A DNA stretch of 64,000 nt from Rosellinia necatrix. Its lineage: Eukaryota; Ascomycota; Sordariomycetes; Xylariales; Xylariaceae. Position numbers and translations under genes: made by a program. The stretch's first letter is position 1, and each line of letters opens with the position of its first letter. The notes below the pieces were generated by a model. It searched no databases. It worked only from the letters and a program-made list of their open reading frames with translations, and was not told where the DNA came from. The stretch spans positions 5,456,001-5,520,000 of the forward strand of contig JAGYVD010000003.1 in assembly GCA_021209875.1 (NCBI GenBank). The letters are read 5' to 3'. Shown here one piece after another: positions 1 through 64,000 of this stretch.

Positions 1-558
1 AGAGCGACAGTACACGCCCGTGAAGCCCGAGGTAAGCGAGACGGCGGGTCTCGACTCGCTACAGCCAGTCTCCGGTTGGTGGATGTATGAGGTGACGGAT
101 TGATTGGTGGTACTTACTTGGGTTATGAACGCGGATTCACTTGCTCGGCATATATGTAGCGTTCTTTGCAATTACCTTTTGCCTTGCATCAGTTATACGG
201 TGATACCTCCACTGGCATCAAGTCTTTGTCAGAGCGTGCTCGCATCCTGATCCTTCCACTGTCTTTCAAACTTGAAGATAATCAGGTTTTATGAGTAGCA
301 CGAGTATTACACGGAATTACGACATGAGGCATTAGCCATACAGTATACATTTTACCGTGGTCGCTTGAGTGGTGGGGTGAAAGGTACTCGGCGGCACGAC
401 CGCAAATTCAATACATCTACCCGTCCTCACATAGCTTTACTGACGAAGTCAATCACGCAGGTATACAATGAATGATTTACCGCAACCAAACAAGCATATA
501 TATCTACACCACGAAACGAGGCCAACTGATTAGCTGACTATTTCAGCCCGCCGCCAAC
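1..558. other. Intergenic, no gene seen
   Basis: No coding signal was found on either strand. The stretch lies downstream of the stop codon of the GH55-subtilisin gene, so its right end probably holds that gene's 3' UTR. Nothing else is recognisable. Confidence 0.5.
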
Positions 559-3500
559 TCAACAACTATCACTGCCCTTGACAGCCTTGGCCGATTTGAT
601 CTTCTTCGTGCCCGGCAGTTGGACGTTGTCTTTGGAAGTATTATCAACCCAGATGCTGTCCCCGGTGCAGTCGTCATTGGAATACGCGCAGATTTTCAGA
701 TCCGGGCAGATCGCATCGGCCGATAGACACGTGGGCGGGTCCTCGGATCCGTCCTCCTGAGGCTCTTTCCAACAATCTGTAGTCCCCCGTCCGAATTTCG
801 AGTCGCTCAAAAACGAACAGAAGTCATTCTATTCACGCAGAGATGGTTAGGTCTGGGCCGCACGTTAAGATTCATGAATGGATGAGCCAACTTACCCAGA
901 AGAAGAAAACTTGCCAATAGTTGCATGGCTCGTCCGTTGGCGTGGGAGTCGAAGTCGAAGTCTCAGTCGGAGTCGGAGTGTCTGTGACAGTCGGAGTCGG
1001 CGTTGGCGTGTCAGTTGGCAATTCGGTCGGTGTGTTCGTCCCCGTAGCAACCGGTGACGTGAAGTCCGGCGGCACACCCACCGGCGTCGGATCGCAGTAG
1101 TATCCCTCGCACAGCTTGCCGCAGTTCGCCGTGCAAATAGGGCCTGGCTCGCCCGGCTGGAAGTCGACCGGCGGGCCATGAGGATCGTTGCCCCCGGCAC
1201 CGGGTAGCGGACAGGAGTCGCCCTCGTCAAACTGTCGAGCCTGGAGACCGTTTGCTGTTGTTGCTCCGCAGAACTGCCTACCCACCAGACCGTTCCAGAT
1301 GACGCGCGTGTCCCACTCCGCGGTATCCCGGAATTCGATGCGGCGTGCCAGCGTCTGTATCGTGTCGCGTATGCCAACTGGGTCTCGTCCGCCGCTGTAG
1401 CTTGGCAGCCCACGGAAGTACGCTGCGAGACCGGCAACAAGGGGAGCCGCTAAGGCGTCAGGTGTTAGTCTTCACATTCACGCGGATCCGATATGGGTCG
1501 GCGATTACTAACCAAACGATGTACCGGTGCCGATTAAAGGGATATCAACACCAGCCGCCCAAATGTTATAGATGTCCCTACCCTCCATGGCATCGAACGG
1601 AGCGCCGTAAGCGTCAACTGCACCCGCAACCATCATGCCAGGGACCTTATCCCAAGCTAGGGCGGGATAAGAGTTGGCTGGCCTTAGTGTGTTACCGGGA
1701 GCGGCAACAAAAAAACAGCCATACTTGTTGGCCATCCCTTGCATAAGCGAGGCTGCCGCACGGGAGTCAGTGAGCTGTCCGTTTGCATACGGTGAGGGAG
1801 AGACGGAATGGTGTGTATTGCTTACTCATAATGTCAAAAAAGACCGTGCTCACGGCGGCATCCTTGTCGTAACCCCAGGATAAGTTGACGACGCAAGTGT
1901 TCTTAGCCTTCGTCGCAGCATCATCGGCGATTTTGACGAATGCCTCAATCGACTTCTCCATCGGTGTCTGGGAATCGACTTGGGGCTGCGCATATACAAC
2001 CTCGGCGTTCCGAGCGATGCCTCTAGTCTTGCCGGCGGCGAGGGCGGCGACGAAGATGCCATGGTTCACGTCGGACTGGGTGGGTGTTTCGGGTGTGCCG
2101 TAGTCGACGCTTGGCAGACGACGGTAACGGGCGGCAAACTCCTGCACGCGTAAAATACGAGGTTAGAACCGCTACCTACCTAGGTAGATCACGAGAAAGA
2201 TTGAAGGGAGGGCGAGGAATGTGCGCTTACATCGTTAGTACCGTCTATCTGTCGATCTATGATGTATACTGTCTGGCCTGATCCGAACGAGTCGTCCCAA
2301 CTCGTAGCGTACTTGTTGTCCTTTGGTATATGTTCCGGCTCATTAGGAACGTCGAATTTATACCCGGGCGGCCATGAGGTCTGGGAAAGATACCAGAGGT
2401 CCGTCGATTCGACGTGTATCTCCCTCTTTGTGCGATTGGCGTTATAGGCGTTGAAAGCCTCGAGCTCCGCGACCCCTTCGGCATCGCTACGACGGCGCGT
2501 CGGTATATGACCGGGACGCTGTGGATTTCCGGGGTAATAAGCGAGGTAGGCATCCGGCACCTCCCTCGAGTTGAAGTAGTCCAACGCGAGAGGACCCATG
2601 TTGTATACAATGTAGTATGCAGTGAACGCCAGGTCGTTGGCCCGGATCTCCAGATAAGTCGCGCCTATTGCGTTCTTGCGACGTAAGAGCGCCTTCCGGA
2701 TGGCATTCTGCCCGTCGTTGTCGTAAGGATCCTTGGGCCACATGATACCATTAGGGCCAGCAGACTCGCAGCTCCAGTCAATATCGACTCTCGCTTCAAG
2801 TTGCACGCTGCGCAGTTTTAGGTCGTCTTTCTGCGTACTATTCGCAGCCTCGGTCGCCGTCGGCTGTGCTGTTGGTGTTGCTGGCGCGGTGGCTATTGCA
2901 TCCCGCTTTCTAATTGTACAGACATCTTTACTAGTCGTCGTATCGGAATCCCGAAGGTTGCAGCCCGTCACAGTAGCGCAAGTCTCCGTCACCGTGGTGG
3001 ACGTCGTCCTGGTTGTGCCCTGACTGACCGTCGTTGCGAACACACTCTTGGTCATGCACACTTCGGCTTCCGCTGGCTCGCAGTCACTTGGCTTCTGGCT
3101 AGGCTCAATGCTACCACCAGGATGGACACTTTTTCAAATATGAGTAAAACGTGTTAGCAAGAATCTACTTCCCCGAAGAGATGGTTCCGAGCTCGGCTTG
3201 GGTGGGACTTACGTGATTTCCGGCCACGGAGGCAATGTTCCCTTGACTGTGAATCCTGGCGGCCAAGGAATAGGTGGCGGTGGTCCACTACAGATAGCAC
3301 ACTGATGTTTAGCAAATCTGAAGTCTTGCGACGGTATGCGCCGAAGTTACTTACGGTCCCCATCTTCCTGGCGGGAAATTCCACTCCCAGCCGTTGATCT
3401 CAACATCAAATGGGCCCGGCCATGATATGCAGATCTGCGATGGTTGGGTGTTAGTAGTATTCAACATCCAAGAAAAAAAAATTCATTTAAAGCATAACGT

Positions 3501-6500
3501 ACAAAAAAGAACCACAGTTTGCAACTTGACTTCCAATGATTATCATCAGGGTCGTCGTCGTCATCTTCCCCTTCGTCGGGAACCGGAGTCGGGACTGGGG
3601 TAGGATCCAGATCGGTAGGCCAGCGTGTCGGAGCATTGGGATCCGGCTCCGGACCAGTGTAGTCAGGCTTGGTAATCGGGGGAATAGATACGGGCGTGGG
3701 ACTTGAAGGGGCGGTCGGGAATGTCCAGCCAGGATTCGTAGTAGAGTTCCCAGTCAATGTCCATTGATCGGGCGGACCAAGAGTAATACGGGGCCAGGGA
3801 GGAAGATGAAGAGTTCTAGTCTGATCACCGATCGTGGTGGTTACGTCTGGTATGTCAACGCTGTCATATGGCGTAATGGTCTTTGAGCTCTGGCTGCTTG
3901 AGACGACTACATTCGAGTAGCTCATCGTAGTCACCGTAATCTGAGATACGGTTACGGTGATGGCAGTAGTCGTCCCTGGCTCGAGCTGGAGCGACGTCGT
4001 ATACTTTGGAATTGAGATAGTTGTGGGCTCAGGCAATGAGCTGGGCGGAAACACCAGTCGACAGGGAGGCGTGCACTGGGCCGGCACTCCCGAGTACACC
4101 GTAGGGTCCAGGTACACCACGGGGTAATCGTCTTCAGGGGTGCCATCTTTGGGGAACCAGACGCTGATTTCGGTCGTAAAGCCTTGCTGCGCGTCTTTGC
4201 TTGAGATATTATAGTCTTCGCACGTTGCGAGCTCTACGACGCCTTTGGTGAAAATGTTGTAAATGGCCACGGATTTAGAGCCCTTGACCTCCATGATGCG
4301 AGACTGGCAGCTCTCGGCCTTCAAACACGGTTGCTGGACATAGTTTTCAAACCATGAATACAGCCCGGCACTGTGCACTGTGATGCCCTCGGAGTCAAGG
4401 ATTCGCAGACCCCAAGCTTCCTTGCATCCATCTTCGTCGCAATCGGAGAAGTCGGGATCCCCGTTGAAATGAGCTTGCGATGAGTTGAAGGGCATTGGCG
4501 CGACAGGCTCCGGTTGGAAGTAGGGCGACTCCGTCTGGATATGCCCAAGATAGACGTTTTTAGCCTTGTACGTCTCGTATTGGTACATGATGGTGTGCTC
4601 CGAGCCGGAGCCATAGATCCAGACTGGATCCTGCGACTCTATGAGGATACCACGGGCGGAATACAGGCTGATCTGAGATACGAGCGAGTCGACTTCCCAG
4701 TACAAGCTGTAATCTATAGGCAGTCAGCACTATGCAATGGTTTTCTTATGTGTAAAAACCACCACAACGGGATCGTCTTACCATTGTCATGGTCGGCCGT
4801 CCATGCCCACATGTTCTCGAAATACCCAGAAGCATCCCGAGTTATGTGTAAGAGCATAGATGCCGTGACGCAGTTCGGATTGAAGGAGAGCTTGGGGCAA
4901 GTCGCCATATCGAGCCCGGTACCAATCCCTCCACCAACCCGGATGTGGGAGTCCCAGAGACCCGCGGCCCCGGGCGACGAGGCTTTGATATTCCACTCGA
5001 CCATGATGGCCCCGGCTGTCGGGCCGTTGACAGTGAACAGCATCTCCACGATCTCCATCGTGCCCACGTCACCCGCCTCGCCAATGCGCACGGCAACCTT
5101 CGGGCTGTCCATGTCATTGAAGTAATCCCCGGTCGCTTGGATTTGCGACCAACTCGTCCCTTGCAGCTTGGACCCGGCCGGGACAGTCACGGTGCCCTTG
5201 ATGGTGTAGATTCCCGCCGGGAAATACGCAATCATCCCCGAACCCGCAGCTTGCTTGAGAAACGAGTTGATGGCGTCGGTGTTATCCCCCGTGCCGTCAT
5301 TCGAGCAGCCGTGCTCGGTGGCAACCAAGAAGCTTCCGACGCCCATATCCTCGTATTGGGGGCGCGAGCGAGTGAAAAGCCGACCACCGTCGAGCATCTT
5401 GCTCGACATGGACGGGCGTTCCTCCACGGCCCCGGTCTGCCGGTTTCCATCCCCGCCGCCGTAGCGCAAGCCGGTAGCCCAGAGATCGACCTTCTTGCTC
5501 CCGCCGGCTAACAGCACGTCGCCGGTGGTGGCTTGGACGATTGCTCCCACATTGGTGAATTGGGTGTTGTCAATGACGATGTTGGGGGCCGTCGTGTTGT
5601 CGGCGTTGGTCAGGATACCGATTGGCGTGTTATTGATAGTCGAGTCGATGACTGATATGGAGCCGATCCCTTGTTTATCAATACCGCCCTTACCGCTGAC
5701 GTTGAAGGCGACTGTGCCTCCGTTAATCTCGATCCTCTGCCAGTTGAAGCCCCAATCCCAGATCATTTGAACCGCCGTCACGCAGTTGGTGAACTTGAGG
5801 CCAATGGCTGTGTACTGCTGGGAGCCTACTCTCCAGCCGATGGCGCCGCCCTCGAACTCGAGGTCCGAAACGAACCCACCAGACCCGTTCTCGGTGAAGA
5901 TCCCAACGTGGGTCACATTGCCGCCTGATTTCGCGGTCGTGGGCATCTTGAAGAGGAGATTCTGGAGACTCGTAGCTTGAGAGACCTGCCAATGCAGGCC
6001 CGTCGGAACCAGCTTTTGGCCGTGCTCATCCGTGGCCGATGGCATTTCCGTCAAATCGAAAACGAAGTTTCGAATCTGACGAAAAAATTGGTTCTGGTTG
6101 ACATACCTGATTCCGGTTTACGGTCAGTCGTGTGAATTCCCATCGTACGTATGGGTTACTGCAGCAACTCACCAATTGACTCCCGTGCCATCTGGTTGTG
6201 CTTGGTTCGGCACATACGGGTCAACGTCCATCAACGCAATACCGGTGAACTTATCGCAACCCTTGATGATGGCACGGTCCCCCGGATCGCTGATGAATTG
6301 CGTGTAGTAAAGTTGAATTATGGGTGTACATATCTTGTACTCGCCAGGCTAGTACGTCCGTCAGACTATGTCAATAATAGAGCGAAACATATCAGGAGGA
6401 TTAGCAATTCATACCGGAAAGTAAACGACAGCGCCCTGGACGAATGTGTTTCCACATTCTTCGCCGCAGCGGTCACCATCTTCAATCGCTGCGTTGATGG

Positions 6501-7104
6501 CTTCGACGGTATCCGTTGCCCCCGTGTTGTCTGCACCATAGTCCATGACGTTACGGTAGAAGACGTAGCCATTTCCCGCAAGAGGTGCCTGTATTTCATA
6601 TTGTCAGTCGCCTCAACAATGTCGTCTAGTAGTTGATGGTTTTTTTTTATACCTTTCCCTTCGCTGCAAGTTGAGGGAGCCAGTAACTTGATGCACGTTT
6701 GTTGTTTAGGTCGTTGGAATTGGTTGTTGTTGAGTTGTTGAGCAGTCCAGAGGCTTTCTTCTCATGAAGATTGTCCATATAGTTCTGAAAACTCCCAGAG
6801 TATGCCCAAACCGGCCCGTTGTATTTTCCTATGGCTTCAATCAGTACTTGCATCTGCTTAATATCACTTTGCTCAGGAATTATTTACCTTTGATGGGAGC
6901 AACTCCATGATTATTATTTGTGTTATCGACCATGTACTCAGGCGAAACCGGTGGCTCCTGACGATATACATCGAGCCAGCCCTGGGTTCTCCCCGTCGAA
7001 GGAGGTGAGGCCCAATTGTCTTGAATCTGATTCCAGTCGACATCGGACAAACTGCATTGAGCAGACGCCACAAGTGGCAGAATGAGCCACAAGCGTTGCA
7101 GCAT
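559..7104 (-). CDS. Secreted GH55 beta-1,3-glucanase fused to a subtilisin-like (S8) protease
   Basis: The model has 13 exons: 7104-6888, 6828-6653, 6588-6415, 6348-6173, 6106-4782, 4713-3503, 3434-3355, 3287-3213, 3128-2231, 2141-1826, 1752-1513, 1449-896, 828-559. All junctions are GT-AG and all phases close, giving 1,903 aa. Residues 1-17 look like a signal peptide. The GH55 part runs to about residue 900, with two pectate-lyase-3-like halves, the typical block RGILIESQDPVWIYG followed by SEH near residues 727-729, and GLYSWF. Pro/Thr/Ser linkers follow, including an acidic run and a Cys-bearing TTTVTETCATVTGC segment. The S8 part has Asp1436 (IIDR), His1471 (NHGIFVAAL), Asn1570 (AAPGN) and Ser1628 in GTSFAAPLVAGL; the last motif is assembled across an intron. 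The tail is Cys-rich with a Thr-Pro repeat. GH55 enzymes cleave beta-1,3-glucan outside the cell. Two adjacent genes is the alternative, but splicing across residues 1093-1170 is continuous and in frame. Confidence 0.87.
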
Positions 7105-8131
7105 CTTGAACAGTCAAGAGACTTTCTGTGACACTATCCTCCTGGCATGACAGGGAATGCCGAATACTATGGGAATTGGCGAAGTTATTCAATAGTAATT
7201 ATATTCGGCATATAATTAACGCGAACATTGTGGTCCGATCTAGGACTAAGCCGTGCCTAATACAGTCACCAAATGGCCCCCAAATTGCGGAACCCCCTTT
7301 GCCCATAGCCTCATTACTGTTATCCTCTGCTTTGGTGTCGTGTGGATGGTGTTCGCTAAATGATGGATTCCTATCCCTGTGCTTCCAGCGACCTATTATA
7401 GGGTCAAAAACTAATGATTATCGGGTGAGAAGGTCCCGTATAGTCATGAGTGTGCAGACACTTTAAGCTAAAAACATGGTGCAAGAGCAGGTCGAGGTTC
7501 TTGGCATGCATAACTTACACTGCGCGAGCTTTGCAACCCATGCTCTCGGTGCGACTCCCCTTCGGCCCGGCTCCAAGATGATGGCCTGGCAATAATATTT
7601 CCAGATAGTCACGAGATGCTGACAAACTTCCAACTCAGAGTACCCACAGCCTTACAAGCGGAGGTCAACCATGACAAGATGATTCCTTCTGGACTTTTCC
7701 ACTTCGAGGCACGCCGACTTAGGCCTCAGGGATTTTGTGAGTCGGTTGCAATATTGATCCTACGGAGCACTCCAGATCATTGCTGCGCCTCTTATTCGCA
7801 TTCACGCTGGCAGGATGTCCGCCTTATGGAAAATATGACCGAGGTAAATGACCATTCGCGACAACATTGTCACCGCACTGCCGAAACGTACTACGCGAGT
7901 GAGACGACGCAAATGGGCCGACGATCTAATTACCGACCTCCCAGAATTACCCCTAATTAAGATACAGAGTTAAGCCTAGAGACCGATCGCGATGTATCGT
8001 GGGACAGTGTTATATACCCGTCGTCCGCCTCTTCGTGGACGTTGACCCTCACGGATACCACCTGACAAACCTCGTTGAGCCCGTATAGCCCTCCATCTTT
8101 CCCAATTGCTTCCTTATTCAACACGTTGAAA
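7105..8131. other. Intergenic, divergent promoter region
   Basis: This separates the start of the minus-strand GH55-S8 gene from the plus-strand small secreted protein gene, so it should contain both promoters. Short open frames here show no family resemblance. A TATATA-like element lies near 8010. Confidence 0.4.
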
Positions 8132-8941
8132 ATGCGCTTCCCTTCAGCCCTCGTTGGCGCTTCTGCGTTTCTGGGTCTGGCTCGCGCCATCTGCTTCTTT
8201 CCAGAACCGGCTGATCAGATTTGCTATAACGCCAACGGCGCCACGCCGCAAAACCTCGACGTCCGGGAAGTGGCATTCATCGCCAGGTACTTGCGTGCCT
8301 ATCAAACGCAGGCCGTCAGCCAGGGACGTAAGTGAACCCCATCTGCGGCTCACGTAGCCCCCCTTCTCCCATGCCACCGCCTCCTCTCGCCGGCTTTCTA
8401 TATCTCCCCCTCGGCTTCTTCGGCGCGTGTGCGTGCGTGCGTACGTGCTGATAGTAAGATGGTCATCCTCCTTCCAGTCTCTCCTTTCTGGAGAATGCCG
8501 CTGCCCGACGCGGACAACTGCGCGGAATGGCAGGTGACCACCAAGGGCGGCACCTGGGCGCTGGCCAAGCTGGTTGGGGACGACGCCGCCGCCGTCACCT
8601 TCAATGACATCGCCAACACCATCGACGGCGGCGCCACGGGAGCGCAGGTCGACCAGTCGCTTACCCATTGCGGTACGGCGGGCGGACAGATGGGCGTCAT
8701 CGTGAATGCTACAGACCCCCTGTACTCGAGCGCCGAATTCGTCGACGGCGGATACACGAACCAAGGCATCGTCGGTGAGTGATACCATCTTACCAGTCTC
8801 ATTATTCTTTTCCGTCCTCTCCGGTCGTGCGAGGTCGTCTGCCTTGATGCCAAGGCGTAATTAGTGTGACTAACACGAACTGCAGTCAAGCTGGTCCATG
8901 CGCCTAGCGACAAGCTGATTAATCAGATTCAGGCGATTTAA
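8132..8941 (+). CDS. Small secreted protein, unrecognised family
   Basis: Three exons, 8132-8327, 8478-8774 and 8886-8941, join in frame through GT-AG introns to give 182 aa. The protein starts with a clear signal peptide (MRFPSALVGASAFLGLARA) followed by a mature protein that begins with Ile-Cys-Phe. Four cysteines remain in the mature part, enough for two disulfides, and it contains a Gly/Asp-rich block (NTIDGG, CGTAGGQMGV). The start is fixed by the signal peptide. The middle acceptor at 8477 was chosen for phase and is the least certain junction. I do not recognise the family. Size, secretion and cysteines fit a cell-wall protein or effector candidate, but nothing in the sequence proves either. 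The right neighbour is also a small secreted protein. Confidence 0.7.
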
Positions 8942-10141
8942 AGGTTTGGCTTATATAGTCCGTGAGGAACATGCCCATTTGTCAGTCTATAGGATTATAG
9001 CGCTTGTAGGGGAGTAGTATGGAGACCCGATGTATTTCAATTCTCATCTTAGATACATGGCTTTCTTTTAAAACTATCGCAATTAGAGATGAATTCGTTT
9101 TTTTTTTGTGTTGTTGTATGACCGGTCATAATATGCTTTTATATGTGCACCTTTGACAGATGTATGATATCGCATGCTCAAAACTCTAGACTAGAGTCCA
9201 TGCCAGTAGTTCGCGCCAAAAGATTTGCTACAGACTTTTCCAGCAACCGCAATTCGGGGAATTCCCGCGTATCACGTGGGCTATGGGCATAGATCCTAGC
9301 GAGCAGAAGCGAAAAGGCATGCGTTTTGGTAGTATTTGGATATTAATCATCTACACTATAGCCCCAACCTTGTTTGGCTGTGATCTAGGATCTAGCTCAC
9401 GTAATTGTCTACGAGAAAGTCCTAAACAGGGGGGAGCGAATCAACAAAGGATCAGGATGCACCAATATTCCCACGTTCCTGTCCGCCTGATGTTGCACTG
9501 AGGGGTAAAAGGCGGAGCAAGGGTCGGTGGTCAGCCGGCTGAATGGTGCTCTGACTTGCAGAATCCGCCATTGCCATTCATCTACCCCACCAAATAGCTT
9601 ATACAAACTATTTGAACAACTGGTGATGTCAGGTCAGGAACGGCGCGAGAGCTGTTTACTGTCTGCCTAGCAGTCAGCTCATCAAACGTTTCCATCCGAC
9701 GGCCTTCATAATAATAGCTTTGTCACTATGAATTCACCTGTATTTGGTTAGCCGTGCCCATGCCGGCGGAGTTGTACTATTGATTTACATCCCAGTAAAA
9801 AGGTCGTTTTTTGTTTATCGCCTCGGGAGCCCTACCGTAGAGAAGCGCGGAAGCACAGCCTCGCCTCGCTTCTATTATCATGTAACACAGACAAGACGTG
9901 GGAAGGGTCTGACCTTTGTTGCCATATCACACTACACTTGCAACATGCGTCTGTATGAAGGTTGATGAGCACCGTGATATTGGATATCGTCGACTATATA
10001 TACTGGAGGCCTCGCCACTTCTCTTAGCCCAGATCTTTTGAAGCAGGCGCGCAAGCTTGATACTTCTCTTCATTGTCTCTTCGTTGTCATCTTGGCAGAG
10101 TCGCACTCTTAGCTTCACACGCCTCATCCCTGATTGTCAAT
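8942..10141. other. Intergenic, no gene seen
   Basis: No convincing coding frame was found. The left part holds the likely 3' UTR of the first small secreted protein gene and the right end holds the promoter of the second. A short T tract lies near 9098-9107. Confidence 0.4.
9995..10002 (+). promoter_or_regulatory. TATA box candidate
   Basis: TATATATA lies 140 bases before the ATG at 10142, a plausible distance for a filamentous-fungal promoter. It probably serves the cysteine-rich secreted protein gene. Confidence 0.45.
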
Positions 10142-10640
10142 ATGAAGTTCACCAATTCTCTTCCGTCTGTATTGCTCCTGGCTTCAGCTGTGAAGGCCAC
10201 GCCCGTGTCCAATGATGCCAACAACTACCTGACGCTGCGCCAAACGGCTAGTGGTTGCACCTACTTGTATGTTTTCCCACCAGGAGCCCAGACTCTAAGT
10301 TCGCGTTCCAAGACTCTGATGAAACTGTCGTCAACAGTGCTGCCCCACGATGCTGCGTCCCGACTATATGCCAGTGTGCCAATGGTAAGGCGAGACACCT
10401 CGACCTCGTTCCCTTGCGATGACAGCTTGTGTGAGGCCATGCAGACAACTGACCCAGACTCTGATGAAATTAGGCTGGGTTTATCAACTCAACCAAGACA
10501 ACCTGAACCACGGACTACACGGTTGCGATCCTCCATGGGGCTTCATCGCCACGTCCAACGCCGCGTTTCCCGGCTATTGCTGCCGGGAGGCTGAGGATGG
10601 CACTTTGATCGAGGAGGGTGGTCAGACCGAGACGAACTAG
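10142..10640 (+). CDS. Small cysteine-rich secreted protein (effector-like)
   Basis: Exons 10142-10266, 10338-10384 and 10474-10640 join in phase through GT-AG introns and give 112 aa. Residues 1-20 form a signal peptide (MKFTNSLPSVLLLASAVKA). The mature protein carries the pattern C-x6-8-CC-x4-C-x-C, then a single Cys in HGCDPPWG and a closing GYCC, which suggests four disulfides. The C-terminus is acidic and polar (GGQTETN). I do not recognise a named family. Size, secretion and cysteine density fit an apoplastic effector or an antimicrobial-type protein, but function is unknown. The 47-nt middle exon encodes four of the cysteines, and splicing there is supported by phase on both sides. Confidence 0.75.
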
Positions 10641-13253
10641 ATGGGCAAGGGTTTCTCTAAACCCTGCAAAGAGGACATACGAGTACATGATCTGTCTAAA
10701 GTCTCACCATGTGGAGTTCTACATCAAGGCTCTGGGTACGCCGTAATTATCAAGATCCCCACGCAACTCTAGTCTGCCTGGTTGTCGTTTGTGTAGCGAA
10801 GCGGGAATACAGCTCTATATTTGAGCTTCTCGTCGTGCGCATGCGGCTCTGTGCTGCGTTGATGCTTCTAACCGAGGTAGCTGATTCATACACCGCACAA
10901 TATTATGAACCATTACAGCTTTCTTTTAAGTAATAAGATAATCGACAGTGGACACATGCTGCCAAAGACTTGCCGGGTTTAATCGGCACGAGAGTTGCTA
11001 TTTTCCTAAGTCGTTCGCTATGTAAACAAGCTTGAATCCTTGTTGTAAGCTGCACGCTACCGTAAAATACAGTACATGCGCGCGCGCGTTGTAACAGGTA
11101 CCTCTACTATGAATCCGATGTCATTCCGTGTTGCAACACCTTAACTTCCGTCATCCCCAGCCCGTTCCTGGCGTTCATGCGGGCGAAACGTGCTGGCAAG
11201 CCACTTTTATGCATTGGCAAGCCACTTTACGTGTTGGCTTGCATCCCACCCCTGGGGAATCCCTGCATCAATCATGATGCCCCTCCATCCCCACGCTTGC
11301 ATTGCATCAGAGTATTGGATCCTACGGGCGTAGACAGCCAATAACCTCCAGGGGCTCTTTGAGAAGGGTATCAGACTAGCTGAGCTGGTTGATCGATCTC
11401 AAGGCAGCTAGGAAACTTATCAAATCAAAAGGAATTTAAGGTAGAAGATGTATGTTACGCGTCCCTAACGAGGTGCGACTAGGAATGTTAGATGCCCTCG
11501 GTTCTTTGATGTCTTGAATAGTCCATGACACTAGACCTTCTACCCTGTGTGCCTTTGCGAAGCGATACCGGCTATGAGCACAATGTGAATTTGGCTCATG
11601 ACCTTGGCCACCTGGCCGGCATCCCAATGGACGTGATCATATTTTGGCGCTAGCTGCACGGGAGCACCGGCGAAACTCAATGTCTGCATTATTAATACTT
11701 GAGAACGGTTACACCAAGCGCATCCATGATGTGGTTTTCTCGTTTCAAATGATGTGTACAGCAGCCTAGTTGGCTATACGAGCTACCTACACGCACAGAC
11801 GACAAAGCAGGTAAGCTGAGGGAGGACAGGGTGGCATCAGTATATATCGATGTAAAAGAGACGATGTCGTTCGCAGCATAATCACGGGGGCTTGCAAATG
11901 ATGTTCAAGGTTTACATCCAGGCTGGCAAGGGGTTCACGTGGATTTTCTGATCGGCGTCGTTTAGGGCTGACACTCTCACCATGTAGCGGGTAATGCCCG
12001 GTTTGTATAACGGGGGTCTACCTCGAAGTTTGGCTCGACGATGGTGGTGATAGATACGGCCGCCGAAGGGCGTTGCCTGGACGTGGCGTGGGGCACATAC
12101 GGCACGCGGCAATAGCGTGGCCGCTCAAGGGGCTGTGTAGTGGCCGTTGGGGGTTGATTGGTTTGTACTGAAAGCGTTTGAGGAAGGGGTGGGACACGCG
12201 CGCCGTATAAACGTGCATGTCCTGGCTATCATCGCGGTGCGTAAACAGAAGCTGAGTCTGTAGCCGAGTTCATCAGCACAGGTCACCAGCAGTCAGCCGG
12301 GTCGAGTCTCTTATGCAATTCAACGCCGAGACCCATTGCAAGACGACTAAGGAACTGTTTTTACGGTAATAACGCCACCCGTGGCAGACTCGGTAGTGTT
12401 GTAAAGGGAGAGATGATTGACAGCGACCTTGGTAATTATTGGACTGGCCCTGCTTCGCGTCCGCTTTTTCCAGCCAGACCGAAGACTGCCCAAGGCCGAT
12501 GAGGACGGCGGCAATGAAGGGCTCCAAAGGGCGTGTTAGGTCGCAACGGCGACGGATGCGAAAGCGTGGTCGTAGCACACCACTCAAGTCCACGTCGAGC
12601 AATACGAGCGAGTGCGCTGCGAAGGAACAGGTGGAAAAGGAAGTGCAGCTTGCACGCGCGTGGGCCGACGATCAACTGAGGCGTTATCCGTTACCCGTTA
12701 TCCGTTATGCGGTAGAAGGAGAATCGTCGACCTAGCACGCTGTCGCCACGTCCCTCGCCGTCCTTATTCATATCTCGACGCCCGGAGGCCACCGGAGCAG
12801 GCGGTGAATTGACAGGCGCGCGTTTCGTACAGTTCGCCCCCCGAAAGGGATGCAATGAATTGGGCTAGTCGCGCTGGTGCCAGGTCGGTCGGGGATAACG
12901 GCGTCATAGTACTCGTCGCCTTGCGCCTGTTTACTTCAGCCGCCGTTGTCACGGAGTCTTGTCGTGAGCGACCACATAATTGAGCGAATGGCGCGTGAGG
13001 CTAACGGTAGTATCTAATGTATCTAATGTAGAGGCAAATATAAGTTTGGGAGAACGGAAAGGTCGAGAACGGCGTGGGGCGTAAAACACACGTAATCCCG
13101 TGACCTTGGCGTTCCTGGCCAATTCATCTTCTATAACTTCTATAACTATTTATAGTTACGAAATATTATCAAGCCGCACTAGTAGGCCCACTTCAGTGGC
13201 CGCCATCCAGCTAATCAGGGGTCAACATAGCTGTGGGCCATAACAAGTATTAT

Positions 13254-13279
13254 TTAAAACAAAACAAAACAAAACAAAA
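13254..13279. repeat. AAAAC microsatellite
   Basis: About five copies of the pentamer AAAAC in tandem, in AT-rich DNA. Confidence 0.8.
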
Positions 13280-13371
13280 ATAATACGTCTTAAATAAATT
13301 TACCCGGTTGTTTTTTAATATGATATTTTAATAAGTTAACCCGCTAATAATAAACGGAAGCCCGACGCCTA

Positions 13372-13409
<38 letters not shown>

Positions 13410-13412
13410 AAA
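13372..13412. repeat. T18-A23 palindromic homopolymer tract
   Basis: Eighteen T bases are followed directly by twenty-three A bases, a near-perfect inverted homopolymer. It ends about 30 bases downstream of the stop codon of the 2EXR-like gene. Confidence 0.9.
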
Positions 13413-13442
13413 GCGCATGAATTGATACCAACCACTCAATAC

Positions 13443-14886
13443 TCATGCACCCTCGGCCCTCCACCTAGCGATATTATATCTCTCCTGTTGGATGGAAGGG
13501 TCGTTGGGTAAATATTGAGCGGCCATATTGATGCTGTACTCGGCGATATCGATGTCGACCCGCGCCATGCGGTTGGCCGTGGCCATCCGGTAGCTCAGCT
13601 TCGCCGTCTGCACCGGCGTCGGCTCCCAATCCGTGCCGAAGACCTGGGCCGCCGCCGCCGCGCCCACGGCGACGGTGCACAGGGAGCTGGCGTAGTGGCG
13701 GGCCATCCCCGGGTCCGTGTGTTCGGTTTGGCGCATGATGCGCAGCGTGTTTGCCGCGAGGTTCGAGCCGAGTTGGAAGAAGACCTCCGTCAGGCTCTCG
13801 CTCCAGCTGTCGGGCGCCTCGGCTCTTATTTGTGGCCAGGTCTCGCTGTGGGCTAGCTGGGTCAGCCTGACCAGGGCCCTGTCCCAGGTCTCCGACGCCA
13901 TCTTGCTGTCGCCCGCGTCAAAGTATCTCTTCCCGAGCGCCTTCTGTTCTAACGTATCACGTAGAAGATCCTGGGGGTCTTTGATAGGGTCCTCTTCGAC
14001 CTCCTGCCTGATCGCCGCTGCCAATTCTGGATGGACATTGCCTACGACCTCAAACCAGGGAAAACCTCGCAGGTGCTTTCTGTAAGGCTGGAGAAGGCGC
14101 TCCTGTTGGAATATAAACAACGTCAGCACTTATATTCCTCCTGCTTAGCAGAATAGAGGCCGGGTTTAAGTCGCATGTAGCGGAAATTCATAATGGTCTT
14201 AACGAGGGGGGGGACAGCTCGCTTAACAAAAAAAAAAAAAGTGCATAACTTGCCTGGTTCGTAACATCAAGATAGTTAGGGGTCGGTGTGTCGGCAAATG
14301 GATTGTGGATGGTCACACGATGCGTGGACTGCGCCCCGAAGCGTGCCATGCCGCAACCGGCGAGGGCCTCACAGAAAAGGTCAAGGTCCCTCCCAAGGAT
14401 CATGAAGTGATGAGCAAACGATTCGTCGTCGGGTAGCTCGATGACATGGCTCATGACGTATCCCTTGAAAGCGTCCACGGTGGCCGCTCCCTCCGCAACG
14501 ACAGGGACCTGCTTCGGCATCAGGACGGAATCGACGTGCAAGCCGCGGACCACGAGCCGGACGAATAGGTTCTTCTTCACAAGGACGTCCACGGCGTGGC
14601 GGTAGATCTGGTGGTTGAGGAGGAGAATACCGATGTCGATCTTATGGCGCAGGAAAACGAAACGGGCCGGGATAATAGCCAGCTTCATCACCTCGTCGTA
14701 CGTCCCCTGTTGAGGAGGCCATGTGCACAGAATAACTTGGTAGATTTGATCCCGAACCTCCGGGGGCAAGTCCATGAAGCGGAACACCTGCGTAGCCATA
14801 GCGGGCATGATTTTTTGGAAGGTTGAGGGGTTGAGGTCTTCGGGGGACAGAAAAAGAAATCTCTCCCTCGGAAGGTTGTTTAACAA
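13443..14886 (-). CDS. 2EXR/F-box-like fungal protein
   Basis: Two exons (14886-14254 and 14102-13443) give 430 aa. The N-terminal segment FMDLPPEVRDQIYQVIL is the typical opening of fungal 2EXR and F-box-like proteins, which often work as substrate adaptors or have unknown roles. The remainder is a helical region without a catalytic motif I recognise. The intron must use a GC donor: the exon ends at CAG, the intron begins GCAAGT, and the acceptor ends CCAACAG. Only this choice keeps both frames in phase (0/0); GT alternatives nearby break the frame. The start could instead be one of the downstream ATG codons at about 14808 or 14799, directly before the conserved block. Confidence 0.75.
14103..14253 (-). 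other. GC-AG intron in the 2EXR-like gene
   Basis: 151 nt, donor CAG|GCAAGT, acceptor AACAG. It contains a 13-base T run near its 5' end. GCAAGT is the usual context of the minor GC donor class. Confidence 0.7.
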
Positions 14887-15951
14887 CTAACTGCTTGTAC
14901 CTGCCTACCTTCCATCCTGTTTGTTAGGTATGGTGAGGTGGTCTGTGGAGGGTGTCTCACTTCGCGCCATTGACAGCGCTACGGACTGTGTCACGGTCTG
15001 TCCAAGACGCGATAGGCAGCTTCAACAGGTGCTGGTTGTTCTTCTAATCGATTAAAATATAGGAAAATGGGGTGACGGAATTATCTGTTGAAGAGACAAC
15101 CATAGGTTGTTTGCAAGGGGGGGTACGCTTAACGGCACCAATAGAAGCTTAGTATAAATATGGCCTAATTATAACCACTCTCTGTCCTACACCCTGTGAG
15201 ATCTGAGGCGCTGTTTCAAAATTGGTGGCGTGTCAGATTCAAGTGTCGGATTTGGTGAGATTGTTAGACGCCACGTGAACTGAACCGATCCCCTGCACAT
15301 ATCCGCCAAAACAAATGCAGCGTTCGAGTTTGTTATATGAGCCCGACAAGTGAGCAGACCATCACCTCTTTTTCAGGATCGCCGGAAGAGACTTACTAAC
15401 GAAACTACTAGGAATCCGAAGTGTTGACGATAAGAGGGCCGCGTGACGACGTAATATAACAGACTCTCAATCCAAGCGCCAGGCCTTGGCGACAGGATAC
15501 AATGAGGCAGGCGGCCAGGTGCCGCCTCTGAAGTAGCACAGGTGTTATTGACGCGTGTCATCGCGGTATTGGGTGGCCCATAAGTGGCTTGCGACATTCA
15601 TTAGGCAACATGATTAGCAAGAGAGGACAAGCAAGGTGACAAGTGGTGACTTTCTTGATCTATCGATGAATTAAAGCCCTATATCCTTCTATTACCAGTC
15701 GGGCCATCTCTATCACAAACACTCGACTGCGGCTGGCGGTTGTGCCTTATTAGCGCGCGTCATTATTCATCCCACCGAAACGCCGTCCGCAATGCTTTAA
15801 AAACAGGTGCCTTGGCCTGGCGCTTCCATCCATCCCAAATGCTGTATCTCGGACCGATCATCCTGCCGTCAACGCCTGGGTTGTACAACAAAAACAAAAT
15901 CAGTAATATCTATACCACGAGACATCGAGGTGGCCCACTCGATCCTTCAAC
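14887..15951. other. Intergenic, no gene seen
   Basis: It separates two minus-strand genes. Nothing beyond short random frames was found. Confidence 0.4.
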
Positions 15952-18090
15952 TTAGGCAAAGCCTGCCTCGATCTTCTTTCCCTTGACGCTCTTCCACTCC
16001 ACAAATACGGCACCTAAGATGGCAACGCTTGCAAGTGCGGTGGCGACAATGAACGCCGTAGTCAGGGCATTGTTGTAAGAAAGAGTAACCGCGGGCACAA
16101 GCTCCGCAGGCAGCGTCTTCTGCAAGTTGGTAGTGCCAGCGCTAAGCACTATCTTCGGGTCGATGGATGGCACTCGGTGTCCCAATTCCTCGATGAGCTT
16201 GTTGTTGAACACATTGTTACCAACGGAAACGAAGAGGGCGCCACCCAGAGTCTGCATGAAAGCGATTACCGACGTGCCGACGGGAACATCCTTAATGTCA
16301 AGCACCGTCTGCACAGCGATCAGAGGCTGCTGGAGACTGAGACCAACGCCAACTCCGAAGATGATCTGGTAACCGATCCAAGTGCCCGAACCGGTATCCG
16401 GCGTCCAGGTGGTGAGTAGGCCACCGCCAATAGCCGCCAGGACGGTGCCAAGAATCATGAAGGGAGTGTAATATCCAAACGCCGTGATGAGACCGCCAGC
16501 GATAAGCGAGGCAACCACCACACTGAGGAGCATGGGAAGATTGCGGATACCCGAATCGACGGCCGAAGCACCCTGGACAGCCTGGAACCAAATCGGGATG
16601 TAGTAGATGAAGAGGAAGAACGCGGAGCCGATGCTGAAGGCGAAGAAGCTGCCGGCCATGACGGTGCGGTTCCGGAAGATGCGAGGAGGCACCGTAGCGT
16701 TTTCCTGTTGGTGCCATTGGATGTACAGGAAGACCAGCACCAGCACACCAAACACAACAAAGAGTCCAATGATCCGCCCGTTGTTCCATGGGTACATGGT
16801 GCCGCCCCACTGGAGCGCGAGCAAGAGAGATACGATCGCGGGGATGAAGATGAGCGTGCCGATGGGGTCGAAATGCATCAGGCGCTTCAGGAAAGGCTCA
16901 TGTGCCGGCTTCTTCTGTACCGGATCCGGGAAAAAGAGCGCGATGACAACTAGGGTCACGGCACCTACGGGGAGATTGATATAAAAGCACCATCGCCATG
17001 TCTAGAATCCCGCGTTAGCCCATACCGCAACACGAGACAAACTACTGCGGGCGCATGGATACGTACGACTTTGTCTGTGAACACACCACCTAGAAGCGGA
17101 CCGGCAACAGAGGCGACTCCGTAGACACCACCGATAAGGCCACTGCGGGAAAGTTAGCGAGGTTCAGCCGAGATAAGGTCAACGACAAGGCGCCTTACGT
17201 GTACAACGGTCGCTTAGCTAGCGGAACACTGTGCGCGAGAATCAGGAGGGCGCCAGAGAAGAGACCTGCAGCGCCCAGGCCAGCCACTGCTCTGCCGATA
17301 ATCAAGGTGACGGAGTTCTGGGCCACGCCACAGATCAGGCTGCCGACTTCGAAGATGAAGATGGCGGTGAGATAGACCCATTTGATGCTCAAAAAAGGTA
17401 TATAGCTTTCCGAAGAGAAGTTGGAGGGCGGCAGTCGTGAGAAGATAGGCTAATCGGCGTGTTAACCATGGCGGCATTGCTTTGTCACGTGCAAGAGGGA
17501 GGGGAAGGGGGAGGGGAAGGGGGACGGGGGACTGGCGTACCACTTCCATACCAGCCGACATCTGGAAGGCTGTGAAATGCATTGGTGATGGCGGGGATGG
17601 CCGTGGCAATGATAGAGTTACTATTCCCCGTCGTCAGTTTCTATTCAGGGCCGTCGTTAAGGGGGGGGGGAGGGCTGGCGGGAGAGACTCACTCTAGTGC
17701 AATGAGGAAAACACTGAGGCACAAGGCCAGCGAGATCAGGCCCAGCTTCACTCCGGTGGGATAATCACTACCATCCTCCCGGGTCTCGGTGGGCTTCAAT
17801 GCGGTGCCGTTCTGTGTCCGGGCGGTCTGGATCTGGGCCAGGTCCTCGATCTTCTCGTCATCTCCAGCGGCCACGCCCTCGGCGAGAATCGAGTTCCCCG
17901 AGCTGTCGGAGCCGGATGCGGCGTTGCCCTGACTGGACAGTGCAGATCGAGCGTCCTTCTCGTAGCCAACCATACTCGTCGCGCTCGAGGAGAGAGTGGG
18001 CTCCGCGGATGGGTTTGGAGCTTGTAACGCCATGGTCGGCGACTGTGGTCGGGGTGGTCGAGGTGGTCGAGGTGGTGTGTGTTCCGGCAT
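15952..18090 (-). CDS. DHA14-type MFS drug/toxin exporter, one-base frameshift
   Basis: Five exons (18090-17693, 17620-17541, 17449-17199, 17142-17067, 17001-15952) encode about 617 aa if one extra base is discounted. A long polar Ser/Pro-rich N-terminus precedes the membrane part. Family landmarks are [11 protein letters not shown] in helix 1, GWYGSAYLLT, the motif-A region [30 protein letters not shown] and the wide C-terminal helices. This is the 14-helix H+-antiporter group used for export of toxins and drugs. In exon 3, the frame of FGKLYTF and the frame of SIKWVYL differ by one base at a run of six A (17391-17396 on the plus strand). Removing one base gives the YTF-SIKWVYL continuity seen in the paralogue at 35.5 kb and makes every later phase close. 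This is a sequencing indel or an inactivating mutation. A second start (MALQAPN) lies 57 bases downstream. Confidence 0.83.
17488..17527. repeat. G-rich (GGGGAAGGGGGA) microsatellite inside an MFS intron
   Basis: Imperfect tandem of GGGGAA/GGGGGA units within the intron between exons 2 and 3 of the exporter; the transcript carries a C-rich pyrimidine tract. Confidence 0.7.
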
Positions 18091-21000
18091 GCAACGCCTC
18101 GATTTAGCTGGGTTGGCGTTCTGTCTATTCAGTGGAACGGGGCTTGGGAATTGACGCTGCTACTTCAACAGGTTGGGTTGACTTTGTTCTTCGGAATGCC
18201 TGAAACTGCAGTGGCCTGAGTAAGTTCCGGGAGCGTCGACGTTAAATAGAAGCAACGCGGGAGAGAATGCCAAACGTTGGGTAGGTAGACTACTTACACA
18301 ACGGAATAGGAAAAGTACTTCGGTACATAGCCCACATGGAGTCTCGGGTTCTGTAGAAGTCCGCAGTAGCGGCGTATGGCACGCGACGCAACGCTTTGAT
18401 TGGCTAAGCGGATAGTTATTCGGTCGCTGAAGCGCATGCCTGTAACTCCGCCGCTTTTTTATTACTAAGGTGCCCTTTTAGCAGCGCGCCATGCCGGGTC
18501 CGGCAATCTTTCACTGGATTCGGAAGCAACGTAATCTTTGATTGGTGGTTCAGCGCGACGGTACCTGCTAACGTTTCCAAAGTTCCAACCTTTTTCTTTC
18601 CACCATCTCCTTTTTTTTTTTTTTTTCCCTCTCCTCCCGCCTGGACTCGCCCAACGCGGGACCAGGGCGGATCTCCGCCGTGGAGAATCGAACCTTACAG
18701 CGGCCTCAGCCCCTGCCTCACTCGACTGCCATTTGTCAAAACGAAGGGAGTTATCATCATGCATCATTCTGACTATATGCGCCCGTGCTATGACATCCTC
18801 GTCCGCATACCTAAGTGCCTGGGTAGGCAGGTTTTTCGCCGGAGCACGATTCTCGTGATTCGTGTAATTGAAGATGTAACTAACTACCTGTTCTGGGTGT
18901 TGGCTAACCTTAGTTCAGAATGATTCTGCTCCGTCCAATTGGCAAATGACTGACTCATGGAGGCAAAGAACTTGCCCTGCGCCCCTTCGGCTACTCCTGA
19001 TTGTCCAATTGGACACGGATCTCTAGGTGCTGACCATCTTACTCAGTCTGTTCCTACATGATCAACGAGGCACGGCTGAGATGACACGTAAGTTGCAAGT
19101 TAGACATCTTATGTATGTAGGTAGAGTAGGGTCACTCGCTGACAAAGCACCAAACCGATTGATCTCAGGACAGATGAACCTAGGTCCCGAGTGTCTTGAG
19201 ACTCTGCCCCAAACTATCTTTCGGCGATGACCGATGTTGTTATAGTGAAGAGTTTTCTTACTCTTCATTTCTACGCGCGTCTATCTCGTACCTGCCCGGG
19301 TGGTGCATGCTGCATGAAATGGATTCCAGCGCTTCCTGGTTCCATTAGTTATTCATGATAATCATTCGTTTCCCAAGTCTGAGAAAAGGCGTGGTAGAAA
19401 GCTGAAACCAGAAGTTGGTGTGTGTGTCGCATCTGGCTCAACAATGAACCCACATCCCGACATTCTGGGCGCACGTGTTTTTGACCAAGTGCACTATTGC
19501 GCTAGCCTATCAGGTATTAGTGGCTAATTTAGGCACCCTCGAAGAGTCTACAAATGATGAGGGGTCGCGAGATTATTAGTGGAGGTAGATCTCGTGTAAA
19601 CAAAATGAGTCATGGTGATTCGATGAACATGGCGCGATGCAGGACCTGATTGAGGCAGCCTTTCCGTAACATGTCCCTTATCTATAGGGCCAGGGAATCA
19701 ACAACGTCTCGAAACAATTGGTACCTAGTGTAGGTAGTGAGACAATGCGGCGGACTACCTACCCAGTCCAGAAAGATCATGTAGGAACTCTGTAGGTGGT
19801 GGTTGCCATGGTAAATCCAGTGACAACACCCTCAAACCCCGAATCTCCCCTTCTGGGCTTAAGTAAGATATTGTTAGCATTGTTGACACAATCTCCGCCT
19901 ATAATCTCCGGTTGGGAACGGCAGAAATCAGGGAGTTGGAGTGGAGTACCGGGTTCGGATAGCGCCCGTCCGCTAGGGGCGGTCCAATCCAGGCCCCCGA
20001 TCTATGTTCACTACGTACCAGGGCAGCCAAGCGCTTTTTCTTGCCTCCGGCAACAAATACACTACCATGGCAACACCGATAGACGCTCGGACATAAGTTG
20101 TCGGCCGGGAAGGGCAATACCGGTACCCCGGCCTTGGTGTTATTATTGTCAGTGCATCTATCCTTCTTCCTCTTCCCACGTTTTCTCTTCCATTTATAAT
20201 CTGAAGGACTACTTCCTAGCGCATCATTGTCTACCCGAGTCCTTAGTCTTAGGTTTTCGCATCTTGTCACATAATTACACCATGTTTTGTGCACCGCGTT
20301 TCAATAGTACCTATATGCAGCGATGAGAATAGCCATGTCGTGGGGGCTGAAGAAGGGGGCCATACCTTCCTCCCTGCATATGTGCATATTTCACTCGGAA
20401 CCGCAGCAGCTGTCTGGTTTTTACAGCCTACCTACCTAGGGTACTATGTACCTATAATCTACCCCACGAACTAACTACCTAGATACCCGCTTCGTACCTA
20501 GGCACTAATCCCACGCCACTCTCCTCCTCTCGCAGCCTTTGATAGCTTCAATCGCCCTTGGATAACCGGTCGTAATTCTACTCTGCATATCTTTTGTTCG
20601 GTATATTATGTCGCCATAGCGACCACACAGTGCTATTACCAATATTCAGTATTATATAATCGCAGTATTCCAAGTACCTATGGACTACCTAGGTATGGAA
20701 CCGGCTCTGATTAATAACTATTGCACAGGTATTTATTGGTGGCTAGGGTCGCTCATCTTTTATGGCTGCGGGAGGATTGGTCCTCTGATATTTCCTCGGC
20801 AATCCTATAGCTGGGGAGCACTTGACATTTGATTGATGGAACGTAGCATTATACATTAGGCAGAAAGTGCCACTGGAAGCTGCTACTCCGAGCGCCTTAC
20901 GATATCCCACCTTTTGCAGCAGCTTTTCTGCAGCCTGACAGGGCAGTCTACCTAGACCAAGCACGCCCGCATAAGTCGTTTGGCTCAAATAACGTCTAGA

Positions 21001-21171
21001 GCTCCCTGGGGAAAGAGAACTCTCACAACATGTCCATTCATGCGATATTTGCGTTTCTACCATAGTGATTGCTGGCACTACTTACACGACGTTGAGACAT
21101 CGAAACTTGACCTTTCTTGTATCCAACCGCTTGGACTCTATGAAGGGCCGTGCTGGTAACGATGCCTTTGA
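18091..21171. other. Gene-poor 3-kb stretch
   Basis: The left end is the promoter region of the MFS gene. No frame shows recognisable motifs. There is a T run at about 18609-18626 and several TACCTAGGTA-like palindromes at 20440-20470 and 20680-20695. Confidence 0.4.
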
Positions 21172-23380
21172 ATGAGCCCACTAACGACCGTGGGACTGTT
21201 TTGCAGATACTTTAAAGATCTCCAGGCCACTGCCGCTCGTGAGCGGCGCCAACACACTGATGAGTATCCTGGTATGAGCGAAGATAAACTGTTTGCGGCG
21301 GCCTACCGACGTAAACATTGGGCACCGCAATCGTGTGTTGTCTGTGAAGGAGAGATCGATGCCAACTGTGAGGAGGCTGCTCGAGCATCCTGTGTTGAAA
21401 TCAACTGTGATGAGGGCCAACTGGTATCCAGGTGCCTTCTAGAGCCAAGAAAAAGCCCCAATTCGGACAAAATGCAAGGTCCAGAAATTTTCATCGGGCG
21501 CATGGCATCCAGGGACACGGTGATAAACTCGGGTGAACAGCGTGATCAGCTCGCTAGGTATGTCATGCCCAATCTGTTTGCCCGTTTTGACGGGTGCATT
21601 CCGCCGTCCACCACCGTCACAGCTTTAGCCAAACCCTCTACTTTTTCTCATCGATGGATTGGGCGTATCCCACGGGGATGGCGTTAGAAAGGTTACCAGT
21701 TTCCTTATGGAACTAGGTACTAATGCTGTCAATAATGACGTTGAGCTAAGAATTTGCCTTTTCAGCCGTCATTATCCCCGACTTACCACGGGAAATCATC
21801 TCGTGCTGATTCTGGAGATGAGGCCAGAACACGAAAACGACATTGCCATGTATATAGAAGGAAATCTATACACAGAAGATGGCTCGATTAAAAGCCGAAT
21901 TCAAGAGAAGGCGGCTGGTGTCTTTTGGTAGGTTGTCATCGCTGTTGCCATTCTCAATGCAGCATACGAGGAGGGCAAATCCATGCAGAAGACTCTGGAC
22001 AACGTACCGCCATGTTTGCCAGAAAGTTTTAGAACCATTTTGGGGAAAATCAACTCAGGTCATGCTGAGTTGATCAAAATACTATAGTGGATGCTTCTCA
22101 GCAGGCGGCCACTGACGCCAGAAGAGCTCTTCATTGGAGCTGTCAGCAAATCGCCTTCTCCTTACGAAACTGTCCGGCGGGATATCGCTAGTTCGTCTGA
22201 TGGCCTTATTGATATTCACAGATATGAGAGGGGCGAAGAATATATAGAGTTCACTCATGGGTTGGTCAGAGAATTCTTGCTTCAAAGTTTGAGGTTGGTG
22301 TGTCGATATCTCGATCTAGATCCAGCCGCTGTCGCAAACGGCCATGATAGTTTGTGGGCTTATTGCTGGTCTTATCTGGGACACTTGATTATCCTGTCTG
22401 TCGACAAAAAACGCAAAGGAAAGTTGCTTAGGATGCATCCATTTTTGGAGTATGCAACAGGCCACATTCTGAGCCATGCTGAAGAGGCACTGTCAAATGA
22501 AAAAGCAGGCTCCAGGTTAAAAGGCGACATTGCATTATGGTTAGCGGTACACGGTGACTGGTTGGATGGACTAAAAAGAGTCAGGAAGAGAACCACTGGC
22601 CGATGCAATTCCATCGGACGGGACGATGACGGACTCGTTCACATTTTAATACGTAATGGACACGCAAACTTGACTATGCTTGCCATTGATCAAGGCATCG
22701 AAATTAATGCACAAGTCGGAGTCCTCGGCAATGCACTGCACACCGCCTGCTACTTAGAACGCTATAAAATCGCCGAGTTACTTTTGAACAGAGGAGCTGC
22801 TATTGACGTACAAAACGACCAGGGCGCCACTGCATTACAACTTGCTTCTCTGTCTGGAGACTGCAGGTTGGTCAAATTACTTCTTCGTAAGAGGCGCTGC
22901 AATCGACGCACAAGACAGCATGGAAGTTACTGCATTGCAAGCCGCCTCCGCTGTTAGCCGCTATGAAACAGTTGAGCTACTTATCGAGCATGGGGCCGAT
23001 GTTAACATATAAAGTGGACGCTACGGCACCGCATTGCACGCCGCCTCTTCCTCTGGACATAAATACATAGTGAAGCTACTTCTCGAGAATGGGGCCGATG
23101 TTAATATACAAGGTGGACCCCACGGCACCGCATTACAGGCCGCCTCTAATAATGGCAACTACAAGACAGTAGAGCTACTTATTAAACATGGGGCCAATGT
23201 TGATGCACAAAGTGGACGCCACGGCACTGCATTACGAACTGCCTCCCGCTGCGGAAATAACGAAATAGTAAAGCTGCTGATGAAGCATGGGGGCTGATGT
23301 TAATGTAGAAAGCGGAGATCCCATTACTAGCCCAGTACAAGTCGCTTTATTTGAGAGGCATACGAAAATGTCAGGCCAAT
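21172..23380 (+). pseudogene. NACHT-ankyrin (NLR-like) gene, decayed
   Basis: Pieces in successive frames match the usual order of fungal NACHT-ankyrin proteins. A distal NACHT segment (LCIFSRHYP-like, here ICLFSRHYP, then LVLILE) lies at 21690-21930. A winged-helix-like segment WMLLSRRPLTPEELFIGAV follows at 22088, then a helical linker, then ankyrin repeats from about 22690 (GNALHTACYLERYKIAELLL; GADVNIQGGPHGTALQAAS). In-frame stops occur at 21929 (TAG), 22085 (TAG) and 23010 (TAA). Two frameshifts lie near 22886 and in the G5 run at 23289-23293. At 23010, the next repeat has Gln at the stop position. Intact relatives act in incompatibility or immunity-like sensing. The N-terminal effector domain could not be identified. 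Confidence 0.75.
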
Positions 23381-23603
23381 AGATCACATAGCGAGGTACC
23401 AGCTACCTTAGGGGGTAGCTTTAAGGGCATAATTGTGTATACAAGGACTGAAGGCCTCCCACTTAGATGGTAGGCCCAGGAATCAATGATATTGAGCCCT
23501 ACCCCTATACTTGGCTATCTACCTGCTACCCAGCTGCTACCTCATAGTGACTAGACCTCACTCTGGGCAATCCTAACATGACAGAAAACCGCCCGGATAC
23601 TCT

Positions 23604-24690
23604 TTGGAAACGGGGCCACCCATCCTCACAAGGCTAGTAAACCTGCCCAAACTGAACAAAATATCACGCCGGCGTATAGCGACCGAAATTTTTCGGTTGT
23701 TCCTCTTACAAGTACACGAGATAATTACGGCCCTCGCCAGCCTGAACTTCGAACTGCGACAGAGCTCTTCGAGTATACGCACGAAAATTCAGCAGTTGTT
23801 GATCAGGTGAATCTAGAACAACAGTCAAGAGTTCTACCAGATCAGATGACATATTCCGATTTTGTTAAATTTTCGACTAATGAGAACTTCGTCATCGCTT
23901 TTGCCGAGGATATACTCAATCAAGTTCAAATTCGTGATCAGGGTGTCTTGAGATGTCTATTAGGGCGTGTACCGAACCTGTTGAAGAGCTTTGCTCTTCA
24001 AATGGAATGCAAAGCCCAGACTCCAGACTATCTAGAAATATCTTTGTTTATTTATAGGCACGCCGGGTGAGTTAAACGATCTCTAGCGCTCTGTTAGGAC
24101 ACGCTGATGTTGACTGGCTATAGACGCATCACTGAAAGCTTCAAGCAGGCATTTTCGGCTGAAGATGGTAGCTGCTCGGAAGTTGAAAGACAACGAGATG
24201 CTAAAGTCTCTTTCAAACAGAGCATGGAACGGCTTTTAAATGATCCCATCTCCGCAACACCCGAGGTTCCAAAGCAGATAAACCCAGCCCCCAGCCCTAC
24301 TCCTTAGTATGCCCGATGGAAATCCTAGCTCAGCCAGGGGTTCACCCAAAGTTCAGAATATTTCTTCGCCCAGCAACTCAGAATCACAGAATCAAGATGC
24401 TGAGCAGTCATCGCTTGGTTGGAGCTTACATGGCCCGGGAAATGAAATAGAAGATTCATCAATTTCGACAGCTCCCTCAAATCTAACGGCATCATCATCG
24501 GTTGGCTCGAGTGTCAATTTAGCTAAGGATCTTGATTCGGAGAAAAGAAGAACGGATAAGCCAAAAAAAATTCCGCTCCACCGGAAGACGCATCTTCATC
24601 ATCCAACGAAAACCATGCACGGCCAACAGTTCCAAATATACGCAAGAAAGATCGCCCGCGGCGCTTATGGAAGGCTTAACACGTAACTCG
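23604..24690 (+). pseudogene. Possible further fragment of an NLR-like gene
   Basis: Frames at 23735-24067, 24107-24304 and 24309-24683 show non-random protein-like composition (helical, charged, then a Ser-rich linker), but each ends at a stop and they do not join through clear introns. The order of helical region then Ser-rich linker resembles the N-terminal part of fungal ankyrin/NLR-like proteins. This resemblance is weak, and the call rests mainly on lying just downstream of the NACHT-ankyrin relic. Confidence 0.35.
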
Positions 24691-26530
24691 ATAAGGAGCC
24701 GGCCGTTCATTGCGCACCGAAAGATCCTGGCGGCCCATGATTTTGACGTCTGAAAACAAATCTAAAAACGACTATAGCGCAAAGTTGCGCGAGACGGGGA
24801 GGAAAAGCCGAGAAGGTACCGAAAGGTATATGATTCTGGGGGACCTGAGACTTGGAAATACAAGTACTATCGTGCGTTGGTTGGGCTGGATAGAATACGA
24901 AGGGCGCCTTACTGCGAGAAGGGGGCTAGGTAAACCAGGGATGGGGGCGACCAGGCAACATCGCTACGCGCGGCCCCCAATGGTGCCCGTCATATTGGAG
25001 TCTGAGAATCATATACGGCTCCCATCAGGCGGGATATTTGAAGATGATAAAGATTCGGCGCGAGTCGTGGAGCCAACCACAAAGGACCGAGGATGCACGG
25101 GAGACGGAAGCAACTGAGAAAACCTTGATCTTGCGTCCAACGTGCCTCTCTGTGTCTCCCCACGTGTGATCTCGTCCTTGTTTGGCATCTGGGGCGCACG
25201 GGGGTGGCTCGGATCCCATTGCCTAGAGAGGCAGATATGGCCGCCTGCGGGTTCGGTGAGGCTTACTCGCGAAATCGAGACTTTTCTAATACCTACTAGT
25301 AGGCTACTACGCGGTGGAACGTTGACGGTGGTGTTTCTCATTAGGTACCATGCTAAATGCAGCCGATGGGACTATCGCAGATAAAAGACGCTAATCGCCG
25401 ATATGAAGCCGGAGCATGATCTGTGGTGGGCGGAATGGAGGCGTCTCCGTGCTGCCGTGACCACCAAGAGGTCGTGGAGAGGTTGTGTGGCAGTTGTCAC
25501 TTTTCATTCCCTGGTTGCTGCGACAACAAAACACACGCGAAGGGCTAAATAGCTGCTTTATTGAGTTCCAGTTCTGCCCTAGAGAGATTAGATAAGCCCC
25601 CACCATCACACAGGGAGGGGGTTTTGTCTTGGTATTGATTGACCATCATACCTACATGCAGAGACCCCACCCCGTAACTTGTCAATAGATAGATGTTAGT
25701 GATGCAAACAACCTTCTTACAAGAGCTAAGGCATGTGCCTAGATGAAGGGACGGGACTCGGAAGGATAGACACTTCAGGTAGTGCAAGAGGTACTGTACG
25801 CTAGCTATTTCTATTTTTGACGACTTGCCATGCATGTGTGTATTTCCAAGACAGGCGCAGCCTTTTCAGGTTTCTAAGTTAAGTTTTTTTACCAAATGCC
25901 AAGAGCGCGACACACCAGGCTTGGCGCAATTGCCGCTTTTGCTCAGGCTTGGCTCAGCCAGTTTCATGTGCGTGTGCTTATGCATTGTTTTATGCAGGGA
26001 GAAATAGGCCTTGGAACGGTTTTAAGTCTTGAAAACGGTTTTTAGCTTTCAAAACCCGTCCGAACATGTATTTAACCGTCAACTAAATAACAAAGCCTAC
26101 TGGTTGATTGGAACAGCCTACGGGCGCAGATTTTGTTGGTGGTAGTCTTTAAAACCATGTTTTGATAGCAGGTTGTTGCATCTAATGGAAAATTAAGGGT
26201 TTGATTTAGGGCCCAGAGTCACTATCTCCAAATTCACTGAAAAATAGCTCGAAAACTATACCCCCTCCGCTCTTCTTGCCAGGGCCGGATAGAAACCTCA
26301 TCAACAAGGGGATAAGATAGCGCAGGATAAGCCAACATAAGATTTGACGCTTTCATAGTTGAAATCCAGTTGATTAGACTAAGCTACACACTAGTTGTGG
26401 TACCAGTCAACTTTTATAACTTTTGTGGCGCGTCATCATCGCATACATGGTGTTTAGGAACGAGCCATGTCTCTAAAGCATTTTCTTACCATTTTATCTT
26501 TGGAAATACCGCAAGGACAGACTCAAATTT
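24691..26530. other. Intergenic, no gene seen
   Basis: No coding sequence could be supported. The right end contains the 3' flank of the homocitrate synthase gene. Confidence 0.4.
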
Positions 26531-29500
26531 TCATGTAGCCTTTTCCACACTCTCTTCGCTCTGTCCATTTTGACCGCGACTCTTCTGTAGGTCAAGGTGG
26601 AAGGATCGAATTAGGGCATCAGTCTCATCAAGGGTCATCACCTTCAGGTCTGCCATCTGCTTGATCTTGGCCGTACTAGAATGTTGGGGTTGGATCGTTA
26701 GTGATCTAGATGTTAGGATAGGTAGCCGACACTTACACTTGGCGAATTTTGTCCTCTGGCCAGGAATTTGCATCGAGGCCCAACTGGTCAACTCGACTCT
26801 TAATAGCATTCCACCCCGTAAGTCGAGATGTGAAATGGACACTAAGGAGTTGTATCAGTTTCCAGGCTTCATAGTATTGCCTAGGCTATAGCTTACTATC
26901 TGCACAGCTGTGTTAGTTCTGAATATGCGCGAGACAAATAGTACAACTTACCTTGATAGACCGAAATCCTCGGGCTTGAGGATCTCATAGGTGGACGGGG
27001 AATTAAGGATTGCCTTGGCGTGGATACCAGCCTGATACCGTGTTAGTCGGTTTGTTAATCGACGGATTCACATGTGGTATATGGATACCTTGTGTGTGAA
27101 GGCGCAAAACCCTGTGGTTTTCGTAAGCAACACGGCGATGGCTATATATAGAGCAAGTAACATACCAGTAATTGGGTTGTTAAACGGAACGTTGATCTGG
27201 AGACGCTGTTAGCTTGCACGAAAGCAGATGATGAAGCCAGATAAAGTGTGGGCTTACTTCAACAGCTTCTGCGACAAAATCTTCAATAGCCTTGAGCTGG
27301 TGAAGCTTATATTTGGAGAGAATGTAATCCCTGCTGGTCGGCATCATTCTAGCCATCTTGCGTTTCGTAAAGTCAGACCACCGTTGGATTCCAGAAGAGG
27401 AAGATTTGGACATACGAGGGCCCCAAGTGGACAGATGCCATTTCTTTCCCCAATTCCAAGCACAGATGTGTCGACGTCTGTACAGTAGAAAGTCAGCCTA
27501 TGCCCACCCCCGTAGACAAGGTCGGTGGATCCGAAGTCCATCTCCAAGGTCCATATCTCATTAGTAGTTATGAAGAGAGAATCTGGTGGACTTACGTGTA
27601 GCCCCAGCCTCGAGGGCAGTGAAGGAGTTCTAGGAATGGTTAGCTTCTCATCTCCAGGTTTCGGAGCATGTAACGGACCGCCACAGCACAGCCTGTATCA
27701 TCGTGGAACTTGATTCGATTAGCAAAGTGTCATGCAAAACATAGTTTACAGGGGCATATACGTGAACCTCGATATCGGTTGAGACACAGCCTCGAAGGGT
27801 TCTAACAAGGTCCTGCGAATGGTTAGCATATGGCCAAAAAAGTGGATGGCCATCACTTACATAAACTTGTCTCGGAGAAGCACAGCCCACGGTGTCGGCA
27901 ACGCCCACCCTTCCGACGCCCACGTTATTACTTTTGAGAAATCCTCGGTTAGTTTTTGCCGTACGGAGCGTATTTCTAGCGCTAAAGAACGTATTTCAAG
28001 AGCACCCATGCTAGAAACTCTTCATTGGGACGGCGAACCGCTCTTGGGGTAATGCCAAAGGGACACCGATAGCACGGTAAGTACTTACACAGCGCGGTAA
28101 ATGGAGAGCAAATCGACTAGATCCGACCTGTGCATACATTAGCGAAACAGCTGACCTTAGAGTCAGCCGACCCCTCAGAAACCCCGCCGAGCCAGAGGAG
28201 TCAAGCCTTGGATGGAGAAGAGCACGTCGAACAGCGTTGCTTTGCTTTGCTGAAATGGGTAATATAGAAGCCTGATAGGCGATAGGCGCATTTTAAGAGA
28301 GCGTCGCAAAGATGATGGTGCTATGTCGTAACGAGCAACGAGAATCTGCATACAAGACCCTGCTCTTCCCTCTAGGTCTTGCCCGTCATGACTCTCAAAG
28401 GCCATAGTCTCCGCAGGCAACAGAGATCGGTTGATAGGCGAAGGGATCGGCTTAGAAAAACGCAAAGACGGCACGTACCGGAAAGAGTCTTCACTCGAGA
28501 AGCGGACCTCGCAGCCTCGGCTGAGCCATTGTTTAGCTTCCAATTGGGACCAGATTGGTGGTGCACATACCTCTTGATATACTCGATAACCTCGATAGCC
28601 TGCTTGGTAATAGCTACCATGTCCTTGCCGCCAAGGGAATGCTCTCGTAGGAATTCTTGTTGCTGCGAGTCAGTCCACGAACGGGATTATATAGTGGGAT
28701 TATATGGTGGGTCTGTGCTCACGGCTCGTCCCGATCACGACATCTACACCGTCAACCCCGCAGTCGCACTTGGAGGGTTCAGTCATTTGCAATTCATTCT
28801 CAATTCGAAGGGCTCATACCGCAAGCTTGGCGTCCTGGAGGATGTGTTAGCCACATACGAGCATGGATGCACTGGCAGATGGACCGAGGTGAAATAAAGG
28901 CATGCCGAAATCGCTAGCCATCACGGCTGCTCACCTCTAGAGTGCATCTTGTGTCTGATATGTCGGTTAGAAGACCTGGCATAGCTAGGGCCGAGAGGAG
29001 ACAACGAACGGGTTAGAATCTTGGCCTACTGTGTCGTTAGTAGACATTTAATCTCTCTCGAGTATTGGTTATTGAATGTGCACCTTGAGGCCGAGCTTGC
29101 AGATGGCTTCGCAGTCGTCGCGAGATTGCTACCGTTGATTAGCGCTGAGATGCAGCCAATACATACTGTACCGGAAGAGACTCACCGGGCTGGCGGCTGG
29201 ATTCGTAAGTTCAATATAGTCACAACCAAAATCAGAAAGCATCGTCGCGCTATAGACACGGTAATGTCAGCAAGTATAACAAAGCGCTTGAGTTCGCGGC
29301 CTGAACATGCATTTTAATTTTCGTCTCAGTTGAGAAGTACGCATTTGCAAATTGTTCGCCCTCCCTCAAGGCTAAAACATGCGTTCATGATTAACTACTT
29401 TGTTCGACGCTGCATGATAGCGAGGATCATTTCTTACTAGCTAGAAACAGTTAGTTACTGCCGTATTGAGCCTGTTTGTAGAGCCAGAAGACATATTTTA

Positions 29501-29681
29501 GGAAGGCGTATACCCAAACACCCTTGTTGGGCAGCGGCGAATCGCTCCTGGAAGCTGCTGAAAGAGGAATTTAATGGCACGGGAGGTACTTGCATTCTAT
29601 GATCTTGAAGTTGCGGACATTGCTCAAGAGGTCACTAACGCTCGAGTAAGGGTTCGACGTGGAGTTGCCGGTGATGGACAT
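26531..29681 (-). CDS. Homocitrate synthase, 24 exons with two 3-nt micro-exons
   Basis: Homocitrate synthase joins acetyl-CoA and 2-oxoglutarate, the first step of the alpha-aminoadipate route to lysine. Exons: 29681-29594, 29440-29438, 29371-29311, 29249-29186, 29128-29084, 29025-29010, 28954-28935, 28834-28820, 28768-28723, 28655-28571, 28520-28479, 28127-28089, 27930-27861, 27812-27762, 27708-27679, 27629-27596, 27477-27416, 27356-27258, 27196-27166, 27111-27089, 27031-26952, 26899-26897, 26841-26737, 26675-26531. They sum to 1,257 nt, 418 aa, near the usual length. Landmarks: STLREGEQF (30-38), [43 protein letters not shown], metal-site His215 and His217 (HFHDDTGCA), [50 protein letters not shown], then [11 protein letters not shown]. 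No internal stop remains. Two introns need GC donors and one a weak GTCCGT donor. It may be a second, specialised copy rather than the main Lys20/21 enzyme; only part of the genome is visible. Confidence 0.9.
26897..26899 (-). other. 3-nt micro-exon ATA (homocitrate synthase exon 22)
   Basis: Flanked by TGTGCAG and GTAAGC, with CTAAC upstream. AG + ATA + T gives AGA TAT, the Arg-Tyr of LSRYVHF. Skipping it gives LSSVHF, one residue short. The flanking introns are 52 and 55 nt. Confidence 0.75.
29438..29440 (-). other. 3-nt micro-exon CTA (homocitrate synthase exon 2)
   Basis: Flanked by TTTCTAG on the 5' side and GTAAGA on the 3' side, with CTAAC as a branch-site candidate just upstream. With T from exon 1 and CC from exon 3 it makes TCT ACC, the Ser-Thr of the conserved STLREGEQ motif. 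Skipping it leaves the frame open but deletes one conserved residue. Confidence 0.72.
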
Positions 29682-32052
29682 GTTGGGAGCTGGGAGTTGG
29701 GCCGTCCGAACGGCGATCGGGGCGCTGTAAAGTAGGATGAACGGCTTCGTTACGAAATCAGTGTGGCTCTCACGCGAGCAGTATATGAGAGGCTAGATTG
29801 AAGACTTGTTTCGATGAAATAGAGAGGATTAGTCTGACTGTTTAATGTTCGGGAGCAGATGATGGAGGGGTCTGCACTTGTAGAAATGTTAATTTTTTTT
29901 TTTTTGGAGAGTCATCGCTAGTGCTAGCGTCTCCGGCCCGATGGCGGGGGTTCTGTCCAGGAGCTAATGTACGCGACACGGGCACCAGAACTACGAACTA
30001 CTCACGACTGGCTCCACAGCAACAGATGGGAATCAGGAATAACGAGGCATCACATCACAATGCCAAGTGCACGTAATCCAGGCTTTGGTTCTATCCACTC
30101 TCCAGACAGATCATCGACTTCAAAATATACGTCAATCTACTCACTGGTTCTCCTCTCGCTGTCCATACAAGCTTAAGCCCCTGAACAGTGGTTACCTGAA
30201 TCACATTCTATGTCTATTAGTGTAGTGTAGATGTACTTTTAGATGGAAGGCTTTTATTGGGTGCATCATCCTTGTACACGGGGCTTGGCAAACTTGTTGC
30301 CGAGTCAGCCCTAAGGGGACAGTTGGGGAGTCACTGCTCCGGTCCCCGGACACGGGGGAACGTGGTGGTGCAGCGTGGTAGAAAAGCCTGAGCGGCGTAT
30401 TACGGCAGAAATCCTTTAGCCCTACCCCTCCTTTCTGTCTACCTCTACACATGTTAATCTTTTTGTCAGACCGAAGGTTGCAGCGATTGAAAGCGATGTT
30501 GTAGATGGGATGGATCTGGTAATTAACACGGGAGTCCACCGTAGTAGCTAACCACCCGACACTGTGGGTCGTGCCTCCCTCCCCTTACAAGGTCTAATAT
30601 ACGGCTTACCTACTTACGGCCGACTCCTTATCTAATTACGGAGCCCTGATAAGGAATTCGGCTATACGGTTAGTTACATCACGTGTCATATAAGCGATGA
30701 TTGGTTGGCTGTTCGTTACTTTTGTGCTGATTGGTCAATTAGTATCTTCACCTACCATTTTGATTTAGACGCCATGTGCTTTATCTAATTGCTCTAGCTA
30801 GTCGGCGCAGTTAGTATTGGTAGCGTAGGTGGATTAATCGTAGGCTCGGTAGTAGTAGGAAAGAAAGCTTGCGGTTATGTTTAGTATATGCGAGCGACTT
30901 CCTGGGAAGTCGTCGCTTAAACGGACCACTTCAATACTGAAACGACCCATCTTATGATAGGTGACATCATGGATCCGTTTTACAATAACTTGAAACGGTA
31001 TTTGTTTTTGTGCAATTGTATTGTATTGGAAATTATGCAAAGCTTTGTTCATACCGTTACTCATGACGTATTGGGCTATGAAAGAGCGGGTCTACTTGCT
31101 TAGGACAGGTAAGGCTCGGGCTGGCTTAGGCTAAAAGCAGCGTAGCGTGGCTCAGGTTGGCTTCCCTTTCCGATTCGGGATGGTAAAACCTATTTCAGAG
31201 GTTGTCGGTTGGCGTACCACGTGTCACGCCCCATTCCTAGGGATTTAACTAGTGGGCAGTGGTTAGCATACTGCGCGCCATAGCACAAATAAGTTCCGGC
31301 TAGAAGAAGATCTCGAATTGTACAGTTCAAGATGTGGTCGTGATGCTTTGATACAAATTTATTTTATCGTCACGGCTGATCTTCAAAGGAGTATGAACGG
31401 GCTGAAGTGAGATGCGCCCGTTCAGCTATGCCTTCACGCGACACGACATGTGGACCTGGTTGGGTATGTTGGGGGCGCGGATGCCACGGCATATTACCTG
31501 CGGCGGCGCAAACTTAACCATATGTCCGGTAGCACAACAGCTACCTACCTGCTCCTACCTATTCGCGTCTCTCGTACGAAGGCAGGGTTGCGGCGAGGCG
31601 TTCGGAAAGTACTTAATATGTAATTACAAAGCAATCACTAGTCCCCTTCGTATTCTTCATTAACAATCTAGTTACCTGCACCTGTCGTTTACCACCTCTG
31701 TTAGACGTTAACATATCACGTATCAAGGCTGAGCTACCTAATTAGTTAGAACGTCGATCTCGCCATAATTTAGGGAGGTAGGGTGAGATAATGGTGCATG
31801 ACAGGATACGCCTTCCCGGACGCCCGGGGCAATTAGACATGTCTCTATGAGCCCTGCTCCCACCGAATCGGACACAACTTGATGCGCCAGGACCCAACTA
31901 ATATAAATACCGGGCCCGGCAACTCTCATACCTATCTCATTTTTTGGTTCATCATCATCACCCGCTCTATCATCCTTGCCCCATATCCAGCCACGTCTCA
32001 GGCACTTTTGCATATAATAATTATTTATTTATATTTCAACTTCCTCGACAGA
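29682..32052. other. Gene-poor stretch, promoter of homocitrate synthase at left
   Basis: No gene could be supported. A T run lies at about 29891-29904. The right end carries the promoter of the secreted protein gene at 32053. Confidence 0.4.
31901..31909 (+). promoter_or_regulatory. TATA box candidate
   Basis: ATATAAATA lies about 150 bases before the ATG at 32053 and matches a strong TATA consensus. Confidence 0.5.
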
Positions 32053-32646
32053 ATGCCTTCCATCCAAAAGATCGCCGTGGTCACATGCTTGGCCCTCATG
32101 AGCACGGCCAAGCCCACCCGTTTAGTACCGCGCGATGGGGATGCCGTCATCCTAGTCGAACCTACCATGTACCAGATATTCCCATTGGCTCCAGGCCAGT
32201 CCGGCCCGACCGTCTCGCATCTGGAGGTCCAGCGAGCCGACGACATCTCCACGCTCGAGAACATCGCAGTCTTCAGCGGGATCCCGGCCGGCGCGAAATC
32301 CTGCCTGCTGGGCTGGACCCAGGCGGCGGTGGCCGAGCGCACCGAGTTCACCGTCTCGGGCAACGGGTTGCTGGCCTCCCAGCAGCTGCCCCGGCTCCCC
32401 GCGGGGGACGTGAGCTGGGAGAGCATCGTCCCCATCGCGGAGGAGGCGGTCGCGGAGGGGTGGCCCCTCCTGCACCCGGACACCACGTCTTGGCCTGAGG
32501 TGGAGACGGCGGCGGGCCACATCGCCGGTTTCGTGGACTGCGCCGAGACCATCTATCTCAAGATCCAGATCGACGATCGCGACACGGATGGCTCCGTGTA
32601 TCTAGGACAGGATGCCAGAAACGGGCTTACGCTAGAGGTCCAATGA
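32053..32646 (+). CDS. Small secreted protein, unrecognised
   Basis: A single open frame of 197 aa starts at an ATG preceded by CAGA and begins with a signal peptide (MPSIQKIAVVTCLALMSTAKP). The mature part is acidic, with two cysteines (AKSCLLGW, FVDCAET) that could pair and a beta-rich look. The body is GC-rich, unlike its flanks, as expected for a coding region. An upstream in-frame extension to 31879 exists but lacks the signal peptide at its start, so I chose the internal ATG. I do not recognise a domain; the block before the first Cys faintly resembles fungal beta-sandwich secreted proteins. A TATA box 150 bases upstream supports the start. Confidence 0.72.
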   Translation: MPSIQKIAVVTCLALMSTAKPTRLVPRDGDAVILVEPTMYQIFPLAPGQSGPTVSHLEVQRADDISTLENIAVFSGIPAGAKSCLLGWTQAAVAERTEFTVSGNGLLASQQLPRLPAGDVSWESIVPIAEEAVAEGWPLLHPDTTSWPEVETAAGHIAGFVDCAETIYLKIQIDDRDTDGSVYLGQDARNGLTLEVQ

Positions 32647-33945
32647 AGGATGAACGACCTGGGGGCGCGGTAGTAACTACTAATGATATGACCGGAGAAG
32701 ACAAGACATTGAGTTACGACTAATGCATTTATTTTCATCATACTGCATGTTTAGATATCCTAATAGAGTTTAATGACACATAGCTCCGGACCACCTCCTG
32801 AACTGCCATTGTGCAATAAGCAGCGATCGATGCCCGTGATGTTTCACTACAGGTGACGAGTCGCTCCCTATCTAACTAACTAGTAGCGATTATGGTAACT
32901 CTATCTGAAACCCAGCTGCACCGTCTCGCAGGCTCTGTATGTACTATCCCGGTGTGATTGAGGTAAGCCAAGACCCTAGTCCACGTTAAAACTTCTTCCC
33001 TATCGCAGTTTCTTGTACAGTGCATAGCGATCGAGGGGGTGGTGGAATCTCTCTAAAGTGATCATCTTTGAATTCTTCGATCTTGGCTTTAATTGTCTTT
33101 CTCGCGCTGGGACGGGAATCCCTTTTCTCACCCGATCTAAATAACCCGGCGGTACAGTTACACGGCGGCGGCGGCGGCGAACACGGCATACGTCTTTAAT
33201 GTAACCCTTGCATCCCCGCGGCGACTGTGCGCCACTGTCGGATGGGTCCGAAGGGAAGGGGATGCTACATGCATTGTTGAGATGGTACCATTGGGTAGTT
33301 GCTACGGCGTCATCGCGCGCACTAGATTGCCACTCGCGGAGACGTTGGAGCCGGAAACGTACCTACCTATGCAACGCCGGGGCGGTTGGTGGGGATCCCC
33401 ACCGGCGCCCTGTGCGTTGAGGATGCGAACTTAGGTAGCTAGCTGCAATGGGGCCGAATACTACGCTGAGACTGGACTATATCTTGATACTAGGCAATTA
33501 GAAAGGTTTAATGAATGTAGTAGCGTCGCTACTTCTAATAGCCTGCGCTTAATACGGTGACTACGTAGCCAATGGGGGTTTCTCATCTCATCCACAGCCA
33601 CCCGTAGATCGATGAGAACGAGCCATCTCTCATGGTACGCCGCCGCTCTTACATGGACTAGCTATTTAGTCCCGATTCAATATGTTGGGCGACGAATAAC
33701 TGTTAGATAGGGCTAACTATGAGGATCTCCAGCAATTCCCGGTGCCCATGGACACTTTGTAGGTACTTGGTTGGACTCCGGCACAACACGCCCGAGCCGA
33801 CGGGTCCCCGGCCGGGAGTTACGGGGGCGGCCCCGGCGAATTTCCCATAGGTCGCGCGTGTGATCCCATCCCATGCAACCTTCGCGTGGCATCTTCTAAC
33901 GATCTGCTCGTGTATGGTGGGAGTCCCGGTGCGGGGGGATTACCT

Positions 33946-33966
33946 ACCTATCTACCTACCTACCTG
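33946..33966. repeat. ACCT microsatellite
   Basis: Imperfect run of CTAC/CTAT units. Similar ACCT/AGGT runs recur elsewhere in the window. Confidence 0.6.
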
Positions 33967-34020
33967 CGTCGTTGCGTTGGTCGGCAAAGCAAAGCGGTCA
34001 ATCGCATGGATTGCTTTGCC

Positions 34021-34052
34021 CGACCCTACCCTACCCTACCCTGCCCTACCCT
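34021..34052. repeat. CCCTA microsatellite
   Basis: About six copies of the pentamer CCCTA with one CCCTG variant. It is not the hexamer telomere repeat. Confidence 0.75.
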
Positions 34053-35523
34053 TGGTCTATTATGGAACGAACGCGCCCCCTACCTGGGCGATATCCGAGA
34101 TGCTTTAGGTGAGGTGGAAATCCTATTCTCGTCTGCGCAGGCAATGGATGGGTAAAAGGGGCTCGAGGCCGGTGTTGAGTTGGCTTGCTGACTATTATCT
34201 TGCTCACGGCTGGGGACAAAGGCAAGGCTTTCGGTCTCCACGCACCCCCTTTTATGCGCTAGGCATTCATATCTCCGATTGCCATAAATTACAATTTCAT
34301 TCAGAACACATGGTAACGGCGAGACTGGCAAGACGTTTAAGTATATAATCCTCGCTAGGCCACCCGGGGCTGGAGAAATACGGTGTTGCATTTCCTAGAT
34401 TTATGTATTGGGGGGCAGGAAGCCTTGTTAGTTTAAAATTCATACCGGTTTCAAGCACTCGTTGTCCAACTTGCCCTGTTCCCCTTCGTATTTATAAGTC
34501 ATTAGAATTGCTAGTTCCAGCGTGCGGTACGGAAGACCAGCGCCATGATAAACCAATCTTTATCTACATCAATCAGCCAGCTAGAACCCGACCGAGAGCG
34601 AGCAAGTATTCTGCGCGAGCAGTATCTACAGCTCAGATGCCGAAGTCCTTCCCATGATCGACTATCCAAGCGAGGATGATCCTGGGTCGAACTTTCTAGC
34701 AACGGCGGCAGCGGCGCGTGGCGACGCGGTTCGGCAAAGCCCTGCAGGGGGCCGCTCTGCCCGGAGCCGTCTCCCCGTCGTCGGGGTACGCATCATGGAT
34801 GCGGACGTCCGTTGCCGAGGTGGGACTGACGCAAGACACGCCCAGGAAGGCAAGTCGGCCGAATGAGTTTAGGCCGTTCGAAGATACGCGGCGTCTACGA
34901 GGAATGGGTTTCACAATCGGGTGGCCCGGTCCGGCAGGCTCGGTGTACATGTGAAAGGAAGCATCCCGTCATTAGAGTTCTGGGGATTTTGTCATCGGCG
35001 CGCAAGATTAATTGCGAGCAATCAAGGCCTCCAACGTCTTGAATATAGCGAGGTATACATTCTGGTTCTTATACATTCTCTTTCCGAAACGTGAGGGCGT
35101 TGCTGTGTGTTGTCTTCGTCTATTCAAGACCTATTGCTTTCTCGACGGTGAGGTGGGCGGTGCTACCTGGGCCGAACCCATTTCATCCTGTAAGTCACTA
35201 ATATGATTAGAGATATGAGTGCGGGTAACGCTAATAGCCATGGCCCACTTAATATAGCTGGTTGGTGTGAACAGAAAGGTATGGCTGGCTTGTCTCAACA
35301 GGCCGTGTAATGCAACACGTGGGTAAGGGCAATTTAGTTAACTTTTAACTAAGATAGCAGAAGTTTTAGGCCTCATCCCTTTTGGCACCGCGGCTGGCCC
35401 AACTAATGACCCGTATGTTGTTTGGGGGATAGCCCGCCTATATACATACCCGGCCCCTTGTCCCGTACGACTAGTACATACATCATTACCCCTTTCTTTT
35501 GCCCCTTACTTACCTGAAAATTA

Positions 35524-37317
35524 TTAGGAAGACCTGGTAATTGGTTCTTTAGTCGGTAGAACAGCTGTAGCATCTTCTGATTTTATATCCTCTGACCCTG
35601 ATTGAGCCCGCAATGCTACATCGTCACTCTCAGCCTGCTCCTTTTCTGTGACCGTAGCCTCATTCTTAATGTCTCCTCTCATAGAGCCCCAACGAGTACA
35701 TATTGCGCCGACGGACGACGAGGCACTCAAAGCCAACGAGACATATAACGTTAGGAGCAGAGACTTGCTATAGCTCTGTCTTGCCGCGGCCTGCTCATCA
35801 GGCGGGAAGGCGGAGAGGAAATTCCCGGCTCCCGACCCCGCAATGTCGGAGAGATCCGTATCGGGGGAGGTCAGTGAGATACGCCGGCGCAGCTCGCCTT
35901 GGAAGATACTTTGGGCCACCGCGACGAAGATTGATGCACTCAGATTTTGCAGCAAGGTGATCAGAGTCACACCAATCGGTACATCTATGGTGTCGAGCAC
36001 TGTCTGGACAACGTAACTAGGCTGACCAAACCCAAACCCAACTCCGAAACCATATAGGAGCTGGTAGCCGATGATGTGGGCGGTATTAGAACTCAAGTCG
36101 AGGGTTGTGAGCAGAGCGGACCCGGCTATGGCGAGAACAGAACCAATGATCATGCCTGGGTTGTAATAACCGATGGCACTCGTAAGACCGCCAGCGATTA
36201 CCGAACTCACAACGTAACCAGCTATGAGGGGAATGAGCAGAATGCCGGATGATAAAGCCGAATAGCCGCGCAAAGCTTGAAACCAGACCGGAAGATATAG
36301 GACTGCGACATAGACGCCGCCTGTGATGCCGACGGCATAGCCTGCGGCAAACCAGATGTCGCGGTTCTTAGCTACAGCCGGCGGTATTGTGTTCGCTTTG
36401 CCAAGAAACGAGGTTGTCTGCGTGATAAAGAAGACGATTGCCAACACTCCGAACACTACTAGTAGTGCGATGATGCGTCTGTCGTTCCAGGGATAGGTAG
36501 ATCCCCCCCATTGAAGGGCGATCAAGAGGGAAATCAGGGAAGCAACAAGAGACACCGTACCCGGAACGTCGAGCTCGGAGAGTTTTCCGAGGGCCGTTGT
36601 GGATTGGTTGGTAAGGTCGCGTGGGGGTAATTTCACGAGAAAGGCGCATACTACGATTGTCACGGCGCCGAGCGGGAGGTTGATGCCAAAACACCACCTC
36701 CACGTAGCTCGATCTGTCAATGCGCCGCCGAGGAATGGGCCGATGATGGCTGCTAAGCCGAATACGCCCGACATGATTCCAAGATAGCTGGCACGTTGCG
36801 ATAGTGGGATGAGCTTAGTTGTGATCAGTACGCCGCCGGAGAAAATGCCAGCAGCGCCGAGCCCAGCTATGGCCCTCCCGACGATGAGGGCGATAGAGTT
36901 GGGCGCTACTGTGCAAATCAAGGATCCGATCTCGAACAATCCGATTGCCGACAAGTACACAAGTTTGATAGAGAACAAGGAATACAGCTTTCCGTAGAAT
37001 AGCTGGAGGCTACTGAGCGTCAAGAGATACGCATTAGACCACCATGATATATCCGCTAATGCACCGAATTCATCGCTAATGACTGGAGTTGCGGTAGCCA
37101 GGATTGTTTGATCCTAAGATCTAGGTTAGACGTTTCGATCAACGACGCGAAATCCCCGACTCAAAAAGGGGGCAAGCGCTAGGGATAGAGAAAACCGAGA
37201 GCTTTGCCATACCATGCCGGTGAGAAACACAGCCAGACAGAGACCGGTCATAATCAAGGACAGCCGGCGAGCGCCTGGCTGGTTGAGGGACTCGGTAGCC
37301 GTTTGCTGCGACGACAT
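35524..37317 (-). CDS. DHA14-type MFS exporter
   Basis: Two exons (37317-37213 and 37113-35524) give 564 aa in a clean frame. The first helix lies in the short first exon (LSLIMTGLCLAVFLTGM), and the second exon opens with DQTILATATPVI, the family's helix-1 end. Other landmarks are WWSNAYLLTLSSLQLFYGKLY, GLGAAGIFSGGVL, GVFGLAAIIGPFLGGALTD, TWRWCFGINLPLG and YQLLYGFGVGFGFGQP. About 14 helices are expected, followed by an acidic cytosolic tail. It pumps small molecules out of the cell in exchange for protons, and relatives export fungal toxins (GliA, AflT, Tri12 type). It is related to the exporter at 16-18 kb. It is divergently arranged with the GliT-like gene, about 930 bases apart, so the two may share a promoter. 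Confidence 0.9.
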
Positions 37318-38244
37318 GACTTTTCATGCCTATGGCCGGAGGTCGGGTTGAAGACGGTCTGGCTCCGAAGAGAACACAAATCCCCCACTCTGCCGCACTT
37401 TGTGGGATGAGGCTCAATTCGCAAACTCCCTTAGCAGTACACAGCTTAGCAGTATAAAGGGGGGAGAGGAACCGGGTGATAGAAGTGGGCGGTGGAGCAG
37501 CTAGGGAAAAGATCCCATGCATGGCTTCGACCACATTGCACAGTGCCGGTTCCTTTATGCAGGCCAGCGGAATGTGTGTTACCCGGCATGGGGTATGATA
37601 GGTGATAGGTAGGGTAGCATGAAGGATGGAGGGGACACGCGCATGGCATCTTATGATCAATCATACGCATCGCTATCCGTGCTGCAACGGCGTTGTTCGC
37701 TAATACGATATACGACCCAAACTGTCGAACTTGCAATCTCAGCGGATGGTTTTATTTTATTCTGTTTCATCTTGTTTTACTCTCTTTTGTTGCTAAACGG
37801 GGAAAACGGGGAAAACGAGCGGTCGCACAGCCGCACGGCCTGTCACAATCAAACTTATACTTTAGGCTGCATGGAACGTTGTCTTGTTTGTGTGCCTACA
37901 TATTGATGTAAGTGTGTACTTATAGGCACCTGCACCTGCACTGAGTGGCCTACATGAAACATATAGTACTACCTAAGGTTACTTAGGTACCTGACATCAA
38001 TTAGTTAACTGCCTTTGTAGAGGCAACCGCCTATGTAGGACCTTCTTCAGGTAGGTGCCTAATGACAATAAGGGATGCGATCAGACACGAGTGATTATGT
38101 AACCTGGCCTTTCATCTGATATCAAAACCATAGACGGAACCTTCATCTTTTTGACTTGATCTCATTACTCTTGCCCATACCCCCATTTTGAGCTGACTGT
38201 TTACCCTACCTAGCCCTACCTCTTGCATCATAATCCCTACCAAA
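37318..38244. promoter_or_regulatory. Divergent promoter between exporter and oxidoreductase
   Basis: This 927-base region separates two genes that point away from each other, so both promoters must lie here. It has AGGT/ACCT-rich palindromic stretches (37975-38060). No specific operator was identified. Confidence 0.5.
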
Positions 38245-39270
38245 ATGACCGACTTTATTGACGTGGCAGTCATCGGGGGTGGTCCGGCTGGCCTCACGGC
38301 CGCTGCCACGCTCGCCCGCCAACTACACACAGCTGTCGTCTTTGATTCCAAGTCCTATAGGAACGCCAAGGCTTCGCACATGCACATGGTCCCGGGCTGG
38401 GAGAACAAGAACCCCCAGGAATTTCGCTCCCTAGCCAAATCCGATATCCTCTCGACCTACTCGTCTATCCAATTTGCCGATGTCGCCGTCGCCAAGATCG
38501 AGAAGAAGGGCGACGCGCACTTTGTTCTCTGGGATGCTGACGGCAAGGAATGGGCCTTTCGTAAAGTTATTCTAGCTGTTGGTTCGTCCGATACCTATCC
38601 TGCTATAGAGGGATATGCCGAGCTATGGACGAAGCGCATGTGAGTCAGCCAACAAGCAGCCACTATCCCCGAACGGGGCGTAGAACGCTAACGTAGAACG
38701 CCCCCCCCCTCCCAAGTTTCCATTGTCTATTCTGTCACGGCTATGAGGATAGAGGGGCGACGTCTGTTGGCGTCTTGGGCGTCTTCCCGGTCGTCATCGC
38801 CCCGCTGGTCATTCACATGGCGGAGAACGCGGCGCAGCTGAGCGACACCGTCACCATCTACACGCAGGGCAACGAGGAGCTCACGGCCCAGCTGGGCCCC
38901 GTGGCGGGCTCCAAGTTCAAGATCGAGCCGCGCGAGATCAGGCGGCTAGTGGACGACCAGGCCACCGGCTCAGTCACGGTCGAGTTCGCCGACGGGACCC
39001 GGAAGGCGGAGAGGTTCCTGGTGCACAACCCCCCTCACGAGCGTCCAGGGTCCGTTCGTCGCGCAGCTCGGCATCGCCCTGACCCCCATGGGCGACGTCC
39101 AGGCCGACGCGCCCGCCCACCAGACCAGCGTCCGCGGCGTCTTCGCCGCCGGCGACTGCATCACCCCCTACAAGGTCATCCCCGGCGCCATCTCCAGCGG
39201 CTGCAATGCCGCGGTGGCCGCCAGCACCCAGCTGCAGGCGGAGAAATACGGGCAGACCCCCATGTTCTAG
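38245..39270 (+). CDS. GliT-like FAD dithiol oxidoreductase, one-base frameshift
   Basis: Two exons (38245-38639, 38717-39270) give about 315 aa if one extra base is discounted. The N-terminus has the FAD motif VIGGGPAGLTAA (residues 9-20). The junction creates IFHCLFCHGYED with the redox pair Cys135-x-x-Cys138, as in thioredoxin-reductase-like enzymes such as GliT that form disulfides in small molecules. The C-terminal FAD motif is GVFAAGDC. In exon 2, the frame of KAERFLVHNP and that of SVQGPFVAQLGI differ by one base at the C6 run 39029-39034. One C fewer restores HNPLTSVQGPF, which fits the family, so this is an indel artefact or a recent inactivation. It could also be a general NAD(P)H-disulfide oxidoreductase; the substrate is unknown. 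Confidence 0.83.
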
Positions 39271-40377
39271 ATTAGAAGGGGGAGGGTGGGGGGGGGAAGG
39301 GCAAAGTAGGCTACGACGTCCTCAGAGAGAGGAAGGGGAGAGGATTCTTGTACGCTAAGCGTCGCGGTTGTGCGACGCGCCCCGTTTGATGGGACTTTTT
39401 TAGGTGCTACCTGAATTTGAGACAACGAAAGACGTTTGCTTGGACGCCGTTTGCTCTACATGCCAATCATGTGTGAAATGTTAGTTATCATTCCCGCGCT
39501 ATTCTGCGGCGCATCGGTAGGCGGCATAATATTGTCGCACACACCCCTCTCTATGGGATTATAGTTTGCAGATGTTGGAAGATGACCTTCATGCCGGCGA
39601 GAGGCGCTGGTGTTACAGTAATTCCCCAAATTCTGCATCAAACGGCAAAGGGCTTCTTACACAGGTGCCGGACGGTGATAGCCTTTGCTTAGGTGGCTGC
39701 ATTACGAAGTACTCGTACACGGAAGAATATCCCCTATTCATCTATCGCGTTCGTCGCGGAGGGATAGTATGCCCGCCTACCCTGCCCTTCTTAAGCCTCT
39801 TCCCACTTACTACCCGAGACATTGGCCAATGAATCATGGAGATTGTTACATCATGTAGTATTAGAAAGAAGATTTGGCATGAATTTCTGTTAGTAGAAAG
39901 TAGTATTAAGCGTTGCTTATTTGGCAGGGATTCACTCAACGCTTGCTCTCATCTGGAGTCGATTTAGGGAGTTGACGATCCAGGCCGATAGTTGAAGTTG
40001 ATTGGTTCCTCGTCAAGGTTGTGAGTGTCATGATTCTCTCGACCCCATGCGAGGCAGGTTGGCGCTGGTTGGTATAGTGTGTCAGACGAATGCGTGTGTC
40101 ATCGTAGTCCTTTCCTTGGCTATGCTGAGAGCTTATAGCATATCTATCATGATAAATAGGAATAGTCTTGATTCGATAATGCAGCATTATAAATACTAGC
40201 GTTACTCCAGTTCAAAATCATAACATCTTAGCCATCAATATCTTGACCTAGCCTACGAGCATACTACCCTTCAAAATTCATCTCTAAGTGACACTAGCCT
40301 TCAAAAACAAATCAAGGTACGCTACTTGCCAGAAAATGCCAAGGTGTCTACTCAACGTATGATTACAGCTCATCACG
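39271..40377. other. Intergenic, no gene seen
   Basis: It holds the 3' flank of the oxidoreductase and the promoter of the 43-aa peptide gene. Nothing else was recognised. Confidence 0.4.
40188..40195 (+). promoter_or_regulatory. TATA box candidate
   Basis: TATAAATA lies about 183 bases before the ATG at 40378. Confidence 0.4.
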
Positions 40378-40509
40378 ATGCGTTTCTTCGCTGCCATCGT
40401 ATTCCTCGCCGCAGCTGTTATGGCAGCCCCCAACCCAAACCCTGAACCTCTGCCCAACCCGGCCCCCGAGCCCGATAATATCGTGGAGCCCAAGGCCTGT
40501 TGTCTATGA
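40378..40509 (+). CDS. 43-aa secreted Pro-rich peptide
   Basis: A short frame begins with a clear signal peptide (MRFFAAIVFLAAAVMA, then APNPNP). The mature part is about 26 residues of Pro/Asn/Glu repeats (PNPNPEPLPNPAPEP) ending in KACCL. There is no dibasic processing site and no CaaX box at the required position, so it is neither a typical RiPP precursor nor an a-factor-type pheromone. Such tiny alanine-leader, Pro-Glu-rich secreted peptides are common and mostly uncharacterised in fungi. An intron near the 3' end could extend it. Confidence 0.5.
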   Translation: MRFFAAIVFLAAAVMAAPNPNPEPLPNPAPEPDNIVEPKACCL

Positions 40510-42307
40510 TGGATGTGATGCAAAATCTCTAGGAAATACGACGGACCGTTAGGCGATCGACCGTGAGAAAGGGAGGGTTTCTGGTGGGATTTCACAATTT
40601 GTATGGAGGAAATCAAATTAGTGCTAGTATGAGGAATACTGTTACATTTTCATGTTGTTTCCTTACTTCTTTTGACCTTTCTCCTTCGTTTTACATTAGC
40701 AACCTGAGCCTACCAAAAAAAAAAAATTGATTATTCATTGCACATGCCATCCAAATTGTAGCATTACCAATAATCAAGGAGGCACAAAGTTAGCGTAGGC
40801 ACACTACATTGATAGCTGCTCTCTTTGTACGGGATAATAGACCTAAAGCAAGCCTCTATTGCAACAAACTATTTATGTAGGGCATGGCGGTTTATCTGAT
40901 CGAAATATAACAGCATAAGAAATTTCAAGGCAATTGACTACTAACTGCGTATGTCTAACATATGTATGCCAAGTGATTTTATAATCGGCCATACCTCCAT
41001 CTAGAATTAGCTAATGCATTTCCCTCCCACGAAACGCCACATACCACCTACTCCACTTCACCAGGCGGCATCGTTGAGGTCTCGCGTCTCGCTTAGAGCC
41101 AGAGTTGTGCCTCACCGGACCTATTTTCAATCCGTCTTACATTCTCGACTCCAACCCCGATTTAAGTTGACCGGTCGAAGGTCTGCGGAAGGCCACTTCA
41201 CTCGGCTTGTAACGCTATCGTCCCGCCACTTGGGGGATGTTTATCTTCCTTCAAAACCCGTGCCCCTGCCCGCTTTTAGGGCTTCGGGAGTGGCGGCTTG
41301 TCGTGTTTAGTTGCTTCGGCAGATATTCACCTCGTGATGGCTATGTGATGCAGAGCACCAATAAGGCTTGATGTAGTGTGCAACGGGATGCCATTTCGGT
41401 GTCCGAAGAGTCGTTGAAGAAGAGAGGGGCGGGCAGGGCGACGCTCTGTGGCTGTGGCCGGGTCGCAACGTATCATTTGCTGACCGGACTGTTGATGCTG
41501 TGTGATACCACTCGACAGTGCATACATATATGTAAGGGTCGTCGATGGAGCGCTTAGTTACAAGAAGATCTTGTTTTGATCACGAAGTTGTCCTTGGGGT
41601 CGCGGGTAGGTCTTAGGCAACCCGTCTTGGCTAATACCTCCCAGTTCCTACGTAGGTGGCAGCCCTTGGGCTTGGGTGGTAGTGCGGCTGTGATTCTTCG
41701 CAGGTTTTGCGTACTAAGCTGCCTACTCGGGTAGTCATCACAACATTATGTATGTTGTTATTTGACCTTTCGTTTGCAGCCGTTGTCTTTTTAGTGACGT
41801 GCATTCGCCAGCATTCGTTAGCCTGCCAAGCCGGATCATGTCCCCTCCAAAATCTCCACCCACCGTGCATACATGTGTACTACGATGTATGTAGATTCTG
41901 ACGGCCAAAGTTGGGATAGAGAGCTCCACAGACGTCTATAGACACAAGTGGAGGTATTGATGTTGTAGTGGGGGTAGCAGTCCAGTGGGGTTTCGTAGTC
42001 TCTTCTCTTATACCTAACGAAGGTGGGTAGCTGGTAATTGGGCACTGTACATACCGGGGCCGGGTCTAGATTGCTTTTTTGGGCGGCCCCCACTACATGC
42101 GCTAGGACTAACACAGTGCACTTAAGAACTGCCGCATCTGTGGGGTGGTAGTGCTCCACCTGGCATCAAATGGGATCTAGTTCTGATCTGGTCTGCAGAG
42201 AAAGCTCAAGCGGACTCTCTCCATCCTTGCTACACTACATTTATCGGCAATGTCACCAACCGTCGGGCTGCCGGCCCCATCCTTCATCCACGGCGAAATG
42301 TTCCGGA
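40510..42307. other. Intergenic, no gene seen
   Basis: An A run (about 40716-40727) is present. No coding frame could be supported. Confidence 0.4.
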
Positions 42308-43194
42308 TCACAGCTTGTACTCGCGAGCCTTACCAAGCCAAGGTAGGATCGTCTTGCCTTCGGTGTAATTGCCGCCTTTCGGCCTCCACATAATCCCAAT
42401 AGGGTGGGATTGCATGTCGCGAACCAACTCAAGCCAGTCAGCACTGGGCTTCTCGCGCTGGAACGTGAGCGTCGGATACTCGATCATCGCGAAGCCATAC
42501 TTCAGGTATATCGAAGCTGCGAGCGAGGATGCCTCGAGGTAGGCTTCCATGCCGAGATCATCGATAACGCCCACCCAGTAATCCATCACCGCCTCCGAAG
42601 CCCCCTTACGACGATACTCGGGCAACACCCACAGCCCGTGCCCATCTGCCCCGTATGGCGCGTGCACGCCGTTAGTCAGCCTATATGCACACAAACACCA
42701 GCCCGGGGAATTGGTGTAGTAGTTCTCGACTTACAAGCGTGGGCCGTTCCCATCATCTTCGGACGCCAGCTCCACATCTGGGTGTAGAGCTCTCTGCGCA
42801 GACGATAGCGCTCGGATCCGCGTTCAAAATCAGGCCCTGGAAGGTTCAGGTCTTCCACGTCGGCCTGGGGCACGTGCGCCCGAAATGGATTCTCCCGGTG
42901 CAACGTCCAGATACCACCTCCGACGATGCGGTCGAGGCCTCGACTCTCTCGCTCCGGATCTTCCACCTTGACCCATTCTTGGCTGGTGTTCGATCGTGCC
43001 TCAGCCAAGTAATGTCGCTTAGCGGCTTCGAACGCCGCCTCCTCTATCTGACCACCAGTTCCGATCCCGACAAAGGTCAATTGGCCGATGGCCTGCAGTG
43101 GCGTCTTCCAGGAATCCCAGTAAGTAGCAAATAGGCTATCCCAGTCCTTGTCGAAGTCTACAAGCGTGACGATATACTTTGGGGGTTGAGCCAT
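42308..43194 (-). CDS. GNAT-family N-acetyltransferase
   Basis: Two exons (43194-42735 and 42645-42308) give 265 aa. The acetyl-CoA site reads GLWVLPEYRRKGASEAVMDY, matching GNAT motif A (V-x-P-x-x-R-x-x-G). It is followed by LGMEAYLEASSLAASIYLKYGF, the usual motif B. GNAT enzymes transfer an acetyl group to an amine; the substrate is unknown. The acceptor at 42646 was chosen because it makes the frames meet (TAHA-YGHGLWVLP); the nearer acceptor after CATATAG puts the second exon out of frame. The N-terminal half is family-specific and carries no signal peptide. The left neighbour is intergenic, the right neighbour is a membrane protein on the same strand. Confidence 0.82.
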
Positions 43195-43393
43195 TGCGCA
43201 ATGATTATTGATGTTACAGCGCGCTAAGCCGCGGACTATCCTGCTGGGTATACATCTTGGCCCGTGAAATGACGTTCTTCGGCACTGGGATACCAGCTAT
43301 ATTTATACACGCCATGCACTCCTTACCACCCAGCTCCTGCTTATCCCAGCGGAAACCCCCAACGATGCGTTACGTCTTTGCGCCATGTTCCTT

Positions 43394-44675
43394 CTAGGGC
43401 TCATCAGCCTCCACCATGTGTGTCTGTGAGTCGCTTAACTGCTTTTGCGACGGGTTAGATGGTGACTTATCCATACTGTCTAGCGCGTAATCTGCATCTT
43501 TATGAACGTTCCCAGATTTCTCAGAACCGCTCTTCTTAGTGTGCCAGGATCCGGTGATACCGGACATAGTACTTAGACGTTGGAAGAAAGCCTGTAAACG
43601 AATATCCTTTGCTAACATGCTCAGGGTAGGGAGACAGGCGGCAATGGCCGCTAAAGCAACCTCAAGCAAGCTCCACCACAGCAGTGTCGTTACAGTTTCT
43701 AGGTCAACTCGTCAGTACATTCACAAGTGCATGATACGACACGGTAGCAGAATAGACCATACGGTTGATATCATATCCAGCCCCATAGCCCGCGTATAAA
43801 ACAGTCAAGTGAATTGCAGCCCGAGCGGCCGATGCCGATATAGAAGTCAAACCAACAAGGAATACGCCAGTGATGGCAAGTTTCTTCTGTCGAGACATAC
43901 TCAAGGTCCATATCTTTTTGCTATAATTAGCGACACGTGTATTCGACAGGTATGTCTGTATATGCAAGGCTCACCGAAGGTAGAGGTAGAAGAAGGATAA
44001 TAAGATCCAGTATGAGATCGGATATTACAAGTGCTGCTTCTGGTGTACTCGCGTCGCATCCAGCCTCCAGAAGGACTTGCAGAGGCGCCCAGTGCAATTC
44101 AACAGCTTTTCCGCACCCAAAGATGAGTCCGCCGATCAGGAAACCCGCAGACCACAGGATGACTATCCCCAAAACTATCCAAGATGCCCAATCAAATGGG
44201 GAACCTTTGTGCCCAACGAAGATACGGCGGCAGAAGAGTACGATGCTGGCTTTGACGAATACATATGCGAAGGCCAAGAGAAACTGTACTGCGAACTGGA
44301 TCTGTGTCCACACTGTCAGCGTCGGGCATTCGCGAATGGCTCTGTGCTCAAACTCGCCTTGGCTTCTAGCACGTAGGCATCAATGAAAAGTCCGTAGGCC
44401 TCTGAAGCCTGTGTGCCGCTAGGAACGGGGGTCGGATAACCCATAATCCCAAGACGCTCTCCGGCAATGAAGCATGCCCCGATCCCAGCGATAAATATGC
44501 TTCCAATTGCACTGCACCAATCATCGATACCAAATGGTGCCTTCTGAATGACACGGACGTGGAATCGGAGCGCAGCCAAGCCCAGGCATACCAAAGGCAG
44601 TACGATACCTGCAGCAAGGACATCGCCCGGTGAAACAAACGCAAAGGGGAGTTGGATCCAGTCGATTGACGCCAT
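43394..44675 (-). CDS. PTH11/rhodopsin-like seven-helix membrane protein
   Basis: Four exons (44675-44354, 44312-43975, 43913-43763, 43698-43394) join in phase to give 371 aa. Hydrophobic helices are spaced as in the fungal rhodopsin-like domain family (PTH11-related). Landmarks are RFHVRVIQKAPFGIDDW after helix 1, FVKASIVLFCRRIF at helix 4, and PLPSIWTLSMSRQKKLAITGVFLVG, the conserved loop before helix 6. The C-terminal 80 residues are polar, Ser/Lys-rich and cytosolic. No CFEM domain is present. PTH11-type receptors sense surfaces and ligands, and many relatives are uncharacterised. No N-terminal signal peptide is seen, and the first helix acts as a signal anchor. Confidence 0.82.
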
Positions 44676-45333
44676 GTTGGCTTGAGAACCGGGTCAAATA
44701 AATATCTAGTGATGACTGAAGATACACCAAGGTTGGCGAAGACTGCCTCGTAAACTTGACTTATTACATTCAGCTACCATTTCGTACGAGATATATGCTC
44801 TGATTCTAAAGGATGGCGCCATTTTTGGAGCTTGTAGGAGGCGTCAACTGAAAATCCAACTGAGGTCTCGCAGTCCGGAGAGCGCCAGAGATCGCACCTG
44901 GAGACGACCCAGCATGAACTTCGATGAACTAGAGGAAGGTCACAGCGGGGCATGCTAGTACCCCTGCATCCTAAGTTTCCATTTTGGAACTATAACGCTG
45001 GACACCGATACGACATTACGAGCGATGAAGAGCTGACACAGTTCTTCTAGCACCATGTCGCACGGATGTAACACCGATCTCCAACCGCCGCTTCTCCGTT
45101 AAGATGCTACAGCCGTCCAGAGGTTGAGGTGGCGCAGAGATATAAACCAAAAGCTTACTAAGTCATGCCGGTATAGTGCCGCGGAGTATGCACCCGCTGC
45201 TGAACAGCTAAGTCTATGTTGGGCAAGAAGGGGTAGGTGGCTGGTCCCCTCATCGCGTGTTTCTCGCGGATTTCTGAATGAAGTCGGGCAAGACACCCCA
45301 TTGAAGGATTTCTTTGAACTCACTTTTCTTACC
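44676..45333. promoter_or_regulatory. Divergent promoter of the PTH11-like and UstYa-like genes
   Basis: About 660 bases separate two genes that point apart. TATAAACC at 45141-45148 is a TATA candidate for the plus-strand gene, 193 bases before its ATG. Confidence 0.45.
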
Positions 45334-46373
45334 ATGGCTTCTGATAGAGATACCCAAGCGTACCGTCTCCTAGATTCTGACGAGGATGATGGAAAGACCA
45401 AGATACCGCTACGGCGTGTATACGACGACCGAAGATGGTTACCGAAGTGGGATAATTTATCACGAGTCACAATTTCCCTTCTCAGCTTAGCCATGGTACT
45501 ATCGATCCTTCTTGGCTTTGGTGTTGGATGTCTATATGGCAGGAATAGATCTCTGCCCGCATTCTCACCTTATAGTAAGTTTGAAGAGAATGTATAGAAC
45601 ATACAACAAACCGAACTAACTACATCGCTAGTGAAGCTTGCATATAACCAAGAAGAGACATTATGGTGGAACACACTCTACAGTGATGAAGCAGCTACCG
45701 ACATAGAGCTGAACAGGCTCTGGGATACTCAGATCCCCTGGGAGAGCGGCATCATCGCCCTCCCCAACGACGAGGCGCGAAAGATGGGCCTTCCAGAGTC
45801 CCAACCGTTCCCTTGGGATTCCAGCAAGAAAAGCCTATACATAATCAACGCGCATCATCTTCTACACTGCGTCGTAAGCCCCCCCCTTCGCGTGTCCGCG
45901 CTCTCACCGAAGCAAGATGGGAATACTAATCCGTGTCCGGTGTTAATTCTTTTTTTTTTTTTCCCCAGAGAAACCTGTACATCTCGATCCACCAATACCG
46001 CACCAACCTGACGCAGACGGTCAACCACCCGCACATCCTGCACTGCCTCGACACGCTGCGGGTCGAGGTCATGTGCGCCGCGGACGACACGCCGCGCTAC
46101 GTGCCCCTGAACGACGCGGCGCCGGGCGGGTTCCGCCCCGGCGACGGCCAGCCGCGGAAGTGCCGCGACTGGGGGCGGGTGCAGCGCTTCGTCGAGGCGC
46201 ACGACCCCTGCTACCGGTACCTGAACCCCGGTGACGACAAGACCTCGAACCTCGAGCGCTTCAAGTTCTGCCCCGAGGCGTCCGGGTACTTGCCCAAGAT
46301 CAGGAAGTACTTCGGGTATGATGGCGACTGGGTCCCCATGCCGCAGGAGGGCCCTAGGGAGCTCGTGTGGTGA
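45334..46373 (+). CDS. UstYa-like (DUF3328) protein
   Basis: Exons 45334-45574, 45632-45873 and 45969-46373 give 295 aa. The start at 45334 sits in ACCATGG. A single membrane anchor spans about residues 45-69 with an N-terminal cytosolic tail. The family's two HxxHC motifs are both present: H156-L-L-H159-C160 and H183-I-L-H186-C187; an intron falls just after the first. The order of tail, membrane helix and two HxxHC motifs is that of UstYa proteins, which oxidise or cyclise peptides in ustiloxin-type RiPP pathways and modify other secondary metabolites. C-terminal region includes FVEAHDPCYRYLNP. No RiPP precursor with dibasic-flanked repeats was seen nearby. The acceptor of intron 2 follows a T12 tract. 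Confidence 0.88.
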
Positions 46374-48207
46374 TGGCCAGGGGGGGCTGGGTGGGGGTTG
46401 GGTGTACCTTCTGGGTTGTGGATTACATCGCTGAATGGGTAGGTAACGGTTGTGCGATGTATGAAGGAATGATGCTAATTGCGGGAAGGGTTCCTTGATA
46501 AATGGTTGATGGAAATTCGCAGATTACTTTTCTTTCCTTATGTTTTTCCTTTTTAATGACCTTATTCTTAAATTCAGAAAGGTCCGCCCGCCAAGGGGGG
46601 ATTATCCATCAAGCGTTTTATGAGCACTGTTGTTAGTTTCGGGGTGATGATACCGCGGAAAAATTATTTCACACTCTCCAGGGTAATATAAGACGTGCCC
46701 AATCCTCTTCTTATACAATCGGTCTCATTTCCATAGTATGTGCAGGAGTTAGCAGCGCCACAGCGCGAATTGTGGCCATATATATGTACCAGAAGCAACA
46801 TTATGCTCGGCTTAATAATTAACGGCCTGCTATTTTCCGCTTTGGCCTTTAGTCATGTTACAGTGTTTTTAGGCAAGGAGATTATATCAGGAGGATGAAT
46901 CATTGCTACCGGTCTAGCATAGAGAGGTAGTATGGTCATTAAATCTCAATAAAAACCATCGTGACCGAGCCTTTCAACAAACATTAGGTTGTAATATGTG
47001 ATGGTGTTAATTTTATTGAGAATTAGGTGTTCCAGCGGTCGGCAAAGGTGCAGTCTATACAGAAAAGTTTCTGCCTCCCTATAATAAAACCTGTTGGATA
47101 GCCTAGTACTAGTTAATGGTAATATTGTTTATAGGGCATCAATTAACATGATTTCCCGGCCTTTTACTGAGTTTTAAGCCAATGCACCTTCCCAGCTAAT
47201 TTAGTTTACCATACAAACCGCTAGACAACGACCTCTTATTGTATATTAATCATAGAAGTACTGGAGCTAAGCAGATGCATTAGTGCCTCCGAAGATATAA
47301 TTATCATGCAATACTAGCTGATCCTTCTTTGGGTTTTTTTTTTTTCGACTCTCGGTCAATAGAGCTCTTCGCTAGGTATAAATATGGATGTCAGTTCTGT
47401 AGCGTGAATATGGTAAGGAGAATTGAGTGTACCATTAGGAGTAACGGTATGATAGTATGACTCGTATTTGTTCGACACGTGATCGGGTCTGGCTTGCTGG
47501 AGCCTCACTGACGTGATGCCCATTTGACAATACTCCAAGATCCTCTTCACCGAAGCAATTCAGACAACATTTCATTTTGTATTCAAATAGCATACTCTTT
47601 ATAGCATCTTAATACACGGTCTTAGAATGATATTCGAAATCTTTCCTTCGCTAAAAGAATTACATAATTACTAGGATTTGCCTACCACCTCAAACATCAT
47701 GGCAGGTAATGCAAGCACTAACGGGGTTGATATCATAGTTGTTAAACGACCGCTTGGTAATATGATTTTGTGAGTGATAAATATGATATCTGATTTCGGT
47801 TGCTATTGTTATGCTATACCATGGATTCCCTTGCATACCTGTAATACTATTTGGTGCTGAATTTAGCTAATAAAAAGTATTAGTAACTAGAAAAACTCCC
47901 TGGTTCTATTTGACACTTAAACCTACCTTTCATGCAAGCACCTAATTAAAACTTTAGTAAAACAAACACCTTTGATATTCCGTAATCTATCAATATAGTC
48001 TATAGATGAACAGAGTCGAGAAAGCGATTTTTAGGGTGTCCTGCATATATTAGCGTAAGCCCTGGTATGTCTTATAACCTGGAGGTCGATTGATTAAAAC
48101 AATCGCTAGCTACTAATTGGTAGGCATCATGACGTTGGAGAGAGATCAAGATTCAGTTTAACATCTGACTCCAAGATTTCTAGGTATAGTATTCCAGATG
48201 CCTTCCA

Positions 48208-48300
48208 ACGGAAGGCGTCCTCAAGAAGCCTTCCTAACAAAGGCATCGTGACGAAGGCATCGTGGCGAAGGCGTCTCCACAAATCATTCCGAACGAAGGC
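48208..48300. repeat. Degenerate GAAGGCNTC repeat
   Basis: GAAGGC-type units followed by a TC recur about six times at irregular 13-27 base spacing, some inverted (GCCTTC). Confidence 0.5.
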
Positions 48301-49316
48301 TTCGTTACCGAGGGAGTCTAATATCTGCCCCCCCTCTTCTGCCATGTCAACGTCCTCGTTGGCAAGAAAACAACTGAAACTGCGACCGCCCACAGTAGGT
48401 GAAAGGAACAGGAAGGCGAAGAAAAGAAAATTTCAAAGCTATAATGATGCAATCGACAAGACAATATGCCATCTGCGCATGATTACCGGGTGAAAGACGA
48501 CGAGGCAAGACGAGCGGGAGTCGACGAAGCAGACAACGAGTGGATGAAGAGGGCCGACGAGACAGTGAGCTTGGTGAATTGATGATGTGGGGTTGTTGTC
48601 TCATGCATGCGGCAAAAACGAGGCGAGAGCAGAGGAAAGGAAGTTGTTGTTGAACAATGTTGACACTAACTCATTTCTTTGCGTAAATCCCAATAAGTTT
48701 AGAGAATGTGATGCATCTACCTATTTATGTCACACAATTCGCTGTCTCCCACATACAGGTTGGTAGTTGCAGCTGATGCTCCAGCCTCAAGTAGATATGC
48801 GGCGCTAAGTACTACGCTTAGCGCAAGAATGTATTTCGGTGTCAAATAGGGAACCATCTAACTACGGGGCGCGGCTATATGGATTATTACTCTCACCTAT
48901 ACGTGCGGTGCGGTGCAACAACCGGCCTGCAGCCCCTTTTTGTCAGCGGGTACCCGGTAGGCAACTTCTTACACAGTGCGATTCGCTATGTTATCCCTAG
49001 CCCGGAATCCCCACAACAAATAAGACTGGTTGTTTATGAATTCGCTCTCTCCCAGCAAACCTCATCATTGCCGCGCGCTGAAGATATGATGCGAGAAACA
49101 ATGTGATTTCCAATCATCGTATAATTGCCATTTAATGCCATGGTTACCCCACTATGCAGCAGGGAAAAGAAAGCGATGCAACCACGGCCCGCTGGTTTGC
49201 ATGTTTCCCGACCGAATCCCCAAATGCCGGCTGACAAAGCTCTTATAATCGGGCAACTCGCCGTCGCCGGGTGATCTGATATTTGGTTCCCCGTCGCGCT
49301 TGGACGGGGATGCAGA

Positions 49317-49325
49317 TATATAAAA
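49317..49325 (+). promoter_or_regulatory. TATA box candidate
   Basis: TATATAAAA lies 107 bases before the ATG at 49432. Confidence 0.5.
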
Positions 49326-49431
49326 CGACAGTAGCGGGCGGCGAGGAATCGTTCCCTCGCCTGGACAGGGTGATCAAGGCCGTCAGCGTTACTGCAAGGC
49401 CAAAAACGGCGAAATAGCCTCACGGTCTATC

Positions 49432-51144
49432 ATGCGACTTCCATATTCCCCGGTGTTGCTCGCGCTACTCGCAATCCAGCCCGGCATCGCGACTAGCCAA
49501 GCCGACAGCCATGGCCGAGCAACGGGACCGCTCCGGGGCGACCTGATCCTCCACAACGGGCGCATCCACACCATGAACGGGCGCGGCGAGATGGCGTCCG
49601 TCATAGCCATCAGGGCCGGCACCATCGTCTACATCGGCGAGAGCCAGGCCGACGCAGCCGCCGAATTCGCAACCATCTCCCCCAGCAGCGTCGTGGACCT
49701 GCGCGGCCGCACGGCGATCCCGGGCCTCATCGACTGCCACAACCACATCGTCCTCCTCGGCAACCGGCCGGGGTACCACACGCCGCTGGAGAGCGCGTAC
49801 TCGGTCGCCGACGTGCAGGGCGCGTACCGCGCGCGTGCGGCGGCGGCCGGGATCCCCTCGGACGCCTTCCTGACGACGATCGGCGGGTTCCACCCGAACC
49901 AGTTCCGCGAGGGCCGGCTGCCGACGCTGGCGGAGCTCGACGCGGCGGCGCCGGGGCACGCGGTGTTCGCATCATACGGCTTTATGGGGCCGGCGGTGAC
50001 GAACAGTCTCGGCAGGGCCTTCTTCGCGTCTCTGGAGGATGCCCCGGCGGTCGGCGCGGACGGCGCCATCGCGGCGGGCCGCGAGAACGGAAAGGCGCTG
50101 CTGGGCCTGAGGGGGCGGCTGCTCACGTTCGCGGCGCGCAAGCGCGGCGTGCGCGACGCGATGCGCTACGCGGCGTCCCTGGGCGTCACCACGCACCTCG
50201 ACCAGGGAGCGTTCCCGGCGACGGGGACGGCGGCCGACGGCGCGGCCCACGAGGACCTGTACGCGATGCACCTGCCGTGGCTGTTCGTGTACGCCGATGA
50301 AGAGAGTGGCGGTGGGGAGGGCCTCGTGCGCCTGCGCATCAACTTCCTGCACATGGACGACGAGGCCGGGGTGCCCACGGTCGCGGCACGGCTGCGTGAC
50401 ACGTTCCCGCTCTTCGGCAACGACATGGTGCGCACGGGCGGAGTCGGCGAGTTCGCCACGGCCGACTACGCCGGGGGCCCCGTCTTCGAGGAGGCGGCGC
50501 GGCGCATCGCCGCGGCTGGCTGGCGTCTCGAGGTACACTCCCTCACGGCGACGGACTTCCAGACGCAGATCCAGGCGTTCGAGCGCGTCAACGCCAACGG
50601 CAACAGTAGCAGCAACCCCGGCGGCGGCGTAGTGGAGGGCCTGCGTTGGGTCGTCGCTCACGTCCCGCAGATCACCCCGGAGTACCTGCGCCGGCTCCGC
50701 GCGATCGGTGGCGGCGTCAACCTGTCCGGCTGGCAGTACCTGGCCGGGGCGGGGCCGCGGGCGGGGCCGCCGTTCCGCGACGTCTTGGGTAGCGGCATAC
50801 CCGCCGGCATCGGCGCCGACGGGATGCAGATCGCGCCGCTGAACCCGTGGGTCCACGCGTACTACGCCACCACGGGTAGGAACGCGCTCGGTCATCTGAT
50901 CAACGACGGCCAACAGATCAGCCGCCGGGAGCTGCTGCACCTGTACACGCGCGCGAACCAGTGGTTCCTCGGCGGCGCGGATGAGGGGCTTCTCGGGTCG
51001 CTAGAGGTCGGCCGCCTAGGGGATGTCGTCGTTTTGAATAATGATTACTTCGCCGTTCCCGATGAGGAGCTTAAGCAACTGCGGTCTATCCTGACGGTTG
51101 TTGGGGGTAAGGTTGTATATGATGATGGGACTCTCGGATCTTAG
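49432..51144 (+). CDS. Secreted amidohydrolase-3 family protein (YtcJ-like)
   Basis: A single exon of 570 aa. Residues 1-20 are a signal peptide (MRLPYSPVLLALLAIQPGIA). The family opening is LILHNGRIHTMN (39-49), followed by the metal-site motif LIDCHNH with His103 and His105. Further family blocks are LEVHSLTATDFQ and GIGADGMQIAPLNPWV, and the C-terminal GRLGDVVVLNNDYFAVP is the usual beta-sandwich end. Members hydrolyse amide or related bonds of small molecules with a metal; substrates are mostly unknown. The gene is strikingly GC-rich compared with its flanks and has no intron, which could reflect codon bias or acquisition from a bacterium. It converges with the sugar porter gene. Confidence 0.9.
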   Translation: MRLPYSPVLLALLAIQPGIATSQADSHGRATGPLRGDLILHNGRIHTMNGRGEMASVIAIRAGTIVYIGESQADAAAEFATISPSSVVDLRGRTAIPGLIDCHNHIVLLGNRPGYHTPLESAYSVADVQGAYRARAAAAGIPSDAFLTTIGGFHPNQFREGRLPTLAELDAAAPGHAVFASYGFMGPAVTNSLGRAFFASLEDAPAVGADGAIAAGRENGKALLGLRGRLLTFAARKRGVRDAMRYAASLGVTTHLDQGAFPATGTAADGAAHEDLYAMHLPWLFVYADEESGGGEGLVRLRINFLHMDDEAGVPTVAARLRDTFPLFGNDMVRTGGVGEFATADYAGGPVFEEAARRIAAAGWRLEVHSLTATDFQTQIQAFERVNANGNSSSNPGGGVVEGLRWVVAHVPQITPEYLRRLRAIGGGVNLSGWQYLAGAGPRAGPPFRDVLGSGIPAGIGADGMQIAPLNPWVHAYYATTGRNALGHLINDGQQISRRELLHLYTRANQWFLGGADEGLLGSLEVGRLGDVVVLNNDYFAVPDEELKQLRSILTVVGGKVVYDDGTLGS

Positions 51145-51823
51145 TTGTTAGTACTCCGTCTGTTGCCGTTACAGGCCTATTCACTTCGGACACAACAATT
51201 TGATACTGAATAATTGGTGAAGCGGCCCTTGCTAATGCATCATGGCCGTGCCGCGGTGCCGCCCGCTTTCCCATTTACTAGTGTTCTTGAATTATAGTCT
51301 CCAATACTTCGGTTTATGGTTAACTTTTGACCTCCCTTTAGTACTGAATGACGATACGCAGATGGGTGGAACGTGTGCAAGATTATAAACGCCCTCGTAG
51401 TCAACTCCCCACGGCAAGTTAGGATAAGAGAAGGTATCATGCTAGAATTTCCCAACTATAGTACTCTAAAGCGCATAGATTCGCGTCTGCTGCGAATACT
51501 GGCCATGGTAGGTTTCTTAAATTTGTCCGGGGTAGTGGTTGTAGTTTGAATGGTTACATGGATCTGTATCTATGGGCGGCGGTGTGGTTTCGTTTTCTTT
51601 GCTGATTAATCCTATTGTCGAGGATTTTCCTCATTATTTTCTAGTGGATTCTCTTCACAGAGTTTCCTGCCGAGCTTTTCTCTGGAATATAGTCTAGTTT
51701 ACTGACCAGGGTCAATATGAAGAAGTCGGTGACTGGTTCCTTGACGAGTCAAAGCGGTGCCTTCGCCTTTGATTGGTGATTTAGAGTTTAATCCAACCCA
51801 TCAGGACACCGATAGACTTCGAT
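51145..51823. other. Convergent intergenic
   Basis: It contains the 3' flanks of two convergent genes. No further feature was seen. Confidence 0.4.
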
Positions 51824-53590
51824 TCAAGCACTATCGATGTGTTCTGTACCAAATATAGCGCGCTTCTCGATACCTTCGCTACGCTCTTTGACGTCTTTTA
51901 ACGCTTCATCTAATATAGCGGTTCGGTAAGTCTTAAACCCGCGAACGGACACACGATTGTTAAAAAGCTCGTCAATCTTTTCTAGAGTCCGCCCTTTCGT
52001 TTCGGGCAGAAAGAGGTAAAAGAAGACGAAGCAGGCGAAGTTAGAGCCCGCCCAGATATAACCGTACTTGGCACCCTAAATGCGTAATAATTGCCTAGTT
52101 AGTTTCGAAAAAACATAGGGGGACAGAAATCGGCCTGCGTGTCAGACTTACCCAGTTAAGATTTTCCGGATTAATGAAGTAAGGAGAAAAGAATGAAGTC
52201 AGCCATGCGAGAAAATACCCTAGACTGATGGCCGACCCAACGGACCAAGTTCGCAGTCTCGTGCTCACCAGTTCCGTCGCCGTGGGATAAGTCGCGTCTC
52301 CTACAAACGCGTTGTATGAGAAAAGGTATATGGCGACAAACGCAATTAGGGAACTCCGGGCAGCGAATGTCCCAGGAGCCACGGTGGCGGAAATGGCCAG
52401 ACCGAGCATTGCGGCGCCCTGGACGATGGCGCCGGTCATCAGAATGGTCCGACGACCCATGACATGGCGCATGAGGTACATGCCGACGTTCACTCCTATC
52501 AAACCCAGAACCGTGTTCATGACGGAGAACTTGAAGGCCTCGTCGACGGTGAGTCCAGCGACGATCATGAAGTAAGTGGCGTAACTAATGATAAACCACG
52601 ACCCGGCGCCGGTTTGTGTCGCAATGACACCGTAGCACAAGAGTGTACGCCTTAATTCGGTCCCTGCAAGAGGATGGGTCATCAATCTATGCGAAAACTT
52701 TTAGGTCATGAACGAAAGTGCGTACCTTTGAACATATCCAATGGCCCTATTGTCGCCGCTGTCCGCTTCTCCTCTTCAATCCCTTTTACCATTTCTACCC
52801 ACTCAACCTCTACTTCTTCAGGATCTAGAGAGCCCCCCCTGAGCGTTTCTAGGGCCCTCCTCGCTTCTTCGGAGTTGCCCTTAGAGAGCAGGTACCGAGG
52901 GCTTTCCGGGACGAAGAGGAGGCCGATAGACAGAAGAGTGGGGACGATAAAAAGTATCCCGAGAGGAATTTCGTAGGATGCTTTACTCAACAGGTTCTTA
53001 GTTTCGTTAGTCACGGCGGTCCCGATAATGCTCCCTATATTGACCCATTCCGAAAATAAAGCCACCATGACGGCGCGCAGGTGAGCCGGGGACGCTTCGG
53101 CGGTGTATATGTTGGAGAATGTGACGAGGAAACCATTGGCCAGGCCGAGTACCAATCGGCCAATGTAGATTGCCACCTTATTCGTGGTAGAAATTTGAAT
53201 AATGCATGCGATCGTATTCAGGCCACAGGCTAACCAGAGCGCGGGCTTTCGGCCAAAGTAGTGGGCGAAAGCGCCAGCCACGAGCGAGGAAATGAAGGCA
53301 CCTAGAGTGAGAAGGGATCCTATCAACCTTTGGAATGTGCCCTACGATTACTTATGGTTAGTAGAGCACATGGAGTTCCTGGGAGGTAGGCTTACGTCTA
53401 TTCCGTAGCCGCCTGGCTGGTTGGGATCGGGGTAACCGAAAACCATCAAGAAGCCAGGCATTGCCTGGAGGGACCCGACAACGGCCGAGTCAAGGCCATA
53501 TTGCATGTTCGCTATAGAGACGATAGCACAGATCAAAAGACACTTCCTGTTGGCCCAAAGGGACGTCTCGGCTCGTGTGGGCGCCGACAT
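51824..53590 (-). CDS. Sugar porter (MFS), alpha-glucoside/hexose type
   Basis: Four exons (53590-53396, 53341-52726, 52663-52152, 52075-51824) give 524 aa in a clean frame. Sugar-porter signatures are present: YIGRLVLGLANGFL, PESPRYLLSKG after helix 6, and PETKGRTLEKIDELF after helix 12. Twelve helices are expected. The protein imports a sugar with protons; relatives in this shape include alpha-glucoside and hexose transporters, and the sugar is not determined. The short N-terminus (MSAPTRAETSLWANRK) is cytosolic and supports the chosen start. The last exon is separated by a 76-nt intron. Confidence 0.9.
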
Positions 53591-53842
53591 GACGACGAAT
53601 CCGGGTGGGATGGCCGGGTGTGATTACAGGAAGGAGGGTGTAGGAGTGTCTGAAGAGGAGGAGGAGGTTTGGAGATTAGTTTTGAGTTTTGAGTTTTGAG
53701 TTGGAGAGGAGAGAAAAGCAGCTCGGGCCAGCTCGGGGGCTTTGGGGCTGAGGATGCTAAACTCTTCAGAGTTGTTGGCGCGAAAGATTCCCGACCATCA
53801 CCGTGCACGCTGACTGCGCACCGATTGGGGCGCATCACATCA

Positions 53843-53883
53843 CATCGGGACGACGACACACCGGGACGACACACCGGGACGAC
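53843..53883. repeat. Short tandem repeat, CGGGACGACACAC unit
   Basis: About three copies of a 13-base unit. Confidence 0.7.
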
Positions 53884-53984
53884 TCGAGTAGCTAGCTAGC
53901 CAGCCAATGCCTACTCTCTCGTTGGGCCCGGACCATCCCCGCATTTCGCATTTCGGTACTTGAATCTCATCGTCGCAGGCTGTT

Positions 53985-54027
53985 TGACGTAGGGTGCTCG
54001 ACGCAGGGTGTTCGACGCAGGGTGTTC
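53985..54027. repeat. Short tandem repeat, 15-base unit
   Basis: Three imperfect copies of a CGACGCAGGGTGTT-type unit. Confidence 0.65.
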
Positions 54028-54842
54028 CCCGACAGAGATGATGAGTTGGTGATGTTGCATTCGTGCCGAGATAGCAATATACCCGGTGCTTCCCAATCAG
54101 AACCCGCGCCTCCCTTTGCACTGCATCGCTAGCTACCGAACCGCGATGCAGGTAAGCAAGTGACCACTTGCCTGCTGCCTGTCTGCCGCGCACCGCGAAT
54201 GCGATTTCACCATGACGTTGGTGTAGGATGGGAGAATGGTGTTTTGGTCTTGTTCAATGGCTGTGCCTATGTCCTATCTTAGACAGGACATGAGATGAGG
54301 TTGAGAGAGGTTGAGAGAGGTTGTTCCTAAATCCTAGATTACTACGGTCGTACGTCCATACAGATAGTAGATAGGCAGTTATCTGCTGCCCTAAAGCTGA
54401 CTTATGCTGGAATACTACCAAGCTGGCTAAAACGGATACATACATACCGAAGTGCATACAGTGGTATATTCTAAGCTTGAATGCGTTAGCCTAGTGACAC
54501 TACTTACGCAGGCTACACTCTATCGGGTCGGGCGGGTGGAGACTCAGCACCCGATTTCGAGCTTAGTGTGTCTGGGCTCTCCATGGGCTGGGTCTCCATT
54601 TCTGTCTCGACCCTGGCTTGGCTCCTCCGAAAAAAAAAAAGAGGACAACAAGCCAATTGTCCTTTGTTTGTGGCGGTACGAGTTCGGGCACCAGACAACC
54701 ATCCTGATGCGCATAACATTCAATTGTCTGCGTGTGCCGCTCCAAAGTGTCGCCTCCTTCCGCTCCGCGGTCTTGCGTTGACGAAACGCAGACCAATTCA
54801 TCGTCATCGTTGCCAGCAGGACACGAATGAAGAAGAGAGAGG

Positions 54843-54869
54843 ATAAAATAAAATAAAATAAAATAAAGT
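54843..54869. repeat. AAAAT microsatellite
   Basis: About five copies of the pentamer TAAAA, 150 bases before the J-protein start. Confidence 0.75.
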
Positions 54870-55008
54870 ACAGTACGACACGACACGACCAGACCCGACC
54901 CGACCAGATAGAGACCCTGTGCCGAGGACGAGGACGCAGACGCCGATATTGATATTGATACTAACACTCTGCCAGCGAGGGAGACGCCGCCGGCACGGCA
55001 ACAACACG

Positions 55009-56555
55009 ATGAAGTTTTCCACATTAGCCATCGGCCTCGTGGCCTTGTTGACTCCCCTCACCGCGGCTTGGTCAAAGGAAGGTATGCAAATAAGAAAAAA
55101 AAAAAAAACCCCCCGGCATGGCCAATCATACGATATCGCCTCCCCTCCCCTTCCCCCTTTCCTTCCATGTGTTCGTCTCTGTCTAACTCGAGTTCCGTTC
55201 TCCCCACGCGACAGACCGCGAGATCTTCCGCGTCCGCGATGAGCTCACGACACACGAGGGGCCCGAGGTGACGTTCTACGACTTCCTGGGCGTGACGCCG
55301 TCGGCGACGCAGGACGAGATCAACAAGGCGTACAAGCGAAAATCGCGGGCGCTGCACCCCGACAAGGTGCGCCAGCAGATCATGGCCGACCGCACCAAGC
55401 AGAACAAGGCCAAGGGCATCAAGGTCACCAAGTCCCCCACCCAGTCCGAGATCAAGGCCGCCGTCAAGAAGGCCAGCGAGCGCCAGACCCGCCTGTCCAT
55501 CGTCACCAACGTCCTGCGTGGGGCCGGCCGCGAGCGCTACGACCACTTCCTCAAGAACGGCTTCCCCACCTGGAAGGGCACCGAGTACTATTACAACCGC
55601 TACCGCCCCGGCCTGGGCACGGTCCTGTTCGGCTGCCTGCTCGTTGGCGGCGGCGGCTTCCACTACCTCGCCTTGTATATGAGCTGGAGGCGGCAGCGCG
55701 AGTTCATCGAGCGCTACATCAGGTTCGCCAGGGACGCCGCGTGGGGTGACAACTTCGCCGTTCCGGGCTTGGACGCCACCCCTCCTCCGCCACCGCCGCC
55801 ACAGGCCGCCGCCGAAGACGACCAACAACAACAGCCCCCCATCGCCCTTAACCGCAAGCAGCGACGCATGCAGGAGAAGGAGACGCGCAAGGAGTCCGCC
55901 AAGGACGGCAAGCGACCGAGCCGCGCCAAGGGGAGGGCTAGCCAGCAGGCAAGCGGGAGTGCCACACCGGTGCCGCAGACGCAGCCCCAGTCCGCCCAGG
56001 GGCCCGGCCCGACCGGCGCCAAGAAGCGAGTCGTGGCCCAGAACGGCAAGATCCTCGTCGTGGATTCCCTCGGCGACGTCTACCTCGAGCAAGAGGACGA
56101 GGACGGGAACGTCCACGAGTTCCTCCTTGATGTACGTGTCATATCTCTTGTTTCTACTCTTATTAGAACAAAAAACAAGAAAAAAAAAACCACTCGCGTA
56201 AAACTGTTCACTGACACCGAATCAACAGCCCGAGGAATTCCCCCCGCCCACGGTAAAGGACACGGCGCTCTTCAAGCTGCCGGGCTGGGTCTACGCGCTC
56301 ACGGTCGGCCGAGTCCTCGGGGGTCCCATGCCGTCTTCCGAAGCGGACGGCGCCGACGACCACACGGACGACGACGACGACGACGAAGCCGACTCGGACC
56401 CGGCGCAGCGGACGCCCTCGACTGACTCCGCCGACGACTTCGAGCTCCTCGAGAAGAGCGTCGACAGCCTATCCCAGTCCAAGGCGACCGGTACCCAGGC
56501 GCAGCAGGGCGGCAGCGGCGGCAAGGCCAAGAAGAGAAACAATAAGAAGCGGTAG
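55009..56555 (+). CDS. ERJ5-like ER membrane J-domain co-chaperone
   Basis: Three exons (55009-55081, 55215-56131, 56229-56555) give 438 aa. Exon 1 encodes a signal peptide (MKFSTLAIGLVALLTPLTAAW). A J domain follows (FYDFLGVTPSATQDEINKAYKRKS), with His72-Pro-Asp74 of the HPD motif that stimulates Hsp70 ATPase. The J domain carries a family-typical Lys-rich insertion (QNKAKGIKV) before RQTRL and RERYDHFLKNG. One transmembrane helix spans about residues 155-182 (GTVLFGCLLVGGGG), then a cytosolic region with a basic segment, an acidic run and a lysine-rich C-terminus. This layout matches fungal ERJ5, an ER-membrane J protein with a lumenal J domain that supports the chaperone Kar2/BiP. The length is close to family size. 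Confidence 0.9.
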
Positions 56556-57805
56556 TAGGGAGGGAGAGAGAGGGAGAGAGAGAAAGAGGAAGAACAAATT
56601 AAAAAAACCGCCTCCGTTCGTTGTCTTGCATACATACATACATATCTACGCCATCGAATGTACATATCCCCACCTACCTCATCTATTCTATCTAGCTAGT
56701 TAATCCCTCCCCTTTGAACCCTTGCCCGTATCGTGCTGCTATTTTTTTTTTTTTTTTTGTTGGCAATTTAGATCCTGAATGCAAATGGAACTGGCCTGTT
56801 GGTTTGTTTATTTGTCCGTTTGTTTGTTTGTTTAATGATGTGGCGTCTCTCTCGATTTGTTCCCCTACGTAATGTAGGCGCGCGAGGATTCATCGGGGTT
56901 GGGCGTGTAGGTAGGATGTGAATATTTGTCCGTTGATGAACTCCCCCGTCCACCTATGTATGGATGGCCTGATTCTCCGTTCAAAGTGGCGTGTATAGGG
57001 GGGTCGCGCGGAGGGAGATTTTGACGCAAGGTAATACGGTGAGTTAGCTAGGTGGTTAGCCATCTAATTAAAGAGTCAGCAGACCTTGTCGAGAAAAAAA
57101 AAAAAAGTAAGCCGTTGAGGAAAAAAAAAAAAAAAACCATTAGGAATAAGGGGGCCCCATGTATTCGGTTAGCTCCAGCGCCGGACGTAATACGTCTTTC
57201 TCATCTTCCATGTGATACTAGTTTGTATTTATTTATTAACTCAAGTCGCTCGTCTCACGGAGGGACGCCTATACGGCAACAAGGCCGACTGGACGCAAGG
57301 GAGGTCGGGTGGTTTCTCTAAACGACCGAACCCCGGTATCGGCTCGATACGAGATACGTGGCGAGGGATGGGGAAACAGAGGGATAAAGGGGCATATGAT
57401 CCGGACTCAGACGTGCGTGTGTTACAGACTATTCCCACGCAGGAGCTTCCAGACATTGTAGAAACACGGGGGCTGGTTAGACATGATGTTAAGAGCGCTC
57501 ACCACGTCGAGGAATAGGAGGATGAATGACATGGTGATAATTATGGGGGAGAGTGACCAGGGAAGCAAACACGCCAGTATCCCTCGATGCTGTCCTGGGA
57601 CATGAATTCATATATCTAATGCAAGCAGACCCATGCCTTCCTTCCTTAACCTTCGCCCCGCATACAAAAGAGATGCTTGACTACGCATAGTACTCCACTC
57701 CAGACCGCGGGCCACGTGGTTGACTCCTTGTGTTCGACGGGTAGACACTGCCGCCCCCAATTCTTCGTCAGCGGGGGGTATGGCTGGGGTGTGGTATGCC
57801 AGGGT
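56556..57805. other. Intergenic with microsatellites
   Basis: It has GAGA runs just after the J-protein stop, a T run (about 56742-56759), GTTT repeats (56803-56833) and A runs at 57094-57108 and 57121-57137. No gene could be supported. Confidence 0.45.
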
Positions 57806-58749
57806 CTAGAACTCCATGCCACCCATCTGCTGAAATGCCCCGTACTGATCTTCCATGGCCTGTTGCTGGCGGGGCCAGTCGCTGGCATACACAGGATCTG
57901 TGGCTAGGCGATAGCCATCGACAGCGTCCCCCAAATGGCCGTAAACCTCCTTCGGTCTTGACATCTCTTCCTGGAAATGTTTCTTAACCGTTTCTTCGTA
58001 CTCACGCCGGGCAAGCATTTCGTACCCCGACATCATATATGGCTCGGCATTTGCGGTGCTCACCCAATGGCCATCGGTCGTCTGAACCGGGGTCAGTGGC
58101 GTACCATCCACTACAAAGAACCAGGCGTTAGAATGATACCTCGTAGCCATGCTGGGCCTCACATTAAGGGATGTAGGCACGCCAAGTGCGCGGGGTGCCG
58201 AAATGGGAAGTAAAGGGATCGAGGATGCGTACTACTCATTAGCGAGTTTCTCCGTGCGTCTTCCTCCGCCAAACGTTGCTCGTGGCGGAGCTGTGCGTGG
58301 ATTTCCTCCTGCTCGAGCGCCTCGTACGTTGCCAACCCAGGTGCCGAGGTCGATTGTGAGTTAGTAGGGGGGCATATCTGCCAAAGCTCGACAAGTCGTA
58401 TCTGCTGCGGGATATCGGCTGTCTTGAATAGCTGTAATTGTTGCGGGGATAAGCATTGCGGATTTACTCCGTGGCTGCTCAGGATGTACTCTGCCGAAAA
58501 TGGCTTGTACGGGGGTGATGACGATGGCCGCTGGGGTTCGGCGGGAGGCTCATCGCGATGAACGAGGTGAGACGAGTGGTGATAATGTTGTGTGATGGAG
58601 TATTGGATGCCCTCGGGCTCAGCAGACTGCTGACTGGACTGTGTCTGGGGAGCCTGCTCGTTCTGCTGTGGCTGTTCAAACGTCATGTGACGGGAAAATA
58701 GCGTAGCAAGGTCATCGCCAGGTTGCATGGTCGGTTGTGCATACGCCAT
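57806..58749 (-). CDS. Hypothetical protein, Gln-rich N-terminus
   Basis: Two coding stretches look real: 58749 to about 58224 (MAYAQPTMQ... to RRNSLM) and about 58158 to 57806 (SMATRYHSNAWFFVVDG... to GGMEF). The first is Gln/Pro/Ser-rich with a helical end (CLSPQQLQLFKTADIPQQIRLVELWQI, given here only in part in frame) and a coiled Glu/Arg segment. The second contains EPYMMSGYEMLARREYEETVKKHF. An intron between them is expected: donors GTAGTA or GTACGC near 58236-58230 and acceptor TGTGAG near 58159. The frames are one base out of step with every canonical pair, so the junction is unresolved. I do not recognise the family; the composition suggests a nuclear or regulatory protein, which is an inference. 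Confidence 0.6.
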
Positions 58750-59528
58750 GGTTATCTAGAGACATTCCAAGTGTCAGCCATGACGGCGCGGCATGAGATA
58801 GCAGAAACAAGTGCTCACCGGCTAAGGCTGAGAACAGATGCAAGAGTGTTCCTGTGCAGTTGTCTGGTGTGCTTGGCGCGCTTCTAGTAGCTCGCGGTGG
58901 CTGTAAACCGCTACGGGAAGGGTGAGAGGATGAAAAGGTAAGACAAGGACAGGACAGAAGTGCAATGGGGTATCGCAGTAACAGGAGGCAGAAGCTCTGA
59001 TAATACTGTCTCTTTATTGATTATGCTATGTACCTGAGCAGTGACGCCACAGCTGCAACAGCAGGCAGACGGATGACCTGGCTACCGGGGTTGGGGACCA
59101 AGAGAACAAGACGGGAAGACCGTGTAATGAGCAGGGGGGAGATTAGTGACGAAGATATGCCGCACACCTTCTTTGACCCGAACGAAGGGCAGAAGTTAAA
59201 TAAGACCTAAGAGGTAAAAGGCGGAACGGGGAGACGGGAGAGAAGTAGAAAGACGAGAGTCTTTTTTTTTTTTTTGGTTTTTTTGGTCGGGTCAAGGCGC
59301 AGATGACACGTCGTTGGGCGGAAACACTAGGGGCCCAAGGCGTGAGGGTCCGGGAAGGATGTGGGGAGGGGGAGGGGAGTGAGGGGGAGTGGGAGTGCAG
59401 TCTGGAGCATAAAAAGTCTATATCTCCTCGGTAGGCGATATCGAGGCTAGGCAAGGATGGCGCAGGAGTAGAAGAGAAGAAGTAAGTGAAAGCGGGAGCG
59501 GAGACGGGGGCAGGAGAGAAGACAGAGA

Positions 59529-59585
59529 GATGGCAGATGGCAAATGGCAGATGGCAGATGGCGGAAGGCGGAAGGCGGAAGACGG
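59529..59585. repeat. Minisatellite, AGATGGC/GGAAGGC 7-base units
   Basis: About eight 7-base units that shift from AGATGGC to GGAAGGC along the array. Confidence 0.75.
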
Positions 59586-60337
59586 AACGGAGTGAGGAAG
59601 TTATTGATCCTATGATCGATCCTATGATCCTATGGTCCTATTATTTACCTTGGGTAGGTTAGGTAAGTAGGCGCCTAGTAGGTACCTGGTTAGATGGACT
59701 GGGGATCAGGTAGACGAATATAAATCGAGATAGACTATCGCGGGATGGAGAAATGCGGCTAATCCAATCCGGGCAGAAGAGGCTACTAATAGAGGCGACG
59801 AATAAAGGCAAATACTAGGGGGACAATTAGAGGCGTCGTTCGTGAAAGGGTCGATGTGTAGCTGGGAGCCTGGGACGCTGCTGGGCCGGCTGGCAAGAAA
59901 AGAGCTTAAGTACTTATAAGAAGCTTTTGGTGGGATCTCTGATGGGATCTCCGATGGGAAATGCTATCGAGTTCGCTTACGAAGCGCCAGTGGTAAGGAA
60001 AGCGGAAAGCAGATGGATGCATGGGTATATGTAACGCGGATGTATAGGATGTATAATGGATTGGCTTTCGGATTGAATGAAGGCGGGGTCGACCTCGAAA
60101 TTCCATGATAGAAGCAATTTGGGGGGCACCGGCCAATCACAGCCGACTACCTAGCACGGAGCCCGCCATGCGAGCCTAGGCAGGCCAAGCAGGCGGCTCG
60201 CAAGAGCTATTCTAGTGGGCCTGTGAGAAGACGTGTCGTCGTCTCCTCCCACCGTATCTGCTTGAGTGGAGCTTTGTTGGCGCCCAACCTCCGACCACCG
60301 CCGCCTCGGATAACTTATCTAACCTTTCCTGCTGCAG

Positions 60338-60382
60338 CACTGTAGGTACCTACCTAGGTACCTAGGTAGGGTTACCTACCTG
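60338..60382. repeat. AGGT/ACCT palindromic cluster
   Basis: Nested TACCTAGGTA-type palindromes overlap over about 45 bases; similar motifs recur elsewhere in intergenic DNA. Confidence 0.65.
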
Positions 60383-60897
60383 CGCCTGCCCAGATCAAGG
60401 TAGGGAATCTGGGTAGGGTTAGAGAGACAATGCTATACATGGGTATTCAATGCAGGCGAACAAAGAAATCGCGCCTGGTAATTAGTGGTACGGCAAGGCG
60501 TGTGTGCACGTGGCCCCTTCCGCCCCCTATTCCCTTGAAACCCCCGAAGTGGTCGCTTATAGTAGTAACCACTTACCTAGGTATGCACCAACCAGCAGTG
60601 GATTGCATCATAGGTAGCGCTAGAGGAATAAGTTTGGTACCGCTATTAGGGCGGAATGTGGTGAATTGCACGTAGACTGGTTAGGAACATAGTGTGCTAA
60701 ATTTCGTTCAGATAGACTAGGCACCTTAAAATAATCACGAATCGTTGCAGGATTAAGATATATGCTATTTGAAAATAACGCCCCCAAATTGAACTCGCTG
60801 TTAAACTATACTTGTTGCCATCTCTGGATGCAAAAGAAGGCATCGCTGGGTGTGAAAGAAAACATGACAGTGTGTCGAAAAGATCTCGGAAGGGATG

Positions 60898-61160
60898 GAC
60901 TAAAAGAAAAAAAAAACCATGAAGAAAAAAGGGATAACTAGGAAAAGAAAAAAAAGGAAAAAACGAAAAGGAATATGGATAAGGAGAAAAAAAGGATAGG
61001 AGAAAAAAAAAAGGGGGAAATAGAAAGAAAACTAGGATAAGTAGAAAGATGATAGAATGATAGATGGAAAGAAAGAAAGAAGGTAGAAGGATAGATAAAA
61101 AGAAAATGCTAGTAATAATGAATGATAATAAAGGATGAAAGATTAATAAGGAATACAAAG
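60898..61160. repeat. Long polypurine tract
   Basis: About 260 bases made almost entirely of A and G on the plus strand, rich in AAAAGG and GAAAG. Any open frame here is a composition artefact. Confidence 0.85.
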
Positions 61161-61630
61161 AAATGATGTTAATGAAACGATCAGAAGGAAGAGAACAAAT
61201 TTTGAAATCCCCCAAATAACTCTATAATTAGCAGGCCATTCCGTGTTCGTCATCACGACGCCCACGCCACTCCGGTATCTCGCCTCCTCCGGTCATAATT
61301 ATTTTGAAGCAGGCAAGTGAGGATGCTGGCCAATCAGTCCGCATCCCGGAGATTTCATCCAACACCGAACGACGTGCCGGGTATCCCCCTGGAATTATGC
61401 GGGATCGGTTGATTCCGAACACGAGAGTCGATGTGTAATTGGGCCAAACGACGCGACGTCTGCTGAGTCGGAAAGCATAGTGGTGGTGGTGGTGCTGGTG
61501 GTGCTGGTGCTTGCCCCGGCATGTGCTATCAAGGGATGGGGAACAACGGCTCTGCCTCTGGGCTCTTCAGGCTTGATCCTTGGGGCCCGCGGCCGGAGCA
61601 GGATCGGCCACGGATGGCGAATCTGCCTGG

Positions 61631-62789
61631 CTAAAATGAATGTCCGGGGTGGCCGCCGGGCAGCTCCCCACGCGTGGCCGTGATGGTGGCGCCCTGGAAT
61701 TGCCGCCCGTGGAGCGCGTTCCTCAGCTTCCTGGCGTCGCCCTTGTATCTCGTGACCACCGTGCCCCCGTCGGCGACGTAGTAGACGCGGCGATCCCTGA
61801 GCTTGTGCCCCCGCGCGACCCGCTCCACCAGCCTCTCCACTTCGCGCGGACTGGCGTGGCCTGGCAGCCCGCTGAGGGTGACCGTATGAAACACCCCTGG
61901 ATCCTGGGGCTCGGGTGTCTGGGGATAATACAGGCATGGGACCATGACAACTCCCCACGGGCAGAGTGGCTGGCCGGTGTGGGGATCGGAGGGCTGGTAT
62001 CCCCCGCCGAAGGCCATCTGCTGCTGCTGCTGCTGGTGGTGGTGGTACCCCCCGTCGAAAGCTACCTGCTGCTGGTAGCTCCCGTCGAAGGCCATCACCT
62101 GCCACTGGTTGTCGTAATACTGGAGAGCCGGCACATAGTATTGGTACTGGTTGGCGCCATTTACAACAGTTGAATGCGTGTCGCGGTGCCGTGTGGGATT
62201 AGAACTGCCATTCACGATTATAGGCGTATTAGTGCGATGGTCGTCAGATGGCTTGATGCATGTCCCATGAGCAAGTACCGCCCCGGCAGCCCTACTTCTC
62301 GTGTTTGCTACCGTCCCAAGCGGAGATCGTTCTCGACGGGCAGCTTTATGAATGATATTGAAAATATGGTTGCTGGCTTTCTCCGGCAGCAAGATAGTGA
62401 CTGCTGCGTCTTTGTTTATACTCGATACGGTGGGTACGGTCGCTAGGTTGGTTGATTCGACGTATATTGGCAACTCGAGCGCATCTGTCAACAAAAGTAA
62501 GCATAGACCCTTCACAGCGCCATGTAGGTGTTTGCCTTACCGAGAACCTTAGTAAAGTTCGCAAGCCTGTGGACGCAAATCCACCCTTCTAGTGAGGAGG
62601 GATAGATTTCGATATGTTCGATCCTTTTAACGCTTTTCTTTAGATGACACCATATGTCCCTAAAAGTGGTGCCCTCTTGCAGCTTCCATAACAGTAAGTC
62701 ATTGCTATACATCACTTGAAGACGTTACTTACCCCAGCTAGAAGCACAAAGTAGTACTTTGTTGTTGGTCCTTTGTCGACGGCAACCAT
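61631..62789 (-). CDS. RNA-recognition-motif protein
   Basis: Three exons (62789-62733, 62682-62541, 62484-61631) join in phase to give 350 aa. The N-terminal part (KYYFVLLAG, then LQEGTTFRDIWCHLK, EIYPSSLEGWICVHRLANFTKVLDAL) and the C-terminal part (TVTLSGLPGHASPREVERLVERVARG, then GTVVTRYKGDARKLRNALHG) both show the beta-alpha-beta spacing of RRM domains. Between them is a low-complexity region with Gln-rich and YQQQVAFDGGY-like repeats. Two RRMs around a Gln/Gly/Tyr linker suggests a protein that binds RNA and may self-associate. RNP1 aromatic residues are partly missing, so binding is an inference. The chosen intron-1 acceptor (TGGAAG) is the one that keeps phase. Confidence 0.78.
61980..62096 (-). 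repeat. Gln-rich internal repeat coding region
   Basis: Within the RRM gene, a GGY-(H/Q)-rich unit is repeated three to four times (Gln runs near 62020-62036), in the linker between the RRM domains. Confidence 0.6.
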
Positions 62790-62973
62790 GTTCGGCGTGG
62801 TCGTCCTCGAGTTGATATTGCGTATTAAGCCGCGCTAACGGGGGGATCGTGGGGAAACTCTAGATTTTCGAGGCGAATCGAACTCTTGAGTACTGAAATA
62901 AAAGTATAATGATGGGATGCTCTGGACAAGGGTTGGTTTTGTGATCCAAAGTCCGCATTTATGTAGCTTTTAA
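62790..62973. other. Upstream region of the RRM gene
   Basis: Short region that should contain the RRM gene promoter. No clear TATA element was noticed. Confidence 0.35.
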
Positions 62974-63309
62974 CTACTCAGAAAGGGCCCTAATAAGTCC
63001 GTAGAAAATACGCGAGAATACATTCCCTTGGTTCATTATTTTCGCTGTGAAGCCCGGTGTCGATATGTTTGTCAACAACCGAGTGAAGCCGTAGGACATC
63101 GTAGCACTGCAGACAATGGCAACGTAACTGCCGACGGGAATGACGGTAATAGCAACGATTGTGGCAGTTTTAATAGGCCTAGTACACGATAATGTCAAGT
63201 TCATTTCACAGAGCACGAGGGCATCGTAAGCCAGGGGGCCCCTGGTTTGCAGGGCCAGCACTCCGGTCTGTGAAACAAGACAGGCGGCGATGATGATCAA
63301 GGCATCCAT
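62974..63309 (-). CDS. Possible small membrane protein
   Basis: An open frame of 111 aa from an ATG at 63309 contains a hydrophobic start (MDALIIIAACLVSQTGVLAL) and a second hydrophobic stretch (TIVAITVIPVGSYVAIVCSA). No family was recognised, and composition is not clearly coding. It may be a gene relic or chance. Confidence 0.25.
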   Translation of the reverse strand: MDALIIIAACLVSQTGVLALQTRGPLAYDALVLCEMNLTLSCTRPIKTATIVAITVIPVGSYVAIVCSATMSYGFTRLLTNISTPGFTAKIMNQGNVFSRIFYGLIRALSE

Positions 63310-64000
63310 GGATAACACAAGGAGGGTAACATAAGCTTAGCAACATGTCAACAACACCAGGATCCAATGGGAATCAAGAAGCGAAACTCGGCGCTACTTG
63401 GCACTATCATTAACGTGTATTCGGTGCCTCGTCCTAGTCATTCCAGCCAATAGACATCTATCCATTTAACGAAGTTAACCCAGCCCTAGTCGAAAGCCTT
63501 TCCCTATGAACCACCCCGCGCGCTCTATACATATTATCTCCAGCTGCTTTAGGCAAACGACGACTATGATTCTTCAACACTAAGTTGGGATTTGTCTCTG
63601 ATATTTTATGAGTGACCACGGACAGCACATATGGTCATGGTTACAGGAGGCGTGTGATGAAACCAATAAACAGTCCATGTCACAGCCCGGTGATTGCTAC
63701 GCAGGTAACCGTTCAGGAGTCATGATTTTACATTAACTGTAACCTAGAATCGTATGTGACGATTCTACATCGCCAGGAAAAAGTAGGCGCGTAGGGTCGG
63801 GGCTGGTGGTCGAGACTACAGGTAGCACGTGGCTACACTGGGGGCATATCACTGTCGCGTGTCTTGCCCTGTTCTCGCTTAGGTGCCTCTTTTCCCGCGA
63901 TCGAAAAATACGATGGTATGACAGTTCAGTTGTTATGCTACACTCTGTGTGCCGTGTATGTCCCGGGTAGGATCTTGAGGTGTTAATACAATGGTAAAAA
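63310..64000. other. Intergenic, no gene seen
   Basis: No coding frame or repeat of note. Confidence 0.4.

Follow-up and report, generated by a model that had tools for sequence, protein, structure and literature searches.

The window is a 64,000-nt stretch of Rosellinia necatrix contig JAGYVD010000003.1. A hand-made in-frame model places a homocitrate synthase (HCS) gene on its minus strand at 26531-29681. The gene model has 23 introns, and its coding sequence of 1257 nt is in frame and encodes 418 residues followed by a stop codon. Homocitrate synthase catalyzes the first step of the fungal lysine pathway. The predicted protein scores 474.4 bits against TIGR02146, above the family cut-off of 413.55, and it contains a PF00682 (HMGL-like) domain followed by PF22617 (HCS_D2), which is the domain order expected of the family. 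The alignment with S. pombe HCS (PDB 3ivs) extends over nearly the full length at 68% identity (266 of 391 aligned residues). The two proteins have the same motifs and differ in length at three places, with one extra residue at HSLGGKDM and three extra residues near residue 362 in the protein described here, and one residue fewer near residue 13. These data identify the gene product as homocitrate synthase, as the sequence-only reading of this DNA had proposed, with a predicted enzyme activity. The codon use of HCS is inside the range of seven neighbouring open frames and gives no support to a foreign origin. An Rfam scan of 26000-30500 returned nothing above the gathering score, and no relative was found in the viral contigs that were searched.

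The HCS gene is divided into short segments. The intron density is 18 introns per kb of coding sequence, the exons have a median length of 45.5 nt with a maximum of 145 nt, and the median intron is 58 nt. Exons of 25 nt or less account for 6 of the 24, namely two of 3 nt and four of 15, 16, 20, and 23 nt. The features of the gene are compiled in Table 1 with the candidate nested intron of a second lysine gene.

Table 1 Features of the HCS gene and the saccharopine reductase candidate.
Feature	Coordinates	Strand	Description	Basis
HCS gene	26531..29681	-	ATG to stop, 24 exons, 418 aa	hand-made in-frame model
Exon 1	29594..29681	-	88 nt, last bases GAA-T	hand model
Intron 1	29441..29593	-	153 nt, GC-AG (donor GCAAGT, 29593-29588), CTAAC branch candidate, relative of intron 12	
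Micro-exon 1 (exon 2)	29438..29440	-	CTA, Ser-Thr of ESTLREGEQ	path enumeration + shuffles
Intron 2	29372..29437	-	66 nt, GTAAGA..TTTTAG, TTAAT branch candidate	
Exon 3	29311..29371	-	61 nt, first bases CC-TTG-AGG-GAG	hand model
Intron 3	29250..29310	-	second GC-AG intron, donor GCATGT (29310-29305)	hand model
Exon 6	29010..29025	-	16 nt	hand model
Exon 7	28935..28954	-	20 nt	hand model
Exon 8	28820..28834	-	15 nt	hand model
Intron 11	28128..28478	-	351 nt, longest intron of the gene	hand model
Intron 12	27931..28088	-	158 nt, full-length relative of intron 1	alignment
Exon 20	27089..27111	-	23 nt	hand model
Exon 21	26952..27031	-	80 nt, last bases TCA-AG	hand model
Intron 21	26900..26951	-	52 nt, GTAAGT..GTGCAG, CTAAC branch candidate	
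Micro-exon 2 (exon 22)	26897..26899	-	ATA, Arg-Tyr of LSRYVHF	path enumeration + shuffles
Intron 22	26842..26896	-	55 nt, GTAAGC..CCTTAG, CTGAT branch candidate	
Exon 23	26737..26841	-	105 nt, first bases T-GTC-CAT	hand model
Exon 24	26531..26675	-	145 nt, longest exon, last bases are the stop codon	hand model
Saccharopine reductase intron 10	L053 locus 1439-1247	-	[D1,2] stwintron candidate	path enumeration

Several introns of the hand model have individual peculiarities. Introns 1 and 3 are both GC-AG introns, a pair that is absent from the sequence-only reading. Intron 9 (28656-28722) has two AGs at its end, CGCAG and AACAAG, with a spacing of 7 nt, and the frame is kept only with the second. 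Intron 11 is six times the median length and could contain a nested intron, although the protein lacks no residue at that position. Intron 15 (27630-27678) has the unusual donor GTCCGT.

A micro-exon is defined here as an internal exon under 25 nt. The two smallest, CTA (29440-29438) and ATA (26899-26897), are located exactly where they had first been noticed, and each is bounded by an AG acceptor and a GTAAG donor as described at that time (TTTCTAG/CTA/GTAAGA and GTGCAG/ATA/GTAAGC). The CTAAC branch candidates that were part of the same description are present in the upstream introns 1 and 21, 10 and 13 nt from the intron end, respectively, but not in the downstream introns 2 and 22, where TTAAT and CTGAT are the best candidates. 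Donors were ranked with a matrix built from the other 21 HCS introns, and the micro-exon donors rank 19 and 12 among the 168 GT hexamers in the gene. At site 2, introns 21 and 22 measure 52 and 55 nt and are close to the median HCS intron. The first micro-exon gives the join GAA T/CT A/CC TTG AGG, which reads Glu-Ser-Thr-Leu-Arg, and the second gives TCA AG/A TA/T GTC CAT, which reads Ser-Arg-Tyr-Val-His. The Ser-Thr and Arg-Tyr pairs are aligned to identical residues of S. pombe HCS. Micro-exon 1 is immediately 5' of the codons for Leu-Arg-Glu, and we take the Arg and Glu of this triplet to be catalytic in the S. pombe enzyme.

Path enumeration was used to list the ways of splicing each site. 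The paths consisted of GT/GC-AG introns of at least 40 nt in single, serial, and nested combinations with at most two introns. Site 1 has 9480 paths (222 single, 2493 serial, and 6765 nested), and ESTLRE is obtained from one of them, the micro-exon path. Site 2 has 145 paths (44 single, 31 serial, and 70 nested), and again SRYVH comes from the micro-exon path and no other. A separate enumeration of single and serial paths with introns down to 30 nt gave the same result at both sites. CTA and ATA are the sole enumerated routes to the conserved pairs, which upholds the original proposal that each micro-exon supplies one of them. Both sites have a 3-nt coding block that is flanked by a usable acceptor and donor and is required for the conserved protein. 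None of the single paths gives a conserved peptide at either site, and the single-intron readings were rejected. The introns could be nested as stwintrons instead of flanking an exon, and splicing of the stwintron type does appear to be needed in the saccharopine reductase gene of the same genome. However, 0 of 6765 nested paths at site 1 and 0 of 70 at site 2 give the conserved peptides, and nesting is extremely unlikely in HCS.

The consequence of omitting the micro-exons was examined in the same enumeration and with profile scores. The skip paths keep the frame and contain no stops, and they read ESLRE and SSVH with one residue lost from each motif, in agreement with what had been predicted for a protein lacking these exons. 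Removal of both codons lowers the TIGR02146 score from 474.4 to 459.2 bits (-15.2), PF00682 from 271.5 to 263.5 bits (-8.0), and HCS_D2 from 119.2 to 112.9 bits (-6.3), and all three scores are still above their cut-offs. These results bear on the explanation that the three bases are intronic, and that single introns of 222 nt and 110 nt are removed to leave each motif one residue short. Both skips are in frame and stop-free, and they use the donor and outer acceptors of the micro-exon model. On the other hand, this explanation sacrifices residues common to S. pombe HCS and the 15.2 bits of TIGR02146 that the two codons contribute together, although the score stays above the cut-off. It also makes the 222-nt intron the second longest in the gene and leaves two well-formed internal site pairs unexplained. 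We consider it very unlikely.

Chance occurrence of the micro-exons was estimated from 5000 shuffles per site, in which the dinucleotides of the introns were preserved and the outer splice ends left in place. An exon of 3 nt that encodes the right residues and precedes a GTAAG donor appeared in 7 of 5000 shuffles at site 1 and in 0 of 5000 at site 2. The rates were 6.1% and 0.7% with any GT donor, and 12.7% and 1.9% when either a GT or a GC donor was accepted. Site 1 taken alone is weaker than site 2 because any-GT matches arise in 6.1% of its shuffles, and the dependence of the rates on the donor shows that the quality of the donor counts for more at site 1 than at site 2.

Searches of the 49-Mb genome with the HCS protein and the family model did not reveal a second homocitrate synthase, and the other hits are distant HMGL family members. 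The PF00682 search omitted the window's own HCS and TIGR02146 caught it only in weak pieces, so an equally fragmented and diverged copy could escape these searches, whereas an ordinary copy with long exons hardly could. The finding of one gene bears on two explanations. The first is that both forms are made, and that the enzyme is turned on or off by a regulated choice between including and skipping three bases. Skipping would change a single residue with the frame preserved, and micro-exon 1 directly precedes the residues that we regard as catalytic. The lack of a second HCS among the search results argues against it, and a switch is unlikely, if slightly less so than intronic bases. The second is that this HCS is a degenerate copy or was created by faulty assembly, as its extreme fragmentation relative to the other genes examined might suggest. 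This explanation has a negligible probability since 24 exons are in frame across 418 residues conserved over the full length, the codon use is that of the neighbourhood, and the gene is the only HCS found. Judged from the DNA and the conserved protein, CTA and ATA are very probably genuine exons of 3 nt that are included as a rule, and they belong to the sole HCS gene found in the genome.

Other genes of the lysine pathway were located with family models. The homoaconitase model matches seven pieces on contig C11 and the aminoadipate reductase model matches five pieces on contig C10, and no piece alone is above the curated cut-off. Together the pieces indicate that the lysine pathway looks present. 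Other matches to the aminoadipate reductase model lie in very long synthetase-like frames, open up to 5048 aa, and the open frames neighbouring HCS are also long (529 aa at 35524-37113 and 606 aa at 49324-51144). These long frames make the HCS intron density extreme among the genes examined. Intron-rich genes are known in other fungi; basidiomycete alpha-amylase genes are reported to have a mean of 13.3 introns and up to 22, compared to genome averages of 3.8-5.7 (PMC3584928).

Alignment of the HCS introns identified one related pair. Introns 1 and 12 align end to end with 97 identities in 150 gap-free columns. Their global score is 33 compared to a shuffle mean of -98 and maximum of -41 (2000 shuffles), and their local z is 14.6 compared to 4.0 or less in the other 252 HCS intron pairs. 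In a second comparison, which also included the saccharopine reductase introns and used simpler shuffles, z is 13.9 for this pair and at most 6.6 in 594 other pairs, three of which have z of 5.4-6.6 arising from short stretches. Introns 1 and 12 therefore share the full-length similarity at different positions that is seen in introner-like elements. They contain no inverted repeats and no fold better than shuffles, a second property looked for in such elements. A whole-genome DNA search with either intron finds only the query itself and not even its partner, so this search excludes close copies only. A conserved 13-mer of the pair has 9 hits, both introns included, compared to 7 for the reversed control. 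A profile of the two introns had 0 hits in 212 kb, or ~0.4% of the genome, made up of 20 stretches of 10 kb and small loci that included short stretches round the seven other 13-mer hits. A further scan of 18 kb, partly overlapping the 212 kb, also detected no copies. A genome-wide introner family derived from introns 1 and 12 was rejected because no further copies came from the DNA search for close copies, the 13-mer search, or the profile scans of 212 kb and 18 kb. Intron 1 is thus a member of a related intron pair and is located 3 nt from intron 2. The identity of 65% suggests that the copying is old.

The saccharopine reductase gene (locus L053, C9:2841600-2846600, minus strand) was modelled as a second lysine gene. 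It has 12 introns in 1338 nt and encodes 445 residues, with the model starting at a codon near the N-terminus. The 445 residues align to PDB 1e5l without gaps at 797.6 bits. Two exons are of 24 and 26 nt, the 24-nt exon directly after intron 10 and the 26-nt exon upstream. Intron 10 interrupts Lys-Leu-Val, and AMAKLVG is obtained from 0 of 111 single paths, 0 of 654 serial paths, and 6 of 1257 nested paths. All six split the external donor after its first G, which is the [D1,2] stwintron layout, and they differ by the internal acceptor; CTTCAG preceded by CTAAC is the best by eye. We propose intron 10 as a [D1,2] stwintron candidate. The [D1,2] stwintrons described from Hypoxylaceae and Xylariaceae likewise involve two consecutive splicing reactions at one place (PMC8469720, PMC9024468, PMC12403724). 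HCS is unlike them in that its introns are in series with three coding bases between. The HCS micro-exons and the saccharopine reductase nested intron together suggest that two genes of the lysine pathway depend on stepwise splicing.

Fungi whose introns are short are believed to pair their splice sites across the intron. The acceptor and donor at each micro-exon are separated by 3 nt, which leaves little room for the factors of both introns and makes it unlikely that two spliceosomes would serve the adjoining introns simultaneously. Under intron definition, each intron would be recognised singly and the two would be removed in turn. Once one intron was gone, the three bases would be absorbed into a longer exon, and the remaining intron would then be an ordinary one. 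A similar scheme has been suggested for the 1-nt exon of Arabidopsis APC11, where Guo and Liu consider intron definition together with recursive splicing as a possible mechanism (PMC4674806). APC11 differs from HCS in being a plant gene with one micro-exon that was tested with constructs (PMC4674806).

Exons this small are documented but rare, and it is unusual for a single gene to have two. The sequence-only reading had placed them near the limit known for splicing, which does not hold because 1-nt exons are published for APC11 (PMC4674806) and Fusarium CYP621A (PMC12940212). It had also singled out the two micro-exons as remarkable; their presence in one gene is indeed unusual, but the oddity is wider and extends to 23 introns and to four further exons that, with these two, make six of no more than 25 nt. 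The CYP621A exon has 18 supporting reads and is presented as the first example from a fungal gene (PMC12940212). The two cases are alike in that an ultra-small exon is found in a conserved motif of a filamentous ascomycete, and the protein is incomplete without it (PMC12940212). CYP621A differs in having a single nucleotide whose omission breaks the frame, and is backed by 18 reads and 20 orthologues (PMC12940212), whereas the predicted HCS exons are 3 nt, occur twice, and can be omitted with the frame kept. Trichoderma virens Xlr2 also has a micro-exon in a filamentous fungus, and its inclusion is described as glucose-regulated (PMC11121469). In a literature search that covered few of the subscription journals, no publication dealing with micro-exons of homocitrate synthase came up. 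What this case adds to the ultra-small exons already known is a gene with 23 packed introns and two exons of 3 nt, the related introns 1 and 12, and, in saccharopine reductase, a stwintron candidate.

The micro-exons may have originated through the acquisition of an additional intron 3 nt away from a pre-existing one. Such a gain is plausible for micro-exon 1 because intron 1 is a diverged relative of intron 12. The introns adjoining micro-exon 2 include no relative of the intron 1/12 type. The introner-like elements of Dothideomycetes resemble the HCS case in comprising related introns at different positions with gains near intron positions, and the reported gains include introns 1, 3, and 8 nt away from sites that carry an intron in other fungi (PMC4457414). 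HCS differs from them in having one diverged pair, no inverted repeat, no better-than-shuffle fold, and no further copies detected. The absence of inverted repeats and of a stable fold also separates introns 1 and 12 from sister stwintrons and introner-like elements (PMC8469720). One possibility, which we put forward tentatively and regard as doubtful, is that new introns settle a few bases from existing donors. An intron landing inside the donor would produce a [D1,2] stwintron, as in saccharopine reductase, and one landing three bases upstream would produce a 3-nt micro-exon, as seen twice in HCS. If this is true, micro-exons and stwintrons are two outcomes of a single intron-gain process that is visible in the genes of one pathway.

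Three-base exons are easily missed by gene finders, and an automatically predicted HCS may lack a residue in each of two conserved motifs, or be broken. The gene offers a natural test of how intron-definition splicing copes with a spacing of 3 nt between sites, and of whether dense clusters of introns are built up by successive gains beside existing ones. The combination of such features in lysine genes makes them more than a single curiosity.

Two further observations concern the genome and the neighbourhood of HCS. A search for the PF20153 marker had zero hits anywhere, its controls included, and is therefore uninformative. Spermidine synthase (PF01564, on C3 and C4) and saccharopine reductase (PF16653, on C9) are above cut-off on different contigs and are therefore not fused. 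By this test the genome does not look like that of a basidiomycete, as the survey in PMC10051792 describes the two as fused in each of 48 basidiomycetes, and as separate in each of 27 ascomycetes and also in 5 chytridiomycetes and 2 oomycetes. Taken with the very long synthetase-like frames, the separation points to a filamentous ascomycete. In the window, an ankyrin-repeat open frame at 22088-22957, ~3.6 kb from HCS, has a GC3 of 0.47, the lowest of the seven neighbours tested.
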